Assembly (NCBI GenBank): GCA_035559535.1
Contig: DATMBG010000007.1
Location: 1-64,000, forward strand
Direction: 5' to 3'
Length of the DNA: 64,000 nucleotides
From: Candidatus Limnocylindrales bacterium
Lineage (GTDB): Bacteria > Moduliflexota > Moduliflexia > Moduliflexales > JAUQPW01
Shown here: in pieces, positions 1-64,000 of the stretch
Layout of the letters: each line of letters starts with the position of its first letter
Position numbering within the stretch: position 1 is the first letter of the stretch
The notes under the pieces: model-generated
The model's database searches: none
Seen by the model: only the letters and a program-made list of their open reading frames with translations
What the model was told of the DNA's origin: nothing
Made by a program: the position numbers and the translations under genes

Positions 1-142
1 CCCCGTCCCAAAGTCAGGTCACTCACGTGTTACTCACCCGTCTGCCGCTTTACTAGGGAGTTGCCTCCCGTTCTCGCTCGACTTGCATGTGTTAGGCACG
101 CCGCAAGCGTTCGTTCTGAGCCAGGATCAAACTCTCCGTAAT
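1..142 (-). rRNA. rrs: 16S rRNA gene, 5' end only (runs off the left edge)
   Basis: On the minus strand this stretch contains the universal 16S start AGAGTTTGATCCTGGCTCAG (complement of 116-135), then CCTAACACATGCAAGTCGAG and GGGTGAGTAACACGTG. The mature 5' end is placed about 7 nt upstream of AGAGTTTGATC, by analogy with E. coli numbering. Only about 140 nt, up to helix 6 and the region just beyond, are present, too few for a confident phylum call. Transcription runs out of the window to the left, driven by the tandem promoters between 368 and 591. Confidence 0.97.
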
Positions 143-367
143 TACTTCTTAAAACCTTGAAACTCTCAGGTTGACTCCGGTTGATCCCTCCCATCAACCT
201 GCTCCTATGTCAAAGAACAAAAATGGAAGAAAAAAGATTAAACTTTTTAGAAAACTTAGATTTTAATTGAGGATTAAAGATTAAACCTTAACTTAAAAGG
301 TAATCACGGAGGGGAAAATTGGATCTTTCGATCACTTAATCAGGTTCCTCTTTCGAGGAACACTATC

Positions 368-396
368 AATATAAGTTAATCTGCAATTTTTGTCAA
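368..396 (-). promoter_or_regulatory. rRNA promoter, proximal of three
   Basis: On the minus strand TTGACA (complement of 391-396) and TATATT (complement of 368-373) are separated by exactly 17 nt. Transcription would begin near 360 and give a leader of about 220 nt before the 16S 5' end. The leader (143-360) is AT-rich and contains no open gene. Confidence 0.75.
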
Positions 397-466
397 GAAC
401 TTATCTTCAGCAATGTTATCTTATAACTACCAGTTAACTCTGTTCTTTTTCAGAAAGAACGTTTTT

Positions 467-496
467 AATATAAAACTAAACTTCAATCCTTGTCAA
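467..496 (-). promoter_or_regulatory. rRNA promoter, middle of three
   Basis: On the minus strand TTGACA (complement of 491-496) is followed after 17 nt by TTATAT or after 18 nt by TATATT. It lies about 100 bp upstream of the proximal promoter in the same orientation. Confidence 0.65.
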
Positions 497-562
497 GGGG
501 TGTTTCCTTATTCTCCTAAAGCCTTTTATCAACCTCATTGCCACTTCCTAACGGATAAAATT

Positions 563-591
563 AATATATTTTAATTTTTGACTCTTGTCAA
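563..591 (-). promoter_or_regulatory. rRNA promoter, distal of three
   Basis: On the minus strand TTGACA (complement of 586-591) and TATATT (complement of 563-568) are 17 nt apart, the same design as the proximal promoter. The region 592-847 beyond it holds no gene that I can support; it separates the rRNA operon from the divergent DUF4159 gene. Confidence 0.7.
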
Positions 592-847
592 CGGCTTATC
601 CTTTGGAGTGGAGAAGTATGCATCAGTTTAACAGGTTACTTTTCCTCTTTCTAACCTTCCTCAAGGGGGTTTTCAGGGAGTATCTTTTTTATTTTCCTTA
701 AACCATACTCCCATGGTCCTGAGCTGAGTCTAAGGAATTCTTATAACTTGCAAAGAGTTCAACTTTCTCTTAACATTATCCTCAGATAACTTCTTTCCGT
801 TTTTTTTAATTTTATGATAGAATTTCGGTATTTACCTGAAATTAAGC

Positions 848-876
848 TTGACAGAGGGAAAAAGATTGGGTACGCT
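848..876 (+). promoter_or_regulatory. Candidate promoter for the DUF4159 and giant-protein genes
   Basis: A perfect TTGACA at 848-853 is followed 17 nt later by TACGCT at 871-876, a partial -10 match. It lies 55 bp upstream of the preferred ATG at 932. The TTG of this -35 box also opens an in-frame extension of the next gene, which I read as coincidental. Confidence 0.4.
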
Positions 877-931
877 TCTGTCAGCTTTAGCTTTAACCTT
901 TATTGGCCCTCTCCGAGGATGGTGTAAGAGT

Positions 932-1702
932 ATGAAATTTCCAGCAACACGAAGAGAGTTTCTCAAGTATGCAACATTCCTGCTAGGAACTTCTTTCTTT
1001 CCCAGAACTGCTTCTACGGCTCCCGAATTCGATGCGGAAAAATTTACGTTTACCCAGCTTATCTATCGTGGAGGTAACTGGAATCCTTATCGTAATAGCT
1101 CCAAAGAACTCATGTATGAGTTAATGCGGCGAACCAGCGTAGAAGCCAACGTAGAAAGAAACAATGTAAGGTTGACGGATGAAGCCTTGTTCATGTCTCC
1201 CTTTTTATATATGACAGGTGGGCAAGAATTTGAGCCTTTTACAGATCAAGAGATTGAAATTTTAAGGCGGTTCTTGAACTTTGGGGGATTTTTACTGATC
1301 GATGATAATCTGGGACATAAGAATTATGGGTTTGATAAATCGGTTCGAAGAGAGCTAGCTCGTATTTTTCCAGATAGTCCTTTAACCACACTTCCACCAG
1401 ATCATACGGTATTTCGTTCTTTTTATTTATTAAAAGCCGTTGGGGGACGAAATCTGGTGAACCCTTATTTAGAAGGGATCTATGTTGACGATCTGACTCC
1501 TGTTATTTACTGCCAGAATGACCTCGGAGGTGCCTGGGAGCGGGATGATCTAGGGAATTGGGTTTATGAATGCCAACCCGGTGGTGAGCATCAACGCGCT
1601 TTAGCTTTTCGATTAGGTATTAATCTGGTTCTCTACGCCCTTACCACAGATTACAAAAAGGATCAGATTCACTTGCCATCTATATTGAAGAGAATTCAAT
1701 AA
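932..1702 (+). CDS. DUF4159 family protein with Tat-type signal
   Basis: The 256-residue product opens with a twin-arginine signal (TRREFLKYA at residues 6-14, then a hydrophobic stretch and a cleavage-like region near residue 30). The rest matches the DUF4159 pattern as I know it: an early FTQLIYRGGNW segment, a central GGFLLIDDN strand, and a late CQNDLGGAWERD segment. The fold resembles a glutamine-amidotransferase-like flavodoxin fold, but the function is unknown. In other bacteria DUF4159 proteins often accompany MoxR/Bat clusters; such a cluster is present here, but 50 kb away. An in-frame TTG at 848 would add 28 residues and hide the Tat motif internally, so the ATG at 932 is preferred. 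The next gene starts 91 bp downstream, after a minisatellite. Confidence 0.8.
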   Translation: MKFPATRREFLKYATFLLGTSFFPRTASTAPEFDAEKFTFTQLIYRGGNWNPYRNSSKELMYELMRRTSVEANVERNNVRLTDEALFMSPFLYMTGGQEFEPFTDQEIEILRRFLNFGGFLLIDDNLGHKNYGFDKSVRRELARIFPDSPLTTLPPDHTVFRSFYLLKAVGGRNLVNPYLEGIYVDDLTPVIYCQNDLGGAWERDDLGNWVYECQPGGEHQRALAFRLGINLVLYALTTDYKKDQIHLPSILKRIQ

Positions 1703-1704
1703 TC

Positions 1705-1793
1705 GTCCGTTGTCTGTTGTCTGCTGTCTGTTGTTCGTAGTCATGAACAGAGAGCCAGCTCCAGGCATGACAAAGGACAAAGGACAAACTGCC
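1705..1793 (+). repeat. GTCTGTTG-type minisatellite and GACAAAGG repeat before the giant gene
   Basis: The sequence repeats CCGTTGTCTGTTGTCTG-type units (1705-1740), then has a short tandem of GACAAAG/GGACAAA around 1768-1788. Closely similar text occurs near 52434-52460 and, in complementary form, inside the giant gene near 13049-13100. Read in frame it adds 28 residues to the giant protein from a TTG at 1710, but the signal peptide begins only at the ATG at 1794. Confidence 0.6.
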
Positions 1794-4700
1794 ATGAAGG
1801 GTCGATACCTCTTTTCTGCCTGTTTAGTTCTCTTATTAACCCTGATCTTGACCTCGCCATTAGGTATAACTGCACAATTTACTCGTTCAAATAGCCCTCC
1901 GGATAAACCTGGAGTCCGTTCTGAGCTTGCCGAAGGAGTGAAACTTGAACCCCCCCAAGAGCCCCAAACTCCAGTTACATCCCCCCCTGGTAAGGGGGAA
2001 AGGTTCGACCCTAAAAAATGGCCCATCGATGTGGGAGCTGTCGTGAATTCATCACCTGTTCTGGGAGATTTGGATGGAGATGGATGTTTGGAAATCATCA
2101 TCGGTTCTGATAACGGTAAGGTCTACGCCTGGAAAGCTGATGGGACTCCCTTACCTGGATGGCCGGTAAGTACAGGAGATTCGGTTCGATCTTCTCCGGC
2201 CTTGGCAGACCTGGACGGAGATGGTAAACTCGAGGTTATTGTAGGATCCTTCGATGGTAAGATATATGCCTGGAACTTCCGTGGAAGTTTGGTCCTGGGT
2301 TGGCCGGTCACCACGGGAAGTGTGATTTACTCTTCTCCGGCTATCGGGGATGTAGATGGAGACCAGTCCCCTGAGGTGGTGGTAGGATCCTTTGACAATA
2401 AGGTCTATGTCTGGAATGCAGATGGATCTCTGGCAAGGGGTTGGCCACAATCCACCGGTCTCTTTGTTTATTCTTCCCCGGCTTTGGCGGATCTGGATGG
2501 AGATGGTAAACCCGAAATAATTATCGGATCGGATAATAACCAGGTTTTTATATGGAATGGAGAGGGGATTCCCTTAGCGGGATGGCCTCAGGTAACTGGA
2601 CATGTTGTCCCTACATCTCCGGCTGTGGGAGACATCGATGGGGATGGAGAGTTAGATATTATAGCAGGATCCTGGGATAAAGTTTACGCCTGGGATAGCC
2701 ATGGAAAATTGAAACCAGGCTGGCCTATTACAGTGGGAAGTTGGGTAACCTCCTCTCCGGCTTTGGCAGATCTGGATAATGACGGGCTTCCAGATATTAT
2801 TGTCGGTTCCAAAGATGGAAAGGTGTATGCCTGGAATGGAAAAGGAAAACTCATCGATGGCTGGCCGACCATTACAGACGGGGAAATTACCTCTTCTCCC
2901 GCTGTGGGAGACGTAGATGGAGATGGGCGATTGGAAGTTGTCATAGGCTCCAAGGATAACAAACTTTATATCTGGGATATGAATGGAAAATTGCTCCCAG
3001 GCTGGCCCAAAGCCACCGGAGGACCTATCACTTCCTCACCGGCTATTGGAGACCTTGATAAAGACGGCAACATCGAAGTTGTGGTAGGGTCCAGGGACCA
3101 TAAGGTTTATGTCTGGAGTATCCCAGGTTCCGGGCGCGTGGCCAGGTCCTCTCGACCTGACATCCCCTGGGCAGGTTTCCATCGAGATCCTCAACATACT
3201 GGTTTCTTAGGTCAAACCCTCCTTACCGGACAGGTAGCAAAAACCCTACGACCCTCTACGCCTGTCTCCGGTGCACAACCGACTCCAAACCTGACAAAAA
3301 GCCCGGAAGCCGAAAGATCCCAAGTCCCGGATACAGCCCTTCAATCTTCCCTTCAGAGAGGGCCTGAGGTTAAAAGGGAGGAGCCTGCAACACCACCGGT
3401 GGTCGCTAAACCGGTTATTGAAGATTTGACCATCTCGGACTTTACGGATACTACTGTGACTCTAACCTGGACGGCTCCCAGTGTAAAAGGAAATCCGGCT
3501 AAATTTTATGATATTCGATTCTCAGGGGAGCCGATAACCGAGGAAACCTGGGAGAAAGCCACCAAATATACCACCGATCTGCATCCCAGTTCTCCAGGCC
3601 AGCCAGAAACCTTTGTTCTCATTAACCTTCCTCCCCGGGAGAAACTTTACCTGGCCATCCGGGCCTCAGATGGAAAAGACAAAACCAAACTCTCCAACGT
3701 GGTGGAACTGGACCGTCTGGATACTATTCCTCCAGGTGCAATTAAAGATTTAGTCGTGGTCGAAAAGGGAGAGCAACTTGAACTTACCTGGACAGCTCCA
3801 GGAGATAATGGATATGAGGGAAGTGCCAATGCCTATGATATCAGATATGCGTCCCAACCTCTTAGCGAGTCTTCCTGGTCCAAAGCCGCAGAGATTATCG
3901 GAGAACCTAAACCGCTACCTGCCGGAACGAAACAGCAGTTCTTGATTCCAAAGCCTGCTACTACCGAAGTTCTTTATTTTGGAATCAAGACCATCGATGA
4001 AGCTCTAAATATCAGCCCCCTGTCTAATATTGCCACCTGGACTCCCCAGGATAAAATACCTCCAGCTAAGATCCAGGATCTAAGGGTCGAAAATATCACT
4101 CCGGAAGGAATTATTCTGACCTGGACGGCTCCCGGCGATGACGGTAATGTAGGGAGGGCTTTTCGGTATGATATTCGTTATTCAGAATCCCCCATTACCG
4201 ATGCAAACTGGTCTTCCATTAAAAACCTTATCATAGGTCCTATTCCGGAGGCGGCCGGGACTTTACAAAGATTTATAATCAAAGAACCCCTGGCCGATAA
4301 AATTTATTATTTTGCCATGAAGACGGTGGATAAGCGGGGCAATGAATCTCCTCTATCCAATATTCTTCAGGTGGACGTTCGGGACAAAATAGCACCGGCT
4401 CCCATAAAAGACCTGGTCGTGATGGAAGTCGGATCCGATTGGGCCCGATTGTCCTGGACGGCTACCGGTGACAATGGAACCGAGGGGACGGCGGCTGCTT
4501 ACTCTTTAAGATATGCAGAAGATCCTAAAATCCTGGAGGCCTGGGACCAGGCCCAGGAAGCAAAGGATTTACCGAAACCTTTGCCCTCGGGGTCAAAAGA
4601 GGAATTCAAACTCTCTGGATTAAAGAGTAACCTTCGTTATTACGTTGCTATAAAAGCTATTGATGGAGCAGGGAACTATTCGGCTATCTCCAATCTGGTC

Positions 4701-7700
4701 GAAGTAAAGACCTCAGATACGATTAATCCAGACCCCATAACCGATTTACGGGCTACCGGCAGTACAGAAGATAGTGTCACCTTGAGCTGGACCGCCACTG
4801 GAGATGATGGCCGAACAGGTAAAGCAGCTCGATACGACCTCCGTTATACGGTAAAGGAGAAGTTAACCAAAAACAACTGGGATCAGGCCAATAAACTAAC
4901 CGGACTGCCCCAACCTGCCGAATCCGGTAAACCGGAAATTTATATTGTAAGAAACCTTGCCCGGGATACTGTTTACTATTTCGCCATTGAGGCCATTGAT
5001 AAACAAGGGAATCGCTCCGGTTTATCCAATGTACTGGAAGTATCGACCTCGGATACAACTCCTCCGGCTGCCGTTACAGATCTGGCAGTACAGGGAAGTG
5101 GAGCCGATTGGGTTCGGGTAAGTTGGACCGCTACCGGAGATGATGGCACCGAAGGGCAGGCTTCGTTTTACTCTCTGCGATATGCCGAAAGCCTTCAAAC
5201 GGTTCAGGAATGGGATCGGGCAACCGAAATTCCCAATATGATCAAACCCGGAAAATCAGGAAGTAAAGAAGAGTTTACTATTTCAGGTCTTAAAAGCAAC
5301 ACGGTTTATCATCTTGCAATTAAAGTCGGGGATGATCGGGGGAATCTCTCCCGAATCTCGAATATTGTTCAAGCGCGAACAGCGGATACCATCAATCCGG
5401 CACCTATTGCAGATCTGAGGGTAACCAGCAGTACCGAGGACAGTATTACGTTGAGCTGGACGGCTACCGGAGATGATGGAAGGGTTGGGAGAGCCGCAGC
5501 TTATGATTTAAGATTTACCCAAAAAGAGAAATTAACGAAAGAAAATTGGCCGCTGGCCGAGAAGATAGAACATCTCCCCAAACCTGCGGAATCGGGTAGT
5601 ACCGAAACGTTTAGTATTACAGGTCTGGTTAAAGGGACTCCTTATTACTTTGCCATTGAAGCCATCGATGCCCAGGGAAATCGCTCCGGTTTGTCCAACG
5701 TGGTGGAGATCACAACGAAAGATGTTACCCCACCGGCGCCTATTAAAGATCTATCGGTTGTGAGAACAACGGGAGACTCTGTAGAACTAAGTTGGACCGC
5801 CACCGGAGATGATGGGACCGAAGGAGTGGCCACGGCCTATTCCTTAAAATATGCTCTGGATCGTAAAACCCTGGAGGAATGGAATCAAGCGACCGAGGCG
5901 TTTTCTATGATCAAACCTGCCAGGTCCGGTGAGAAAGAGAAATTCACCCTAACGGGACTTAAAAGCAATGTCGTTTATTATATCGGCCTAAAGGCCATTG
6001 ATGAAGCCGGAAACACTTCAGGACTTTCCAATATTGTTCAGGCCAAAACCCAGGATACTATCAGCCCGGATCCCATTGTAGATCTGCGGGTAGTTGCCAA
6101 TACAGAAAGTAGCATTACCCTGAGTTGGACGGCTACCGGAGATGACGGTAAAATTGGAAGAGCGGCCTCTTATGATTTAAGATTCACCGTCAAAAGTACC
6201 CCGAAGGATAAAAAGAAAAGAGAATCCGGAGAAGGTGTATTAACCAAAGACAACTGGACCCATGCCGTACCGGTTACGGGGCTACCCCAACCTGGAGAAG
6301 CAGGCAAAACAGAAACCTTTACGGTGACCGGATTATCTAAAAACAGCACCTACTACTTTGCCATTGAAGCTATTGATAAGCAGGGAAATCGCTCCGGATT
6401 ATCCAATGTCATAGAAGTCTCTACCTCCGATACTACTCCGCCTGCCACGGTACAAACCCTGGCGGTTATGGGGGCCGGTGCAGATTGGATACGACTAACC
6501 TGGATCGCTACCGGAGACGATGGGATGGAGGGAAGAGCGGCCTCTTATTCCTTACGCTATGCGGAAACGGCTGCAGCTATCAAAGAATGGGACCATGCCC
6601 CAGAAGTCCCAAATATGATTCGACCCGGTAATCCTGGAGATAGAGAGGAGTTCATTATAACCGGAGGTCTGAAGAGTAATACTACCTATTATATAGGATT
6701 AAAGGTACGGGATAGTCGAGGGAACACGTCTGGGCTCTCGAATATTGTTCAGGCGAAAACCAGTGATGCGCTTAGTCCGGCACCCATCACGGATTTAAGA
6801 GTGGTAGAGAGTACCGAAGACAGTGTCACACTAAGCTGGACGGCCACCGGAGATGATGGAAGGGTTGGTCAAGCCAGCGAATATGATCTTCGATATACCC
6901 TGGGTGAAAAGCTTTCCAGAAATCTGTGGCCGTTGGCACATAAAGTGGAAGGATTACCCAGGCCGTTAGAGGCTGGACGTAGTGAAACTTTTAAAGTTAC
7001 CGGGTTGAAAAGGCACACAACTTATTATTTTGGCCTCGAAGCCGTTGATAATCAGGGAAATCGATCCGGAATCTCCAATATTCTCGAAGTAAGCACCCGA
7101 GATCTAACCCCCCCGGCGGCTGTGACCGATCTGGCCATAGTCAGTACCGGACCTAATTGGGTGAAGGTAAGCTGGACGGCCACCGGAGATGACGGCACTG
7201 AAGGGCAGGCGGCCAAATATTCCCTAAGATATTTGGGGAGTACAGGAACAGAGTTGAAACCGGATCCTAACTGGTGGGATCAGGCTGTGGAGGTCTCAGA
7301 CGTTCCTAAACCTGCTCAACCCGGGACTAAGGAAGAGTTTACGATTACAGGACTGAACAGTAATACCACTTATTTTATCGGATTAAAGATCTTTGATGGT
7401 CAAAACAATGTTTCGCCCCTCTCCAATATTCTCCGCACCCGAACTGCAGACACTATTAAACCGGCTCTCATTACAGATCTGGCTCCTGTAGAAGTTGGCG
7501 AAACCCTTGTCACTCTAAAATGGACGGCTACAGGGGATGACGGTAAAGTAGGTCGGGCCGAACGTTATGATTTAAGATATATGGTCGTAGGTCCCGGGCG
7601 TGGATCTTCTCTAACGCCTAAAACCTGGCAGACGGCCACCGAAGTCCCTAACTTACCCCAGCCTTCTGAATCTGGAACTGTTGAAGTAGTAACAGTAGCC

Positions 7701-10700
7701 GGTCTTTCCAGAGATACCAAATATAATTTTGCCATTGAAGCCATCGATGGAGCGGGAAATAGATCCGGACTATCCAATATCATCGAGGTAGTTACCCTGG
7801 ATACCACTCCCCCGGCTTCTGTCACGGACCTGAAAGCCTTAGAGACCGGACCCGATTGGGTTCGATTAAGCTGGACGGCTACCGGAGATGATGGGATTGA
7901 AGGAACCGCTTCACGTTATTCCTTACGATATGCTACTGACTTAAAGACCCTTGAAAATTGGGAAAAAGCTACGGAAGCCGTCGCACCGAATCGTATGCCT
8001 CTCCCCAAGAGTGCAGGGACTTCCGAAGAATTTCTCCTCAAAGGACTCAAGAGTAATACCACTTATTATATCGCTCTGAGGGTCTTGGATAATCGGCAAA
8101 ATATCTCTGGGCTTTCAAATATTGTAGAAGTACGTACCGCAGATGCTTTGAGCCCTGGAGTGATTGAGGATTTACAGGTAGTAGAAAGTACCGAGGATAG
8201 TATAACCCTAAGCTGGACAGCCACCGGAGACGATGGTCGGGTCGGACAGGCGAACGAATATGATCTACGGTATACCAGTGGAGAGAAACTCACCAAAACG
8301 AGCTGGAAACTAGCCCATCGGGTCACGGAGGTACCGAAACCCCAGCCATCGGGAAGTATGGAAACGTATAAGGTAACCGGACTAAGCCGAGATACGGTTT
8401 ATTACTTTGGTATTGAAGCCATAGATAAGCAGGGGAATCGATCCGGGATTTCCAATATTGTCGAGATCCGCACCCAGGATCTGACTCCTCCGGCCGGTGT
8501 GGTAGATCTTGCTGTCATAGGAGCCGGAGCCGATTGGGTAAAGATAAGTTGGACGGCTACCGGGGATGATGGGACCGAAGGGCAGGCCACAGCCTATTCT
8601 CTCAGATATGCTGGCGATTTGAAAACTCTGGAGGAATGGGATCATGCTCTGGAAGTACCTGGAGTTCCCAAGCCCGCCCCCTCCGGGACTAAAGAAGTGT
8701 TTACCATCACCGGGCTTAAAAATAATTCAACCTATTATATCGGCTTGAAGGTCATGGACAATCGGCAGAATTTCTCTCCCCTTTCGAATATCTTAACGGT
8801 TCAAACCGCAGATACCATCAACCCAGCACCTATTACCGATCTTCGAGTTGCCGAGACTGCAGCAGATAGTATCACCCTAAGCTGGACGGCCACCGGAGAT
8901 GACGATCGGGTTGGTCGGGCCGCTACCTATGATTTTCGCTATTCCACAGTTCCCTTGACCGAAAAGACCTGGGCATCTGCCCAGAAGGTCCCCAATCCTC
9001 CTACTCCCGCAGAGGCCGGAACTATAGAGAAATTAACGGTTCGAGGTCTTGTTCCCAATCAAATCTACTACTTTGGCGTACTGGCCATCGATAAAAACAG
9101 TAATATCTCTCCCTTATCCAACATCGTCGAAGCAAGCACCGCTGATACTCTGGCCCCAAAAGCGATTACAGATCTGTCCATTGAAGAGACCACCGAGAAT
9201 TCCGTCTCGCTGGTCTGGACTTCGGTTGGAGACGATCCAATCCATAAGACGGCTGCTAGGTATGACCTGCGTTACAGTACAAATCCCATTACCGAAGGAA
9301 ATTGGTCCCAGGCAACCAGAGTTTCTCCAGTCATCAAACCCTCGGAGTCAGGAACCAAAGAAAGACAGGTCGTTACGAACCTTCGTAAGGGTACTTCTTA
9401 TTACTTTGCCATCAAATCTATCGATAACGCCTCCAACGTGTCTCCCCTTTCCAATACAGTTTGGGCTTATACCTTGCCAGACCGAATTACAGATCTTGCC
9501 GTGGGAAAGGTAGATAAGGACAAGGTAACCTTAACCTGGACAACTCCAGGGGGAGATCTAACGGGTATTACAGGTACCGAAGGACGTTTCTATGAAATTC
9601 GTTATGCAAAACAAGAAATAACCGAAGATAACTGGTCCCAGGCAACCCTCTACCCGGCTCGAATTAAAGCAAAAGAACCGGGCTCTCAAGAGCAGGTGGT
9701 TTTGACCAACCTACCCCCCGACGAAAAGCTTTTCTTTGCTGTCAAGGTCTTCAAAGTGGGAGGTCCGACGGTACCGGGTACAGCAGGAGTCCCGGGCACC
9801 GGAATCTCTGCCTCACAAATCTCCAATAAACTGGAGGTGAACCGATTAGATATAATTCCTCCGGCAGCCATTACAGATCTGGTAGTTCGCCCCATAACCT
9901 GTCAAAGCCCTGAAGGCCAGAATCTGGGGTCTCGAGTTCCGGATTCTGGACCTGAAAAATCTGCAGAATCCAAAAAACAATCCAAGGGTAAGCAAGGCCT
10001 ACTCTCCTTTACAAAGCGTAAATCCAATAATTTGAGATCTGAATCTCCGGGCTCTGAACTTCGAACTTTAGATTGCTTAGAACTCTCCTGGACGGCTACG
10101 GGTGATAACGGTCATGAAGGGACTGCCACAGCTTATGATATCCGTTACGCCCGTACCCCTTTAGATGAAACCAATTGGGTCAGGGCAGAGCGATATCTCC
10201 ATCCGCCCACTCCCCAGGCCGCCGGAACCCCCCAAACTTTTATCGTTCCACTCCCTTCCCAAGAAGAAACCTTCTTCTTTGCTATAAAAGTCTTAGACGA
10301 GGCGCTGAATATCTCCCCCATCTCCAACGTGGTATCCTGGACCCCTCCTGATCACATTCCACCTGCGGCTATTACAGATCTTAAAGTTACAAGTCTGGAT
10401 AGTCATACCATCACCCTTTCTTGGACTGCACCTGGAAACAATGAAAACAGAGGAAAAGCCGCCTTTTACGATATACGATACTGTGGGGGGGATGTGCGTT
10501 GTAAGCTTCCTGAAGGATGGTCCAAAGCTCAAACGGTCGCAGGAGAACCCCTTCCAGAAGAAGCCGGTACCCTTCAGTCCATGACCTTAACAAATTTAAT
10601 TTCGGATACCACTTATTACATTGCCATGACGGCTACAGATGGAGCCGGAAACACTTCTCCCCTGTCTAATATCGTTGAAGCGACTACACCGGATGTGGTA

Positions 10701-13700
10701 GCTCCGTCTCCTGTAAAAGATCTTTCTGTGGTAGGGGTAGGACTGGATCGGCTTAAACTTGCGTGGACGGCCACAGGGGATGATGGGGAGGTAGGACAGG
10801 CCTCCCAGTATTCGCTTAAGTATGCTACAGATCGGGCCACTTTGGAGAGGTGGGATTCGGCCACGGAAGTTCCTAAAGTTCCGGCACCTAAAAGCGCCGG
10901 TAAAAGGGAAGAATTTCTCCTGACAGGTTTAACCCATAATACCACTTACTATATCGGTTTAAAGGTCATTGACAATCGCGGAAATTATTCCGGACTTTCC
11001 AATATCCTGGAGGCGCGAACGGGGGATGCCATAGGTCCTGAAATGATCACAGACTTGAAAGTCATTGGAAAGACCAGTAGTCCTGGCACATCTGAAACAC
11101 CCGATACACGGGAAGAGCGTACTGCCTCGACAGATGGCCTTACCCTCTCCTGGACGGCTCCTGGAGATGACGGTAAGGTAGGCCAGGCCGATAAATACGA
11201 AATTCGCTACTCGATAGAACCTCTCAATCCCGCTAACTGGAATAAAGCAACAAAAGTCAAGGAAGTCCCCAAGCCGTCTGTAGCAGGAACCGTTGAAAAC
11301 CTGGTTATCCGGGGGTTGGCTTTTAACAAAAAGTATTACTTCGGCATCATAGCCGTAGATAAAAGTGGGAATCCCTCTCCCCTCTCCAACATTGCAGAAG
11401 GTTTTACAAGGGACACCATTCCGCCTCAACCGGTAAGGGACCTCCAGGTGGAAAGCACCACCAAAGATACCATCACTCTGACCTGGACTGCCCCAAAGGA
11501 TGACGCTTTGCACGATCAAGCCTTTGCCTACGATTTGCGCTATAGCATACAACCCTTTGGGGAAGGATCCAATGCAGGTTGGGAAACTGCCGAGAGAGTT
11601 CAGGGTATTCCACAACCGGGTAACCCCGGAGCTTTAGAACGATTTACCATTGGACCTGCTCAAGGAATTACTCTCCAGGAAAATACACCTTATTACTTTG
11701 CGATTAAAGTGATAGATCAAGCCGGTAACGTTTCACCCCTATCCAATATTGTTTCTACCCAGACCAAAGATGTGACGCCACCTGTGGCTATTGGAGATTT
11801 AGTCGCTGCGTTTCCAACCCGAAATACGATTACCCTTATTTGGACGGCGCCTCAAGACCCCAATACCGGGAAGGTAGCATCTTACGAGATTCGCTACTGG
11901 GAAGTAAAAGACACCGATTTAGAAGGAACGGGTACCTGGGGGCATGAGAGGATAGAAACGCGACGACAGGGCGGGCAAGGTACACCCGGAGCGGAGGTTC
12001 AGAAATCTGGAAGCGGGGAAACGCCGGAGCTGATGACCACAGAAGATGTACCTCCTTCCAAGATAGAACCGCCCGGAAAGAAAACAACCGAAAAACCTGA
12101 GGCTAAACCCGAGGTGTCCTCTGGTAAGAAATCCCAAAAGACTTCAAAGGAAAAGGGTAAGATAGAGAGGCAAGGGCCGGAAGGTACAGGACAGGAAGGA
12201 TCTGTACGAAAACCATCTGTTGCAGCGTCGAAACGCTCGATGCGGTCTGTTCTCCCCAAACCCGAAGAGATTCCTGAGGCTAAACCCAAGATAAAGCCGA
12301 CCCCCTCAATATCGGGACAGGTTCCAGGCTCGGGGGAAACTACTCTCCAGCAGGGAGGTATAGAGGTACACGGGCAAAAGAGCCAAGAAACGGTTCCCAC
12401 AACTTCGCGTTCTCAGGTCACTACGTCCCGGATACCTTTTCCCTGGGAGAAAGCTGTTCGGATACCTACTCCTCCTCAACCGTCCAATCCTGGATCTGTA
12501 GAAAAGTATGTGGTGGCAAACCTCAAGGAAGGTCAAACCTATGCCTTTGCCATCCGGTCCACAGATCCAAGTGGTAATATTTCTGAGCTTTCCAACGTGG
12601 TGGTTGAAATGACCCTAGGTCCGTCCCTTCCTGTAGGTCGTCCGTCGATAAGTGCAATCAGCCCAGAAAAACCGATCCATCAGGGACAATGGAGCACTTA
12701 TCAGGGAAAAGGAACGATCCTTTCAGAGGATAATATGGGTATTCAGGTAACCTCCACCGATAGGGTTTTTGGGATTAAGCGTCCCCTGGTGGTTTCTTAT
12801 CCGGCCGGAAATAATACGGTAACACTCCCCCAGGATCAATTATCTTTAAAGATCAAGAGTCGAGAACCTTTTATTGTCTATATAAAGGTTATGTCAACCC
12901 AAAAGGACGAATACTACCTGGCCTATCAAGCCTCTACATATAATGGTTTGTGGGCTGTGAGTCAGGAGCAGAGATTGAGTAGTGATAAGGAAGTAGCTGT
13001 TGCAGCCGATAATGAACAAGGAACTCCTCGATTAAACCCGGGACAGACAATGGACCATGGACCCCAAATAACCGATAACAGACAGCAGACTATGCCTGAC
13101 AGGCAACCTGCCTTTCATCGGGTGGATAATTTTGTGTTCTTCCGACTGGGTTCGGAGTTTTTGGATGGAAACTGGCATAATCTGGAGAGAAATCTGAGAA
13201 AGGATCTCTTTGAAGCTACCGGGCAGAACTATCTGGCAACTAAATGGTTCGCAGTGAGAGGAACCCAGTTTTCCCTTGGAGATGTAAATCTGGCCGGTAA
13301 GCTGGTTAAAACTATTTCTGTAAGCGATGGAGGAACCGCTGCGGCAAGTTGGGGGATTCACTATGGAGAGGGCGATTTAAGTATCCAACCAGATAGTGAA
13401 TTAAACAAACCGGTTCTTCAGGCCAAATCCCGCACAGGAAGAGAATTAGTTATTGCTTATCCGGTAAAGCCGGGCATTCAAATTACGGAAAAGATTTTAT
13501 CCGCCCAGATAAAAGCCCGAGAAGAGTTCAAGTTCTTTGTAAAGGTTGTGACCTCTACGGGAGAGACTTATTATCTAACCTATATTCCCAGAGAAGGACC
13601 CCTAACCGTGTCCGGCAATTATATCTACGTCCCCATTGGAACTTCTTATCGAGACGGTACCTGGCACAAACTGGAACAGAATTTAGAAGCGGATCTGAAA

Positions 13701-13835
13701 AAAGCCCTTGAATCCTCGGGTCAACCCGGTACAAATTATAGCTATACCAATTGGATTTCCATCGGTGGTAGAGAATTCAGCCTGAATGATATACAGTTCA
13801 GTACCGAGGAAATGACCGAGAAGATCCTAAAGTAA
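1794..13835 (+). CDS. Giant exported protein: FG-GAP propeller, about 25 FN3-like domains, duplicated C-terminal domain
   Basis: About 4013 residues. A Sec signal peptide occupies residues 1-30. Eight FG-GAP/VCBS repeats (residues about 83-442) each carry an SSPAxxDxDGDG calcium-loop motif and a GKVYAW strand, consistent with one beta-propeller. After a Pro/Ser-rich linker come about 25 fibronectin III-like domains (about 540-3606) with a recurring LSWTATGDDG signature and YYFAIxAID strand. Domains 4-17 alternate between two types. Domain 20 carries a charged insertion (about 2700-2760), and domain 25 is split by about 190 residues of Pro/Lys/Glu-rich linker. The C-terminus holds two diverged copies (about 3647-3839 and 3860-4013) of a domain with FFVKVxT and GTWHxLExNLxxDL motifs that I do not recognise. 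There is no sortase, PEP-CTERM or obvious membrane anchor. I infer a secreted or surface adhesin or scaffold. The ATG at 1794 is chosen because it opens the signal peptide. Confidence 0.85.
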   Translation: MKGRYLFSACLVLLLTLILTSPLGITAQFTRSNSPPDKPGVRSELAEGVKLEPPQEPQTPVTSPPGKGERFDPKKWPIDVGAVVNSSPVLGDLDGDGCLEIIIGSDNGKVYAWKADGTPLPGWPVSTGDSVRSSPALADLDGDGKLEVIVGSFDGKIYAWNFRGSLVLGWPVTTGSVIYSSPAIGDVDGDQSPEVVVGSFDNKVYVWNADGSLARGWPQSTGLFVYSSPALADLDGDGKPEIIIGSDNNQVFIWNGEGIPLAGWPQVTGHVVPTSPAVGDIDGDGELDIIAGSWDKVYAWDSHGKLKPGWPITVGSWVTSSPALADLDNDGLPDIIVGSKDGKVYAWNGKGKLIDGWPTITDGEITSSPAVGDVDGDGRLEVVIGSKDNKLYIWDMNGKLLPGWPKATGGPITSSPAIGDLDKDGNIEVVVGSRDHKVYVWSIPGSGRVARSSRPDIPWAGFHRDPQHTGFLGQTLLTGQVAKTLRPSTPVSGAQPTPNLTKSPEAERSQVPDTALQSSLQRGPEVKREEPATPPVVAKPVIEDLTISDFTDTTVTLTWTAPSVKGNPAKFYDIRFSGEPITEETWEKATKYTTDLHPSSPGQPETFVLINLPPREKLYLAIRASDGKDKTKLSNVVELDRLDTIPPGAIKDLVVVEKGEQLELTWTAPGDNGYEGSANAYDIRYASQPLSESSWSKAAEIIGEPKPLPAGTKQQFLIPKPATTEVLYFGIKTIDEALNISPLSNIATWTPQDKIPPAKIQDLRVENITPEGIILTWTAPGDDGNVGRAFRYDIRYSESPITDANWSSIKNLIIGPIPEAAGTLQRFIIKEPLADKIYYFAMKTVDKRGNESPLSNILQVDVRDKIAPAPIKDLVVMEVGSDWARLSWTATGDNGTEGTAAAYSLRYAEDPKILEAWDQAQEAKDLPKPLPSGSKEEFKLSGLKSNLRYYVAIKAIDGAGNYSAISNLVEVKTSDTINPDPITDLRATGSTEDSVTLSWTATGDDGRTGKAARYDLRYTVKEKLTKNNWDQANKLTGLPQPAESGKPEIYIVRNLARDTVYYFAIEAIDKQGNRSGLSNVLEVSTSDTTPPAAVTDLAVQGSGADWVRVSWTATGDDGTEGQASFYSLRYAESLQTVQEWDRATEIPNMIKPGKSGSKEEFTISGLKSNTVYHLAIKVGDDRGNLSRISNIVQARTADTINPAPIADLRVTSSTEDSITLSWTATGDDGRVGRAAAYDLRFTQKEKLTKENWPLAEKIEHLPKPAESGSTETFSITGLVKGTPYYFAIEAIDAQGNRSGLSNVVEITTKDVTPPAPIKDLSVVRTTGDSVELSWTATGDDGTEGVATAYSLKYALDRKTLEEWNQATEAFSMIKPARSGEKEKFTLTGLKSNVVYYIGLKAIDEAGNTSGLSNIVQAKTQDTISPDPIVDLRVVANTESSITLSWTATGDDGKIGRAASYDLRFTVKSTPKDKKKRESGEGVLTKDNWTHAVPVTGLPQPGEAGKTETFTVTGLSKNSTYYFAIEAIDKQGNRSGLSNVIEVSTSDTTPPATVQTLAVMGAGADWIRLTWIATGDDGMEGRAASYSLRYAETAAAIKEWDHAPEVPNMIRPGNPGDREEFIITGGLKSNTTYYIGLKVRDSRGNTSGLSNIVQAKTSDALSPAPITDLRVVESTEDSVTLSWTATGDDGRVGQASEYDLRYTLGEKLSRNLWPLAHKVEGLPRPLEAGRSETFKVTGLKRHTTYYFGLEAVDNQGNRSGISNILEVSTRDLTPPAAVTDLAIVSTGPNWVKVSWTATGDDGTEGQAAKYSLRYLGSTGTELKPDPNWWDQAVEVSDVPKPAQPGTKEEFTITGLNSNTTYFIGLKIFDGQNNVSPLSNILRTRTADTIKPALITDLAPVEVGETLVTLKWTATGDDGKVGRAERYDLRYMVVGPGRGSSLTPKTWQTATEVPNLPQPSESGTVEVVTVAGLSRDTKYNFAIEAIDGAGNRSGLSNIIEVVTLDTTPPASVTDLKALETGPDWVRLSWTATGDDGIEGTASRYSLRYATDLKTLENWEKATEAVAPNRMPLPKSAGTSEEFLLKGLKSNTTYYIALRVLDNRQNISGLSNIVEVRTADALSPGVIEDLQVVESTEDSITLSWTATGDDGRVGQANEYDLRYTSGEKLTKTSWKLAHRVTEVPKPQPSGSMETYKVTGLSRDTVYYFGIEAIDKQGNRSGISNIVEIRTQDLTPPAGVVDLAVIGAGADWVKISWTATGDDGTEGQATAYSLRYAGDLKTLEEWDHALEVPGVPKPAPSGTKEVFTITGLKNNSTYYIGLKVMDNRQNFSPLSNILTVQTADTINPAPITDLRVAETAADSITLSWTATGDDDRVGRAATYDFRYSTVPLTEKTWASAQKVPNPPTPAEAGTIEKLTVRGLVPNQIYYFGVLAIDKNSNISPLSNIVEASTADTLAPKAITDLSIEETTENSVSLVWTSVGDDPIHKTAARYDLRYSTNPITEGNWSQATRVSPVIKPSESGTKERQVVTNLRKGTSYYFAIKSIDNASNVSPLSNTVWAYTLPDRITDLAVGKVDKDKVTLTWTTPGGDLTGITGTEGRFYEIRYAKQEITEDNWSQATLYPARIKAKEPGSQEQVVLTNLPPDEKLFFAVKVFKVGGPTVPGTAGVPGTGISASQISNKLEVNRLDIIPPAAITDLVVRPITCQSPEGQNLGSRVPDSGPEKSAESKKQSKGKQGLLSFTKRKSNNLRSESPGSELRTLDCLELSWTATGDNGHEGTATAYDIRYARTPLDETNWVRAERYLHPPTPQAAGTPQTFIVPLPSQEETFFFAIKVLDEALNISPISNVVSWTPPDHIPPAAITDLKVTSLDSHTITLSWTAPGNNENRGKAAFYDIRYCGGDVRCKLPEGWSKAQTVAGEPLPEEAGTLQSMTLTNLISDTTYYIAMTATDGAGNTSPLSNIVEATTPDVVAPSPVKDLSVVGVGLDRLKLAWTATGDDGEVGQASQYSLKYATDRATLERWDSATEVPKVPAPKSAGKREEFLLTGLTHNTTYYIGLKVIDNRGNYSGLSNILEARTGDAIGPEMITDLKVIGKTSSPGTSETPDTREERTASTDGLTLSWTAPGDDGKVGQADKYEIRYSIEPLNPANWNKATKVKEVPKPSVAGTVENLVIRGLAFNKKYYFGIIAVDKSGNPSPLSNIAEGFTRDTIPPQPVRDLQVESTTKDTITLTWTAPKDDALHDQAFAYDLRYSIQPFGEGSNAGWETAERVQGIPQPGNPGALERFTIGPAQGITLQENTPYYFAIKVIDQAGNVSPLSNIVSTQTKDVTPPVAIGDLVAAFPTRNTITLIWTAPQDPNTGKVASYEIRYWEVKDTDLEGTGTWGHERIETRRQGGQGTPGAEVQKSGSGETPELMTTEDVPPSKIEPPGKKTTEKPEAKPEVSSGKKSQKTSKEKGKIERQGPEGTGQEGSVRKPSVAASKRSMRSVLPKPEEIPEAKPKIKPTPSISGQVPGSGETTLQQGGIEVHGQKSQETVPTTSRSQVTTSRIPFPWEKAVRIPTPPQPSNPGSVEKYVVANLKEGQTYAFAIRSTDPSGNISELSNVVVEMTLGPSLPVGRPSISAISPEKPIHQGQWSTYQGKGTILSEDNMGIQVTSTDRVFGIKRPLVVSYPAGNNTVTLPQDQLSLKIKSREPFIVYIKVMSTQKDEYYLAYQASTYNGLWAVSQEQRLSSDKEVAVAADNEQGTPRLNPGQTMDHGPQITDNRQQTMPDRQPAFHRVDNFVFFRLGSEFLDGNWHNLERNLRKDLFEATGQNYLATKWFAVRGTQFSLGDVNLAGKLVKTISVSDGGTAAASWGIHYGEGDLSIQPDSELNKPVLQAKSRTGRELVIAYPVKPGIQITEKILSAQIKAREEFKFFVKVVTSTGETYYLTYIPREGPLTVSGNYIYVPIGTSYRDGTWHKLEQNLEADLKKALESSGQPGTNYSYTNWISIGGREFSLNDIQFSTEEMTEKILK
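4393..9154 (+). repeat. Seven tandem copies of a ~670-bp two-domain FN3 unit
   Basis: Inside the giant gene, FN3 domains alternate between a type ending YSLRYAE (with an ADWV strand) and a type ending YDLRYT (with an STEDSxTLSW strand). Pair starts fall near 4393, 5068, 5737, 6446, 7115, 7814 and 8492, and the next domain begins near 9155. The spacing is 663-709 bp. The pattern indicates amplification of a domain pair rather than of single domains. Confidence 0.85.
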
Positions 13836-13850
13836 AACTTTATCGGAGTA

Positions 13851-13882
13851 GGGCGTATGGGGCTTTTACCCCCCATACGCCC
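13851..13882. repeat. Perfect 12-bp hairpin of the CGTATGGGG type between the giant gene and hisS
   Basis: GGGCGTATGGGG at 13851-13862 is perfectly complementary to 13871-13882 across an 8-nt loop. It may terminate the giant transcript, but no T-run follows directly. The same TATGGGG vocabulary recurs at 21384, 28075 and 62850. It occupies the place where a ribosome binding site for hisS would be expected. Confidence 0.7.
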
Positions 13883-13902
13883 GTACTTCTACACTTCCCT
13901 AT

Positions 13903-15186
13903 TTGATTAAAGGTATACGCGGATTTAAAGATATTTTACCGGGCGAAGTAAGCACCTGGCAATGGGTCGAGCAGAAGGCCCGGGAGATTTTTCATTTGTA
14001 CGGCTATTTGGAAATACGGACGCCGGCTCTGGAGAAACTAGAGTTGTTTATCCGAGGAGTAGGGGCAGACACAGATATTGTCCAAAAGGAGATGTATATC
14101 ATTCCGGATCCTCGAGAAGGAGATATGGCCCTTCGTCCGGAAGGAACGGCACCGGTCATGCGGGCCTATGTAGAGCACCAGATCTACGCCAAGGGAGATA
14201 AAGATCGTCCTTACAAGGTTTATTATATAGGTCCTATGTTTCGCCATGAAAGACCCCAGGCCGGTCGGTTTCGTCAGTTTCACCAGATCGGTGCCGAAGT
14301 ATTAGGCGTTGAAGATCCTCTGGTAGATGCTGAAGTCTTAGCTTTACTTCGAGATTTCCTGATCGGCTTAGGTGTACAAGACTTTCAACTTCAACTAAAC
14401 TCGGTAGGATGTACGAACTGTCGACCTACGTATCGAGAAGAGTTGAAGAAGTATCTTAAAGAGCATCTTAACGAACTTTGTGAGAATTGCCAGGGTCGAT
14501 ATGAACGAAATCCCCTTCGGGTCTTAGATTGCAAAAATCCAACCTGTAGAGAAGTTGTTTTGCAGGCTCCTCTCCTTCGTGACTTTTATTGTTCGATCTG
14601 CAAAGACCATCTCCAAAAGCTTGAAAACCTTTTACAAGCTTTAAATATCACATATATGATCAATCCCAGACTGGTGCGAGGTCTGGATTATTATATGCGA
14701 ACTGCCTTTGAGATTGTCAGTTCTAAGCTTGGGGCGCAAAATGCCATTGTGGGAGGGGGGCGCTATGACGGCTTATCCCAGGATATTGGAGGTCCACCGG
14801 TTCCAGGTATCGGTTTTGCCATGGGTATTGAACGGCTCATCTCTCTCTTAGAGATCAGACCGGAAGGTTATATTCCAGATGTTTTCATAGCCGCACTGGG
14901 AAAAGAAGCCAAACAGGAAGCGTTCCTGCTGCAGAGTCAACTACGAAGCGTCGGCATCACGGCAGAAATAGAATATCAGGAGGACCGAAGCCTTAAAAGT
15001 CAACTCCGAACCGCCGATAAACTCAAAGTCCACTTCGTGATCATGATAGGAGAGGATGAGCTTAAAACCGGTGAGTTAACCGTCAAGAATATGCGAGAGG
15101 GAACGCAGGAGCAGATCAAAAGAGAAGAGATTATCCAACATCTGAAGGGGAAGAAAATACCCCATGGATCTTTCCCCTCCCGATAG
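13903..15186 (+). CDS. hisS: Histidyl-tRNA synthetase
   Basis: This 427-residue class II synthetase charges tRNA-His in the cytoplasm. It shows the HisRS hallmarks in order: IRGFKDILP at the N-terminus, motif 2 around GPMFRHERPQAGRF, the HisA motif LVRGLDYYMRTAFEI, a GGGRYDG loop, motif 3 around GFAMGIERL, and a C-terminal anticodon-binding domain. The length is normal. The family N-terminus begins at this point, so the TTG at 13903 must be the start. No Shine-Dalgarno sequence precedes it; the upstream 20 nt are C/T-rich and derive from the hairpin repeat. A palindrome follows at 15206. Confidence 0.96.
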   Translation: MIKGIRGFKDILPGEVSTWQWVEQKAREIFHLYGYLEIRTPALEKLELFIRGVGADTDIVQKEMYIIPDPREGDMALRPEGTAPVMRAYVEHQIYAKGDKDRPYKVYYIGPMFRHERPQAGRFRQFHQIGAEVLGVEDPLVDAEVLALLRDFLIGLGVQDFQLQLNSVGCTNCRPTYREELKKYLKEHLNELCENCQGRYERNPLRVLDCKNPTCREVVLQAPLLRDFYCSICKDHLQKLENLLQALNITYMINPRLVRGLDYYMRTAFEIVSSKLGAQNAIVGGGRYDGLSQDIGGPPVPGIGFAMGIERLISLLEIRPEGYIPDVFIAALGKEAKQEAFLLQSQLRSVGITAEIEYQEDRSLKSQLRTADKLKVHFVIMIGEDELKTGELTVKNMREGTQEQIKREEIIQHLKGKKIPHGSFPSR

Positions 15187-15205
15187 GGAAGGCTGTTTTT
15201 TAAGG

Positions 15206-15242
15206 GATAAGTAAAACCACCCGGGGGGTATTTTTACTTATC
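15206..15242. terminator. Hairpin after hisS, possible terminator
   Basis: GATAAGTAAAA at the left is perfectly complementary to TTTTACTTATC at the right, and a GC-rich core lies between them. The right arm supplies T residues, but no separate T-tract follows, so termination is plausible rather than certain. Confidence 0.45.
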
Positions 15243-15320
15243 TCAGAATCGTCAGTAAAATCAGCAAGAAGATTCCCTGTTGTAAGCAGATAACTTTGAG
15301 TAAAGGAATCTGGTGAAGAA

Positions 15321-15839
15321 ATGAAGCCTTTAGTTTCCATTCTCTCCCGGGTTTTAAACCACGAACAAGAGTCTCTCCGCAGAGGTGAACCGGAAGCAGG
15401 TCGTGATCTACAAATCTGGATGGTCTGGAACCGTATTGTAGGAGATCAAATCGCTCAGAGAGCCCAACCGCATCATCTGAAGGGATCTTCCCTTTATGTG
15501 GAAGTCAAAGCTCCCACCTGGCTCCGGCCCCTTCAGGAGATCGGTCCACAGATTTTGGAAAACTTAAACCGGGTGATTTCCCACAAGATTTCTCGGATTA
15601 TCTTTTTTCAAAGGCAATACAACCCAAATCTTGAAGCTACGAAGGGTACAAAAACAAAAAACAACGGTCAACTAACAGGCAACAAGGACAGGTGGTACGA
15701 GCGAATCTTCCTGGATGCCGGTGAGAATCAAGAAATTGAGCGAGAGTTAAGTCAAATTTCCGATGTTGAACTTCGAGAAGTGATAAGCCGCGTTCGGATT
15801 AAAGCAGCAAAGCTAGAGAAGCTAAGGTCGAAGTTTTGA
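15321..15839 (+). CDS. DUF721 / DciA-like protein
   Basis: The 172-residue protein has a DUF721 (DciA-like) N-terminal half: an initial helix, a WxxIVGDQIAQRAQPHHLKG segment and a strand LYVEVKAPTWL (about residues 30-80). DciA-type proteins help load the replicative helicase in many bacteria, and DUF721 members without that proven role are common. The C-terminal third is charged and helical. Between them, residues about 108-125 (KGTKTKNNGQLTGNKD) look like low-complexity sequence and resemble the ACAACGGACAAC minisatellite seen elsewhere in the window, so they may be a repeat-derived insertion. It lies 134 bp after hisS on the same strand. Confidence 0.75.
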   Translation: MKPLVSILSRVLNHEQESLRRGEPEAGRDLQIWMVWNRIVGDQIAQRAQPHHLKGSSLYVEVKAPTWLRPLQEIGPQILENLNRVISHKISRIIFFQRQYNPNLEATKGTKTKNNGQLTGNKDRWYERIFLDAGENQEIERELSQISDVELREVISRVRIKAAKLEKLRSKF

Positions 15840-15907
15840 CCAGATTTATCCTTCCCTAAATCCCTCTTGCTTTTCCTCTCTGAATGATCGATCGTCCTGA
15901 TTTGGTA

Positions 15908-16360
15908 TTACACGATCCCATACTGCCTTAGTAGATCGACTACTTCTTCATGGCTGCCTCGAAATGCATCCCAAACCGAGACGCACCATGCCTCGATAGC
16001 CTTATCCCGCCCAGGGCCAGCGGGGGTAGCCATCACCTGCCTTACGGTAATTGAGCCTCGTTCGCGTGGCAAGGCAAACGAGGGCCAGTTCCTCTTGCTT
16101 CGGGCAAGAGCCATATGTACACGCTGCACCTGCCGCCCCGAAAATCCCTTCTCGATGTGAAGATAAAGCCCCACAAGCGCAAAGGTCAGGGCGATTGGCT
16201 TGGTCTGTTCATTCGCCTGCTGCGCCGTCCAGGCATCCACCACGTGTTGATGGATAAATGCTGGATCGCCGTGAGCAAGCGTGTAGCACTGGAGTTCGTG
16301 ATAGGCTTCCAGTTCTGATGACCGGTCATCTGAGAGATCTATCTTCATTATTCCTTCCAT
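15908..16360 (-). CDS. DUF5946 family protein
   Basis: The 150-residue protein matches my recollection of DUF5946: an early YHELQCYTLAHGDPAFIHQH block (residues about 20-39), a central LYLHIEKGFSGRQVQRVHM segment and a C-terminal VSVWDAF helix. The conserved Cys/His residues suggest metal binding, but no function is known. The start could be 16360 or 16348; the latter has a GGAAGG motif just upstream. It is the last gene of the minus-strand accessory block and convergent with the DUF721 gene. Confidence 0.75.
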   Translation of the reverse strand: MEGIMKIDLSDDRSSELEAYHELQCYTLAHGDPAFIHQHVVDAWTAQQANEQTKPIALTFALVGLYLHIEKGFSGRQVQRVHMALARSKRNWPSFALPRERGSITVRQVMATPAGPGRDKAIEAWCVSVWDAFRGSHEEVVDLLRQYGIV

Positions 16361-16406
16361 AATACTCTGTTCCCTTAGTTTGATCGAAGTTCTACGGTAC
16401 CGGAAC

Positions 16407-16477
16407 GTCAGGCGAGGACGCTTAACCTACCTGCCAACGGGTTATCCCATAGAATAGGTTAAGCGTCCTCGCCTGAC
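16407..16477. repeat. Perfect 23-bp inverted repeat with 25-nt loop
   Basis: The arm at 16407-16429 (starting GTCAGGCGAGGACGCTTAAC) is perfectly complementary to 16455-16477. The unit lies between the DUF5946 gene and the attC-like site. No T-run follows either arm, so it does not look like a standard terminator. It resembles a palindromic mobile repeat or the hairpin end of an element. Confidence 0.85.
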
Positions 16478-16560
16478 AATGCCAGTGATGCAAACCGAAA
16501 GCCCGACAGAAACGAGTAGGATTATCTTCAGCTATCTACCTATCCCGTTTCCTTGATATA

Positions 16561-16623
16561 ACCTAACATCACTGCTCAGAAGTGTGCTGCTTGCGGCGCG
16601 TCTGCTGCAATAGTTTGTTAGGC
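16561..16623 (-). other. attC-like site overlapping the end of the glycosylase gene
   Basis: On the minus strand GCCTAAC (complement of 16617-16623, an RYYYAAC box) opens and GTTAGGT (complement of 16561-16567, a GTTRRRY box) closes a 63-bp imperfect hairpin. Its inner arms, with TGCAGCAGACG on one side and TTCTGAGCA on the other, resemble integron attC L boxes. The glycosylase coding sequence runs into it, as is common for integron cassettes. No integrase is visible in the window. Confidence 0.5.
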
Positions 16624-17057
16624 AGCAAGATACCTTTTTCCCACGGAGCAACACCGCCTGGTATTACCCGAAATAGGGGATGTGGGCAGGGAAATTTGAC
16701 CGGTTCAAGCGTGGCGTGCCATTGTGGGTCTCGCGCTTCCAGTTTTTTCAGGAGGTGAAACCACTCGAACTTAAGCTGACCTTCCGTCACGGTGAGTCGC
16801 CCAGGCGCTCGCGCACGACTGATCTTTTCGGCGTCAAACCGGTAACCGCGGCGCGTCGCTTCCTCATAAACGACCCGCAAATACTTTGCGATGAAACCAA
16901 CCGGAAACGCTGTATCCTGAAATCGATGCAGTTGCGGATGATGCAAATAGCCGCTGGTCGTTCCCTTTAGCACTGCTTGGGCGAGAAGTCCTTCTCGCCA
17001 CAGCGCAACAAGGCCACGGGCGTCAAGATACTTCGGATGCAGACTCCAGATGCGCAT
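16569..17057 (-). CDS. Pyrimidine dimer DNA glycosylase (T4 endonuclease V-like, Pyr_excise)
   Basis: The 162-residue product starts MRIWSLHPKYLDARGLVALW, the typical opening of the Pyr_excise family, and continues with LLAQAVLKGTTSGYLHHPQL and a central FIAKYLRVVYEEATRRGY helix. Family members cleave the glycosidic bond at UV-induced pyrimidine dimers. The last 16 or so residues (KLLQQTRRKQ and after) are encoded by the attC-like site and are probably not family sequence. The ATG at 17057 is preferred over an upstream GTG at 17066. It lies alone between two recombination-like sequences, so it may be a cassette gene. Confidence 0.8.
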   Translation of the reverse strand: MRIWSLHPKYLDARGLVALWREGLLAQAVLKGTTSGYLHHPQLHRFQDTAFPVGFIAKYLRVVYEEATRRGYRFDAEKISRARAPGRLTVTEGQLKFEWFHLLKKLEARDPQWHATLEPVKFPCPHPLFRVIPGGVAPWEKGILLPNKLLQQTRRKQHTSEQ

Positions 17058-17066
17058 AGATGTCAC

Positions 17067-17328
17067 TCAAGCTTTATAACGCCCCGATTCAGCGGTGGGC
17101 CATACAGCGGTCCGTCCGCTGGAACCGGAGGAATTGGGGAGTGAAAGTAACCCTAGGAGGTCAAAATTAAGGTAACAGTGTACTACAGTCACATACAGGT
17201 GCGCTTTGGGTCGCCGAGGGTGGGAGACCCTAACGAGTTACTATGGGGCTACCCCTACGGCTTAGGTGGCGTTTCGACGTAGAAATGGTATAATTTTCTT
17301 TTTACTTCTATCTGATATCTGAACAACT
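17067..17328. other. Gene-free spacer with possible mobile-element remnants
   Basis: I see no gene here. Minus-strand text near 17072-17125 (CCGCTGAATCGGGGCGTTAT) resembles the distal half of an attC site but lacks a matching first box. A GTCAAAATTAAGG motif near 17160 resembles IS21-family terminal repeats, but only weakly. Both readings are tentative. Confidence 0.25.
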
Positions 17329-18174
17329 TTAGAATAAGCCTGAGCCCGAAAAAAGCGTGTTTGTTTTTCCACCAACCCACACGGTGCCTGCCGGATCCTG
17401 GTTGATATAGATATAGCCAGCACGCCCAAGACGTGTTCCCTGGGAAGCGGTATAAGGTGCAACGGCACGACCGCTGGACAAAAGCCATTGTGCCACCGAG
17501 GCGTTCAAGCTGCCTGTTACGGGATCTTCAACCACGCCACCCTTGTGGTCGCTAAAGAATGCGCGAACCTCAAAAGCAATCGAACTGCCCGGCGGATAGG
17601 GTCCAACGACGCCGACATCAATCCGTGTGGGGTAATCCTTCGGTGGATTAAGAGCCAGCACTGCATCCGCCGATTCAAGGAGAACGGCGATCCAGCCAGG
17701 TCCGTTATCCGCCCACTGCGCATCCATGATTTTTGAGCGATCAATGCGAAGGAAATTCGCAACCTCCTGAATTTTGGATTCATCTACCGGACCGCTACGA
17801 ATAAGCGGTGGTGCAGCAAACGCCAGGCCTGTGTCATTGCGGCGGATTGATACCAGACCGATACCACACTCTTGAACGATTTCTGTGTTGTGATGTGGCC
17901 TGCCACCAGAGGTGAGCCATGCATGGCAACTACCGAGTGTGGGGTGACCCGCAAAGGGCATTTCCCGCTCCAACGTGAAAATGCGGACGCGATAATCTGC
18001 CCCGGTGGATGTTGGGGATAGAAGGAACACGGTCTCAGAAAGGTTGAGCCAACGTGTGATGCGCTGCATTTCCTCTGTCGTCAAGCCCTCTGCGTCCAAA
18101 ACCACTGCTAAAGGGTTTCCAGAAAATGGTTGTTGACCATGAAATACGTCAATCAGTTGAAAACGGCGATTCAT
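17329..18174 (-). CDS. PhzF family isomerase
   Basis: The 281-residue protein shows PhzF features: an opening FQLIDVF with FSGNPLAVVL (residues about 5-27), the conserved Glu in LSETVFL, an FTLEREMPFAGHPTLGS block (about 66-82), and EDPVTGSLNA (about 217-226). Family members isomerise by proton transfer at the Glu, as in phenazine biosynthesis, but most are of unknown substrate. No phenazine genes are nearby. A GGAGG lies 8-9 nt before the ATG at 18174. It belongs to the minus-strand accessory block. Confidence 0.88.
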   Translation of the reverse strand: MNRRFQLIDVFHGQQPFSGNPLAVVLDAEGLTTEEMQRITRWLNLSETVFLLSPTSTGADYRVRIFTLEREMPFAGHPTLGSCHAWLTSGGRPHHNTEIVQECGIGLVSIRRNDTGLAFAAPPLIRSGPVDESKIQEVANFLRIDRSKIMDAQWADNGPGWIAVLLESADAVLALNPPKDYPTRIDVGVVGPYPPGSSIAFEVRAFFSDHKGGVVEDPVTGSLNASVAQWLLSSGRAVAPYTASQGTRLGRAGYIYINQDPAGTVWVGGKTNTLFSGSGLF

Positions 18175-18196
18175 CTTAAATAGCCTCCGTAGGTAA

Positions 18197-18301
18197 TCAT
18201 CCTCCCTTTGGATTGTGAATATCCTTTCTTCGGATTGCTTCCAGAAAATCTTGTAGGTATTCCGGTTTGGGACGGTAGATGTCTGAAGTAAGATAACTCA
18301 T
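18197..18301 (-). CDS. Possible 34-residue small protein
   Basis: A short frame begins with an ATG that overlaps the TGA of the methyltransferase gene (ATGA arrangement) and ends 23 bp before the PhzF start. A purine-rich GGAAAGAAAAGAAG stretch precedes it. The product begins MSYLTSDIYRPKPEYLQDFL and ends KDIHNPKGG. I recognise no family. It may be a genuine coupled small gene or the N-terminal remnant of a lost gene. Confidence 0.35.
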   Translation of the reverse strand: MSYLTSDIYRPKPEYLQDFLEAIRRKDIHNPKGG

Positions 18302-19128
18302 ATTTCACTTCTTTTCTTTCCAACGAACAAAAAATGGTCGCTCTGTCCGAGACCTTCAGATGTTCTGCCTGTTTGTTCAACCAGATCGAGCCATGCGTCG
18401 CGTTCATCTGGGGAAAGCTCATGGAGCTTCGATTGCCAAGCGGTCGTGAACGATTCTGTCCCAATTAAAGCCAGTTCCTCAAAATACTCTGTGAGAAGTT
18501 CTCGGAACTCTGCCACCGTCGTGAGATGGGCATAGCCAATGGGAGGCGCATGGTGAGGATCAAGCTTACCCTCTCTCAAAAAATCCTCATGAAACCTCTT
18601 CCGTCCAAGCACTTCCTTTGGGTTCTCCCGAAATAGATCGCGCAGGTACGCCAGCCGATTGATCCCTGCGGCAAACAAAACACCATTTGGTTTGAGCACC
18701 CGCTGGGCTTCTCTGACTGCCTGTTGTCGTTCACGCAGTTCTCGAAGATGATAGAGTGGTCCAAGCATGAGGATCACATCCAGGCTCCCATTGCTAAGGC
18801 AATGTAAGTCCTTGGCAGATGCTTTGTGGATCCCTTTGATAAGATTCCCGAGACCTGCGCTTTCCAATCGCTGCCGTGCTGCGTTAAGCAATTGAACGCT
18901 GATATCGATTAAGTAAATGGTACAGCCCCTCTGAGCCAGGAACGCGGCATAATGCCCTACACCAACCCCTACATCTGCCACAAAAGCACCGGGCGGAACA
19001 TACTTTTCGAGATAGCGGCACGTGGTGGCATACTCCACCGGGCAATGTTTTTCCAGCCGTTCCAGCTCGAACTGAAATACTGCGGTATCGTAGTGTTTGG
19101 CGATGTAATTCTCGTCGGGCGTCCACAT
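18298..19128 (-). CDS. Class I SAM-dependent methyltransferase
   Basis: The 276-residue protein has a Rossmann-type methyltransferase core: motif I FVADVGVGVGHYAAFLA, the acidic residue at the end of strand 2 in IYLIDIS, a DVILMLGPLYHL strand-4 motif, and REAQRVLKPNG. A C-terminal region with DAWLDLVEQTGR follows. This layout is common in small-molecule methyltransferases; the substrate cannot be told. The ATG at 19128 (MWTPDENYIAKHYD) is chosen because GAGG lies just upstream; the frame is open to 19191. It follows a truncated monooxygenase gene whose reading frame runs into it. Confidence 0.83.
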   Translation of the reverse strand: MWTPDENYIAKHYDTAVFQFELERLEKHCPVEYATTCRYLEKYVPPGAFVADVGVGVGHYAAFLAQRGCTIYLIDISVQLLNAARQRLESAGLGNLIKGIHKASAKDLHCLSNGSLDVILMLGPLYHLRELRERQQAVREAQRVLKPNGVLFAAGINRLAYLRDLFRENPKEVLGRKRFHEDFLREGKLDPHHAPPIGYAHLTTVAEFRELLTEYFEELALIGTESFTTAWQSKLHELSPDERDAWLDLVEQTGRTSEGLGQSDHFLFVGKKRSEI

Positions 19129-19191
19129 ACTTGCCTCAAGATGATTATTCCAAAGCAACCCATCCGGTAAGCTGCTGCGGTTGTGGTACAA

Positions 19192-19523
19192 GAAAAAGGA
19201 AGATTCCGGCTAACTTTCGAGAGTACGGGTCGATGGTCATCGACCCCTTCAGTCATTCCCAAACAGCCTCCTTCGAGCTTGCTTAATTCATTCACCACGA
19301 CATGCGCCAGACTCTCCCATTCAACAATGGTGACAAAGTTGAATTCTCCGGGCCCGGCAAATTGTTCGAGCAAAATGTCTTGCACAAAACCCCTTTGCTT
19401 TCTTAAGACCTCATGGGTTGCTTTGACCCGAGCCATGAACTCATCTCGTGCTGAATTTGGTACAACGAATTTGTCTACACGATAGATGTGGCCCGTACCA
19501 CCTTGCTTTAGGTTGGATTGCAT
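19192..19523 (-). pseudogene. Truncated antibiotic-biosynthesis-monooxygenase (ABM) family gene
   Basis: From the ATG at 19523 (GAGG upstream) the product reads IYRVDKFVVPNSARDEFMAR and FNFVTIVEWES, typical of the ABM ferredoxin-like fold over about 75 residues. The usual C-terminal 30 residues are missing after about 19295. The frame continues with unrelated sequence and overlaps the methyltransferase gene down to 18969. I checked the other two minus frames after the break, and neither restores family sequence. This looks like a deletion junction rather than a simple frameshift. Confidence 0.6.
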
Positions 19524-19600
19524 TTTGAACCTCTTTGAATGTTCGATGTGAGACCTTAACCCCACACAATACTTGCACTCCTATATAACCTCCAGGTCCT

Positions 19601-20161
19601 TTATTTTTCCCGAATTTGATCCCATAACGGTTTGCTCTCCTTATAAAGTTCCTCTTCCGTGACAGGCACTCCAACTTCTGCACGTCCGCCCAACTTCAAG
19701 CGACTCCGTGCTGTGAACATCCCACCGCGAGCTGGTTGCAGCGGAGCAAAGCACATAAAGCCGACCGGAGCGACCATATCATCGTAAATAGCCTCCATGC
19801 CTCCTCGCATAAAGTACGTCTCGTGCCAGAATCCGGTACCTCCTGAATCACGTAAGAATTCCTGCCACCACGCTTGATGAGGAAGCGACCGTGCCCATCT
19901 TTCGAGTGATTCAAAATTGCGCCAGTATTGCCGCATCCCCATGTGGAGCGGAAAGAGTGAGAAGATGAGATTCTCGTGCAAAAGCAATCCATCCGGTTGC
20001 GCATCAACAGCCTTTCGGATCTTCGCCCCGAAACTCAATAATGTCCTCAACCCTCTGAACTGATTCACCCGCATTCCTAAATAGATCACCACAAGATCAG
20101 GGTAACCGGAAAGGTCTATCGTGCGGCGATTGACTTGCTTTTTCATATCACTCGGGCTCAT
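19601..20161 (-). CDS. DUF4188 monooxygenase-like protein
   Basis: The 186-residue protein has the DUF4188 pattern: LVVIYLGMRVN near the start, a QYWRNFESLERWAR segment, WHETYFMRGG, and AIYDDMVAPVGF. The family is related to dimeric alpha/beta-barrel monooxygenases, but the reaction is not established. The ATG at 20161 has an ideal AAGGAGG 7 nt upstream; the frame is open to 20215. It is the first gene of the minus-strand accessory block. Confidence 0.8.
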   Translation of the reverse strand: MSPSDMKKQVNRRTIDLSGYPDLVVIYLGMRVNQFRGLRTLLSFGAKIRKAVDAQPDGLLLHENLIFSLFPLHMGMRQYWRNFESLERWARSLPHQAWWQEFLRDSGGTGFWHETYFMRGGMEAIYDDMVAPVGFMCFAPLQPARGGMFTARSRLKLGGRAEVGVPVTEEELYKESKPLWDQIREK

Positions 20162-20190
20162 AGATATCCTCCTTGTTGGTTGATCAGGTA

Positions 20191-20262
20191 ATTGTAACAA
20201 TTTAGTAGGCATCACTTTTTCTGTCTGAACACCCCCCTGGCCTCCCTCCAGGGGGGTGTTCT
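20191..20262 (+). repeat. Copy of a dispersed repeat with a perfect 13-bp hairpin
   Basis: The text from ATTGTAACAATTTAGTAGG through TCACTTTTTCT and TCTGAACACC nearly matches the left half of the inverted-repeat element at 61376-61521. AACACCCCCCTGG (20228-20240) is perfectly complementary to 20248-20260 across a 7-nt loop. The far right end of the element is not present here. Confidence 0.75.
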
Positions 20263-20292
20263 TCCCTGCTTAACCTGACGCGTATGCTCCCA

Positions 20293-20387
20293 TCCCCTTC
20301 TCCCGAAGCTTCGGGAGAGGGAGGTATCTGGGAAGTTGATTTGGAGATTTGTCGGCTCCCTTCTCCCACAGCGTGGGAGAGGAGCCG
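20293..20387. repeat. Two CTCCCTTCTCCC-type palindromes
   Basis: One hairpin spans 20293-20324 (CTTCTCCCGAAG with GGGAGAGGGAG) and another spans 20353-20387 (CGGCTCCCTTCTCCCAC with GTGGGAGAGGAGCCG). The same family occurs at 25265, 51155 and 52476. The rest of 20216-20538 has no supportable gene. Confidence 0.7.
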
Positions 20388-20538
20388 GGGAGGTAAGGGC
20401 AGAGAGTTAAGAGAGTTACCTGAAAGGGGTTGGGTAGGGGCTAACATCCTGGTCCCTTTCTGTACACACGTCAGATCAAACACCGAATTGCCGGGATTGA
20501 TGGTCAGAAGGAAGAGGTCTTGCCTCCTTGCCTCTGTT

Positions 20539-21369
20539 CTATTTCCCTCCTTTGCTTGGATTAATCAATCTGGTTTTGGCTGTGGAGGAGGCCTGTTCTT
20601 CGGAAGATACCTCCCATAAGCGCCATTTGAAAATCAAATAACCAAACACGAGAATGGTTATAACACTGACTACGTGTGGCATTTTTAAGGGACCCAGGTA
20701 GAGGTCATCGGCACGAAAGAAGCTGACAATAAAGCGACCGATGGAATAGCCGATCAGGTAAAGGCAAAAAATAAAGCCATCTTTGTGAGGACGGGTGCGG
20801 AGTTTCCAGAGTAAGAGGAAGATCCCAAAATTGATAACCATTTCATAAAGCATGGTGGGATGGAGGGGTTGACCAGGGAATTCTCTACCGGCTATACTTG
20901 TGGGCGGAAATACGATGCCCCAGGGCATTGTTGTGGGAATTCCATGGGCATCTCCATTCATAAAGTTCCCAAATCGCCCTAAGGCCTGTCCCAGGATGAT
21001 GCTCGGAGCTACAGCATCGGCCATGCGCCAGAAGGAAATATGATATCGCCGGGTAAACCAGTATCCGACCAGGACACCTCCGATAATACCTCCATGGATA
21101 GCCAGACCGCCATGCCAGATAGCCGGAATTTCCAAAGGATTTTGGGAATAGTAATCCCAACTAAAAATAACATAGTAAATTCTTGCACCGATAATGCCAC
21201 CTAATACCGTTAGCAGAACAAAATTGGTAATCTGATCTTCATTGAGTGGGATATTTTTACGAAGAACCTCGCGTTTGATTAAATACAACCCGATAAGTAT
21301 GGCAATGGCATACATGAGGCCATAATATCGGATTTCCAGCGGACCGAATTTGAAGAGTATTGGATGCAC
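20539..21369 (-). CDS. lgt: Prolipoprotein diacylglyceryl transferase
   Basis: Lgt transfers diacylglycerol from phosphatidylglycerol to the lipobox cysteine of prolipoproteins in the inner membrane. The 276-residue product has about seven membrane segments, the IRYYGLMYA opening, WHGGLAIHGGIIGG (residues 85-98), and the signature GRFGNFMNGDAHG (131-143). Its PGQPLHPTMLYE and GRFIVSFFRADD segments are also typical. The C-terminal 20 or so residues are a charged tail. It lies 103 bp downstream of htrA on the same strand, separated by a G-rich minisatellite. Confidence 0.95.
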   Translation of the reverse strand: MHPILFKFGPLEIRYYGLMYAIAILIGLYLIKREVLRKNIPLNEDQITNFVLLTVLGGIIGARIYYVIFSWDYYSQNPLEIPAIWHGGLAIHGGIIGGVLVGYWFTRRYHISFWRMADAVAPSIILGQALGRFGNFMNGDAHGIPTTMPWGIVFPPTSIAGREFPGQPLHPTMLYEMVINFGIFLLLWKLRTRPHKDGFIFCLYLIGYSIGRFIVSFFRADDLYLGPLKMPHVVSVITILVFGYLIFKWRLWEVSSEEQASSTAKTRLINPSKGGK

Positions 21370-21383
21370 TTAGAAAGAAGTAT

Positions 21384-21460
21384 GGAAGTATGGGGGTATG
21401 GGGGTATGGGGGTATGGGGGTATGGGAGGTTCTTCATATCCTTGTACCCCCATACTTCCC
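21384..21460. repeat. TATGGGGG minisatellite with hairpin and G-quadruplex potential
   Basis: Four GGGGG runs (21392, 21400, 21408, 21416) and one GGG run are spaced by TAT on the plus strand. GGAAGTATGGGGGTA (21384-21398) is perfectly complementary to TACCCCCATACTTCC near 21446-21460. It fills the gap between the htrA stop and the lgt start. Confidence 0.8.
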
Positions 21461-21471
21461 TACTCTTTATC

Positions 21472-23016
21472 TTATGATTTGGTATTTAGCACAACGTACA
21501 AAGTACGTTTCCCTCTTGCGATGAGGAGCAAAACATCCTCACCTTTTTTGATTTTGTCCATGGATTTTTCAAAATCTCGAACGGTTTTGATCTTCTTTTT
21601 ATTAATTTCCAGGATGACATCTCCCCGTCGGATATTTGTATCATTGGCGGGACTATTGGAATCTACATCGGTTACTAAAACACCTTCTGTTTCTTCCAGA
21701 CCAAACTTCTCGGCGAGTTCCGGGGTTAAATCTTGAACACTGATTCCGTAACGTTGAAATTCAGGGTTTTCCTTGGTGGAAGCCATGATCTTTTCCTCGG
21801 GTAATTCGGCTACCTCGATCTTCAGAACCTCTTCCTTATCATCACGGAGAATCTTAACATCTACCTTTTCTCCTGGAGTGGTTTCAGCAGTAACCCGTTG
21901 AAGTTCTTTAACGTCTTTGACTTTGCTTCCTTTAAATTCAAGGATAATATCACCGGTCTTGAGACCGCCTTTTTCGGCCGGGCTATTTTCGACAACTTTA
22001 CTGACCAGGACTCCTTCTTCGGTTTTCAGCTTGTGTTTTTCTACGATTTCCGAGGTAATCGGCTCTATCATGATACCCAGGTAACCTCGAACGACTTTAC
22101 CCTGGCTGATGAGCTGAGTCATGACTTTCTTGGCCATATTAATGGGAACGGCAAAACCAATCCCGCGTCCCTGTCCAATAATAGCCGTATTAATTCCCAC
22201 CACCTCTCCCTTCAGGTTTAGAAGAGGACCCCCACTGTTCCCAGGATTGATAGAGGCATCGGTTTGAATAAAGTCCTCATAATCTGCAATTCCTATATTC
22301 GAGCGACCTAAACCACTGATTACCCCTACGGTAACGGTTTTATCTAAAGAGAAGGGATTACCGATGGCGATAGCCCACTCCCCAATTCGAACTTTACTGG
22401 AATCCCCCAGGACTGCCGTTGGTAAGGGGGTATTGGCATCTATTTTAATAACTGCTAAATCGGTTTTAGTATCCTGTCCGATCAACCTGGCCGTAAACTT
22501 GCGCCCATCAGAAAGCGTAACTACAATATCTCCACCATTTTCAATAACATGGTTATTGGTTAAAATGTAACCCCTCTCATCTACCAAAATTCCTGAACCG
22601 GAGCTGCGCATGGGAAAGTCTTCAAAGGGGAAGCCCTTACTCCGAATGGAAGGATGTTTAAAACTTCCCTTTAATTGAATGCTGACTACAACAGGTTTGA
22701 CCTTCTCGGCTACACTGACAAAGGCATTTTGAAAGGCCTCTAGTTGAGAAACCTGAGCGTCCGAAGCAGGGGGCGGATTAGAGGCCATTGGGGCATCTGC
22801 CGCAAGGGATATCCTGGTAACAGGATAAGACCCCTTTACTGCTTGATTTTCTTCTCCTACAAGGGGAAGATAAAAGGTAGAAAGCATAAAAATAATTAGA
22901 ATAGTAACCATTCTTGATGCTCTCCATTTTTTTAAGGTAAACGGTGGGTCTCTGAATAAATTTCCCGGATAAAGCATAAAACCCTTACTCACCTTGTGTT
23001 CATCTAGCTTTAACAA
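21472..23016 (-). CDS. htrA: HtrA/DegP-type periplasmic serine protease with two PDZ domains
   Basis: The 514-residue protein has an N-terminal membrane anchor or signal (residues about 35-52), a trypsin-like domain with the triad H156 (LTNNHVIEN), D186 (KTDLAVIKI) and S261 (GNSGGPLL), then PDZ1 (about 295-390) and PDZ2 (about 415-510). It would degrade or refold misfolded envelope proteins. The start is uncertain: in-frame ATGs at residues 14 and 36 would give a more typical signal peptide, and the first 13 residues lack family support. The length is normal for DegP/DegQ. lgt follows it. Upstream, divergent, lies the chemosensory operon. Confidence 0.93.
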   Translation of the reverse strand: MLKLDEHKVSKGFMLYPGNLFRDPPFTLKKWRASRMVTILIIFMLSTFYLPLVGEENQAVKGSYPVTRISLAADAPMASNPPPASDAQVSQLEAFQNAFVSVAEKVKPVVVSIQLKGSFKHPSIRSKGFPFEDFPMRSSGSGILVDERGYILTNNHVIENGGDIVVTLSDGRKFTARLIGQDTKTDLAVIKIDANTPLPTAVLGDSSKVRIGEWAIAIGNPFSLDKTVTVGVISGLGRSNIGIADYEDFIQTDASINPGNSGGPLLNLKGEVVGINTAIIGQGRGIGFAVPINMAKKVMTQLISQGKVVRGYLGIMIEPITSEIVEKHKLKTEEGVLVSKVVENSPAEKGGLKTGDIILEFKGSKVKDVKELQRVTAETTPGEKVDVKILRDDKEEVLKIEVAELPEEKIMASTKENPEFQRYGISVQDLTPELAEKFGLEETEGVLVTDVDSNSPANDTNIRRGDVILEINKKKIKTVRDFEKSMDKIKKGEDVLLLIARGKRTLYVVLNTKS

Positions 23017-23022
23017 AAAAGC

Positions 23023-23051
23023 TTGACTTATAACTCACAACTTCTTATGAT
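23023..23051 (+). promoter_or_regulatory. Promoter for the chemosensory operon
   Basis: TTGACT at 23023-23028 and TATGAT at 23046-23051 are 17 nt apart. Transcription would start near 23058, about 145 nt before the first receiver gene. The position, in the divergent gap with htrA, fits. Confidence 0.6.
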
Positions 23052-23204
23052 ATGCCTACTGGTTTGCCGTCAATAGAATCCAGAATCTATCAGGCCATAT
23101 AGGCTTAGACGATAAACTCTCCGTTGAGAGATATCTATTGATATTTTTATGGAGTAGCACGTTAGTTTCGTATTGTCAAACGAAAAATAAAAGAGGAAAG
23201 GGCC

Positions 23205-23588
23205 ATGCCAAAAAAGATTTTAATTGTTGAAGATAGTCGCTATGTAAGGGCGGTTCTGACCAATGCCTTAAAAAAGAGTGGATTTGATGTGGTTTGTGTC
23301 GAAGATGCAGAATCTGGTCATTTAGAAATCCTCCAGATGAATGAAAAACCGGACTTGATCATTTTAGATTTAAACTTACCGGCCTTAGAGGGAGAAGATC
23401 TGGGAGTCATGTTAAAGGGAATGGATGAAACCGCTAAAATCCCCATCGTTATTTTTTCTGCCAGACCAGAGGAAGAAATCAAAAAGGCTGCAGAGTTGGC
23501 TGGAGCCCGGGGCTATGTAAAAAAAGACCAGGATCTTAAACTCTGTACCACCCAGTTGATTAATAAAATTAAATCCATTCTCTCTTAG
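23205..23588 (+). CDS. Single-domain response regulator (CheY-like)
   Basis: The 127-residue protein is a lone receiver domain. It has the acidic pocket IVEDS (residues 8-11), the phosphoacceptor D55 in LIILDLNLP, S85 in VIFSA and K106 in GYVKKD. Such proteins receive phosphate from CheA and act on a target by protein contact. It is the first of three receivers in a five-gene operon ending in CheA and CheW. AGAGGAAAGG precedes the ATG. It has a 13-bp gap to the next gene. Confidence 0.9.
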   Translation: MPKKILIVEDSRYVRAVLTNALKKSGFDVVCVEDAESGHLEILQMNEKPDLIILDLNLPALEGEDLGVMLKGMDETAKIPIVIFSARPEEEIKKAAELAGARGYVKKDQDLKLCTTQLINKIKSILS

Positions 23589-23601
23589 GAGGGGTTCCGA
23601 A

Positions 23602-24837
23602 ATGGCCAGAGTCATGATTGTCGATGATAGTAAAACCGTACGGCATTATCTGTCTCAGATGATCGAGCTGGCAGATCATACAGCGATTCCGGTAGAATCT
23701 GCAGAGAAAGCTATCGAACTCCTGGAAATGCGTGCAAAGGAAGAACCTGTTCTCCTTCCCGATCTCATTTTTATGGATGTGATCATGACACCTGGCATGA
23801 GCGGTATTGAAGCAACCAATAAAATAAAGTCGCATTCCAACCCGGCCATTGCCGATATTCCCATTGTTTTCCTGACCGGGATTGGAGAACAGGACATCGC
23901 CAGCGAAGCTTTAGACGCCGGAGCTCTGGATTATATTGTAAAACCCTCCAGTGCAGAGTCCCTCCCTATCTTTTTAGATAACCTGCGTAAAAAGCTGGAT
24001 AGACTCCTTAATATCAGCACCCGTAGTTTAAAGAAGGGAACTGGTCTTATTGCAGATTTATCCAATGAGTACTTACCCTCTCTCTTACAGATGCTCCATC
24101 TGGAAGATGCTTCTGGTTACATTACCCTGACCAATCCTAAACGCAGACAGAGTGCCTCCATGCATATGCGTTATGGAAACATCGAGTATATTGCCCTGGT
24201 CGATACGTCTAAAGGGGTTAAGGTAAGGCTGGAAGGTGAGGAGGCTTTCCATATGCTGGTAAACTGGACAGAGGGGATTTTTTCCTTTGGGAGGGCCGAT
24301 CCCGAAAGAATGCCAAAAGGAAAACCTATGAACCTGGTTGTTCTGTTATGCGCCATAGATACCCGCGAAATCCAGGGTGCCACAAAATCTCTCGGCTCGT
24401 CTTCAACTCCCGTTATAGAACCCTACCCGAAATTTAAAGCCAGACTGGAAGAAGAACTCAGCCAGTTGTTGGAAAATTCCACGGCCTTCCAAATTTTCTA
24501 TATTCGGATCAAAGATAAGGCTTCTATACTCCTGCGGGGTCAGAAAAAAAACAAATCTCCCAAAACTCAGCCATTCAATCCCTTTAAAAGCGAAAAAGAG
24601 CTCCTCACCTTTGTAGAATCCAAAGCCCAAAATTTTGTCAGTAAGCTTAAAGATGTTTTCTTCTTCCTCCAGGAAGGCTATCTTCTGTTGCGTAAATGGG
24701 GTAAATCGGATTATATCGTAATTCTGGATCCCGATTCGGATCAATCTCATCAGGGTCGTCTCCTGGCAGCTCAAGCAGCAACCATTATACGAAAAGCCGC
24801 GGTGGAGCGACGAAATCAACGATTGGCAACTACATAG
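23602..24837 (+). CDS. Response regulator with DUF4388 (PatA-like) output domain
   Basis: The 411-residue protein has an N-terminal receiver (residues 1-130; acidic pocket at D8/D9, phosphoacceptor D59 in LIFMDVIM, T92 in FLTG, K114 in YIVKPS). A DUF4388 domain follows (about 150-255: LPSLLQMLHLEDASGYITLT, then an FHMLVNWTEGIFSF segment). The C-terminal 130 residues may form a roadblock-like alpha/beta domain; that is inference. Receiver-DUF4388 proteins occur in chemosensory systems tied to twitching or multicellular behaviour. An AGGAGG lies before the ATG. Confidence 0.82.
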   Translation: MARVMIVDDSKTVRHYLSQMIELADHTAIPVESAEKAIELLEMRAKEEPVLLPDLIFMDVIMTPGMSGIEATNKIKSHSNPAIADIPIVFLTGIGEQDIASEALDAGALDYIVKPSSAESLPIFLDNLRKKLDRLLNISTRSLKKGTGLIADLSNEYLPSLLQMLHLEDASGYITLTNPKRRQSASMHMRYGNIEYIALVDTSKGVKVRLEGEEAFHMLVNWTEGIFSFGRADPERMPKGKPMNLVVLLCAIDTREIQGATKSLGSSSTPVIEPYPKFKARLEEELSQLLENSTAFQIFYIRIKDKASILLRGQKKNKSPKTQPFNPFKSEKELLTFVESKAQNFVSKLKDVFFFLQEGYLLLRKWGKSDYIVILDPDSDQSHQGRLLAAQAATIIRKAAVERRNQRLATT

Positions 24838-24895
24838 AATCGTTCTTAAACCAAGGTCTGATAAACCGGGTCAAAGAAGTTAGGGATGAATTTCC

Positions 24896-25306
24896 ATGCA
24901 AAAGAATGTTCTTATTATAGATGATTCCTTTACAACCCGTCGTATCCTCTCAACTGCAATTAAAAGCCTTAACCTACACTCTGAGGAAGCCAAAGATGGT
25001 TTTGAAGCGCTACAAAAACTTCCCACGAAACATTTTGATCTGATCCTTTTAGATATCAATATGCCCCATATCAACGGCCTGGAATTTATTCAATATTGTA
25101 GGAATAGCCAGCTATACAAAAATATCCCCATTATTATTATTTCAACGGAGGATAGTGAAGAAGATAAAAAGAAAGGGCTTAGCCTGGGGGCCCAGGCTTA
25201 CCTCATGAAACCGGTTCAACCCGATCAGATTGTAGAAACGGTCAAAAGGGTCCTCGCCCACCCTATCCCCCACCCCCCCAACTTGGGAGAGGGGGATCGA
25301 AGGTGA
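24896..25306 (+). CDS. CheY-like response regulator with repeat-derived C-terminus
   Basis: The first 120 residues form a receiver: D9/D10 in IIDDS, phosphoacceptor D53 in LILLDINMP, S83/T84 in IIIST and K105 in YLMKPV. The last 14 or so residues (HPIPHPPNLGEGDRR) are encoded by a CTCCC-type palindrome at 25265-25297 and are not receiver sequence, so the stop codon seems to have been shifted by a repeat insertion. The CheA gene begins 62 bp later. Confidence 0.9.
   Translation: MQKNVLIIDDSFTTRRILSTAIKSLNLHSEEAKDGFEALQKLPTKHFDLILLDINMPHINGLEFIQYCRNSQLYKNIPIIIISTEDSEEDKKKGLSLGAQAYLMKPVQPDQIVETVKRVLAHPIPHPPNLGEGDRR
25265..25297. repeat. CCCCC/GGGGG palindrome inside the third receiver gene
   Basis: ATCCCCC at 25265-25271 pairs with GGGGGAT at 25291-25297, and an inner CCCCAA/TTGGG stem forms. 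It is the same palindrome type as at 20293, 51155 and 52476. It is translated as the C-terminal tail of the receiver protein. Confidence 0.65.
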
Positions 25307-25368
25307 AGGAGAAGAAGAAAAAAAGTAAAAGAATCAGCTAACCGTATCCGGTTGTTAACCCTCAGTAT

Positions 25369-27537
25369 ATGGACGAGCTTATAGAAGTTTTTATAGAAGA
25401 ATCTACAGAGATTTTAGAATCCCTGGATCAAAATCTGTTGAAACTGGAACAACAGATTAACCGGGAAAATCCTGACCCGGAGCTGGTCAATCAAATTTTT
25501 CGTTCCCTCCATACCCTTAAGGGAAACTCCGGTCTCGCCAGTGCCGATAAAATTAAGGAACTGACCCACAAAATGGAGTTCCTTTTAGACCTCCTAAGGA
25601 AGAATAAAATTCGACTAACCGATACCTTCGTAGACTTGTTGTTTAAAGGGGTGGATATGGTAAAAATCCTGTTGAAAGAGGTTTCGACAGGAGTTGATCA
25701 GAAGGTAAATCTGTCTGATCTTCTGACCCAAATAGACCGTCTGATGGAAGGGGAGGTAACTCCAACAGAGAAGAAATCTCCCCTCGATCTTTATCATATT
25801 CCCAAAGAAATAAGCCGGGTCTTAACGGAATACGAAGAAGCGCGTCTCTTAGAGAACATCCAGAAGGGTATACCTATTTATGAACTACTGTTAAATCTTA
25901 AAATAACAGATCTGGAACGGACCATGAGCCAAATCCTTGAAAAGATAAATGGATGGGGAGAGGTCATTGCCAAACTTCCTATTTCAAAATCTTCGAGTAC
26001 CTTTGATCTTCAGCTTAAAGTAATATTCGCCTGTAAATGGAACCTTTCAGAGGTTATGGAGAATTTAAGGAATGTTACAGAACTTCAGTCTACCGATTAC
26101 ATCGTTCAATCGCTTTTACCCGAAGATAAAACTGGAGCGATAAGCCAATCCCCCGTCTCGGCACCCTCTATACCCGTCCAGGAACCCAGATCGATACCTC
26201 TGGAAACTTCTGTATCTATCGAGACTGCCCATGCTAAAGCTGTTGAGGAGCAGAGGAAGCCATTACCTGAAAAGGTGGAAAAACAAATTCCCCTTCAGGA
26301 GCAACCCAAGTCAGTAGTGGGAGGAGGAGAAAAAGAGTCTTTAGAGGCATTGGGAAATACGGTACGGGTCGACATTAAAAAGCTGGATAATCTTATGAAT
26401 ATCGTGGGAGAGTTGGTTTTAGCTAAAGCGCGCTATCAGCAAATAGAAGCACAAATTGAACCCGATCCTAAATTACGTGCATTATGGGATGAATTCAAAA
26501 AGAATAACAAATTTACTTCTAAAAAATTGGAAGATTTGCGGGAGGGGATCTTGCAGGTTCGTATGGTTCCTATTGGTCAGTTGTTTAGTCGATTTCCTCG
26601 AATTGTACGGGACTTAACCCGAACAGGGGATAAAAAAGTCAGACTCATTCTCAAAGGAGAAGATACAGAACTGGATAAGGCTGTTATCGATGAAATGGGA
26701 GAAGTTCTGGTTCATATGATCCGAAATGCTGTGGATCACGGGATTGAACCTATTCCCCTCCGCCTGGAACGGAATAAACCCATCGAAGGAACCCTTATTC
26801 TCAACGCTTATCAAGAAGGAAATCATATCGTTATCGAGGTCGAAGATGATGGGGGCGGTATCGATGTAGATAAACTGACCCAAAGGGCTATAGAACGAGG
26901 GCTTATCGAAAAAGGAGCCCATCTCAGTAAAAGTGAAATTCTAAGTGTTATGATGAGTACAGGGATCTCTACGGCTCAAACCATTACAGATATATCGGGG
27001 CGAGGTGTTGGAATGGATGCGGTTAAAAGTACCCTTTCTAAACTCAAGGGAACCATTGATTTTGAAACCACGCCGGGTCTCGGAACCAAGTTTATCATCA
27101 AACTTCCCCTGACCCTGGCCATCATCCAGGTACTGTTGGTGAAGGTGGCTGATCAGACTTATGCCATCCCCTTAACTTCCGTACTCGAAAGCTTTAAGAT
27201 GACCCGCGATAAAATAGAGTTGATCGATAAACAGGAAGTTACCCAACTTCGGGATATGATCCTCCCCCTCATGCGTCTGACCGACGCCTTTAACCTGCCT
27301 AATTCCCAGAGGAATAAAAACAGTTTTTATGTGGTCGTTGTGGGCCTGGCAGAAAGAAAAATCGGGGTCATTGTAGATGAACTCTTAGATCAACAAGAAA
27401 TTGTCATTAAACCCCTGGGACGGTACCTGGCAGATACCCCGGGGTTTGCAGGTGCTACAACACTAGGAGATGGTCGGGTCGTTCTCATTTTGGATGTTGC
27501 CGGATTGATCGAATCTTTAAATGCAAGATTTCGATAG
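25369..27537 (+). CDS. cheA: Chemotaxis histidine kinase CheA
   Basis: The 722-residue kinase has an Hpt domain with H48 in FRSLHTLKGNSG, then about 250 residues of P2-like or linker sequence. A P3 dimerisation helix pair follows (about 333-420, KLDNLMNIVGELVLAKARY), then the HATPase domain with an N-box at about 445 (HMIRNAVDHGIE), a G1 box VEDDGGGID and a G2 box GRGVGMDA (about 543). A C-terminal CheW-like domain starts at about 582. It has a single Hpt domain and no fused receiver; the receivers are separate genes upstream. The partner CheW follows 26 bp later. No Shine-Dalgarno is evident before the ATG. Confidence 0.94.
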   Translation: MDELIEVFIEESTEILESLDQNLLKLEQQINRENPDPELVNQIFRSLHTLKGNSGLASADKIKELTHKMEFLLDLLRKNKIRLTDTFVDLLFKGVDMVKILLKEVSTGVDQKVNLSDLLTQIDRLMEGEVTPTEKKSPLDLYHIPKEISRVLTEYEEARLLENIQKGIPIYELLLNLKITDLERTMSQILEKINGWGEVIAKLPISKSSSTFDLQLKVIFACKWNLSEVMENLRNVTELQSTDYIVQSLLPEDKTGAISQSPVSAPSIPVQEPRSIPLETSVSIETAHAKAVEEQRKPLPEKVEKQIPLQEQPKSVVGGGEKESLEALGNTVRVDIKKLDNLMNIVGELVLAKARYQQIEAQIEPDPKLRALWDEFKKNNKFTSKKLEDLREGILQVRMVPIGQLFSRFPRIVRDLTRTGDKKVRLILKGEDTELDKAVIDEMGEVLVHMIRNAVDHGIEPIPLRLERNKPIEGTLILNAYQEGNHIVIEVEDDGGGIDVDKLTQRAIERGLIEKGAHLSKSEILSVMMSTGISTAQTITDISGRGVGMDAVKSTLSKLKGTIDFETTPGLGTKFIIKLPLTLAIIQVLLVKVADQTYAIPLTSVLESFKMTRDKIELIDKQEVTQLRDMILPLMRLTDAFNLPNSQRNKNSFYVVVVGLAERKIGVIVDELLDQQEIVIKPLGRYLADTPGFAGATTLGDGRVVLILDVAGLIESLNARFR

Positions 27538-27563
27538 AAACTTAAGCTAAAAATTTAAATACC

Positions 27564-28070
27564 ATGGATAACCTTACTGTTCCCGCATTAAATACAAAAG
27601 AATTACCCTCAGGTGAGGATGAACAGTTACAGCAAGTTTGTTTTAAGCTGGCCGATAGCGAATACGGGATCGATATTTTCCATGTCCGCGAGATTATTAA
27701 ACCTGTGGAAAATATGACGCCGGTCCCCCAGGCTCCCTTTTTTGTAGAGGGAGTCATCGATCTGAGGGGAGACATTATCCCTATTTTAGATCTCAAAAAA
27801 CGGTTTGATCTTGGCAAGACCGAGATGGGAAAATCTACCCGAATTATTGTGGTGAAGCTGGCCGGAACATCAGGTGCAAACACTCTTATCGTAGGCTTTT
27901 TAGTCGATCAGGTAACCGAAGTCCTACGGGTTAAAAAAAGTGAAATCCAGCCGGCTCCCGGTAAGGTGATGGGAATCGACTCCGAGTATATCTGGGGCGT
28001 GGGAAAACGGGCCGGTCGCCTGATCATGCTCCTGGACGTAGAGCGGATGCTTCTGGCCGATACGAAGTAA
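27564..28070 (+). CDS. cheW: CheW-type coupling protein
   Basis: The 168-residue protein is a CheW-like SH3-pair domain. It shows CFKLADSEYGIDIFHVREII (residues about 26-45), VPQAPFFVEGVIDLRGDIIPILDL (about 54-77) and VGFLVDQVTEVLRV (about 109-122). CheW couples CheA to a chemoreceptor, yet no receptor gene is in this operon, so the receptor must be encoded elsewhere. It is the last gene of the operon; a palindromic minisatellite begins at its stop codon. Confidence 0.93.
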   Translation: MDNLTVPALNTKELPSGEDEQLQQVCFKLADSEYGIDIFHVREIIKPVENMTPVPQAPFFVEGVIDLRGDIIPILDLKKRFDLGKTEMGKSTRIIVVKLAGTSGANTLIVGFLVDQVTEVLRVKKSEIQPAPGKVMGIDSEYIWGVGKRAGRLIMLLDVERMLLADTK

Positions 28071-28074
28071 AATC

Positions 28075-28236
28075 GTGGGAGTATGGGAGGTATGGGGGTA
28101 TGGAAGTATGGAAGTGTGGGAGGGTGGAAGTATAAAGGAATATACTTCCCTACCCTTATACCCTCTACTCCTCCATACTCCCATACTCCCATACCTCCCA
28201 TACTCCCATACCCCCATACTTCCCACACGCCCAAAC
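28075..28236. repeat. GTATGGGAG palindromic minisatellite of ~160 bp
   Basis: The left half repeats GGGAGTATGGGAGGTATGGG-type units. The right half repeats the complementary CCCATACTCCCATAC. The whole could fold into one long imperfect hairpin. It fills the gap between cheW and the glycosyltransferase. One frame (from 28075) happens to be open through it, which falsely extends the glycosyltransferase by 54 residues. Confidence 0.85.
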
Positions 28237-29385
28237 TTGAATTACAAAATTGCCCATATCATTACTAAACTGGAGCTGGGGGGGGCTCAACAAAATACCC
28301 TCTATACCCTTGCCCACCTGAACCGTGCTCGGTTTCAACCCATCCTTATAACCGGCCGGGAAGGGGTCTTAATAGAAGATGCCAATCGGCTCCAGGGGGT
28401 TACCCGCTATTATCTTCCCTCGCTGATCCGGGAAGTAAATCCGGTACAGGATTTTAAAGCTTTATTAGAGATCCGGCGGATCCTGATCAAAGAAAAACCG
28501 GTTATTGTTCATACCCATAGTTCCAAAGCCGGAATTGTAGGAAGATGGGCTGCAAAGCTGGCCGGAGTTCCCTTTATTATTCACTCCATCCATGGCTTCG
28601 GGTTCCATGATCATCAAAATTTCCTTCAACAAAAATTTTTTATCTTCCTGGAACGGATCACTTCTCCGATTACAACCCGGTTTATCGCGGTTTCCCGGGC
28701 CAATATAGAAAAGGGAATCGGGTTAAATTTATTTCATTCCTCTCAAGTCTCCTTAATCCGAAGTGGGATCGAAATCGCTTCCTTTCGAGATGTTGTGTTA
28801 GACCGCCCGGTCAAATTAAAAGAACTCGGTCTTCCTCCCGATGTTCCTCTGGTGGGAATGATCGCCTGCTTTAAACCCCAAAAAGCTCCTTTAGATTTCA
28901 TCGAGATGGCTTATTTGGTTCATCAACAAATACCTGAAGCTCACTTTCTGATGGTTGGTGATGGTGAACTTCGCCCTCAGATTGAGGCCCGCATTCAGGC
29001 TCTTCATTTGGCTCAAGTTGTTCACCTGGTTGGCTGGCGGAGAGATGTCCCGGAAATTTTACACCTGCTGAATATCCTGGTTCTAACCTCTTTATGGGAA
29101 GGACTCCCCCGGGTATTTCCTCAAGCCATGGCCGCCGGTGTTCCCATTGTGGCAACTTGTGTAGACGGAGCTCCGGAGGCCGTTAGAGAGGGTCTGAACG
29201 GTTATCTCCTTCCACCAAGGGATATCAAAGGATTGGCCGAAAAAGTTATTTATCTCCTCCGACATCCTGACCTTGCCAGAAAGATGGGCCAGGAAGGAAC
29301 CCGCCTGGTAGATGAATTTGATATCGATGATATGGTTCGACAGCAAGAAGAACTTTATCTGACACTTCTAAATTCTTTTCGTTGA
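28237..29385 (+). CDS. Family 4 glycosyltransferase
   Basis: The 382-residue protein has a GT-B fold: an opening YKIAHIITKLELGGAQQ, an HTHSSKAGIVGRWAAKLAG segment, and a C-terminal domain starting with VGMIACFKPQK. The donor-binding region shows EGLPRVFPQAMAAGVPIVA and GAPEAV. GT4 enzymes transfer sugars from activated donors to lipid, glycan or small-molecule acceptors; the acceptor is unknown. The real N-terminus begins at the TTG at 28237, directly against the repeat, and no Shine-Dalgarno is visible. Confidence 0.88.
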   Translation: MNYKIAHIITKLELGGAQQNTLYTLAHLNRARFQPILITGREGVLIEDANRLQGVTRYYLPSLIREVNPVQDFKALLEIRRILIKEKPVIVHTHSSKAGIVGRWAAKLAGVPFIIHSIHGFGFHDHQNFLQQKFFIFLERITSPITTRFIAVSRANIEKGIGLNLFHSSQVSLIRSGIEIASFRDVVLDRPVKLKELGLPPDVPLVGMIACFKPQKAPLDFIEMAYLVHQQIPEAHFLMVGDGELRPQIEARIQALHLAQVVHLVGWRRDVPEILHLLNILVLTSLWEGLPRVFPQAMAAGVPIVATCVDGAPEAVREGLNGYLLPPRDIKGLAEKVIYLLRHPDLARKMGQEGTRLVDEFDIDDMVRQQEELYLTLLNSFR

Positions 29386-29560
29386 AATTCACGTAATAAA
29401 AGCTACCTTTATATTTAAGATCTCCAGGATGGATAAAATCTTGTAAAAATCCTGGGAAATTATCTCGAGATGCGAAGCTTGATCGGTTCGAAATCGTTTT
29501 GAACCTTCAGGTTTTGGCACAGAGCAGAGTCTTTTAATAGAGACTCAGGAGGAAAAGACG
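29386..29560. other. Intergenic spacer with weak hairpin
   Basis: CCAGGAT at 29424-29430 can pair with ATCCTGG at 29449-29455, which might end the glycosyltransferase transcript; no T-run follows. An AGGAGG precedes the next gene. Confidence 0.25.
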
Positions 29561-30481
29561 ATGAGCAAAGAATCAGTCTTGAAGGGATCTCTTAGGTTGG
29601 TGATAACCCTCGTCATGGTAGTTTCTCTTAGTCAGGTAGCTCAACCGGCCTTTAAACCTGTCATTCATCGTCATGCATCTGATCCGAAAGCCGCCTGGGT
29701 AAATTCTTATCAGATAGAGACCGGAAATGGAGTTATCGTCATCGATACGTCTTTGACGATTTCAGAAGGTAAAGCCATCCGGGCAGAAATAGAGGCTCTG
29801 AAAAAACCCCTTTTAGCCATCCTTCTGACCCACGGTCATCCCGATCATACCAATGGCTTATCCGAAGTACTGGGATCGGATAACGTACCGGTCATAGCTA
29901 CGGAAGGTGTGGATAAAGTTATGAGAACAACCTACACGCCAGAAAGAGAAGAAAGTGGTCGTAAGAGGTTCGGAGAGGAGTGGCCACAAAAGAGAATCTT
30001 TCCGACAAAAACCCTTCGGGACGGAGAATCTATTACCCTGGATGGAGTTACGTTAACGGTTCACGATCTGGGTCCTGGGGAATCCCATAGCGATTCTTAC
30101 TGGGTCCTGGAAGGAGATGAAAAAGTTGCTTTTATCGGGGACGAGGTCATTAATAGAGCCCATGCCTATATGGCCGACGGGCATAGTAGCCAATGGTTGA
30201 AGAATCTGGATCGGTTAAAAACCGAGCTTAAAGATATGAAGACAATTTACCCGGGTCATGGCGAACCAGGTTCCCTGGAAATGCTGGATTGGGAGAAGAC
30301 CTATATTCAGGCTTATAGAGAAGCCGTTAAATCGTTGGCAAAAGGACAACCCACCCTGACCGAGGAAGCTAAGAAGGAGCTCCAGGCCAGGATGGAAGCC
30401 TTTTTACCCAATGCTCCGCTAACCTACCTCATTGTATGGGGAGCCGACCCCATTGCTGCCGAATTGGCCAATGAAAAATAA
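29561..30481 (+). CDS. Exported metallo-beta-lactamase fold hydrolase (paralogue A)
   Basis: The 306-residue protein starts with a signal peptide (residues 1-30) and has the MBL metal motif H91, H93, D95, H96 (LLTHGHPDHTNG). H176 (GESHSDSYW), D194 (FIGDEV) and H233 (YPGHGEPGS) complete the di-metal site. The substrate is unknown. The protein is closely similar over its whole length to the one at 58432-59352, a clear paralogue pair. The gene heads a run of exported redox and ring-cleavage genes, and the intradiol dioxygenase begins 22 bp later. Confidence 0.88.
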   Translation: MSKESVLKGSLRLVITLVMVVSLSQVAQPAFKPVIHRHASDPKAAWVNSYQIETGNGVIVIDTSLTISEGKAIRAEIEALKKPLLAILLTHGHPDHTNGLSEVLGSDNVPVIATEGVDKVMRTTYTPEREESGRKRFGEEWPQKRIFPTKTLRDGESITLDGVTLTVHDLGPGESHSDSYWVLEGDEKVAFIGDEVINRAHAYMADGHSSQWLKNLDRLKTELKDMKTIYPGHGEPGSLEMLDWEKTYIQAYREAVKSLAKGQPTLTEEAKKELQARMEAFLPNAPLTYLIVWGADPIAAELANEK

Positions 30482-30503
30482 ACCGAGAGGAGGATTAAAA
30501 TCT

Positions 30504-31124
30504 ATGAAAAACTCTAAACCCTTTAACCAGACCCGTCGTGAATTTTTGCAAGCTTGTTTTACAATACCGGCTATAGGCGCAATGGTACTACACGATGGGT
30601 TAGAGGTTATTGCCCAGACACAAGAATTACCGCCAACTCCGGCTTGTGGGGATGAGGAGGACCTCACTCCATCCAACGCAGAAGGTCCTTTTTTCAAACC
30701 TAAATCTCCCAGGCGGACTTCGTTACTGGAACCGGGTATTACAGGGACTAAACTCATCGTTACAGGATACGTTCTTTCGACAGATTGTAAGCCGATTACG
30801 GGAGCCCTTTTAGACTTTTGGCATGCAGACGCCAAAGGCGTCTACGATAATGTGGGCTACAAATTGCGAGGCCACCAGTTCTCTGATGAAGCCGGACGCT
30901 ATCATCTGGAAACCATTGTTCCCGGGCTATATCCAGGAAGGACGCGCCACATCCATGTAAAAGTCCAGGCACCCAATAAACCGATTCTGACTACCCAGCT
31001 CTACTTTCCCGGAGAGCAACTTAACCAGACCGATTTTATCTTTAGACCTGAGCTACTCATGAAAGTTCAGGATTCCAACGAAGGCAAGACGGCTACATTT
31101 AACTTTGTTCTGGATGTGAGTTAG
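30504..31124 (+). CDS. Intradiol ring-cleavage dioxygenase-like protein with Tat signal
   Basis: The 206-residue protein has a Tat motif (TRREFLQACF, residues 10-19). The core matches protocatechuate/catechol intradiol dioxygenases: LTPSNAEGPFF, LLDFWHADAKGVYD (residues 102-115), a PGLYPGRTRHIHVKV block and TTQLYFPGE. The Fe(III) ligands are plausibly Y114, Y143 or Y133, H149 and H151. It would cleave a catechol-type ring between the hydroxyls. It lacks an N-terminal dimerisation domain, as do other exported members. The ATG at 30504 has GAGAGGAGG upstream. An upstream in-frame ATG at 30432 lies inside the previous gene and is rejected. Confidence 0.85.
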   Translation: MKNSKPFNQTRREFLQACFTIPAIGAMVLHDGLEVIAQTQELPPTPACGDEEDLTPSNAEGPFFKPKSPRRTSLLEPGITGTKLIVTGYVLSTDCKPITGALLDFWHADAKGVYDNVGYKLRGHQFSDEAGRYHLETIVPGLYPGRTRHIHVKVQAPNKPILTTQLYFPGEQLNQTDFIFRPELLMKVQDSNEGKTATFNFVLDVS

Positions 31125-31139
31125 TAAAACGAGAGCTCT

Positions 31140-32231
31140 ATGAACCAGGATCGTGTTTTCAACGCTAAAAGGCGTAAACTTTTACGGAAGTATATCCCTC
31201 TTAGCGAGAATATAGTCACTCTGGGGCTCTTTGGTATTCTGATAGGTATAAGTCTCTGGGTCTTTGCCCAGAGACACCACTATGATCCTAAAGAGCGGAC
31301 CCTTTCCCCGGAACAACTCCTGCAAAGCTCCCATCCAGAAAAACTGTATACCCCGCCCTTAAAACCCTGGGTGGAGCCGGGGATGGATATCAAACCTGCC
31401 ACCGCCGACCTGGGTATATTTCCCGAGACCATCCTGGATCAGGACTGGCAGCTCGCGTCTCGTTTGAAACAGTTCAATCCGAACAATCTTTTTGAAAAGA
31501 TCGACGGAGAAGCTGAAAAATTCATTCGACAAGGATTTAAGTCGCTGTATTATATCGTATTAAAATCAAAGGATGACGGAAGTGAATTGTCGATTGAGCT
31601 TTTTGATCAGGGTAGTACCACAGGAAGTATAGGGATTTTTTCGGATCATTGGTCCGATGATAAGGAGATTCAACAGAATGGTCCGGTGACCTTTTTCAAA
31701 ACCTCCAACGGAGTCATTGGAAGAAAAGGCAGGTACTTTTTTAGAATAGCCGGAGATCGGGAAAGTGAAAAGATCCGCAAAAAATCCGAACAGGTGGCTG
31801 GAGCCTTTTCCCAATTAGAAGAACCTGAGGAAAGTGTTTCAGAGGAGTTTCAAATCCTCAGCCGGGGGTTGGAGATTCCCTCCAGCCTGATCACATTTCA
31901 AAGTAAGAACGTTTTTCAATTTGATTTTCTCAAAGATTTTTGGTTTGGCCAATTCAATCCCAACGATCCTGCCCGAGCTTTTGTTCATCAAGCGGGGTCC
32001 CCGGAGGAAGCCAAAAAGCTGTTCGAGGAAATCCTCAATGAACAGAGCCTCGACTATGAGAAGGTTGAAGAGACAGTATGGGGGGTCATACTGCAACATA
32101 ATTATTTGAAAAACTATTTTGTGATAAGTCAGCAAGGTTCTTTTATCTTCGGGATTGAAAACCTGGCCGACAAAAACCAAATTCAACCGATCATGGAGAA
32201 ATTTGTAAGGGGGTTTCAGCATGGGCAGTAA
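31140..32231 (+). CDS. DUF6599-like membrane-anchored protein
   Basis: The 363-residue protein has one N-terminal membrane segment (about 26-44) and a large outside domain. NLFEKIDGEAEKFIRQGFKS and LSIELFDQGSTTGSIGIFSD resemble DUF6599, from memory. The function is unknown. It overlaps the DUF362 gene by 11 bp and lies 15 bp after the dioxygenase, so it belongs to a tight operon whose later products are iron-sulfur proteins; a role in the same exported redox complex is inferred. Confidence 0.65.
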   Translation: MNQDRVFNAKRRKLLRKYIPLSENIVTLGLFGILIGISLWVFAQRHHYDPKERTLSPEQLLQSSHPEKLYTPPLKPWVEPGMDIKPATADLGIFPETILDQDWQLASRLKQFNPNNLFEKIDGEAEKFIRQGFKSLYYIVLKSKDDGSELSIELFDQGSTTGSIGIFSDHWSDDKEIQQNGPVTFFKTSNGVIGRKGRYFFRIAGDRESEKIRKKSEQVAGAFSQLEEPEESVSEEFQILSRGLEIPSSLITFQSKNVFQFDFLKDFWFGQFNPNDPARAFVHQAGSPEEAKKLFEEILNEQSLDYEKVEETVWGVILQHNYLKNYFVISQQGSFIFGIENLADKNQIQPIMEKFVRGFQHGQ

Positions 32232-33255
32232 AAAATATCCACATGCAGACTATCAAAAAGAACCTGTAAGCCGGCGAGAGTTTATCAAACAGGGGGTTGC
32301 CGTTGCAGCCATGAGCGCGGCAGCAGGCTATTTGATGCTGGCTCCTGAAAACTACCCTCTCTCATTAAGAGACGTTACCGGCTTACGAAGTCAACCTAAA
32401 GAAAAACCATTTCAATTACCCGATTTTCGGGTCCCCAAGGAAGCCGGGGTTTTTGATATCGGTATAGGCCGGAAGGGAAGTATAGGTGTTAAACTGAGAA
32501 AAGCCCTGGATGCCATTGGTGGAATCACCCGATACATAAAACCCGGAGATGTGGTTCTCATCAAACCCAATGTCGCCTTTGATCGCCCACCCATGTTAGG
32601 AGCCACCACTAATCCGGAGATCATTGAAGAGCTGATCCGTCTTTTATTGGTAGAGGGTCGCGCTCGAGAAGTGCGGGTGGCCGATAATCCCATTGAATCG
32701 CCCGTAGATTGTTTCGCCAAGAGCGGAATTCGTTTAGCTACCGAACGCGCAGGAGGGAAGGTTTATCTTCCGGATAGTAATGCCTTCGAAATTTTGTACA
32801 CCCCTGGTGCCACGTTAATCGAACGATGGCCTTTTTTCAAAAGACCCTTTCAGAATGTAAATAAAGTCATCGGGGTGGCTCCGGTGAAGGATCATAATCT
32901 CTGCTATGCTTCCATGGGAATCAAAAACTGGTACGGGCTCCTGGGGGGTCGCCGGAATCAGTTCCATCAGAATATCCATGAAATTGTCTCGGATCTGTCT
33001 ATCATGATCAAACCAACTTTGACGATTCTGGATGGAACTCGCATTCTAATGAAAAACGGCCCTACCGGAGGCGATCCCTCAGATGTTAAACCGGCAGATG
33101 TGATTATGGCCGGGGTTGATCCGGTCGCCATGGATGCCTGGGCCTTTGAAAATCTTCTGGAACGAAAGGAAAAACTCCCGGAGTATCTTTACAAAGCCGA
33201 GCAAAAGGGAAGCGGAAAGATAGATTTCCGGGGAAGAATCAAGGAGGTTGTATGA
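32221..33255 (+). CDS. DUF362 protein with Tat signal
   Basis: The 344-residue protein starts with a Tat signal (SRREFIKQG, about 17-25, and a hydrophobic [12 protein letters not shown]). The DUF362 core shows [45 protein letters not shown] and a final [14 protein letters not shown]362 proteins often carry or accompany ferredoxin domains; this one has no cysteine cluster of its own but is followed, with an ATGA overlap, by a polyferredoxin. Export implies it works at or outside the inner membrane. Confidence 0.85.
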
Positions 33256-34898
33256 GTCTATCCAGACCCGTTACCCTTCAAGAAAAAACACGAAAATTCT
33301 TACGCCTCACGCAGGTACGGGTTTTTTCCCAGGTGGTATTCTTCGGATTGTTCCTATTTTCAGTCTGGGCAACCTGGACCTCTCGCCTGGAAGGTTATCC
33401 TGTTTCCAGGCTTTTGGAAATGGATCCCCTGGTTGCAGTTTCTACGGCCTTGTCTACCGGATATATCTACCGGTACCTGGGATGGGCCCTGGGAATTATC
33501 GTACTGACCTTCCTCTTTGGAAGGGTTTTCTGTAACTGGATCTGTCCGTTTGGAACCTTACATCAATTTGTAAATTACCTTTTTAATATCCAACCCAACT
33601 CAAAACGGATCGAGCAAAACCGATATCACCCGGCTCAGTATTTTAAATACGCCATCCTGGTGGTTTTTTTGATTATGGCGGCATTGGGAGCCCTCCAGAT
33701 TGGGCTGTTAGATCCTATTGTCATGATGTATCGGGGTTTTGCAACTTTTGTATCTTCAGCCTGGAACATGCTGATAAGCGCTATAACCCCCCTCTTTGCC
33801 AGGGTCAGAATCGAAGCCTCCTGGTCGGATACTTTAAAGTTCTCTCCGGGTGTAGCCCACAGGGTTTTTGTGGGATCCTTTTGGATTGGTTTATGGTTTC
33901 TCCTTTTTGTAGCTTTAAATCTTTGGAAACCCAGGTTTTTCTGCCGATTCGTTTGTCCTTTGGGAGCTTTTTTGGGGGTACTTGCCCGTTACTCGCTCTT
34001 TAGAATCAATCGAGATGTCACAAAATGCACCGACTGTAACCTGTGCCTGACCCGCTGTGAAGGGGCTGCAGATCCCCAAAGTATGGTCCGAAAAAGCGAG
34101 TGTTTTTCTTGTATGAATTGTATCGACGATTGTCCGGAAGATGCACTCCAATTTACCATGATGGGACTGGATAGGAAACAGGTAGTTGAAGCCCCGGATA
34201 TCTCCCGACGTCGCCTCGTTTTTGCCGGGATTACCGGATTGCTGGCTTTTCCTCTACTTCGAAATAATGGAACCGCCACCGATGAGAATTTCTCTCCCCA
34301 CATGATTCGACCGCCCGGTTCGGTAGCCGAGCCTGAATTTTTAAAAAAATGTATCAAGTGCGATCAGTGTATTAACATGTGCCCCACCAACGTTCTGCAA
34401 CCGGCAACCCTCAAGGAAGGGGGTTTTGAAACGCTCTGGACCCCCGTTATGAATTTCAATATCGGTCATTGCCAGCTTAACTGTACCCTCTGTTCCGAAG
34501 TTTGTCCCACCGGAGCCATTCGTAAAATCACCGTCGCTGAAAAACTGGGTAAGGGTGAGTATACCCAGAAAGGACCCATTGTCCTGGGAACTGCTTTTAT
34601 CAACACCACCCGATGTCTCCCCTGGGCGAACCAGATTCCCTGTGTGGTGTGCGAAGAGGTTTGTCCTGTTTCACCCAAAGCCATACAGACCATCGATGAA
34701 GAAGTCAAAGATGTTTTTGGGAAAAGGGTCATCCTGAATAAACCTTTTATCGTTCCAGATTTATGCATCGGCTGTGGTATCTGCCAGCATGAGTGCCCAG
34801 TTCAGGACGACCCTGCGGTTTATGTAACCGCCATCGGGGAAAGTCGATCCAAGAGCCGCAGACTTTTACTCCATTTCAGGAGTAGTACAAGTAACTGA
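33252..34898 (+). CDS. Membrane polyferredoxin (NapH/NosR-like half fused to multi-[4Fe-4S] domain)
   Basis: The 548-residue protein has an N-terminal membrane part with about four to five helices and two CxxxCP motifs (CNWICP near 93, CRFVCP near 230), as in NapH, NosR and CcoG. The C-terminal half carries six cysteine clusters: [29 protein letters not shown], a spaced cluster ending CVVCEEVCP, and CIGCGIC. This resembles a NapH-NapG fusion. It probably passes electrons between the quinone pool and a periplasmic partner such as the DUF362 protein or the aldo/keto reductase next door. It is coupled to the upstream gene through ATGA. Confidence 0.87.
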
Positions 34899-34916
34899 GG
34901 AACGGAGGTTTTGGGA

Positions 34917-35012
34917 CGTGGAGACATTGAGACGCGGAGACTAGGAGACACGGAGACGCGGGGAAATGTCTCAATGTCTCCGCGTCTCCGTGTCCCAAAG
35001 TTCCCGTGTCCC
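34917..35012. repeat. GAGACGCGG palindromic minisatellite
   Basis: The left half repeats GAGACGCGGAGAC and GGAGACACGGAGACGCGG-type units; the right half repeats the complement (GTCTCCGCGTCTCCGTGTCCC). It could fold into a hairpin of about 95 nt. It separates the polyferredoxin gene from the aldo/keto reductase gene. Confidence 0.8.
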
Positions 35013-35026
35013 AGAGGATATTTGCC

Positions 35027-36262
35027 ATGGAAGAAAAAAATATCGGACGTCGAGGTTTTCTTAAAACTGTCACTCTGACCGCAGCCGGGATCCTTACCAC
35101 CAGTTCTTGCTCAGAAACGGCAAACAAACCCTCTAAAACGGCGGAATCCTCCACCGAGACAGCAACAGCCGAACAACCTGCCGAATCACCGGCCATGCCT
35201 GTCCGGGAGTTGGGTAAAACCGGGGTCAAAATTCCCATTTTGGGATTGGGAACTTCTCAAAGCCTGGATCCCGTTTATGACAAAGTCATGCATCTTTGCT
35301 TTAAAGAAGGAGTAACCTATCTGGATACGGCTCTTTCCTATGGCTGGGGAGCTTCCCATCGAGCTATTGCCAACTTTATTAAGCAAATCGGAGATCGAAA
35401 AAAAGTCTGGATTACTTCAAAATCAGGAAATCGAACTCCTGAAGGTCTTATCGCCGATATCGATAAATGCCTGGCCGAATTGCAAACCGATTATCTGGAT
35501 TTGTATCTCATGCACGGAATTGATGATATCGGTATGTTAGATAAAGCTTTTATCGAAGCAGGAGACAGGTTACGTAAGTCTGGAAAAACCAGGTTTTTTG
35601 GCTTTTCCTGTCATGGCGGAGATGTTGTGAAACTCTTGAATAAAGCTGCAGAGGTCGGTGGAATTGATGCCATTCTTTTCCGCTATAATTTTCGACAGTA
35701 CGGAGATCGGGAGTTAAACCTGGCCATAGATGCCTGTAGTAAAGCCGGCATCGGCCTGCTGGCTATGAAAACCATGGCATCGGTTCCAGGGGATATTGAA
35801 AAGGTTGTGGAATTTCGTTCCCAGAACTTTACCTTAGGTCAGGCCAAGCTAAAATCTGTTTGGGCGGATACACGGATAGCGTCTATTATTTCCGAGATGG
35901 ATAGTGTTAAAATTGCCCGTGAGAACATTGCAGCCGCCAAGTCTCAAAAAACCATCAAAGCAGAAGAAATGCATCAATTGAATCGGCTGGCAGCACTTAC
36001 AGCCAGCTATGCCTGTAATGGATGTTCTCATCTTTGTGAATCGGCTGTAAATGGAAAGATAGCCATTGCCGACTCCTTGAGGTATTTGATGTATTATGAA
36101 TGTTACGGTAAACAAGCCCGTGCCCGGGAACTCTATCAGGCCCTTCCTTTGGAGGCCAGAAACTTTGACATCGAAGACTTGAAAAAAGCCAGTGCGGTTT
36201 GCCCCCAAAAGATCGATATTGCCGCTCGATTAAGTAAAGCCAGGTCCTTGCTGGCCGGTTAA
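35027..36262 (+). CDS. Aldo/keto reductase with Tat signal and C-terminal cysteine motif
   Basis: The 411-residue protein has a Tat-type start (GRRGFLKTVTL, residues 7-17) ending in SSCSE, possibly a lipoprotein site. The AKR barrel shows the tetrad D100, Y105, K132 and H163. The C-terminal region has a cysteine motif (CNGCSHLC, then a later Cys in VCPQKI), as in AKRs predicted to bind a [4Fe-4S] cluster. Its place right after the polyferredoxin suggests an exported redox role rather than NADPH chemistry in the cytosol. The ATG at 35027 has AGAGGA upstream. Confidence 0.86.
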   Translation: MEEKNIGRRGFLKTVTLTAAGILTTSSCSETANKPSKTAESSTETATAEQPAESPAMPVRELGKTGVKIPILGLGTSQSLDPVYDKVMHLCFKEGVTYLDTALSYGWGASHRAIANFIKQIGDRKKVWITSKSGNRTPEGLIADIDKCLAELQTDYLDLYLMHGIDDIGMLDKAFIEAGDRLRKSGKTRFFGFSCHGGDVVKLLNKAAEVGGIDAILFRYNFRQYGDRELNLAIDACSKAGIGLLAMKTMASVPGDIEKVVEFRSQNFTLGQAKLKSVWADTRIASIISEMDSVKIARENIAAAKSQKTIKAEEMHQLNRLAALTASYACNGCSHLCESAVNGKIAIADSLRYLMYYECYGKQARARELYQALPLEARNFDIEDLKKASAVCPQKIDIAARLSKARSLLAG

Positions 36263-36322
36263 TTTAAGTTCTTCTTCTTCAATTGGAAATGGCCTGACCC
36301 GTGGACGTTTCTGATTTTTCCG

Positions 36323-36351
36323 TTGACTTTCTGTAAACTCTGAGATATGGA
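36323..36351 (+). promoter_or_regulatory. Candidate promoter for the MetE-like gene
   Basis: TTGACT at 36323-36328 and TATGGA at 36346-36351 are 17 nt apart, 65 bp before the ATG at 36416. Confidence 0.4.
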
Positions 36352-36415
36352 ACAGTTCTAGAAGAGGTAGAAAAAATTGTTTTTTAGAAGTCACCTAAAT
36401 TAAAGGAGATGGGCC

Positions 36416-37507
36416 ATGAATACCTATCGAAGTGATGTGGTCGGTAGCCTGTTGCGTCCGGACTATCTGAAAGAAGCTCGGGAACGCTATGAGTCGGGAG
36501 CCCTCAGTGATGCAGCGTTCAAGCGAATTGAGGACCGGGCCGTTGACGAAGCCGTTGCTCTCCAAATTCGTGCAGGGGTGGATGTAATCAGTGATGGGGA
36601 GATGCGACGATATGCTTTCTTCGGTCATCTTATCGATGCGGTGGAAGGGTTTGATAAATTTGGTGGCTGGGCTATCCCTTTTCGAGATGAGCAAGGGACG
36701 GAACTGGTTTTTAAACGACCTGTGGTGGTCTCCCGCTTGCGGAGACGGCGCCACCTGTGTGCCGAAGAATTTACCTATCTTCGGGCTCGTACCGACCGCC
36801 CTGCTAAGGCTACATTAATCAGCGCTCAACAGGCGGCAGCCTATTACGAGCCCGAGAAATCGAGGGGAGCCTATGCTACCATCGATGCTTATTTATCCGA
36901 CCTGGTGGATATCCTGCGTGAAGAAGTAGCTGAATTGATCCGTCTGGGTTGTACCTATATCCAGATCGATAGTCCGCAATATGCCGCCTTGGTGGATCCT
37001 CAACACCGTGAAGGATATCGGCAGCGAGGTAACGACCCGGATCGTCTTCTTGATCGGTGTATTGAAATGGATAATGCCGTGATCGGTAACCATCCCGGGA
37101 TTCTCTTCGCATTACATATCTGTCGAGGGAACTACCGGAGCAAGTTCCACAGCCGGGGGGATTATGGACCGATCACCAAAGTTTTCCGTCATACCCACTT
37201 TCAACGCTTTCTGCTGGAATATGACGATGCACGTTCAGGAGGCTTCGAGCCGTTACAATATGTTCCTGAGGACAGAACCGTCGTTCTTGGATTGGTGACC
37301 ACCAAGAAAGCCGAACTTGAAAGCAAAGAAGAGTTGAAACGACGCATTCGGGAAGCCCAGGCTTTCATCCCCCTGGAGAGGTTAGCCTTGAGTACCCAGT
37401 GTGGATTTGCCTCAACCCTGGAGGGGAATCTCCTCACACCTGCAGATCAGGAAGCCAAGTTACGCCTTGTGGCCGAAACTGCTCGGGAAGTATGGGGCGA
37501 ATCCTGA
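36416..37507 (+). CDS. Cobalamin-independent methionine synthase-like protein (MetE C-terminal fold)
   Basis: The 363-residue protein has a single MetE-like barrel: an opening SDVVGSLLRP, VDVISDGEMRR, YIQIDSPQYA, and the zinc ligands H234 and C236 (HICRG) and C329 (STQCGF). Full-length MetE is about twice as long; single-barrel homologues act on other methyl or thiol substrates and are often found in degradation clusters. It lies 47 bp before a LigB-type dioxygenase, so a role in one-carbon or aromatic-methoxy handling is possible but unproven. GGAGATGGGCC precedes the ATG. Confidence 0.85.
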   Translation: MNTYRSDVVGSLLRPDYLKEARERYESGALSDAAFKRIEDRAVDEAVALQIRAGVDVISDGEMRRYAFFGHLIDAVEGFDKFGGWAIPFRDEQGTELVFKRPVVVSRLRRRRHLCAEEFTYLRARTDRPAKATLISAQQAAAYYEPEKSRGAYATIDAYLSDLVDILREEVAELIRLGCTYIQIDSPQYAALVDPQHREGYRQRGNDPDRLLDRCIEMDNAVIGNHPGILFALHICRGNYRSKFHSRGDYGPITKVFRHTHFQRFLLEYDDARSGGFEPLQYVPEDRTVVLGLVTTKKAELESKEELKRRIREAQAFIPLERLALSTQCGFASTLEGNLLTPADQEAKLRLVAETAREVWGES

Positions 37508-37554
37508 AAGAAGGATCTGTTCATAAGATTTTTCAAACCTGAAAGGAGATAAAA

Positions 37555-38385
37555 ATGACCGGAGGAGTTATTGCAAGTGCTGTAGCGTCGCATACCCCCA
37601 GAATGGCCTTTGAGGAAAAAACCCCAGAATTTCAACGGGGTTTGGTCATGGGTTCTAAGGAAATGGGCGCCGCGTTGCGGGCTTTGCAACCGGATTTGTT
37701 TGTTATCAACTCGGCACACTGGGTTTCCAGCTTTAACTGGTACGCAACCTGTCAGAATCCCCATGAAGGGATCTGTGTAGCTGAGGAGGCACCGGATCTG
37801 ATTCCCGGAATTCCTTATAGACGTAAAGGAGACCCGGAATTTGCCAGGGTCTTTGTGGAGACTCTGCAACGCGCCGGCATCCCTTGTTTTCGTAATGAAT
37901 CGCCCCATTACGAATGGGATTATGGGGCCTTGGTACCCCTCCTCTACCTCGACCCGGAGGCGACGATACCCGTTGTGGAAATTCCTACCTGCCTTTCTGC
38001 AGATCATGGGGAATGCTTACGTGTCGGACAGCTTATCCACGCAATCGGCAAAGAAACCGGTCGACGCATTATATTTATCGCAAGTTGCGCTTTATCCCAT
38101 AAAATCGTGCGGGGACCCCATTTATGGCCTACCCCTGAGCGGATCGAGATGGACCACCGCTTTATGGATTTAATGCAACAGGGTCATATTTCCCAATTAC
38201 TGGCCTGGTTCCCTGAGTACAGCCGTGATGCCGTTGCCGAGATGGGGGGTCGTGTCCTCGCCACGATGCTGGGGACTTTAGAGGCACTCGCTCAGGAAGG
38301 CGTTAAACTAACCGGTCGAAAATACGGTGACTATGCTCCATCATCCGGTAGCGGTAATGCAAATATTGCCGTATATCCCATTTAA
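37555..38385 (+). CDS. Class III extradiol dioxygenase (LigB-type)
   Basis: The 276-residue protein has the LigB layout: H13 in ASHTPRM and H55 in NSAHWV as likely Fe(II) ligands, then DYGALVPLLYL and an IIFIASCALSH strand. Enzymes of this class open catecholic rings beside the hydroxyls, with O2. A GAAAGGAG lies 8-9 nt before the ATG. With the carboxymuconolactone-decarboxylase-like gene downstream and the intradiol enzyme at 30.5 kb, it suggests aromatic degradation, although no complete pathway is present. Confidence 0.87.
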   Translation: MTGGVIASAVASHTPRMAFEEKTPEFQRGLVMGSKEMGAALRALQPDLFVINSAHWVSSFNWYATCQNPHEGICVAEEAPDLIPGIPYRRKGDPEFARVFVETLQRAGIPCFRNESPHYEWDYGALVPLLYLDPEATIPVVEIPTCLSADHGECLRVGQLIHAIGKETGRRIIFIASCALSHKIVRGPHLWPTPERIEMDHRFMDLMQQGHISQLLAWFPEYSRDAVAEMGGRVLATMLGTLEALAQEGVKLTGRKYGDYAPSSGSGNANIAVYPI

Positions 38386-38553
38386 TCGTCCAGGGTGTTG
38401 ACTTTAAGGTAAGTAACAAATAAGGTAAAATGCCATCTCAACCGGAGGAACCTCCGATTTGTTCTACAGATAGGGCGATGTCCCGATTCAGGGAAATTAC
38501 CCTCTAACTCTCAATACCCCTGAACCTGAACCCCTATAGCTGTGAAAGAAAAC

Positions 38554-38922
38554 ATGTCAAAGAAAGAACAATATGAAAAGCGTTATGAGGATCTCATCGG
38601 TTTTGTACCCCCACGGATTCAGCATCGGATCGCCCTGGGTCTTGAAGTGGATCCGGACCTTCTGGATCAGGTAGAAGAGCTTCGTGCACGTGCCATGTAC
38701 CCAAAGTCAATGGATATTAAGACGGCCCAATTGATCCTGTTTGCCGTGTTACTATCCCAGATTTCCCCTGCTTCCGAATATCACGCACGTGCTGCCGTAC
38801 GCGCCGGAGCGACCCGTGAGGAATTACACGATGTTGCAGGACTGGTCTTTTTGTTTCGCGGTCTCCCCGCGTTTAACCTGGCGGCCGAAGTCATCAACAA
38901 AATTTTTCCACCCCGGGAATAA
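38554..38922 (+). CDS. Carboxymuconolactone decarboxylase (AhpD-like) family protein
   Basis: The 122-residue protein is all-helical with the CMD pattern: LRARAMYPKSMDIKTAQLI, SQISPASEYHARAAVRAGAT and a final EELHDVAGLVFLF. The CxxC redox pair of AhpD is absent, so a decarboxylase or other role is more likely than a peroxidase role. The ATG at 38554 is used; a GTG at 38542 would add four residues. It lies 168 bp after the LigB gene. Confidence 0.82.
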   Translation: MSKKEQYEKRYEDLIGFVPPRIQHRIALGLEVDPDLLDQVEELRARAMYPKSMDIKTAQLILFAVLLSQISPASEYHARAAVRAGATREELHDVAGLVFLFRGLPAFNLAAEVINKIFPPRE

Positions 38923-39007
38923 TACCATTTCTACGTTGAAATATCCCTTAAACGGTAGGGGGATCCAGTGGGGCTGTCTTGTTTAAGGACGATCCTGGAT
39001 GATCACC

Positions 39008-39035
39008 TTGTAGATTACAGGTTATATGATATGAT
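39008..39035 (+). promoter_or_regulatory. Candidate promoter upstream of the VOC gene
   Basis: TTGTAG at 39008-39013 and TATGAT at 39030-39035 are 16 nt apart. The rest of 38923-39226 has no gene that I can see. Confidence 0.3.
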
Positions 39036-39226
39036 ATTTCTATCTGGGTCTGGTATAACAAGTTGAGGAGGACCCTTTAAGGAGGCCCTTAACGGGAAAA
39101 AGGTTAAATCTATTTTTTCGCACCTCCAACTCGATCTATAATTTTGAAGTTTTGTATAATGGTTCCGTTCCTGCCTCAGGTTCCATTCAACAAAAGTAGA
39201 GTTTGATGAAAGGAGAATAAAAAGCC

Positions 39227-39682
39227 ATGGAAATAACGGGTATTCATCACACCAGCTTTACAGTTAGCAATCTGAAACGCTCTATCGATTTTTATCAGGG
39301 TATTTTGGGTTTTCCTATTGTGATGGAAAAAGAGCTAACAGGTACAGAAGCCGAAACGATCACAGCCCTTCCCGGCGCTCATCTTCTTATCGCTCATTTG
39401 AAGGCAGGTGAATATCAAACCATAGAGCTCATTCAGTACCTGGCTCCTCAGGGAAAGGTTTTAGATACCACAACCTGCAATGTGGGGAGTGCTCATATCT
39501 GCTTTGTAGTTCCTGATATAAAGAAAGCCTATCAGGAATTGAAAGCAAAGGGGGTACGTTTTAAATCAGAACCTATCCGCCTCTCCAGCGGTAAAAGTAA
39601 AGGGGGGTATGCGGTTTATTTCCGGGATCCCGATGGGATTACTTTAGAGTTGTTTCAAAGACCTCCCTCTATGGCCATCTAA
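39227..39682 (+). CDS. VOC superfamily protein (glyoxalase / extradiol dioxygenase fold)
   Basis: The 151-residue protein has the paired beta-alpha-beta-beta-beta modules of the VOC superfamily: GIHHTSFTVSNL with metal-binding H7 or H8, RSIDFYQGILGF, TIELIQY, AHICFVVPDI and a final YFRDPDGITLELFQ with E141. It could be a glyoxalase, epimerase or dioxygenase; the sequence alone does not decide. AAAGGAG lies before the ATG. Its place after ring-cleavage genes fits a degradation role. Confidence 0.85.
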   Translation: MEITGIHHTSFTVSNLKRSIDFYQGILGFPIVMEKELTGTEAETITALPGAHLLIAHLKAGEYQTIELIQYLAPQGKVLDTTTCNVGSAHICFVVPDIKKAYQELKAKGVRFKSEPIRLSSGKSKGGYAVYFRDPDGITLELFQRPPSMAI

Positions 39683-39866
39683 AGATGGATAAATAACCGA
39701 AAAAAGGCCACTCCGGAGATTTTTATGGTATAAAAAATTTTTCAAAAATTTTTATTTTGAGCTTGACAAAGGACCCAACTTTGATGTAGTCAGGATTGGT
39801 TAGTGGGTCTATAACAGTCCTCTGTTTGACCAACCTCTTTCAACCTTTTTCAAAGGAGTAAAGTCT

Positions 39867-40451
39867 GTGATGGATTCCAACATAAAAGTACCTTACCAAA
39901 CCTGGATAACGCGTTTACCGAATGCAAAAGTACTCTTAACGGGTTTGGTTATGTTCGGACTCATCGGCTTGGTAACCTTTGCTGCACTGCGTGAGATAAA
40001 TGTTACTACGACAAATAGTGTGGGAACCATGATCGAGCCTTTGCGACCAGCCTTTACTGAGGCAGAAGAAGCGTATGTTTCGGCATTATGGCCTATTCAT
40101 AGTGATGTAAAACTCAGTGCGGTCAGTATGACATTTGCCGGTCTTTACTACAAGCTAGGGGAAATCGATCGAAATACCCTGAAATCTAGGCTTAAACCGG
40201 TCGCCGAGAATTTTGAAAAGGCGGCTTTTCGGCTTCGCCAGATAGAACCCCCGGTATCCATGGAAAAGATTCACTGGAACTATGTGAGGGCCGTGAAGCT
40301 TTATCAGGATTCTATTACAGAAATGACCAAAGTACTCGATGACGGTCGTGACGAGCATTTAATTGCCGCCCAGGCGCAAAGTGAGCAGGCAGCAACCATT
40401 CTGCTCAAAGTGAGTAGTGAATTGTGGCCCGGAGAGTATAAGCCGAACTAA
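39867..40451 (+). CDS. Unrecognised single-pass membrane protein
   Basis: The 194-residue protein has a short cytoplasmic start, one membrane helix (about 22-42, VLLTGLVMFGLIGLVTFAAL) and an all-helical outer domain with few cysteines. The layout recalls the periplasmic four-helix sensing domains of chemoreceptors, but no HAMP or signalling part follows. I recognise no family. A TTGACA at 39763 with an AT-rich stretch upstream may serve as its promoter. A terminator-like hairpin follows at 40578. Confidence 0.65.
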   Translation: MMDSNIKVPYQTWITRLPNAKVLLTGLVMFGLIGLVTFAALREINVTTTNSVGTMIEPLRPAFTEAEEAYVSALWPIHSDVKLSAVSMTFAGLYYKLGEIDRNTLKSRLKPVAENFEKAAFRLRQIEPPVSMEKIHWNYVRAVKLYQDSITEMTKVLDDGRDEHLIAAQAQSEQAATILLKVSSELWPGEYKPN

Positions 40452-40577
40452 TTATCCAGAAAGAAGGATAAATAACCCTTCAGCGGCATTCAGGAATAGA
40501 CTTTTTGTATATCTTCCCTCTGGAGGGGTGGGAAGTCATAAACTTTTAAAGGATGGTGTCTCTCTGAGAGACCCCAT

Positions 40578-40612
40578 GAAGAGGAGAGTTAGGGATCTTT
40601 CCTCTTCTTTTT
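40578..40612 (+). terminator. Candidate Rho-independent terminator
   Basis: GAAGAGGA (40578-40585) pairs with TCCTCTTC (40600-40607) across a 14-nt loop and is followed by five T residues. Confidence 0.5.
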
Positions 40613-40653
40613 AAAAGCCGTTAAAACCCTATGATCAACCTCCCTACCCGTAG

Positions 40654-40684
40654 ATTTGTAATGTCAGACTTGGATATTACAAAT
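40654..40684. promoter_or_regulatory. Inverted repeat upstream of the lactonase-like gene, possible operator
   Basis: ATTTGTAAT (40654-40662) and ATTACAAAT (40676-40684) are perfect inverted copies separated by 13 nt, about 30 bp before the ATG at 40716. Size and place suit a dimeric repressor site or a leader hairpin. Confidence 0.35.
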
Positions 40685-40715
40685 TCATAGGTAAGGGTTA
40701 TCCCAGGAGGAAAAC

Positions 40716-41747
40716 ATGCAAAAGAGGCAGGTAACAAGCGCAGGGTGGTTTGTATTACTGGTGATGTTCGGGTTGGCTATGGTAGCTACCACCTTTGGTC
40801 CCGTGGCGTTTGGAGCCGAAGAAAAGGAAGCACCCATAGTCTACTCGGTTTGGCTGGTTGAAAGTAGCCGTTTCATGAAAGTACCCTTTGGGGCCTTTAT
40901 GCCTGATCGTGCCTTTGTTCCGGATAGTAAGAATCCCATGAACAGTATTAATACGGTGGATCTTCCGGTCAATGTGGGTGTTATTAAGGGAGGTAAGGAC
41001 ATAGTTCTCTATGATACGGGATGGAAACAACAGGAATATCTAAAGATGACCGGAAGTGATCATTGGGCACCGCTTCCAGAACAGTTAAAACTGCTGGGGA
41101 TTAAACCTGAGGATGTAACGAAGATCGTCATCGGCCATGGTCACTGGGATCATGCCGGTCAAATCGATGATTTCCCCAATGCTGTCCTTTATGTACAGAA
41201 AGAAGAGTTACGGGGGATCGAGTGGGCCCTTAACTATCCCGGACATCCCAAAATCAGGGCAGTGAATACCGATCCCGGTGGATGTATGCGTACACCCGCC
41301 TGCGGTTATCCTCCGCTAACCCTGGATCAGATTTATGGTAAGGTCTTAAAAGGGAAAGCAGTCATTGTGGATGGGATGATGGAGATTGCCCCCGGTCTGA
41401 TTATTCATCCGGCCCATCGTGCCCATACGGCAGGTTCTCAACTCCTGCAAGTGAATACGGCCAGAGGACAGCTCATGTTTGGTAGTGATGCTTACTCCTC
41501 CTGGGAGGGTATCCGCGACTGGATGATTGCCAACCCTCAACAGACCGATACCGTTCAACAGTTTCTGGCCTATGAGAAATGTTACAAGATCACCGGCGGT
41601 TATGATAACTGTGTAGCGGCCCACGAACCCCTCTCTTATACTGATAAATACCCGCTTACCAAGGATTCATGGGTCGGTCCTAATGGTTCTCGTATGGCCG
41701 AAATCACCCTGGCTCCTGGAGAACCATCCCGTAAACCCAAGAAGTAA
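40716..41747 (+). CDS. Exported lactonase-like metallo-beta-lactamase fold hydrolase
   Basis: The 343-residue protein has a signal peptide (cleavage near 34) and an MBL core: IVLYDTGW, then the metal motif H141, H143, D145, H146 (GHGHWDHAG), a PAHRAHTAGSQLLQV segment and GSDAYSSWEG. It is of the N-acyl-homoserine-lactonase-like branch, different from the paralogue pair elsewhere in the window. Many members of this branch act on other esters or lactones. An AGGAGG precedes the ATG, and a strong terminator follows the gene. Confidence 0.85.
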   Translation: MQKRQVTSAGWFVLLVMFGLAMVATTFGPVAFGAEEKEAPIVYSVWLVESSRFMKVPFGAFMPDRAFVPDSKNPMNSINTVDLPVNVGVIKGGKDIVLYDTGWKQQEYLKMTGSDHWAPLPEQLKLLGIKPEDVTKIVIGHGHWDHAGQIDDFPNAVLYVQKEELRGIEWALNYPGHPKIRAVNTDPGGCMRTPACGYPPLTLDQIYGKVLKGKAVIVDGMMEIAPGLIIHPAHRAHTAGSQLLQVNTARGQLMFGSDAYSSWEGIRDWMIANPQQTDTVQQFLAYEKCYKITGGYDNCVAAHEPLSYTDKYPLTKDSWVGPNGSRMAEITLAPGEPSRKPKK

Positions 41748-41773
41748 AGCCAGCAGGGATGATCAAATATTGC

Positions 41774-41810
41774 GAGGAGTCCGGCAAAACCGGACTCCTC
41801 GTGTTTTTTT
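41774..41810 (+). terminator. Rho-independent terminator
   Basis: GAGGAGTCCGG (41774-41784) pairs perfectly with CCGGACTCCTC (41790-41800) across a CAAAA loop, followed by GTGTTTTTTT. It ends the lactonase-like transcript. Confidence 0.93.
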
Positions 41811-41881
41811 ACCTTCTCTAAGTTCCCTATTTAGGAGTGATGGTTATCTTATACCGACTTGCTTTTCATAAAGTAAGATAT

Positions 41882-41937
41882 CATTGCAAGGAGCTAAGTG
41901 ACGAAGCAATCTGTATGTTCAGAGATTGCTTCGCTGC
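41882..41937. repeat. CATTGCAAGGAGC / GAAGCAATC palindromic repeat
   Basis: The text resembles a palindrome common in many bacterial genomes (CATTGCGAGGAGCGAAGCGA, then GAAGCAATC). CGAAGCAATCT (41902-41912) and AGATTGCTTCG (41923-41933) form a perfect 11-bp stem. It overlaps the start region of the next gene. Confidence 0.7.
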
Positions 41938-43159
41938 AGGGATAAGGACGCTTTATTCATTCAATTACAAACTAATATTGCCTTTCATCTCTTTGCTGAT
42001 GGGTATACTGGGATTTTCTGAAGCGGATGCCCATGATCCAAGTGCCTATGGGGGTCTATTTCGATCCCGGGATAACGGGGCGACCTGGTTCCCTGCAAAT
42101 ACAGGACTTTTTCTAACCGACGCCCTCGGCGTGGCTATCAGCCCAACCGATGCAAATCATCTCTTGCTTGCAACAAGCACTCAATTATTACGCTCACGCA
42201 ATGGAGGACGTGATTGGGTTCAAGAAGCCCCGACGGTATTGTTCGGAGGTGTTTATGCCATAGCCTTTGATTCTGATGGGCAACGCGCCTTTGCTTCAAC
42301 CAATTTGGGAATTTATGTAACCGAAGATGGTAATCAATGGCATAAAACCTCGACTCCAAAGGGTGCCATACCGGCTTATGCTATCACACCAGGATCTGTT
42401 ACCGGGAGAATTTACGTAGCAGGACCCGGTGGATTATGGCGAAGCGAGGACCGGGGTCGATCTTGGTTAGATGCAGGTAAGGGCCTTCCTCAAGGACCGG
42501 TAACCGGCCTCCTCATCCATCGAACAAACCCCGAATCAGGGGTTAAGAATTCTGAAGAAACCGTTTATGTCATCGCAGGAGGGCGAATCTGGATGAGCCC
42601 AGATGGGAGGTATAACTGGCAACCTCGGGATACCGGACTCCCTGTGGGTCGTGTACAGGCTTTCTCACAGGATCCTGCAGAATCCGATCAATTATGGGCT
42701 GCGGCAGCCGATCAGGTATTCACAAGTGAGGATCTGGGTGAGAATTGGCGGCCCATTGGACGGCCACTGCCAGAAGCCAATACTTCCATCCATGGGATTG
42801 CCGTTGCTGAAGGTGGAACCATTATTGTGCTGACAACCCATCGGGGTCTGTTCCGAAGTACCGACGGCGGAAATAACTGGAATCTCATGGAAGGTAATCT
42901 CCCCATCCATCTCGAAGCAGGACCCCTGGTACGAGACCCAAACCATTCTGCAACCCTTTATGCCGGATATGCCCTGACTCCCTACAGTGAATTAAGAAGA
43001 ACGGCCATGGAAGGAGGATCATTACTCAGTCGTGCCGATCCTGTGAGTTTGATGGGTGGTGCTGCCTTCTTGATTCTTCTGACGATCCTTGGAATTATCT
43101 TGGTCCGCTGGCTTGCACGTTCTCGAAGTGCGGTCAACACGACCCTATCTCGATCCTAA
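41915..43159 (+). CDS. Exported BNR / sortilin-like beta-propeller with C-terminal anchor
   Basis: About 414 residues from the preferred ATG. A hydrophobic signal (LILPFISLLMGILGF) precedes repeated Asp-box motifs: SRDNGATWF, SRNGGRDWV, SEDRGRSWL, SPDGRYNWQ, SEDLGENWR and STDGGNNWN, spaced like blades of a propeller. A membrane helix lies near the C-terminus (FLILLTILGIILVRWLA). Such proteins (photosystem II assembly factor YCF48-like, or sortilin-like) bind rather than hydrolyse. The start is uncertain: the frame is open from 41837, and this ATG lies in a repeat. The Vgb-like gene follows after 17 bp. Confidence 0.78.
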   Translation: MFRDCFAAGIRTLYSFNYKLILPFISLLMGILGFSEADAHDPSAYGGLFRSRDNGATWFPANTGLFLTDALGVAISPTDANHLLLATSTQLLRSRNGGRDWVQEAPTVLFGGVYAIAFDSDGQRAFASTNLGIYVTEDGNQWHKTSTPKGAIPAYAITPGSVTGRIYVAGPGGLWRSEDRGRSWLDAGKGLPQGPVTGLLIHRTNPESGVKNSEETVYVIAGGRIWMSPDGRYNWQPRDTGLPVGRVQAFSQDPAESDQLWAAAADQVFTSEDLGENWRPIGRPLPEANTSIHGIAVAEGGTIIVLTTHRGLFRSTDGGNNWNLMEGNLPIHLEAGPLVRDPNHSATLYAGYALTPYSELRRTAMEGGSLLSRADPVSLMGGAAFLILLTILGIILVRWLARSRSAVNTTLSRS

Positions 43160-43176
43160 ATCAAGGAGACTTTATC

Positions 43177-44199
43177 ATGAATGAGCGGGTTTCCCTACCT
43201 TATCAATTTGTACGCCGCGCCCGATCTCTGCTAACCTGGGCTATTGCGGCTTCCATTGCGCTCTTACTGGGAGCGGGAATCCTCATCTGGCGTCTTGGGT
43301 TATTCTCTAACCCCGGATTCATCGAATACCCCATGTTACGCTCGACAGATATTCCGACGGCTATCGCCGTAGCCCCCAATGGTGCTGTATGGTTTACCAT
43401 TGAGTTCTCAGATGCCATTGGACTCTTTCGTAATGGAAAAATCGAGCGACTTCCCAAGGGTTCCCAGAACTTAGTCCCCGTAGGATTAGGTGTTGCTGCC
43501 GATGGTTCGGCATGGTTTACCGATGTTCCGGCGCGAGCCATTTCAAATATCTCCCAGTCGGGCAAACTCACCTCTTTTTCCCTCTCAACGCCCATCGCCA
43601 GATTAGGTAAACTCGCTGTTGCTCCTGATGGAGCTGTCTGGTTTGCCGAGCCAACTTCTTATAGTATCACACGGCTTAAGGATGGCCAGTTCACACGATA
43701 CCAGCTTGAGTCTGCTCGAGGAGACCCCTATGGGGTTGCAGTGGATGCACAGGGCACTGTGTGGGCTACTCTCCAAAGTGCCAACAAGTTGGTAAGGATC
43801 TCGCCAGATGGTAAAATGACCGAAATCGAAGTCCCCACCCGAGGTAGTACTCCGACCGAAATTGCGGTAGACGCAACGGGAGTCGTCTGGTTCACGGAGT
43901 TCCGTACAAGTAAAATCGGACGCTACGCCAACGGCCAGTTCACCGAGTTTCAGGCTCCTGGTAACGAGAGGTCCGCAATTACCGGCCTGGCCATAGCACC
44001 CGACGGATCCGTCTGGTTCGGTATGCTGCGTAGACATAGCCTGGTTCGCTTACACAATGGAGTTCTCAAGGAATTCCGTCTTCCTCGCCGGGATGCTCGC
44101 CCTTACAACCTCGCCGTCGATGCCGCCGGTAATGTATGGTATACCGATATCAGTGGATGGCTCGGGATGCTTCCTGCCGATCAAGCCAGAGTCGACTAA
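43177..44199 (+). CDS. Membrane-anchored virginiamycin B lyase-like beta-propeller
   Basis: The 340-residue protein has an N-terminal membrane helix (about 18-39) and a Vgb/NHL-type propeller with repeats such as IAVAPNGAVWFT, VAADGSAWFTD, VAPDGAVWFAE, VDATGVVWFTE, IAPDGSVWFG and VDAAGNVWYTD. True Vgb linearises streptogramin B, but most homologues with this pattern are of unknown function. It follows another propeller gene, and a BON lipoprotein starts 16 bp later, so the three may form one envelope complex. AAGGAG lies before the ATG. Confidence 0.83.
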   Translation: MNERVSLPYQFVRRARSLLTWAIAASIALLLGAGILIWRLGLFSNPGFIEYPMLRSTDIPTAIAVAPNGAVWFTIEFSDAIGLFRNGKIERLPKGSQNLVPVGLGVAADGSAWFTDVPARAISNISQSGKLTSFSLSTPIARLGKLAVAPDGAVWFAEPTSYSITRLKDGQFTRYQLESARGDPYGVAVDAQGTVWATLQSANKLVRISPDGKMTEIEVPTRGSTPTEIAVDATGVVWFTEFRTSKIGRYANGQFTEFQAPGNERSAITGLAIAPDGSVWFGMLRRHSLVRLHNGVLKEFRLPRRDARPYNLAVDAAGNVWYTDISGWLGMLPADQARVD

Positions 44200-44215
44200 G
44201 TTATTGATCTAACCC

Positions 44216-44551
44216 ATGAGACTTCAAAATCATCTCCCTAAAACGATTTTGATCTTGGGAATGTTAGTTTTTGGATTAAGTTGTGGTGTACCAGTCCGCA
44301 CACCCCAGCAGATTAATGAAGACAGGATAATCACAAAGAAAGTTTTAGAAAAACTAGAAGAGGTCCCGCTCCGGGCGCCTCCTCAGGATTATTTAACGGC
44401 AACAACCCAACGGGGTATTGTCCACGTAGAAGGTGTAGTCCAAGATCTATACACCAAAGCTAAAGTGATCGAACTTATAAAAACTGTGGAAGGGGTCAAA
44501 GGGGTTACGGAAAATATTCGGATTGAAGAGGGACCCCAGGGAGGGAGATGA
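44216..44551 (+). CDS. BON-domain lipoprotein
   Basis: The 111-residue protein has a lipoprotein signal (VFGLSCG, lipid Cys near residue 24) and a BON domain: KKVLEKLEEV, YLTATTQRGIVHVEGVV and a VKGVTENIRI end. BON domains bind phospholipid or glycans and often act in the outer membrane or periplasm. Its likely substrate, Lgt, is encoded at 20.5 kb. It is the last gene of the propeller group. The region 44552-44838 after it has no gene that I can support. Confidence 0.85.
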   Translation: MRLQNHLPKTILILGMLVFGLSCGVPVRTPQQINEDRIITKKVLEKLEEVPLRAPPQDYLTATTQRGIVHVEGVVQDLYTKAKVIELIKTVEGVKGVTENIRIEEGPQGGR

Positions 44552-44838
44552 AGGATCCCATAAAGTAGAAAGATGTTGTAGAAGGTATAGGGAGGACGAC
44601 GACCCTGATGGGATCGCCCTTAAACAGGGCCGTAAGGGTAGCCAGGGGGGGGTAGGGGCAGTCACAAGGATGGTCCTTACTAATACTAAATTTCGATGTT
44701 AAAGGGTTATAAGAATGCCACCCCCCCTGATGCTGTGCCCTTTCGGTAGATGGGTCCTGAATTTATCCAATATCAAAGGAGAACCATTCATGTGAGAATT
44801 CCGTTAAGAAGGGATATTCCTCTTACTACATCAACTTA

Positions 44839-45852
44839 CTACATCAACCCGCTTACGGTACTCCAGGCTTTAGCGGTCAGGACAATCCCTACAACCACAA
44901 TGAGCAGCGCTGTAGCCATCTGAACCCTCACCACCCAAGGTCCACTGAGCCAGTTTAATACGGTCTCCCCTACCTTGGCTGCCAGTACCCCTACAACGAC
45001 CAGGGTCGTCGCGAATCCCAGACTAAAGACAAGAACGGTACCTAAACCGAGGATTACTTTGCCACTGGCCAGGGCCGAAAGCAGAATTGCCAGGGCCGCA
45101 GGGTCCGGCAATAGCCCACCTGCGATGCTCAATCCGAGAAGAACCATCAAGCTGGGTCGATTTTGAGTAATAACGTCGAGTCGATGGGTATGGCGAATAC
45201 CCCAACCATGACTATGAAAACTTACCTCCTCCCCAGGTTCATAGGGGTAATCTGTTCTGAGTTCGTGTCCATGTCCGTGATGATGAACCGATGAAGAATC
45301 CTGATTAGGGGCATGATCAGGATGTTGCTCCTGGGTAGGTAGAGAGAGATGGGGAATCGAATGTTCATGCTCATGGGGATCATGGTCACCAGAGTGGTCA
45401 TGATCATGGTCGTGCTGATGCATATGAGCAGGGATATGGGAAGCATGGGGCTCATGGTTATGGTTATGATTGGGATCATGAATGTGATCACCTGAAGGGC
45501 CATGATCGTGATCATGGGAGGAGCCGGATAAAGACAGGGACCACAAGTTACGCTGGGCCAGTAACATCCAGAACCCCATAACAATTACCAGAATCCCGGT
45601 AAATAAAGCAAGGTAAGCTTCTACACGCTGGGGTATGAGCCCGGGTAGACCCAGTGAGGCCAGAACGGCCACCAGTACAATACCACTGGTATGGGATAGC
45701 GTAACAAAGATACCGAGAATGAAGGCATCCACGGGACGACCCCTTGCACCTACAATGTAGGCTGCGGAAATGGTTTTTCCATGGCCCGGGGTTGCCGCAT
45801 GTACGGCTCCCAGCCAGAAACTGGACACTAAGTAAAGTAGCGCTTGACTCAT
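44839..45852 (-). CDS. NicO-family nickel/cobalt exporter with His-rich loop
   Basis: The 337-residue membrane protein has six or so helices. The family motif HAATPGHGKT (about 18-27) and FVTLSHTSGIVLV (about 49-61) carry the likely metal-binding His residues. Between helices lies a loop of about 100 residues very rich in His, Asp and Pro (runs of HDHDH and HNHNH). The second half has a GLLPDPAALAILL motif. RcnA-like members export Ni and Co, while others import them. The ATG at 45852 has GAGG and GGAAAG upstream. It lies 15 bp after the cyclophilin gene. Confidence 0.87.
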   Translation of the reverse strand: MSQALLYLVSSFWLGAVHAATPGHGKTISAAYIVGARGRPVDAFILGIFVTLSHTSGIVLVAVLASLGLPGLIPQRVEAYLALFTGILVIVMGFWMLLAQRNLWSLSLSGSSHDHDHGPSGDHIHDPNHNHNHEPHASHIPAHMHQHDHDHDHSGDHDPHEHEHSIPHLSLPTQEQHPDHAPNQDSSSVHHHGHGHELRTDYPYEPGEEVSFHSHGWGIRHTHRLDVITQNRPSLMVLLGLSIAGGLLPDPAALAILLSALASGKVILGLGTVLVFSLGFATTLVVVGVLAAKVGETVLNWLSGPWVVRVQMATALLIVVVGIVLTAKAWSTVSGLM

Positions 45853-45867
45853 CTTTCCAAACCTCAA

Positions 45868-46482
45868 CTATTTGATTCTCTCAATAATTAACCTCTTAAG
45901 TACTACATCTTCTACTGGTTTATCTCCGGGTCCTTTTTTTACATTTCCAATCTCGTTAACTACCTCTTGCCCTTTAATGACCTGACCAAAAATGGTATGC
46001 CGACCGTTGAGCCAAGGGGTTTCCTTATGGGTAATAAAAAATTGGGATCCATTGGTGTTAGGCCCGGCATTGGCCATGGCCAATCTACCCGGCCTATCAA
46101 AGGCCAGCTCTTTAACGATTTCATCTTTAAATCGATAACCAGGTCCCCCTCTACCGGTTCCTGTGGGGTCTCCTCCCTGAATCATAAAGTCAGGAATAAC
46201 CCGATGAAAGATAGTTCCATCATAAAACGGTCGTTTGACCTTTTCACCTGTTTTAAGGTCTACCCATTCTTTGGTTCCCTCCGCTAAGCCAATAAAATTA
46301 GCAACCGTTTCAGGAGCTTCCTTTTCAAAAAGCTGACAAATGATCGTCCCATGATTCGTCATAAAAACCGCATAAGTTCCAGGTTTTAAACCTTCTAAGC
46401 TATAATCTTGACCTTGTATATTCACTACAGTACCTCCCCATAAAGTTAGAGTCATACAAACAATCAACCAAAAATTTTGCAT
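45868..46482 (-). CDS. Exported cyclophilin-type peptidyl-prolyl isomerase
   Basis: The 204-residue protein has a signal peptide (residues 1-24) and a cyclophilin core: [39 protein letters not shown] (catalytic Arg in the FHR segment), and [15 protein letters not shown]. It speeds proline isomerisation in the periplasm, and the normal set of active-site residues is present. It precedes the NicO gene by 15 bp; the link may be a shared operon only. Confidence 0.92.
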
Positions 46483-46577
46483 TTTACGGAAAATAAAATG
46501 AACAATTAAAATCGTTGTTACTTATCCACCTCCGCTATGAATGATCAACGACTTTAATCGTCATTATCGGTGGTATC

Positions 46578-47012
46578 TTAGACAATCAACACCGGACAAG
46601 GTGCCTGGCGGGTTACCTTCTCCACAGTGCTGCCTAAAAAACGATGCTCTGGTTTTTCAATGCTATGGGCCCCAAGAACAATAAGATCTACGGCCTTTTC
46701 ACGGGCTATCCGAATAATTTCCCCAGAAGGGCTTCCGGTAACAATTACGGCCTCATAGTTACTAAAATTTTTAAGCTTTTCTCTACAAAGCTTTTCGAGT
46801 TGGGCTTTTCCTTCTTCTTCCAATTCCTTCTGAAGTTGGGCCAGGGGAGTTTTAGTAACATAAAACCCTGTGTACCCCTTCAGGTCGTGAACAACATGAA
46901 GGATATAAAGCTTAGCAGGGAATTTCTCGGCAAAAACAAGGGCATAATCCAGGGCCTGCTCGGAGTTTTTAGAAAAATCTGTTGCCAATAAAATTTTTTC
47001 AATCGATTTCAT
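46578..47012 (-). CDS. Universal stress protein (UspA family)
   Basis: The 144-residue protein has the Usp fold: ILLATDFSKNSEQALDYAL at the start, VTGSPSGEIIRIAREKAVDLIVLGAH in the second half, and an ATP-binding GSTVEKVTRQAPCPVLIV end. Members of the GxxGx9G type bind ATP; here the pattern is complete. It lies alone between the cyclophilin and a palindromic repeat. Confidence 0.9.
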   Translation of the reverse strand: MKSIEKILLATDFSKNSEQALDYALVFAEKFPAKLYILHVVHDLKGYTGFYVTKTPLAQLQKELEEEGKAQLEKLCREKLKNFSNYEAVIVTGSPSGEIIRIAREKAVDLIVLGAHSIEKPEHRFLGSTVEKVTRQAPCPVLIV

Positions 47013-47013
47013 A

Positions 47014-47066
47014 CTTTTGTAAAACGGAAAACGGAAAACGTAATGGGGGCACGTTCTACGCCTTAC
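47014..47066. repeat. AAAACGTAAAACG palindromic repeat
   Basis: AAAACGGAAAACGGAAAACG units at the left face TACGTTTTAC at the right (AAAACGTAA with TTACGTTTT). It fills the gap between the quinoprotein and stress-protein genes and may help end transcription. Confidence 0.5.
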
Positions 47067-47069
47067 GTT

Positions 47070-48884
47070 TTACTTTTCTGAGAGGGCAAAAACTAAAATA
47101 TCATCTCCTAAGGGATATCCAAAAATAGAGTTTCCTCCTGCCGCAACTGCGATATACTGAGTTCCATCCACTTCATAAGAGATGGGCGGTGCATTTACGC
47201 CGGCACCGGCTTGAAATCGCCAAAGGATCTCTCCGGTTTTGGCATCAAAAGCATCAAAGTAGCCGTTCCCCTCACCGGTAAATACTAGACCCCCTGCGGT
47301 AGCCAGAGCACCCCCTATCATGGGCAGTTCCATCTTTTTTTGCCATAGAATCTTTCCGGTAGAAGTATCAATGGCTGTGAAAGTCCCCCAGGTTTCTTCC
47401 TGGGTAGACTTGATAAAGGTATAACTTTGCCAGGGTTTATCGGGTTCTGGAGTCAAAGTCCGGGAAACATATAAGGCAGGTCGGTGGAGACCTGAAATAT
47501 AAACAGCGCCTGTTTGGGGGCTATAAGCTACGGGAGACCAGTTGGACCCCCCTCCTCCGGCCGGGGCAATACGGACTCCTTCTGGGGTAGGTCTGGCAAA
47601 CAGATTTTCTTGAGGTACAAAGGGCTCTGATCGGAGGAGAAGCTTTCCGGTTTGTCGATCATGGACATAGAACCAGCCTGTTTTGCTGGCCTGCCCGACG
47701 GCTTTGATTTTTTGTCCGTTGATTATTACGTCAAACAATACCGGAGGACTGGCTACATCGTAAGCCCAGCGATCATGGGGGACTTGTTGATAGTACCATT
47801 TGAGTTGCCCGGTCTCTGCATCCAAAGCCACGAGACTTACGGTATAGAGATTATCTCCCGGGCGGGTGGAGTCGTCCATTTGAGGGGATGGGTTTCCGGT
47901 TCCAAAATAAATTAAGTTTAACTCCGGGTCTGGAACGGGCGTCATCCACAGGGAACCACCTCCCAATTTCCAGGTATTTGGATACTTTTTAAAGGCCTCT
48001 TTTTCCGCTTCGATATTCCGATGGAGGTCTTCCCCATCGGGAGTATGGGTACGCCATTCCCCTTCCCAGCCTTTCTCAGGAACGGTATACCATCTCCAGA
48101 TCTCTTTTCCGGTTTGAGCATCATAAGCTACTAGAAAACCCCGTAATCCTTTACCCCCACCGGAGAGGCCTACTACCGACAGAACCTGCTTCCCACCTTC
48201 CTTAAATTCCAGGTGAAGACCATACCCGGCTCCTGTGGTTCCGACAATAACTTTCCCTTTATAAACGAGGGGAGCCATGTTGGCACTATACCCTGAAGCC
48301 CCGGTAACGGTCCCCCCTTGCAATTCTTTGACACCTGTCAGGGGCTCCATCGACTCGACCTTCCCGGCTTCTGGATCTTCGGCAATCTCTACATCCCATA
48401 TCAACCTGCCGGTTTTTTGATCCAAAGCAACCAGTCGGGCATCCAGGGTTGCCATGTAGACTTTTCCATACGCTACCGCAGCACCTCGATTAGCCGGCCC
48501 ACAGCAAAACTTCTCGGTTCGAAGCTTGTGCTCATAACGCCAGAGTTGTTTGCCGGTCCTGGCATCCAAAGCCACCACATGATTGTAAGGAGTCGTCACA
48601 TACATAATTCCATCTACAACCAGAGGATTCGTCTGAAAAGAGCCTATTTTTCCCGTTTGATAAATCCATTTGAGGACTAAATTCTGAACATTATCTGTCC
48701 GGATCTGATCCAGAGGACTATACCGCTGATTGGTATAATCGTGACCATACAGAAGCCAGTTCGCTTTGTCCTGTTGCGCATTAAGTAGATGGGCATCGGT
48801 TACTTCTTCGGCCTTCAAACCTTTGGACAGAAATAAACTTATCCCTATAATCAGGATCATGATTCCATAGCTCCATCTCTGCAT
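47070..48884 (-). CDS. PQQ-dependent alcohol dehydrogenase (quinoprotein)
   Basis: The 604-residue protein has a signal peptide (1-25) and an eight-bladed quinoprotein propeller with W-docking motifs such as VVALDARTGKQLWRYE, LVALDQKTGRLIWDVE and DAFDAKTGEILWRFQ. The vicinal cysteine pair of the PQQ site is present (FCCGPANRG, near residue 129). A LVALDAETGQLKWYYQQ segment holds the likely catalytic Asp with Glu two residues on. It oxidises an alcohol or sugar in the periplasm and passes electrons to a cytochrome c; the substrate and the metal (Ca or a lanthanide) cannot be read. No cytochrome or PQQ-synthesis gene is adjacent. AGGAGG lies before the ATG. Confidence 0.9.
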   Translation of the reverse strand: MQRWSYGIMILIIGISLFLSKGLKAEEVTDAHLLNAQQDKANWLLYGHDYTNQRYSPLDQIRTDNVQNLVLKWIYQTGKIGSFQTNPLVVDGIMYVTTPYNHVVALDARTGKQLWRYEHKLRTEKFCCGPANRGAAVAYGKVYMATLDARLVALDQKTGRLIWDVEIAEDPEAGKVESMEPLTGVKELQGGTVTGASGYSANMAPLVYKGKVIVGTTGAGYGLHLEFKEGGKQVLSVVGLSGGGKGLRGFLVAYDAQTGKEIWRWYTVPEKGWEGEWRTHTPDGEDLHRNIEAEKEAFKKYPNTWKLGGGSLWMTPVPDPELNLIYFGTGNPSPQMDDSTRPGDNLYTVSLVALDAETGQLKWYYQQVPHDRWAYDVASPPVLFDVIINGQKIKAVGQASKTGWFYVHDRQTGKLLLRSEPFVPQENLFARPTPEGVRIAPAGGGGSNWSPVAYSPQTGAVYISGLHRPALYVSRTLTPEPDKPWQSYTFIKSTQEETWGTFTAIDTSTGKILWQKKMELPMIGGALATAGGLVFTGEGNGYFDAFDAKTGEILWRFQAGAGVNAPPISYEVDGTQYIAVAAGGNSIFGYPLGDDILVFALSEK

Positions 48885-49057
48885 CCTTAACCTCCTATTC
48901 TTTGGAATTCTAAATTCCCCGTAGACTTTGAAAAACGTTTCCTGGATTCCCCTTCCCTCTTCCTGGAGGAGAGAGTTAGAGTATCATCTTTAGCCCTCCT
49001 TACAATCCCATAGCCACATTTTCCACCTCCTCGTGGTGAGGAATCCCAATATTTCCC

Positions 49058-49951
49058 TTATCCTTTCTTCAATCGGGTTCCTGCAAGTTTTTCCACGACC
49101 GTAAGCACGCCAGAAAAATCTTTTTCTCCTAATCCTGCAACTTTGGCGACCCCAAAGAGTTCTCTTACTAAGGTCGTAACCGGTAGTGCAAGCCCCAACT
49201 CACCGGCAGCAGTCGAAATGAGCCAGAGATCCTTATACATATGCTTGAGGGGAAAATGGGTATCGAAGTTTCTTGCCAGTAAGGAAGGTCCCTTTGCCTC
49301 CATTGTCAAGGTTCGATCTCCACCCTGGAGGATAACTTTGATCAATTCTTGAAGATTTAGTCCGGCTTTTTGGCCAAACAACAGGGCTTCGGAAACAGCC
49401 TGCATAACGACCCCACTGATCAAGTTATTACAGAGCTTTGTGTAAAGTCCCATGCCCTGAGGACCCATGTAAAAAACCTGTCGCCCCAACACCTGGAAAA
49501 TTCCATGGCACCGCTCATAAACAACCTTCTCCCCCCCTACTACAATAGTTAAAGTTGCGTTTACGGCCGCCCGCCGGCTTCCCAGGACCGGAGCATCTAG
49601 CATCTCACACCCGTAAGTTTTTATCACCTGTGCAAGCTGCCTGACTGCAGAAGGTAGAATTGTACTCATGACGATGATAACAGAACCGGATTGAACTCCA
49701 GCCAACAGGCCGTCTTTCCCCATCAGGATTTCTTCTACTTCAGGGGTGTCTGAAACCATGAGGATGGTAACCTGAGAGCGACTTCCAACCTCCCTGGGAG
49801 ATTCGGCTACAACGGCTCCCAATTCTTTAAGTTCAGCAGTTTTGAAGGCGGACCGATTAAAAACCGTTAAAGTATATCCGGCTTTAAGGAGATTTTTAGC
49901 CATGGGTTTTCCCATGGTTCCAAGGCCTATAAAGCCGATTTTTTCTTTCAT
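49058..49951 (-). CDS. NAD(P)-dependent beta-hydroxyacid dehydrogenase (3-hydroxyisobutyrate dehydrogenase-like)
   Basis: The 297-residue protein has the HIBADH layout: IGFIGLGTMGKPMAKNLLKA at the start, the linker with PVLGSRRAA (about 121-129), and the catalytic Lys segment GMGLYTKLCNNL. Family members oxidise 3-hydroxyisobutyrate, tartronate semialdehyde or succinic semialdehyde; the substrate is unknown. The ATG at 49951 is chosen since the Rossmann motif starts just after it; the frame is open to 50035. The 175 bp before the quinoprotein start hold nothing notable. Confidence 0.9.
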   Translation of the reverse strand: MKEKIGFIGLGTMGKPMAKNLLKAGYTLTVFNRSAFKTAELKELGAVVAESPREVGSRSQVTILMVSDTPEVEEILMGKDGLLAGVQSGSVIIVMSTILPSAVRQLAQVIKTYGCEMLDAPVLGSRRAAVNATLTIVVGGEKVVYERCHGIFQVLGRQVFYMGPQGMGLYTKLCNNLISGVVMQAVSEALLFGQKAGLNLQELIKVILQGGDRTLTMEAKGPSLLARNFDTHFPLKHMYKDLWLISTAAGELGLALPVTTLVRELFGVAKVAGLGEKDFSGVLTVVEKLAGTRLKKG

Positions 49952-50051
49952 ACTTATCCGGTATTCTCCCTCCGGGACAACCAACAGCAGGTTATGATAA
50001 GTAAGAAAATTAACATAGGGGCCTGGATAAGTCAATAAAACTTTTTGAAAG

Positions 50052-50091
50052 AAAATTTTAAAAAAAAAGACCCATTTTAAAATGGGTCTTT
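50052..50091 (-). terminator. Perfect 26-bp palindrome with A/T tract
   Basis: AAAGACCCATTTT at 50066-50078 is perfectly complementary to 50079-50091. On the minus strand it is followed by a run of T (complement of 50052-50068), so it works as a terminator in that direction. It lies just upstream of the dehydrogenase. Confidence 0.65.
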
Positions 50092-50112
50092 CGAGAAAAT
50101 AAGGTTTTTAAG

Positions 50113-50262
50113 TCAGCGGCGATAGCAACTTTCGGGAACGAAATTGAACCGGTTCGCTATCCCTGGCTAAAAGTCGGAGATGTCATTCGAATGGAAGCCG
50201 AAGGAATTGGTGTTCTAGAAAACCGAATGGAGGTTATTGAAATGCCTGATCCGAGAATTTAA
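50113..50262 (+). pseudogene. C-terminal remnant of a fumarylacetoacetate hydrolase-family gene
   Basis: Translation gives SAAIATFGNEIEPVRYPWLK, then VGDVIRMEAEGIGVLENRME and a stop at 50260. The GDVIRMEAEGIGVLENR part is the typical last strand pair of FAH-family hydrolases. Everything upstream is missing; a palindrome lies where the rest of the gene would be. I read this as a deletion remnant. Confidence 0.65.
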
Positions 50263-50435
50263 CCAAAGGGACCGAAGCAGCCGGGTGAATGATCTTAGTA
50301 AATACGATTTTTTATCTTAAAATTACTTAATATAAGATAATTATATTGACTTTATATAGATATGTCTTAGATTAAGTAGAAAGTAAATCATATAGGTCTT
50401 TCAGAGTCAGAAACCCCTGAAAAAAGGAGAAGCCT
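50263..50435. other. AT-rich spacer before two small conserved genes
   Basis: A very AT-rich stretch with a TTGACT near 50347 and several TATA-like hexamers; a promoter for the small genes downstream is likely, but the exact boxes are ambiguous. No gene is visible. Confidence 0.3.
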
Positions 50436-50672
50436 ATGATGGGAAAAGAACATGGTACCGGAACCCGGGATGAACTCTATGACTTAATAAGTGTACTTTA
50501 TCATATCCTACAAGGTGCCGAAACCTATCTGCAATACATCGAAGATGCCGAACAGACTGGAGATAACGAACTTGCTCAATTCTTTAGGGAGATACAACAG
50601 CAAGATCGACAGCGCGCAGATCGAGCTAAGGAATTACTCAGGCAGAGAATAAATCAAAGCAAGTCTCGTTAA
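50436..50672 (+). CDS. Small conserved helical protein, ferritin-like helix pair
   Basis: The 78-residue protein is all-helical. TGTRDELYDLISVLYHILQG, GAETYLQYIEDAEQ and AQFFREIQQQDRQRA resemble a half ferritin-like or rubrerythrin-like bundle that I recall as a common conserved hypothetical of soil bacteria. Possible metal-binding residues are E44 and H23, but no function is known. An AAAGGAG lies before the ATG. It is followed by a small Cys-rich gene, a pairing that I recall from other genomes. Confidence 0.72.
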   Translation: MMGKEHGTGTRDELYDLISVLYHILQGAETYLQYIEDAEQTGDNELAQFFREIQQQDRQRADRAKELLRQRINQSKSR

Positions 50673-50733
50673 GCAAGCAATCCAGAGACAAGACCCAATG
50701 TCTAAAAAATAAACAATGGAAGGAGGAAGGAAG

Positions 50734-50967
50734 ATGGCGAGATGCGAAGTCTGTGGTAATGATTACGACAAGGCCTTTGAGGTCATCATGGCCGGTAACT
50801 CCCACACATTCGATAGCTTTGAATGTGCGATTCATGCCCTTGCTCCGGTTTGCAATCACTGTGGTTGTAAGATTGTCGGGCATGGAGTAGAAGCGGATGG
50901 CTCATTTTACTGCTGCGCCCATTGTGCCAACAAAGAAGGAGTCAGTGAAGTGCAGGATCGTGTTTAA
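50734..50967 (+). CDS. Small Cys-rich zinc-binding protein
   Basis: The 77-residue protein has paired Cys motifs: CEVCGNDYDKAFEV at the start, CNHCGCKI in the middle and CCAHCANKEG near the end, plus HTFDSFECAIHAL. It probably binds one or two metal ions (zinc). It has a strong GGAAGGAGG upstream of the ATG at 50734; an upstream in-frame ATG at 50716 lies inside that region and is rejected. It follows the ferritin-like small gene by 61 bp and may act with it in metal handling. Confidence 0.78.
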   Translation: MARCEVCGNDYDKAFEVIMAGNSHTFDSFECAIHALAPVCNHCGCKIVGHGVEADGSFYCCAHCANKEGVSEVQDRV

Positions 50968-51445
50968 CAACTATCTTAAACCCCCTTTTTTGAACCTGCC
51001 TGAAAGTAGAGTGAAATGCCATTTTGTCCTCTGATTTTGGAATCCCCATTAACCGATCGTTTTGGGAATATCCTATAACCTACGTAAGGGCAGTTTCAAA
51101 GACTAAGCTGGGGTTTAAGTGGGTTCCAGGGGAAAAGGCCCTGGCCTATCTCATCCCCTTCTCCTGAAGTTTCAGGAGAGGGGGAGCGAAGGGCATGGGC
51201 GCCAGCATAAGGGTAAAAAGCCCCGCCAGGGGTGAACCATCTATAACCCTGGCGCAAGTCGGGGGGTTCAGAAATTCGGAATTTTTTCAAGCCCCCTAAT
51301 CCTGTCCTGTTAAACAGGTTGCCCCGCCGGGGCTAACCTTCTTATCCTGGTGCGTAGGGAGTGAGGGAGTTAGGCGAGAAAAGAACCTACCTGCCCCCTC
51401 CCCCCCGTGGACGGGGGGAAGGGGGCAGGGTGAGGCGGATGGGAG
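50968..51445. repeat. Repeat-dense gene-free region between convergent units
   Basis: No gene that I can support. It holds a CTTCTCCTGAAG/TTCAGGAGAG hairpin at 51155-51184, pieces with GCCCCGCCAGGGG and GCCCCGCCGGGGC text near 51220 and 51325, and a 40-nt hairpin at 51390-51429. Confidence 0.55.
51390..51429. repeat. Strong CCTGCCCCCTCCCCCC hairpin
   Basis: CCTGCCCCCT and CCCCCCGT at the left pair with ACGGGGGG and AGGGGGCAGG at the right across a GG turn, with one unpaired pair in the stem. It lies 17 bp after the batB-type gene stop and may end that transcript, though no T-run follows. Confidence 0.65.
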
Positions 51446-52432
51446 TTAAGCTGTAAGGAAAGAAGATTTCCTGATAAAAAGGAGTAAGAGCGCTAAACCC
51501 AGGGGAATCTGGAAGAACTCCTTTTCATGGACCACAGATTTCTCTCCCACAAGCTCGACATGCTTCAAAAGTCCCTGGAGTTCCTTACCTGAAATAACCC
51601 GGAGATATTTTCCATCGGTTTTAGCAGCCAGCTCCCTTAACGGAGATTCATTTAAACGGGTTAAAATTAATTCATTATTGATTCGGTACCAATCCTCAAA
51701 TTTTCCATCCTTTCCGTAGACAGGAATTTTAGAACCTTTCAGATTTCCCAAACCTATGGCAATGACTTTAATCTTTTTTGAAGAAAGCTTTTCCTGGATT
51801 GGTAAAAGATCTGGGAGGGCTACATCCCCTCCGTCGGAAAAAAGAAGAATTAATTTGCTTCGATCTTCTTCTTTGAAGAGATTATAGGCTTCTGAAAGGG
51901 CCAACAGGATGTTTGATCCTCCCCCCGGGGCCGATTCAATTTTTACCCAGTTTTGCAAAACAAATTTAAGAGCCACGAGATCATCGGTCAGATTAGACTG
52001 AACAAAACCCTCTCGCGCGAAGGTCACCAATCCCACCCGGTTACCTACCAGATCAGGGAAAAGTCCCATAAGCATATCCTTCGCTTTTTGTAATCGAGAG
52101 ACCTCATCTCCATAATCCTCTGCCGCCATGCTTCGCGATACATCCAGGACAGCAACTACATCCAGGGACCCTTCCCGGAGTTTAATCGAACCTCCCGGCC
52201 AGACAGGTCGGGCCAGGGTGATAATCAAGGCGATTACAGCTCCCATCAACAAACCCCCTTGAATCCACTGGTCCCAATTTTGCGAAAGGCGGGAGGTTTG
52301 TCTAATGAGGTTCTCCTGACCAAAGGTTCTTAATAAAGAGCGCCTCCGATAATAACCTATTCCTAGAACTCCTATCAGAATCAGGAGGAGTCCAAACCCC
52401 CAGAAAGCTTGCGGATAAAGAAATTGTATCAT
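51446..52432 (-). CDS. BatB/BatA-type membrane VWA protein (last gene of Bat operon)
   Basis: The 328-residue protein has N-terminal membrane segments (about 11-28 and 60-77), a von Willebrand A domain with MIDAS D97, S99, S101 (VLDVSRSM) and the later T and D parts, and a C-terminal hydrophobic segment. Bat proteins form an envelope complex of uncertain role linked to MoxR chaperones. The ATG at 52432 is preferred; the frame open to 52468 is encoded by a GTCTGTTG-type repeat. The TPR gene lies upstream, across palindromes. Confidence 0.84.
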   Translation of the reverse strand: MIQFLYPQAFWGFGLLLILIGVLGIGYYRRRSLLRTFGQENLIRQTSRLSQNWDQWIQGGLLMGAVIALIITLARPVWPGGSIKLREGSLDVVAVLDVSRSMAAEDYGDEVSRLQKAKDMLMGLFPDLVGNRVGLVTFAREGFVQSNLTDDLVALKFVLQNWVKIESAPGGGSNILLALSEAYNLFKEEDRSKLILLFSDGGDVALPDLLPIQEKLSSKKIKVIAIGLGNLKGSKIPVYGKDGKFEDWYRINNELILTRLNESPLRELAAKTDGKYLRVISGKELQGLLKHVELVGEKSVVHEKEFFQIPLGLALLLLFIRKSSFLTA

Positions 52433-52433
52433 T

Positions 52434-52540
52434 CGTCCATTGTCCGTTGTCTGTTGGCTGTTCCTCACCCCTTTGCTTTCCTTACCTCCTCTTCCCTTTC
52501 CCCAACTGGGGAGAAGGGGAACAAGGAGGTGAGGAAAGGT
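52434..52540. repeat. GTCTGTTG minisatellite next to a CTTACCTCCTCTTCCC palindrome
   Basis: ATTGTCCGTTGTCTGTTGGC (52440-52459) matches the repeat before the giant gene. At 52476-52540 CTTTCCTTACCTCCT faces AAGGAGGTGAGGAAAG, with a CCCCAACTGGGG core. The two repeats fill the gap between the TPR and VWA genes. Confidence 0.75.
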
Positions 52541-52596
52541 AAGGTAGCTCTTCCAGCGGAATATAAACCCTGGATAACAGACAAGGGACCGTTAAG

Positions 52597-53169
52597 TTAA
52601 ATTCCCCTTGGATTAGGACCGGTTCCCCAGCCTTTTCCTTTAGACGGGTCCTGGGCACTGTTAGCTTCTTCATTAGGTTCCTGCTGCATAGAAGCCTCTT
52701 GATTTCCCTCTCCAAAGGCTTTGGGATTAAAAACGTATAATCGTTCCAGATTATATTTTGTCTCCCAATCAGAAGGATCCAGTCGCAAAGCAGCCTGATA
52801 CATGGCAGCCGCCTCTTTGGGTTGTTCCATGACTGTTAAAATGTTACCCAAATTGTAATAGGCTTTAGCTTTCAAATCATCGGAGTTGCTTTCCTGGATA
52901 ACCTGGCGAAAATAATCTGAAGCACGTTTGAGGTTATCAGCTTTATAAGCTCGAACTCCCAGGTTGTAATGAAGGATATCCTTCGAGGCAAATAAGTTCT
53001 TTTCAGCCTTTTCATAATCTTGATTATCAAAACGATTCTCCTGGGTAGCCTGATTGCCTTTTTTAATTAGATCCAGATAGCCGAATTTGTAGTAAATCCC
53101 AGAAATAAACAATACCCACCCCCCAACGAATAGGATAATTTGTAAAGCTCGTTTTTTTCCACCTGACAT
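52597..53169 (-). CDS. BatC-like membrane TPR protein
   Basis: The 190-residue protein has an N-terminal membrane helix (about 9-28) and two to three TPR units (YNLGVRAYKADNLKRASDYF, KAYYNLGNILTVMEQPKEAA). The C-terminus is rich in Gln, Glu and Asn and disordered-looking. In Bat operons a TPR protein between the VWA genes is typical. It lies 84 bp after the BatA-type gene. Confidence 0.8.
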   Translation of the reverse strand: MSGGKKRALQIILFVGGWVLFISGIYYKFGYLDLIKKGNQATQENRFDNQDYEKAEKNLFASKDILHYNLGVRAYKADNLKRASDYFRQVIQESNSDDLKAKAYYNLGNILTVMEQPKEAAAMYQAALRLDPSDWETKYNLERLYVFNPKAFGEGNQEASMQQEPNEEANSAQDPSKGKGWGTGPNPRGI

Positions 53170-53253
53170 AGAATATCTCTATGATGACCGATGGGGGATG
53201 AGAAGCAAAGGAAGTCAAGGACTCATCCCCCATAGCTTATCACTTAATTAAGA

Positions 53254-54174
53254 TTAAGGAAACTCCATCATAAGGGTATTTCCAAGGATCTCAGCCAAGA
53301 GGAGTAAAATGAAACCCACCAGGGTAAACACGGCATAAAACTCAACAGATTTAATCTCCGTTTTTTCCACCGTGATAGCAGATTGTTCTAACCGATTGAT
53401 TTCATCAAAACCCTGACTGAACTCGGCTTCCTTTTGAATATTGATAAATTTTCCACCAACGTTTTTGACAATATCCAACATATCCCGTGCGTTCGTTAAT
53501 TGAATTCCCATCAAGTAAAAACGAATCCCTTGGTGGATAAGGTTTTGAACGATCTCTGCTTTAGCTTGAGGAGGAATGGGAGCATCTCCATCGGATAAGA
53601 AAATAAGGACTTTACTTTGAGATTGACCCAACTGTTCAAAGTGTTGAAAAGCCGTTTTGAAGGGTTTTTCAAAATTAGTTCCACCGTGGAAACGGTTCCC
53701 GATGTCTTGGAGTTTTTCATCGATGATATGGAGATCTGTCGTCAAAGGCCAACTCCCATAAGCCTCATCTCCAAAGACAATCAAAGCAATGCGACTTCCT
53801 TCCTGTTTTTTCACAAACTCCCGGGCTGCTTCCCGTGCAATATCGATCTTTCTCTTTCGGCTTTCTCCATCTAAACCCATTTCCATACTATAGGAGAGAT
53901 CCATAACCAAAATGATATCTCGGGCTTCCAGTTGTTTAAACTCTTCGTACTGGTGCTTTTGCGGTCGAGCCAGGGCTACAAGTAAGAAAGCGATGGCAAG
54001 GAGGAATAAAACCGTCGGCAGCTTTACCCAAAAGTTAGATCCCAGCGTTTTTTTTAACAGATTTAAGTTAGAATACCCTATAAAAGTTTTTCGCTTTACC
54101 AGAAAGAGTAAGGGAATTAGAAGAGCAACCAAAAGCAGGTAAGGGTCTGCCAATGTTAAATGAGTTAAGGTCAT
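53254..54174 (-). CDS. BatA-type membrane VWA protein
   Basis: The 306-residue protein has two N-terminal membrane segments (about 10-27 and 51-70), a VWA domain with MIDAS D92, S94, S96 (VMDLSYSME), a DTDLHIID-like acidic loop and SDGDAP, and a C-terminal membrane segment (about 282-300). It lies 3 bp after the BatD-like gene. Confidence 0.86.
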   Translation of the reverse strand: MTLTHLTLADPYLLLVALLIPLLFLVKRKTFIGYSNLNLLKKTLGSNFWVKLPTVLFLLAIAFLLVALARPQKHQYEEFKQLEARDIILVMDLSYSMEMGLDGESRKRKIDIAREAAREFVKKQEGSRIALIVFGDEAYGSWPLTTDLHIIDEKLQDIGNRFHGGTNFEKPFKTAFQHFEQLGQSQSKVLIFLSDGDAPIPPQAKAEIVQNLIHQGIRFYLMGIQLTNARDMLDIVKNVGGKFINIQKEAEFSQGFDEINRLEQSAITVEKTEIKSVEFYAVFTLVGFILLLLAEILGNTLMMEFP

Positions 54175-54177
54175 AAT

Positions 54178-55398
54178 TTATCTGGTGGACACGGATGGCA
54201 GTGGCGACTTAGGTTTTTTCCTTGAACGAATAAAGGTTGAAATCGCAACTACCTTTCTTTCTTTCCGATTTTCCACATCTTTCTGCTCCGATGCTTTATC
54301 CTGAGTTTGTGGAGGAACCCCGAGATTCCTGGTTTTAGAAACAGTGGATATCTGTTTAATTAATTCTTTCACTTGTTTAATGGTCTCTTCTTGCTCTCGC
54401 TTCCCCGGGATATATCCTTCATAAAGTACTGCATGACATTTTCCAAGAACCTCTAAAATCTCGCTTTGATAAGGTTTTCCTTGTAGAGCTTCCTTTAACT
54501 GGAGAAAGGTTTTTGTAATGACGGGAATATCATACACTTCTCCCAGGTAGGTTCGGAAAGCTAAACTTGTTTTAGACAAAAGATCCTCCACCCTTCCGCC
54601 ATTAATTACATATTGTTCCCAGGCTTCGGTAATCGTTTGAAGCGTTCTTTCTTCCAGGGAAAGTTTTTTCTGCAACCGAACTTTTCCTGCTCGTATCGCA
54701 TACCATTTCCAGGTCCAGGTCGAGAGAGTACCGACCCATAAAAGAGCTCCCAGCAGAATACCCCCCCAGGCTAGAGGAGAATGTTCTTCACTCATCACCC
54801 CCTTAATACCCTTCATGTGACTAAAATAGGTGGCCGTACGAGAGAAGGAAATGGAGTAGGGCATAGAGATAACGTTCTTATATTGATATTCCCCTGATAG
54901 AGCATTCACGCCATCTGGGGTTGCATAGAGGATATCTAAAGGGGGAAACTCCAGGGTATCCACGGCCAGTATCGGCTTAAAAGTCTGTAAGTTAAAATTA
55001 ATTCGATAGATTTTCGTATCCCGGACTTCCTCGGTATGAACTTCTAGATTACGAACCTCAAAGGATCCATGGACTTCTCCCTTATGGGGTAAATTTACCA
55101 AATCCAAAACTACATCCTTCTTAGCCTCGATAACCAACGTTAGGGGTATCTCGTCTCCAATATGATAACCAAAATTCCGTTTCATTTGAAAATAAGGATA
55201 AATAGGGAACTTTGAATCTTCAGCTTTAGATTCTGATTCCTTAGGAAGAACTGTATCCGAAGGATCTGAGGGACCTAACTGATTTTGTGTAAGCTTATGA
55301 GGGAAACCCAGGGCCAAAGGAAATAGAATCTGAGAGGACGGTAATAACGTCGTTACCCCTAAAGATAGAAGTAAAATACCTAAAGTAGTCTTTCTCAT
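54178..55398 (-). CDS. BatD-like membrane protein
   Basis: The 406-residue protein has a signal peptide (1-31), an immunoglobulin-like outer region (about 75-165) with YHIGDEIPLTLVIEAKKDV, one membrane helix (about 210-230), and a cytoplasmic helical part with long charged segments. The order and position (after DUF58, before BatA) match a BatD/DUF4381-type component. I do not recognise specific motifs in the last 60 Lys/Arg-rich residues. Confidence 0.65.
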   Translation of the reverse strand: MRKTTLGILLLSLGVTTLLPSSQILFPLALGFPHKLTQNQLGPSDPSDTVLPKESESKAEDSKFPIYPYFQMKRNFGYHIGDEIPLTLVIEAKKDVVLDLVNLPHKGEVHGSFEVRNLEVHTEEVRDTKIYRINFNLQTFKPILAVDTLEFPPLDILYATPDGVNALSGEYQYKNVISMPYSISFSRTATYFSHMKGIKGVMSEEHSPLAWGGILLGALLWVGTLSTWTWKWYAIRAGKVRLQKKLSLEERTLQTITEAWEQYVINGGRVEDLLSKTSLAFRTYLGEVYDIPVITKTFLQLKEALQGKPYQSEILEVLGKCHAVLYEGYIPGKREQEETIKQVKELIKQISTVSKTRNLGVPPQTQDKASEQKDVENRKERKVVAISTFIRSRKKPKSPLPSVSTR

Positions 55399-55412
55399 GA
55401 TCTTCTTCTCCG

Positions 55413-56291
55413 TTATGATCTTTTCCTCCGCCTGGAGAGAAACAACTTGGTTATTTCTAACAGATAATCCGTTTTAGGATCGATCCAAAGGTAATCCAAG
55501 TTTAACTGTTTAAAAAGTGAATTTAAATCTTCTTCTCGTTTCTTGGCTTCTGCTTGAAAAGTTGCCCTATTTTTCTTTGTGAACCATAGCATTCTTTCCA
55601 TACCCGTTTCTAAATCCCTCAACCGAAGTCCTCCCCGATACTGTGGAAGTTCACGTTCACGGGGGTCATGGAGGACCAGAGGAATTACATCGTGGCGTGA
55701 ACCCATAACTTTTAAAGCCTTTTTTATTTCGGCCAACTCTTCCAGGAAATCAGACAACCAGAATACCAAGGCACGTTTTGCAGGCAAGCTTTCAAATACA
55801 CTGGAAACCTTTCCTTGGGTACCATGTTGAGTTTTAAAAGATAGAACATGTTGTGGAATCAAAAAATTGTAAGCTTTTTGGCGCTGAGGTTTTAAATGAA
55901 TTTCTATTTTCACCGTATAGCCGATGAGTCCGATGGGGTCACCTACACGCCAGGCAGAATAAGCCAAAGTCGCCGCAATTTCAGCCGCTAATCTTCGCTT
56001 GGAAACTCTTTCTGATCCAAACTCCATCGACTTACTCAGGTCAACCACTAAGATTAGATAGAGTTCACGTTCCTCGATATACGTGTTTTTTAAAATGTGT
56101 TGACCTCCGATTCGAGCCGTTGCTGCCCAGTTAATCCATCGAGGATTCTCACCCAAATCATATCGGCTGATCTTATCAAACTCCAAACCCCCTCCTTTGT
56201 ACACACTGAACCAGGAACCCGGACATACTTGCGTAGTATACCAGTTGATATAATAATCGATTTTCGAGACTTTTTTCAGAATTTCTTCCAT
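55413..56291 (-). CDS. DUF58 family VWA-like protein
   Basis: The 292-residue protein shows the DUF58 signature YDLGENPRWINWAATAR (residues about 44-60) and a VWA-like MIDAS motif VVDLSKSMEFGS (about 82-93). DUF58 proteins are partners of MoxR ATPases. It lies 52 bp after the MoxR gene. Confidence 0.9.
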   Translation of the reverse strand: MEEILKKVSKIDYYINWYTTQVCPGSWFSVYKGGGLEFDKISRYDLGENPRWINWAATARIGGQHILKNTYIEERELYLILVVDLSKSMEFGSERVSKRRLAAEIAATLAYSAWRVGDPIGLIGYTVKIEIHLKPQRQKAYNFLIPQHVLSFKTQHGTQGKVSSVFESLPAKRALVFWLSDFLEELAEIKKALKVMGSRHDVIPLVLHDPRERELPQYRGGLRLRDLETGMERMLWFTKKNRATFQAEAKKREEDLNSLFKQLNLDYLWIDPKTDYLLEITKLFLSRRRKRS

Positions 56292-56343
56292 AGAACTTAC
56301 CTCTCGTAGGGAGTTTTCATAAGAGAGATGGCTTCCCTGATCC

Positions 56344-57312
56344 TTAGGGGACAGGAATCTTACTTAAAACATGATCCAGGATCTCATCTGGTGTAACTCC
56401 TTCCATTTCAGCCGAGTAGGTTAAGATCATACGATGACGGAGCACATCCTTGGCAGTACGCTGAACATCTTCTGGATAGACAAATTTCCGTCCTTCCAGA
56501 AAAGCTTGTACGCGAGCCACATCTCGCAAACCCAGGATTCCTCTGGGTGAGACCCCAATTCTTATTTTCCCTTCTATTTTGTCCAGCTTATATTCCACGG
56601 GATTTCGAGTCGCACGACACAAATCCACCATATATCGATGGGCATATTCTTCGACCTTTACCTCTGCTTTGATCTTCTCCCGTAAGCGGACAACCTCCTC
56701 CGGGGAGAAGACCTGTTGAATCTCTGCTAAACGATCCCGGCGGTCTAAAAGGGTATTTTCCAACATGTGGATCTCATCTTCTCTAGAAGGATAGTTCACG
56801 AGAAGCTTTAAAAGGAACCTATCCAATTGAGCCTCCGGTAAAGGATAGGTACCCTCGTGCTCGATAGGATTTTGAGTTGCCAGGACCATAAAGGGATCTG
56901 GAAGTTGAAAAGTCTCTTTCCCCATAATGGTCACCTGACGTTCCTGCATGGCCTGGAGAAGAGCTGCCTGAGTTTTGGCAGCCGCTCGATTAATCTCATC
57001 CACTAAAATCAGATTAGCCGATATGATGGGGCCTTTTTCGACTTCAAACTTGCCGTCTGTATAGATATAGGTACCCACAATATCACTGGGCATCATGTCC
57101 GGAACCATCTGGATACGCTGAAACGCACCCCCAATAGTTTTTCCCAAAGTGGCTACCAGTAAGGTTTTAGCCAGTCCGGGTACTCCTTCTAATAGCACAT
57201 GCCCATCGGCCAGAAGTGCGGTTAAAACTTTCCAGATGAGGGAAGTCTGCCCAATGATTATTTTCTCGATTTCATTAACAACCTGATGAACCTTTTCCAA
57301 TTCATCTTTCAT
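56344..57312 (-). CDS. MoxR-family AAA+ ATPase
   Basis: The 322-residue ATPase has Walker A GVPGLAKT, Walker B LILVDEIN, a sensor-1 Asn in VLATQNPIEHEGTYPLPEAQ, arginine residues in EAQLDRFLL, and the C-terminal helical lid. MoxR proteins act as chaperones that load metals or assemble complexes together with VWA proteins. It is the first gene of the Bat operon. The start at 57312 has AAGGA upstream; an ATG at 57321 adds three residues. Confidence 0.92.
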   Translation of the reverse strand: MKDELEKVHQVVNEIEKIIIGQTSLIWKVLTALLADGHVLLEGVPGLAKTLLVATLGKTIGGAFQRIQMVPDMMPSDIVGTYIYTDGKFEVEKGPIISANLILVDEINRAAAKTQAALLQAMQERQVTIMGKETFQLPDPFMVLATQNPIEHEGTYPLPEAQLDRFLLKLLVNYPSREDEIHMLENTLLDRRDRLAEIQQVFSPEEVVRLREKIKAEVKVEEYAHRYMVDLCRATRNPVEYKLDKIEGKIRIGVSPRGILGLRDVARVQAFLEGRKFVYPEDVQRTAKDVLRHRMILTYSAEMEGVTPDEILDHVLSKIPVP

Positions 57313-57321
57313 AAACGCCAT

Positions 57322-58431
57322 CCTTTTTAAATCTTAATCGAAGGGCGAGAAAGAGATAGAAATATCTAAAGTCAGGGAAAGTCGAGATGGAGCCTTAACC
57401 GATCGGTAAGTGGGAGAGGTAGGATTCAATAAGCTATTCTAACTTCTATTTTTCTCGCATTCTCTTCCTGTTCAATTTCTGTTTTAGTTCCCTGCAACTT
57501 TATATGCAAAGCAGATACCAAATCCAAAGGTAAATCTTGAAAAGATCTGATGTCCCCATTTACCATACACAGAGAAGAGCCTCGGGAGAATAAAAAGCTG
57601 GCATCTATGATCTAGTTTTTAGACGGCTTATACTAACCCTTATGAAGAGGTTACCTGCTTCCCTCCCGGTGGGGATAGCCAGGATGGGGCTACTTCCTAT
57701 CATTTATATTTTTTTCAACGCCGATTGATATTAGACATTTTGGCAAAGAAAGGTTAAACTAACTCTCCGGAATTTCCTAGATAGAGAAAACCCCCCAGAC
57801 TCCCAGGGGTCGCCCCATAGTCGGAAAGTCAGGTATTCCAAGACCCTGGGCCTTCCTATGAATTATCTAAAACTTATCGTGCAGCACCTATGCTGCCCTT
57901 TACAAACCCGTAAGAAACAGGTTTCATTCCAGGATCTAAAATTGAATCCTTATTGTGGAATTAATAGCCAGACGGGAAAAGAACCCAAAACCCATTTTGA
58001 AGCCGGGAAAAGTTTTGCTCTATTTTTAGGCAATTTTGAGGGGTAAGGATTACAAAAATAGCTTCCTTTCCTGCACCTATAAACCTGGGGCTTAAGGTTC
58101 TGCCTTATTTTTAAGCCATTTTGAAAGGGATGGATTACAAAATAACCCCACTTTCTGCACTACAAATCTGAGGCTCCTTGTCAGCAGTGGTCCACAGACG
58201 TCACCGGGAAGGATATGGTTTCAATTTGAAACATTCCAAGCTCCTGGATTCTGCTAGGAACACTAAACCCGATGATTTTGACTTATAGAAAGTCCTAGAT
58301 TTTAGGGTTTTAAATTTGGAGAGGTTTATTTTACTTTAAAATAACTCTAAAATAAATTCAAATGATCCATTTATCTAGATAAGCTCAAAAATTACGACGA
58401 TTTAATCTAGAGGGGTATAAAATGACTCTTT
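57322..58431. other. 1.1-kb gene-free region with degenerate direct repeats
   Basis: No gene that I can support. Two direct copies of about 70 bp (58022-58092 and 58107-58175) share TTTTTAGGCAATTTTGAGGGG and GGATTACAAAA, then a CTGCACCTA-AACCTGGGGCT stretch in degenerate form. The rest is AT-rich with scattered short GC hairpins. It may hold promoters for MoxR, leftwards, and for nothing visible to the right. Confidence 0.4.
58022..58175. repeat. Two degenerate direct repeats of ~70 bp
   Basis: TTTTTAGGCAATTTTGAGG in the first copy matches TTTTTAAGCCATTTTGAAAGG in the second; both continue with GGATTACAAAA and end near a CCTGGGGCT or CTGAGGCT. The period is about 85 bp. The role is unknown. 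Confidence 0.55.
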
Positions 58432-59352
58432 TTATTTTTGCTCCCTGGCAAGTTCTGCGGCAACCGCATCTGCACCCTGGGCGATGAAAAGTTCTCCCTT
58501 TTTATCGGGTAAGAACTCTTCCATTTTAGCTACAAGCTTCTGCTTGGCGTCATCTGTTAACTCAGGCTGTCCCTTGGCCAGAGACTTTACTGCTTCTCGA
58601 TAGGTCTCGAGGTACGATTTTTGCCAATCCAGCATTTCCAGGGAACCTGGCTCACCATGACCGGGATAAATCCTCTGGACATCTTTGAGTTCTGTTTGGA
58701 GCCGATGGATATTTTTTAACCATTGGGTACTGTGACCGTCGGCAAGATAAGCATGGACTTTGTTCATTACCACATCTCCGATAAAAGCGATTCTTTCCTC
58801 TCCTTCTATCATCCAGTAAGAATCGCTATGAGACTCTCCTGGACCTAAATCATGGACGGTGAAAGTAACGCCTCCAAAGGTCACGGATTCTCCATCCTTT
58901 AAAGTTTTAGAAGGGAAAACCCTTTTTTTCGGCCATTCCTCTCCAAGCATGGCACGTCCTCGCTCTTCTCCTGCAGCATCATAATAGGCTTTCATGGCCT
59001 TATCGACTCCTACCGTTGAGATTACGGGCACGCCATCTGTACCTATCAACTCAGCCAAACCATTGCAATGGTCTGGATGGCCATGGGTAAGGAGGACGGC
59101 CAGAAGTGGCTTTCTCAAAAATTCCAGATTTGCCCTTAAGGCTTTGCCATCGGAAACCGTTAAGGTCGCGTCTATGGCCACAATACCTTTTTCAGTTTCT
59201 ACCAGATAGGCATTTACAAAGACCCGGGTTTCATCGGCAAATCTATGAACCCGAGGTTTGAAACCCCCATGGACGGTGGGATTGAAAGAAATTATCCCGG
59301 TTAACAGGATGGGAAATATCAGAAGTCTACGGACAAGGTATTTTCTATTCAT
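58432..59352 (-). CDS. Exported metallo-beta-lactamase fold hydrolase (paralogue B)
   Basis: The 306-residue protein matches the hydrolase at 29561 along its whole length, with the same metal motif (H90, H92, D94, H95 in LLTHGHPDHCNG), the same GPGESHSDSYW and YPGHGEPGSLEMLDW blocks, and an N-terminal signal peptide. The two differ mainly in the signal peptide and in the last 30 residues. The gene lies 39 bp after a cytochrome gene on the same strand; the other copy lies beside an intradiol dioxygenase, so the two may serve different pathways. Confidence 0.88.
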   Translation of the reverse strand: MNRKYLVRRLLIFPILLTGIISFNPTVHGGFKPRVHRFADETRVFVNAYLVETEKGIVAIDATLTVSDGKALRANLEFLRKPLLAVLLTHGHPDHCNGLAELIGTDGVPVISTVGVDKAMKAYYDAAGEERGRAMLGEEWPKKRVFPSKTLKDGESVTFGGVTFTVHDLGPGESHSDSYWMIEGEERIAFIGDVVMNKVHAYLADGHSTQWLKNIHRLQTELKDVQRIYPGHGEPGSLEMLDWQKSYLETYREAVKSLAKGQPELTDDAKQKLVAKMEEFLPDKKGELFIAQGADAVAAELAREQK

Positions 59353-59391
59353 AAAACTTTTAAGCTATCTCGGATGGCCGAACCTTTACCT

Positions 59392-60036
59392 CTAATCCGG
59401 GCAGGCGGCACCCTGGTTTATCCACTCGGTTATTTTATCTATAAACTCCTGAAGGGTTCGGGGTGCAGGTGTACGCTTGCCACCTGGATTCCAGGACCAT
59501 TGAATCCGAGGGTCTTCTTTAACATGTCGAATAAGGTCTTCCAGCGTTTTATTTCCATTCTGAGCCGGATCCTTAATCTGATTACAGATCTCCTTAGGGG
59601 TTTTATTTGCGAAGATCATGGGAGTCTCCGGGGGTGGCATCCGCCAATCGGGAGAGCCCGGTGCAGCCTTTTCCCCAACTCCATTGGTGAGCTGATGGCA
59701 GTTATTGCACCTGGCACCCCCTGCACCTCGACCCGTTGCACCACGAACAACCTTCATATCGTGGGGACGTCCCTCATCGCCTTGAGTGGGTCCTTCTCCT
59801 GCAGCATGACAGTTTTTACAGCGTGGATGGGCGAAGACATCGACAACGGCATTGAAGGCTGCAATAGCCCTGGCATCCTCTGCAACAGCAATAACCTGCA
59901 GGTTAAGGAAAACTTTCTCTCCTTTACTGGGAGTATGCCTCAGAGAGGAAAAGGCAGGATTTATGACCTGCAAGATTCCTATAACCCATACCATTCTTAC
60001 CAGGTACTTTTTCCAATTATGGGTCCGTAACGTCAT
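59392..60036 (-). CDS. Exported diheme c-type cytochrome
   Basis: The 214-residue protein has a signal or anchor (about 10-30) and two CxxCH heme motifs at residues 73-77 (CKNCH) and 110-114 (CNNCH), with conserved HPRCKNCHAAG and CNNCHQLTN text and a W-rich end (IQWSWNPGG, ITEWINQGAACP). Such proteins are often annotated as partners of isoquinoline 1-oxidoreductase or other exported oxidases, from memory. It may accept electrons from an exported dehydrogenase such as the quinoprotein at 47 kb. It follows mtnA by 97 bp. Confidence 0.82.
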   Translation of the reverse strand: MTLRTHNWKKYLVRMVWVIGILQVINPAFSSLRHTPSKGEKVFLNLQVIAVAEDARAIAAFNAVVDVFAHPRCKNCHAAGEGPTQGDEGRPHDMKVVRGATGRGAGGARCNNCHQLTNGVGEKAAPGSPDWRMPPPETPMIFANKTPKEICNQIKDPAQNGNKTLEDLIRHVKEDPRIQWSWNPGGKRTPAPRTLQEFIDKITEWINQGAACPD

Positions 60037-60133
60037 ATCCGTATTCTCCTTTAACTTAAAAAATTGAAGGCTGAAAGGGGAAGATAGCCAAAAAATTTCG
60101 ATCTTGAGATAAATCCCAAATCATCTTAGCCTT

Positions 60134-61168
60134 TTATCGGGCCAATTTAGCCAAACTTTCTTCATACGGCGGCCAGGCGATCCCTTTTTCAGTAATGATG
60201 GCGGTAATATACTCGTGGGGAGTTACATCGAAGGCCGGATTGGCTACCTGGATAGCTTCTGGCGCGATCTGTTTACCGGCAATCTGGGTCACTTCTTGGG
60301 GATTCCTCTCTTCAATGGGGATTTGATCTCCGGAGCCAATGGATAAGTCTAGGGTAGAAATCGGAGCTGCCACATAGAATGGAATCCCATGTTCTTTGGC
60401 CAGGACTGCCAGACTGTAGGTACCAATTTTATTGGCAACATCTCCATTTGCAGCAATCCGGTCGGCCCCCACGATAATGAGATTAATTTTTCCTTTCCGC
60501 ATGAAATAGCCGGCCATGTTATCCGTGATAAGGGTAAGCGGAATATTCTCCTTGGCAAGCTCCCAGGCGGTTAATCGAGATCCCTGGAGAAAAGGTCTGG
60601 TCTCATCTACGAAAACATGAATCTGTTTTCCCTCTTCATGGGCTGACCGAATGACCCCCAGGGCTGTTCCGTATCCTGCCGTTGCTAGGGCTCCGGCATT
60701 ACAATGGGTCAAGATGGTATCCCCGGATTTAATCAATTGCGCGCCATACTTACCCAGGATTTTGTTGATCTGGATATCCTCATCCCGTATCTGAAGGGCT
60801 CTATTTTTTAATACTTCTTTGAGTTGTGGAACAGGTAAATGCCGGTGAGCTTCTGCACATCGACGCATTTCTTCAATGGCCCAGAATAAATTCACAGCCG
60901 TGGGACGTGTTTTGGCCATTTCCTCCAGGATTTCTTTCATTTTAATTGAAAATTCTTCGTAAGAATCTGCCGAAATACTCTGGGCCCCCAGGGCAATACC
61001 CATAGCAGCGGCTACTCCAATGGCAGGGGCACCGCGAATGACCATATTTTTAATGGCCTGAGCCACATCTTTATAATTATCGTACTCTCGATAAACTTCC
61101 TCCATGGGAAGTCGTGTCTGATCAATCATGACCACTTTGTTGTTAATCCATTCAATGGTTTGAATCAT
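60134..61168 (-). CDS. mtnA: S-methyl-5-thioribose-1-phosphate isomerase
   Basis: MtnA converts methylthioribose-1-phosphate to methylthioribulose-1-phosphate in methionine salvage. The 344-residue protein has the catalytic Cys156 ([12 protein letters not shown]), catalytic Asp236 ([18 protein letters not shown]), and the opening [14 protein letters not shown]. The length is normal for the family. Other salvage genes are not adjacent. Confidence 0.94.
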
Positions 61169-61375
61169 GGGAAACTCCTTTGTGTTAAGTTATCAAGCCT
61201 CTTTGAGATGGTTAATAGAATATCCCATTAAGAGAAAATCTGTCAACTTTTTAATGATTTCGTGGATCTTTTAGCCCCGGCGAGGTGGCCTCTTTAGAGA
61301 GGGGCGAATTCCCTGAACAGGTTGCTCTTATGGAACTTTTCTCCTCTGGAACCTTCAAAGTCAATTAAGTAACTG

Positions 61376-61521
61376 TAACCATTTAGTAGGTGTCACTTTT
61401 TCTATCTGAACACCTCCCTGGCCCCCCCTCCAGGGGGGACTTCAGCGGCAGCAACCTCACGTCAGTCCCCCCTGGAGGGGGGGCCAGGGAGGTGTTTCTT
61501 TTTCCACCTACTAAATGGATA
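61376..61521. mobile_element. ~145-bp inverted-repeat element (MITE-like)
   Basis: The ends GTAACCATTTAGTAGGT (61376-61391 and on) and ACCTACTAAATGGATAC (61506 on) are inverted copies with one mismatch. Inside, ACACCTCCCTGG and CCAGGGAGGTGT and CCAGGGGGGA and TCCCCCCTGG form further nested stems around a spacer. It carries no gene. A related one-ended copy lies at 20191-20262. The rest of 61169-61587 upstream of the tRNA has no gene. Confidence 0.7.
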
Positions 61522-61545
61522 CGGATATGTCAATTAAAATCCTCC

Positions 61546-61574
61546 TTGACAGGGAAAGAAAAAAACAGTATCAT
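61546..61574 (+). promoter_or_regulatory. Promoter of tRNA-Ala
   Basis: A perfect TTGACA (61546-61551) is 17 nt from TATCAT (61569-61574). The predicted start near 61581 lies just upstream of the tRNA at 61588. Confidence 0.75.
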
Positions 61575-61587
61575 ACCATGGTGATGT

Positions 61588-61659
61588 GGGCTCATAGCTC
61601 AGTGGGAGAGCACTGCGTTCGCAACGCAGGGGTCGGGGGTTCAAATCCCCCTGGGTCCA
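61588..61659 (+). tRNA. tRNA-Ala(CGC)
   Basis: A 72-nt cloverleaf: 7-bp acceptor stem with the G3-U70 pair that marks alanine tRNA, D-stem GCTC/GAGC, anticodon stem CTGCG/CGCAG with loop TTCGCAA (anticodon CGC), variable loop GGGTC, and T-stem GGGGG/CCCCC with TTCAAAT. The discriminator base is A; CCA is not encoded. Confidence 0.97.
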
Positions 61660-61748
61660 TTTTGTCCTCTAATACTCAGTCCCTCTCAAAACAGAGGGGT
61701 CTGAGTCCATCTGGAGAACCTCCCAGTTCCCCATTGACAAACCCACTG

Positions 61749-61767
61749 CTGTTAAATAACTTAACAG
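61749..61767 (+). promoter_or_regulatory. Small hairpin just upstream of the mfd start
   Basis: CTGTTAA (61749-61755) pairs with TTAACAG (61761-61767). It covers the place where a ribosome binding site for the ATG at 61775 would lie; no Shine-Dalgarno is visible. Confidence 0.4.
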
Positions 61768-61774
61768 AAAATCC

Positions 61775-64000
61775 ATGAATTTTACAGCACTTTTAGATAG
61801 CATAAAAACCGGAGCACACCAGGTTTCTTTATCGGGATTATGGGGGTCTTCTAAGGCCCTTATACCAGCTCTTGTTTACAAAGAAACGAAGCGGCCTGGT
61901 CTGATAATTACTCCAACCTGGCAGACGGCCATGGACTTCCAGGATGACTTGGCTTTCTTTTTAAGGCAACTGGGAAGTGAACCCGATAAGATCCATCTTT
62001 TTCCACAGTGGGAACTTTCTCCCTATGAATTTTTATCACCTCATCGAGAAACCGTCGCCGAGAGGCTTACAATTCTGGATAAACTCCTGAATCATGAAAA
62101 GATCCTGGTGGTAACCCCGGTGGAAGCTTTAATGCAGAAACTTCTACCCCGGCAGGTACTTTATCAATTTACTCAGTACGTGGAAGTGGGAGCTGAGATC
62201 AACCGGGATGAGTTGGTTGAGCAGCTTATTTATACCGGTTATCATCCTGTGGAAATTGTAGAAGCCCGGGGAGAATTCAGTGTACGGGGTGGAATTCTGG
62301 ATGTATTCCCTCCAATAGGAGAAAATCCGCTTCGGATCGAATTTTTCGGAGATACCGTTGAATCTATTCGGGAGTTTGATATCACGACCCAAAGATCCAT
62401 CGCCCAATTGGAAATCGTTACCATCCTTCCCATTCGAGAAGTGGTTCTAAATCAAGAAGCCCTCCAACGAGGCATTGCCAACATAAAAGCCAGAATTGCA
62501 GAAATCGGCGCCTCTTACAACACGTTGAATACGCTGATGAACCAGTTGGAGCAAGCGCCCTTTTTCCCGGGGATGGAACGGTATGCTTCTTATTTTTACC
62601 CAGATCTGGAAACTTTATTCGATTACCTGGATCCGCAAGGTCTTTTATTTGTAGAGGAAGGATTGGACATAGAACAGGTAGCCAGCAAATTTGAAAGAAA
62701 AGTTCAAGAAGGTTATCAGCATGCTCTGGATAAAGGAAGCCCGGTCCCGGATCCTACTTCCCTCTACCTTACGGCCCAACAAGTTAAGGAGCACTTGGAA
62801 AGGTGGCAACGAATTGAATTGAATCTGGTGGATTTCTCAGGGGAACAGGAAAGGATGGGAGGATGGGAGTGTGGAAGTAGGGGGATAGAAGGGGATGGGA
62901 GCGGGAAGGTAACAACGTCCCCACCCCCCCACCTTCATACCTCCCCACGTATCTCTTACGATCTGGATTTTAAACCCTTGGAATGGGGTTACCTCACAAC
63001 CCCCGATACAGATGAAAAAGAGCAACATATTGCTTTTTCATCCAAGCGGTTGGCCGAATGGCTCGAACAGGGAAATCGGGTCCTTATCGTTTCCCATACC
63101 CGTGTCCAGGCAGAAAGACTGGCGGAACTTCTGGCCGATTATCAGTTAACCCCGGGTCGATACGAAGAGCCAATTCTCTCGGAATTTTTGTTCCAATCCA
63201 GGCAAAAACCTGTTTTCGTTCAGCAAACAGATGAGAAAAGGAGTTTCTTAACCCATCTTCTGATCACGACTGGAGATCTCACAGCCGGTTTTTACCTTCC
63301 GGATCAAAAACTTGTCCTGGTCGGTGAAGACGAGCTTTTAGGGCGACGTAAGACCATCAAGTACCGGCATAAAGTTCATCGACCCAGCCGATTACTAACG
63401 ACTCTGGGTGAACTGGAAATCCATGATTTTGTTGTCCATGTGGATCATGGCATTGGGAGATACCTCGGACTGAAAAGGTTGAAAATCCAGGACATGGAAA
63501 TGGAATGTCTTCATCTGGAGTATCGAGATGGAGATAAGCTCTATGTTCCTATCGATCGGTTAGATCTGGTTCAAAAATATAAAGGGTCTGATGATCATCC
63601 CCCTCAGTTGGATAAACTGGGAGGAACCAACTGGGCTCGTGTTAAAGAAAGGGTTAAGGCTTCTATTAAAAAAATGGCCAACGAACTGCTGGAACTCTAT
63701 GCAGTTCGCCAGGCGCTTCCTGGGTTCTCTTTTTCTTCAGATGACCATCTCTATAAGGAATTTGAAGCCGCCTTTGAATATGAAGAAACGCCGGATCAAA
63801 CCCGGGCTATTCAAGATGTCCTTAAGGATATGGCAGCCGCCAAGCCGATGGATCGATTGATCTGTGGGGATGTGGGATACGGTAAAACCGAGGTGGCCAT
63901 GCGGGCGGCTTTCATAAGTATATTGAACGGGAAGCAGGTGGCCGTTCTGGTTCCCACCACAATATTGGCTCAACAGCACCTTCAAACCTTTCAAAGTCGA
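61775..64000 (+). CDS. mfd: Transcription-repair coupling factor (partial; runs off the right edge)
   Basis: Mfd removes stalled RNA polymerase from DNA and recruits UvrAB. The first 742 residues are present. The N-terminal UvrB-homology module has EARGEFSVRGGILDVFPP (about 163-180), the RNA-polymerase interaction module has HDFVVHVDHGIGRYLGLK (about 550-567), and the translocase starts with Walker A GDVGYGKTEVA near 696. An insertion of about 35 low-complexity residues (about 358-392) comes from a minisatellite and stays in frame. The rest of the helicase and the C-terminal domain lie outside the window. Confidence 0.94.
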   Translation, partial: MNFTALLDSIKTGAHQVSLSGLWGSSKALIPALVYKETKRPGLIITPTWQTAMDFQDDLAFFLRQLGSEPDKIHLFPQWELSPYEFLSPHRETVAERLTILDKLLNHEKILVVTPVEALMQKLLPRQVLYQFTQYVEVGAEINRDELVEQLIYTGYHPVEIVEARGEFSVRGGILDVFPPIGENPLRIEFFGDTVESIREFDITTQRSIAQLEIVTILPIREVVLNQEALQRGIANIKARIAEIGASYNTLNTLMNQLEQAPFFPGMERYASYFYPDLETLFDYLDPQGLLFVEEGLDIEQVASKFERKVQEGYQHALDKGSPVPDPTSLYLTAQQVKEHLERWQRIELNLVDFSGEQERMGGWECGSRGIEGDGSGKVTTSPPPHLHTSPRISYDLDFKPLEWGYLTTPDTDEKEQHIAFSSKRLAEWLEQGNRVLIVSHTRVQAERLAELLADYQLTPGRYEEPILSEFLFQSRQKPVFVQQTDEKRSFLTHLLITTGDLTAGFYLPDQKLVLVGEDELLGRRKTIKYRHKVHRPSRLLTTLGELEIHDFVVHVDHGIGRYLGLKRLKIQDMEMECLHLEYRDGDKLYVPIDRLDLVQKYKGSDDHPPQLDKLGGTNWARVKERVKASIKKMANELLELYAVRQALPGFSFSSDDHLYKEFEAAFEYEETPDQTRAIQDVLKDMAAAKPMDRLICGDVGYGKTEVAMRAAFISILNGKQVAVLVPTTILAQQHLQTFQSR
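62850..62949 (+). repeat. GGATGGGAG-type minisatellite inserted in frame in mfd
   Basis: The text AAGGATGGGAGGATGGGAGT, then GTAGGGGGATAG, GGGGATGGGAGC, and CCCCACCCCCCCACC with CATACCTCCCC repeats the vocabulary of the minisatellites at 21384 and 28075. It encodes about 33 residues (ERMGGWECGSRG and on) that normal Mfd lacks, and the reading frame is preserved. Confidence 0.75.

Follow-up and report, generated by a model that had tools for sequence, protein, structure and literature searches.

Parts of the giant protein analyzed here recur in several described groups of proteins. Its FN3 segment is shared with CLCA (TIGR00868), the C-terminal FN3 segment of which was the best NCBIfam match of four single repeats (E down to 1.3e-10). 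Membership in the CLCA family was rejected, because only the FN3 part of the model is matched and the score of 546.7 bits lies below the cut-off of 900.85. The protein also differs from CLCA in the lack of the CLCA_N zincin metalloprotease and VWA domains (Pfam scan) and in the presence of 25 FN3 domains in tandem.

A second resemblance is to PF21174 (Glce_b_sandwich), the beta-sandwich of D-glucuronyl C5-epimerase (Glce), a carbohydrate-acting enzyme. One domain of the protein scores above the cut-off of this family, but the epimerase catalytic domain is missing and, in a further difference from Glce as well as from CFA20, the domain is duplicated and forms the end of an exported protein with FN3 domains. 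Finally, the giant bacterial surface proteins of the class of Reva and Tummler (PMC11573180) are likewise very long, repetitive and built of extracellular-type domains, although the protein studied here (4013 aa) falls below the 5000-aa limit of that class (PMC11573180).

In a partial search of the literature, no paper on an architecture composed of a propeller, FN3 domains and a C-terminal domain pair was found. Within 385 sampled genomes, this head-stalk-foot order is confined to the phylum of the source genome. All the parts are of known kinds, and the novelty lies in the order of the domains and in the expansion of the FN3 array; the protein is probably a cell-surface or matrix adhesin of a generally familiar type and not a new kind of system.

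Giant gene and signal peptide

The window (the whole analyzed DNA stretch of 64,000 nucleotides) contains a single frame of 4013 aa without internal stops, which extends on the plus strand from ATG 1794 to a stop codon at 13835; all parts of the gene described below lie on the same strand. The frame is also open 5′ of this ATG, as far as TTG 1710. ATG 1794 was preferred as the start codon since it is followed by a signal peptide and since the orthologue from a genome of another family (G002, see below) begins likewise (MKRTVLL...). The predicted Sec signal peptide, MKGRYLFSACLVLLLTLILTSPLGITA (position 1794–1874; cleavage site before QF assigned by inspection), has no lipobox. It is the sole strongly hydrophobic 19-residue segment of the protein, with no further transmembrane-like segment, and the N-terminus of the G002 orthologue is equivalent, with AQF at the cleavage site. 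The mature protein has a computed mass of approximately 431 kDa and a pI of 5.1.

The signal peptide is followed by eight FG-GAP blades, 25 FN3 domains and two C-terminal domains. The preliminary description of this DNA had proposed an exported protein of about 4013 residues that joins an FG-GAP propeller, an FN3-like array and a duplicated C-terminal domain in one polypeptide; the open frame, the signal peptide and the order of the parts agree with it, and the signal peptide argues against retention of the protein in the cytoplasm.

Eight-bladed propeller

The N-terminal region (position 2022–3179) is a predicted eight-bladed beta-propeller of the FG-GAP (integrin-alpha-like) type, which matches both PF13517 (1.6e-48) and PF01839 (9.8e-34) above their cut-offs. 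The eight repeats noticed originally were recovered as D-x-D repeats at residues 92, 139, 186, 233, 280, 326, 373 and 420, with a spacing of 46–47 residues, and a motif count revealed the full calcium-type loop DxDx[DN]Gxx[DE] in seven of the eight blades. By analogy with integrin-type repeats, this suggests that the propeller loops bind calcium. The best solved relative identified in a PDB search is the designed propeller v31Bagel8 (E=2.5e-47).

The propeller alone is ordinary, since FG-GAP proteins are common in the source genome (124 repeat matches across many frames). At L091 and L092 of this genome (G000:C8:6000-34000), several very long frames of 1,844 to 3,178 aa lie in a cluster and carry, near their ends, FG-GAP-type repeats of a different kind.

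FN3 array and its inserts

The central part of the protein (position 3390–12611) is an array of FN3 domains of about 111 residues each (PF00041, E=2.4e-151). Determination of the domain boundaries gave a count of exactly 25, as against the earlier estimate of about 25 FN3-like domains. An AlphaFold2 model of FN3 domains 15–16, for which other domain pairs of the same protein served as the alignment, showed the FN3 strand pattern with a pLDDT of 95, and a Foldseek search with this model retrieved tandem FN3 domains of LAR, PTP-delta and titin, with E=1.1e-11 for one FN3 tandem. Structure prediction, proposed earlier as a check, thus confirmed at the level of the model that these are true members of the FN3 family (PF00041) and not domains of some other fold.

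The GDDG motif, described previously as an insert-like loop present in nearly all copies, is located between strands B and C, i.e. in the B-C loop, of the FN3 15–16 model. The statement on its frequency was somewhat overstated: GD[DN] occurs at this site in 20 of the 25 copies, but the exact GDDG in only 15. Nor is the loop a lineage-specific insert. Since the four single domains tested match the FN3 segment of CLCA best, it is an ordinary B-C loop that marks an FN3 subtype and is found beyond this protein; the same subtype also gives matches to the FN3 domains in the model for CbhB, a secreted exoglucanase.

Judged from the sequence, the real inserts of the array are low-complexity loops at other places. 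They comprise an insert in the A-B loop of FN3 20 (position 9900–10067; dN/dS of 0.34 in comparison with G001, versus 0.06 for FN3), a short one in the A-B loop of FN3 23 (position 11073–11126; dN/dS 0.54) and an insert of approximately 176 residues in FN3 25, between WEVK and FPWEK (position 11910–12437; dN/dS 0.28). This last insert is the largest in the protein, and sequence comparison revealed only a short loop at the corresponding place in FN3 13 of the G002 orthologue. By eye, some low-complexity inserts of the protein (for example at 9930–10065 and 13048–13090) resemble decayed in-frame 7-base repeats, but they were not prominent in a periodicity scan.

Conservation and selection

The sample of the phylum comprised four species, including G001, the only other member of the genus, and G002, a representative of a different family of the same order. 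In G001 (a different species; MAG record JAUQPW010000048.1) the giant gene is present at identical length and with the same order of parts: all 4013 residues align with zero gaps and 94% identity. An assembly artefact was rejected on the basis of this second assembly with identical length and order. As all 4013 codons have been kept without an indel at a dS of 0.30 and an overall dN/dS of 0.094, the gene is not a chance frame; it is real and conserved.

The dN/dS values for the same gene pair vary along the protein. They are low in the propeller (0.049), most of the FN3 array (0.062) and the second C-terminal copy (0.090), and therefore indicate strong purifying selection on the structured domains. 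Linkers and FN3 loop inserts have values of 0.27–0.54, and the insert of the first C-terminal copy lies below these (0.16). The inserts are thus mostly relaxed, as expected if they form exposed disordered loops.

The G002 orthologue, a frame of 2387 codons, has the same order of signal peptide, eight-blade propeller (64% identical to that of the window protein), FN3 array and two C-terminal domains. It differs in that its array contains 13 FN3 domains, as opposed to 25, and in its gene neighbors.

Growth of the stalk

A maximum-likelihood tree was constructed for 38 FN3 domains, 25 of the window protein (G000) and 13 of the G002 orthologue. G000 domains 1, 4, 19, 21 and 25 have G002 domains 1, 3, 8, 10 and 13, respectively, as their partners; support is strong for 21/10 and 25/13 and weaker for 1/1, 4/3 and 19/8. 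One strongly supported group contains G000 domains 2 and 20 together with G002 domains 2 and 9. The domains of FN3 5–16 (position 4710–8804) are of two alternating types, A and B, and make up six two-domain units with spacings of about 669–708 bp. The A-type domains among them cluster with one another, and the B-type domains are placed in one group with domains 4 and 22 of G000 and 3 and 5 of G002. These groupings suggest that both ends of the array are orthologous between the two lineages, and hence old, and that the middle appears to have expanded in the window lineage by copying of the two-domain A/B unit.

Every FN3 domain of the window protein is closest to the G001 domain at the same position (88–99%, versus at most 72% to any paralogue), so that the array has been neither shuffled nor homogenized since the split of these two species. 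The array serves as a clean example of the growth of a giant surface protein, with fixed ends and a stalk extended by two-domain copies and then frozen.

C-terminal domain pair

The protein ends with two copies of a predicted beta-sandwich domain, which are about 30% identical to each other. The C-terminal domain had been described as duplicated and unknown; the duplication holds, but an HMM search, the check suggested for it, placed copy 2 (position 13347–13802) in PF21174, with 42.6 bits against a gathering cut-off of 27 in a Pfam scan of the whole protein. Copy 1 (position 12687–13292), which contains a low-complexity insert, was assigned to the same family through its likeness to copy 2; the profile that it matches at 7.5e-51 was built with copy 1 itself, so that the independent support is this likeness of about 30%.

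A 13-member profile of the C-terminal domain matched CFAP20 (E 0.0005) and Glce B (E 0.0007) in the PDB. In Pfam, the similarity to CFA20 (PF05018) is a resemblance only, with 17.0 bits (E 0.0049) against a cut-off of 24. CFAP20 is reported to be a jelly roll with a fold like that of carbohydrate-binding modules (PMC6994238). An AlphaFold prediction of the C-terminal domain from a four-row alignment (both copies of two closely related species) reached a pLDDT of 36 and was left out of the fold searches.

The C-terminal domain was found in seven of the 385 sampled genomes, and a scan of one genome collection yielded the sister MAG JAUQPW010000048.1 as the sole match. It occurs in five of nine genomes of another small phylum (that of G267), at up to 16 places in each; Glce-like beta-sandwiches in exported multidomain proteins are found there at loci L064, L106, L107 and L108. 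Further long exported proteins carry relatives of the domain, in many cases at the C-terminus or close to it, and FN3, Ig, carboxypeptidase-regulatory, MopE and RHS domains are its companions there. The domain looks like a mobile extracellular module and probably binds glycan.

A much bolder view, which we regard as rather unlikely, is that the domain represents an unrecognized bacterial extracellular jelly-roll family joining the Glce beta-sandwich and CFA20, which would hint at a derivation of CFAP20 from bacterial glycan-binding modules. For this bacterial family of extracellular modules, which is sparsely annotated, glycan binding would be an identity open to test, and a connection with the ciliary protein CFAP20 is possible.

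Proposed function and export

We consider, with moderate confidence, that the giant protein is an exported, long-stalked, glycan-linked adhesin or matrix-cohesion protein. After Sec export past the inner membrane, this acidic head-stalk-foot protein of about 430 kDa would most likely reside at the cell surface or within the extracellular matrix. Its propeller, at the N-terminus, would act as a calcium-stabilized interaction head. An FN3 domain is about 3.5–4 nm long, and the 25 domains would form a stalk of approximately 90–100 nm when extended. The C-terminal pair would bind glycan and fix the protein either to a polysaccharide outside the cell or to the envelope or capsule of the cell itself, in adhesion or matrix cohesion.

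A spacer role for the stalk is suggested by the G002 orthologue, which keeps head, stalk and foot while the stalk length varies. A glycan-binding foot is suggested by the Glce match, the weak CFAP20 match and the carbohydrate-binding-module-like fold of CFAP20 (PMC6994238). The extracellular adhesin reading is further supported by the recurrence of the C-terminal domain in other exported multi-beta-domain proteins, by the signal peptide with no further transmembrane-like segment, by the identities of the domains and by the strong purifying selection on propeller and FN3 domains, with relaxation in the loops. It is weakened by the lack of a known anchor. A scan of the 4013-aa sequence detected no LPXTG motif, no RTX repeats (GGxGxD) and no lipobox. 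A sortase-anchored or RTX/T1SS adhesin was therefore rejected, the protein having an N-terminal signal peptide instead, and so was a lipoprotein. Cargo of a T9SS was rejected as well, since the sole TIGR04183 match in the source genome is marginal and lies in another gene. Secretins are encoded in all four genomes of the phylum, and export by a type II-like route is therefore possible.

The missing anchor would suit a released polysaccharide-binding scaffold, the C-terminal pair of which is bound to an external polymer while its propeller and FN3 arms bring enzymes or partners together there. The match of the FN3 subtype to CbhB and the naming of PF21174 after a domain of a carbohydrate-acting enzyme point in the same direction, but the Pfam scan identified no catalytic or dockerin-like domain in the giant protein and no carbohydrate-degradation genes occur beside it among the neighbors scanned, which leaves this alternative doubtful. 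A structural tether that stays in the periplasm or spans the envelope without reaching the outside would be consistent with a signal peptide without a known surface-sorting tail, but is improbable, as an extended length of about 100 nm exceeds the width of the periplasm and the domain types of the protein are typical of extracellular proteins.

Gene neighborhood

Upstream of the giant gene, on the plus strand, is a gene for a DUF4159 protein (position 848–1702; PF13709, 1e-48), which is kept at the same place in G001 and was not seen beside the G002 orthologue. The DUF4159 protein is a possible partner of the giant protein, but it has no clear link to adhesion, which weakens the adhesin reading. 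The genes downstream of the giant gene are histidyl-tRNA-synthetase-like and DciA-like.

On one strand, the G002 orthologue is flanked by a hybrid histidine kinase gene and a PilB/GspE ATPase gene, and beyond the ATPase lie genes for another kinase and an MglA-like small GTPase. In another phylum, an RHS-repeat protein with the same C-terminal domain (L038, G057:C9:119000-131000) is encoded directly 3′ of secretin, PilN-like and prepilin peptidase genes. Together with the secretins of all four phylum genomes, these arrangements would fit a protein that is co-regulated with the pilus motor and serves type IV pili or surface motility as an accessory or adhesin. We consider this very unlikely for the giant protein: there are only two such cases, maybe coincidental, and such neighbors were absent both from the scanned genes of the window and from the immediate surroundings of the G001 gene. 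The G002 neighborhood is a lead and not evidence concerning the window gene.

CheA-/CheW-type chemotaxis genes are present in the window at 25369–28070, with a response regulator gene (position 23602–24837) upstream of them. Short degenerate tandem arrays with 7- and 8-base units are found between genes and at gene starts (1705–1734, 1769–1788, 21380–21426, 28075–28237 and 34911–34961). By inspection, the first approximately 140 nucleotides of the window are the 5′ end of a minus-strand 16S rRNA gene; such a contig start is typical of an assembly break at rRNA.
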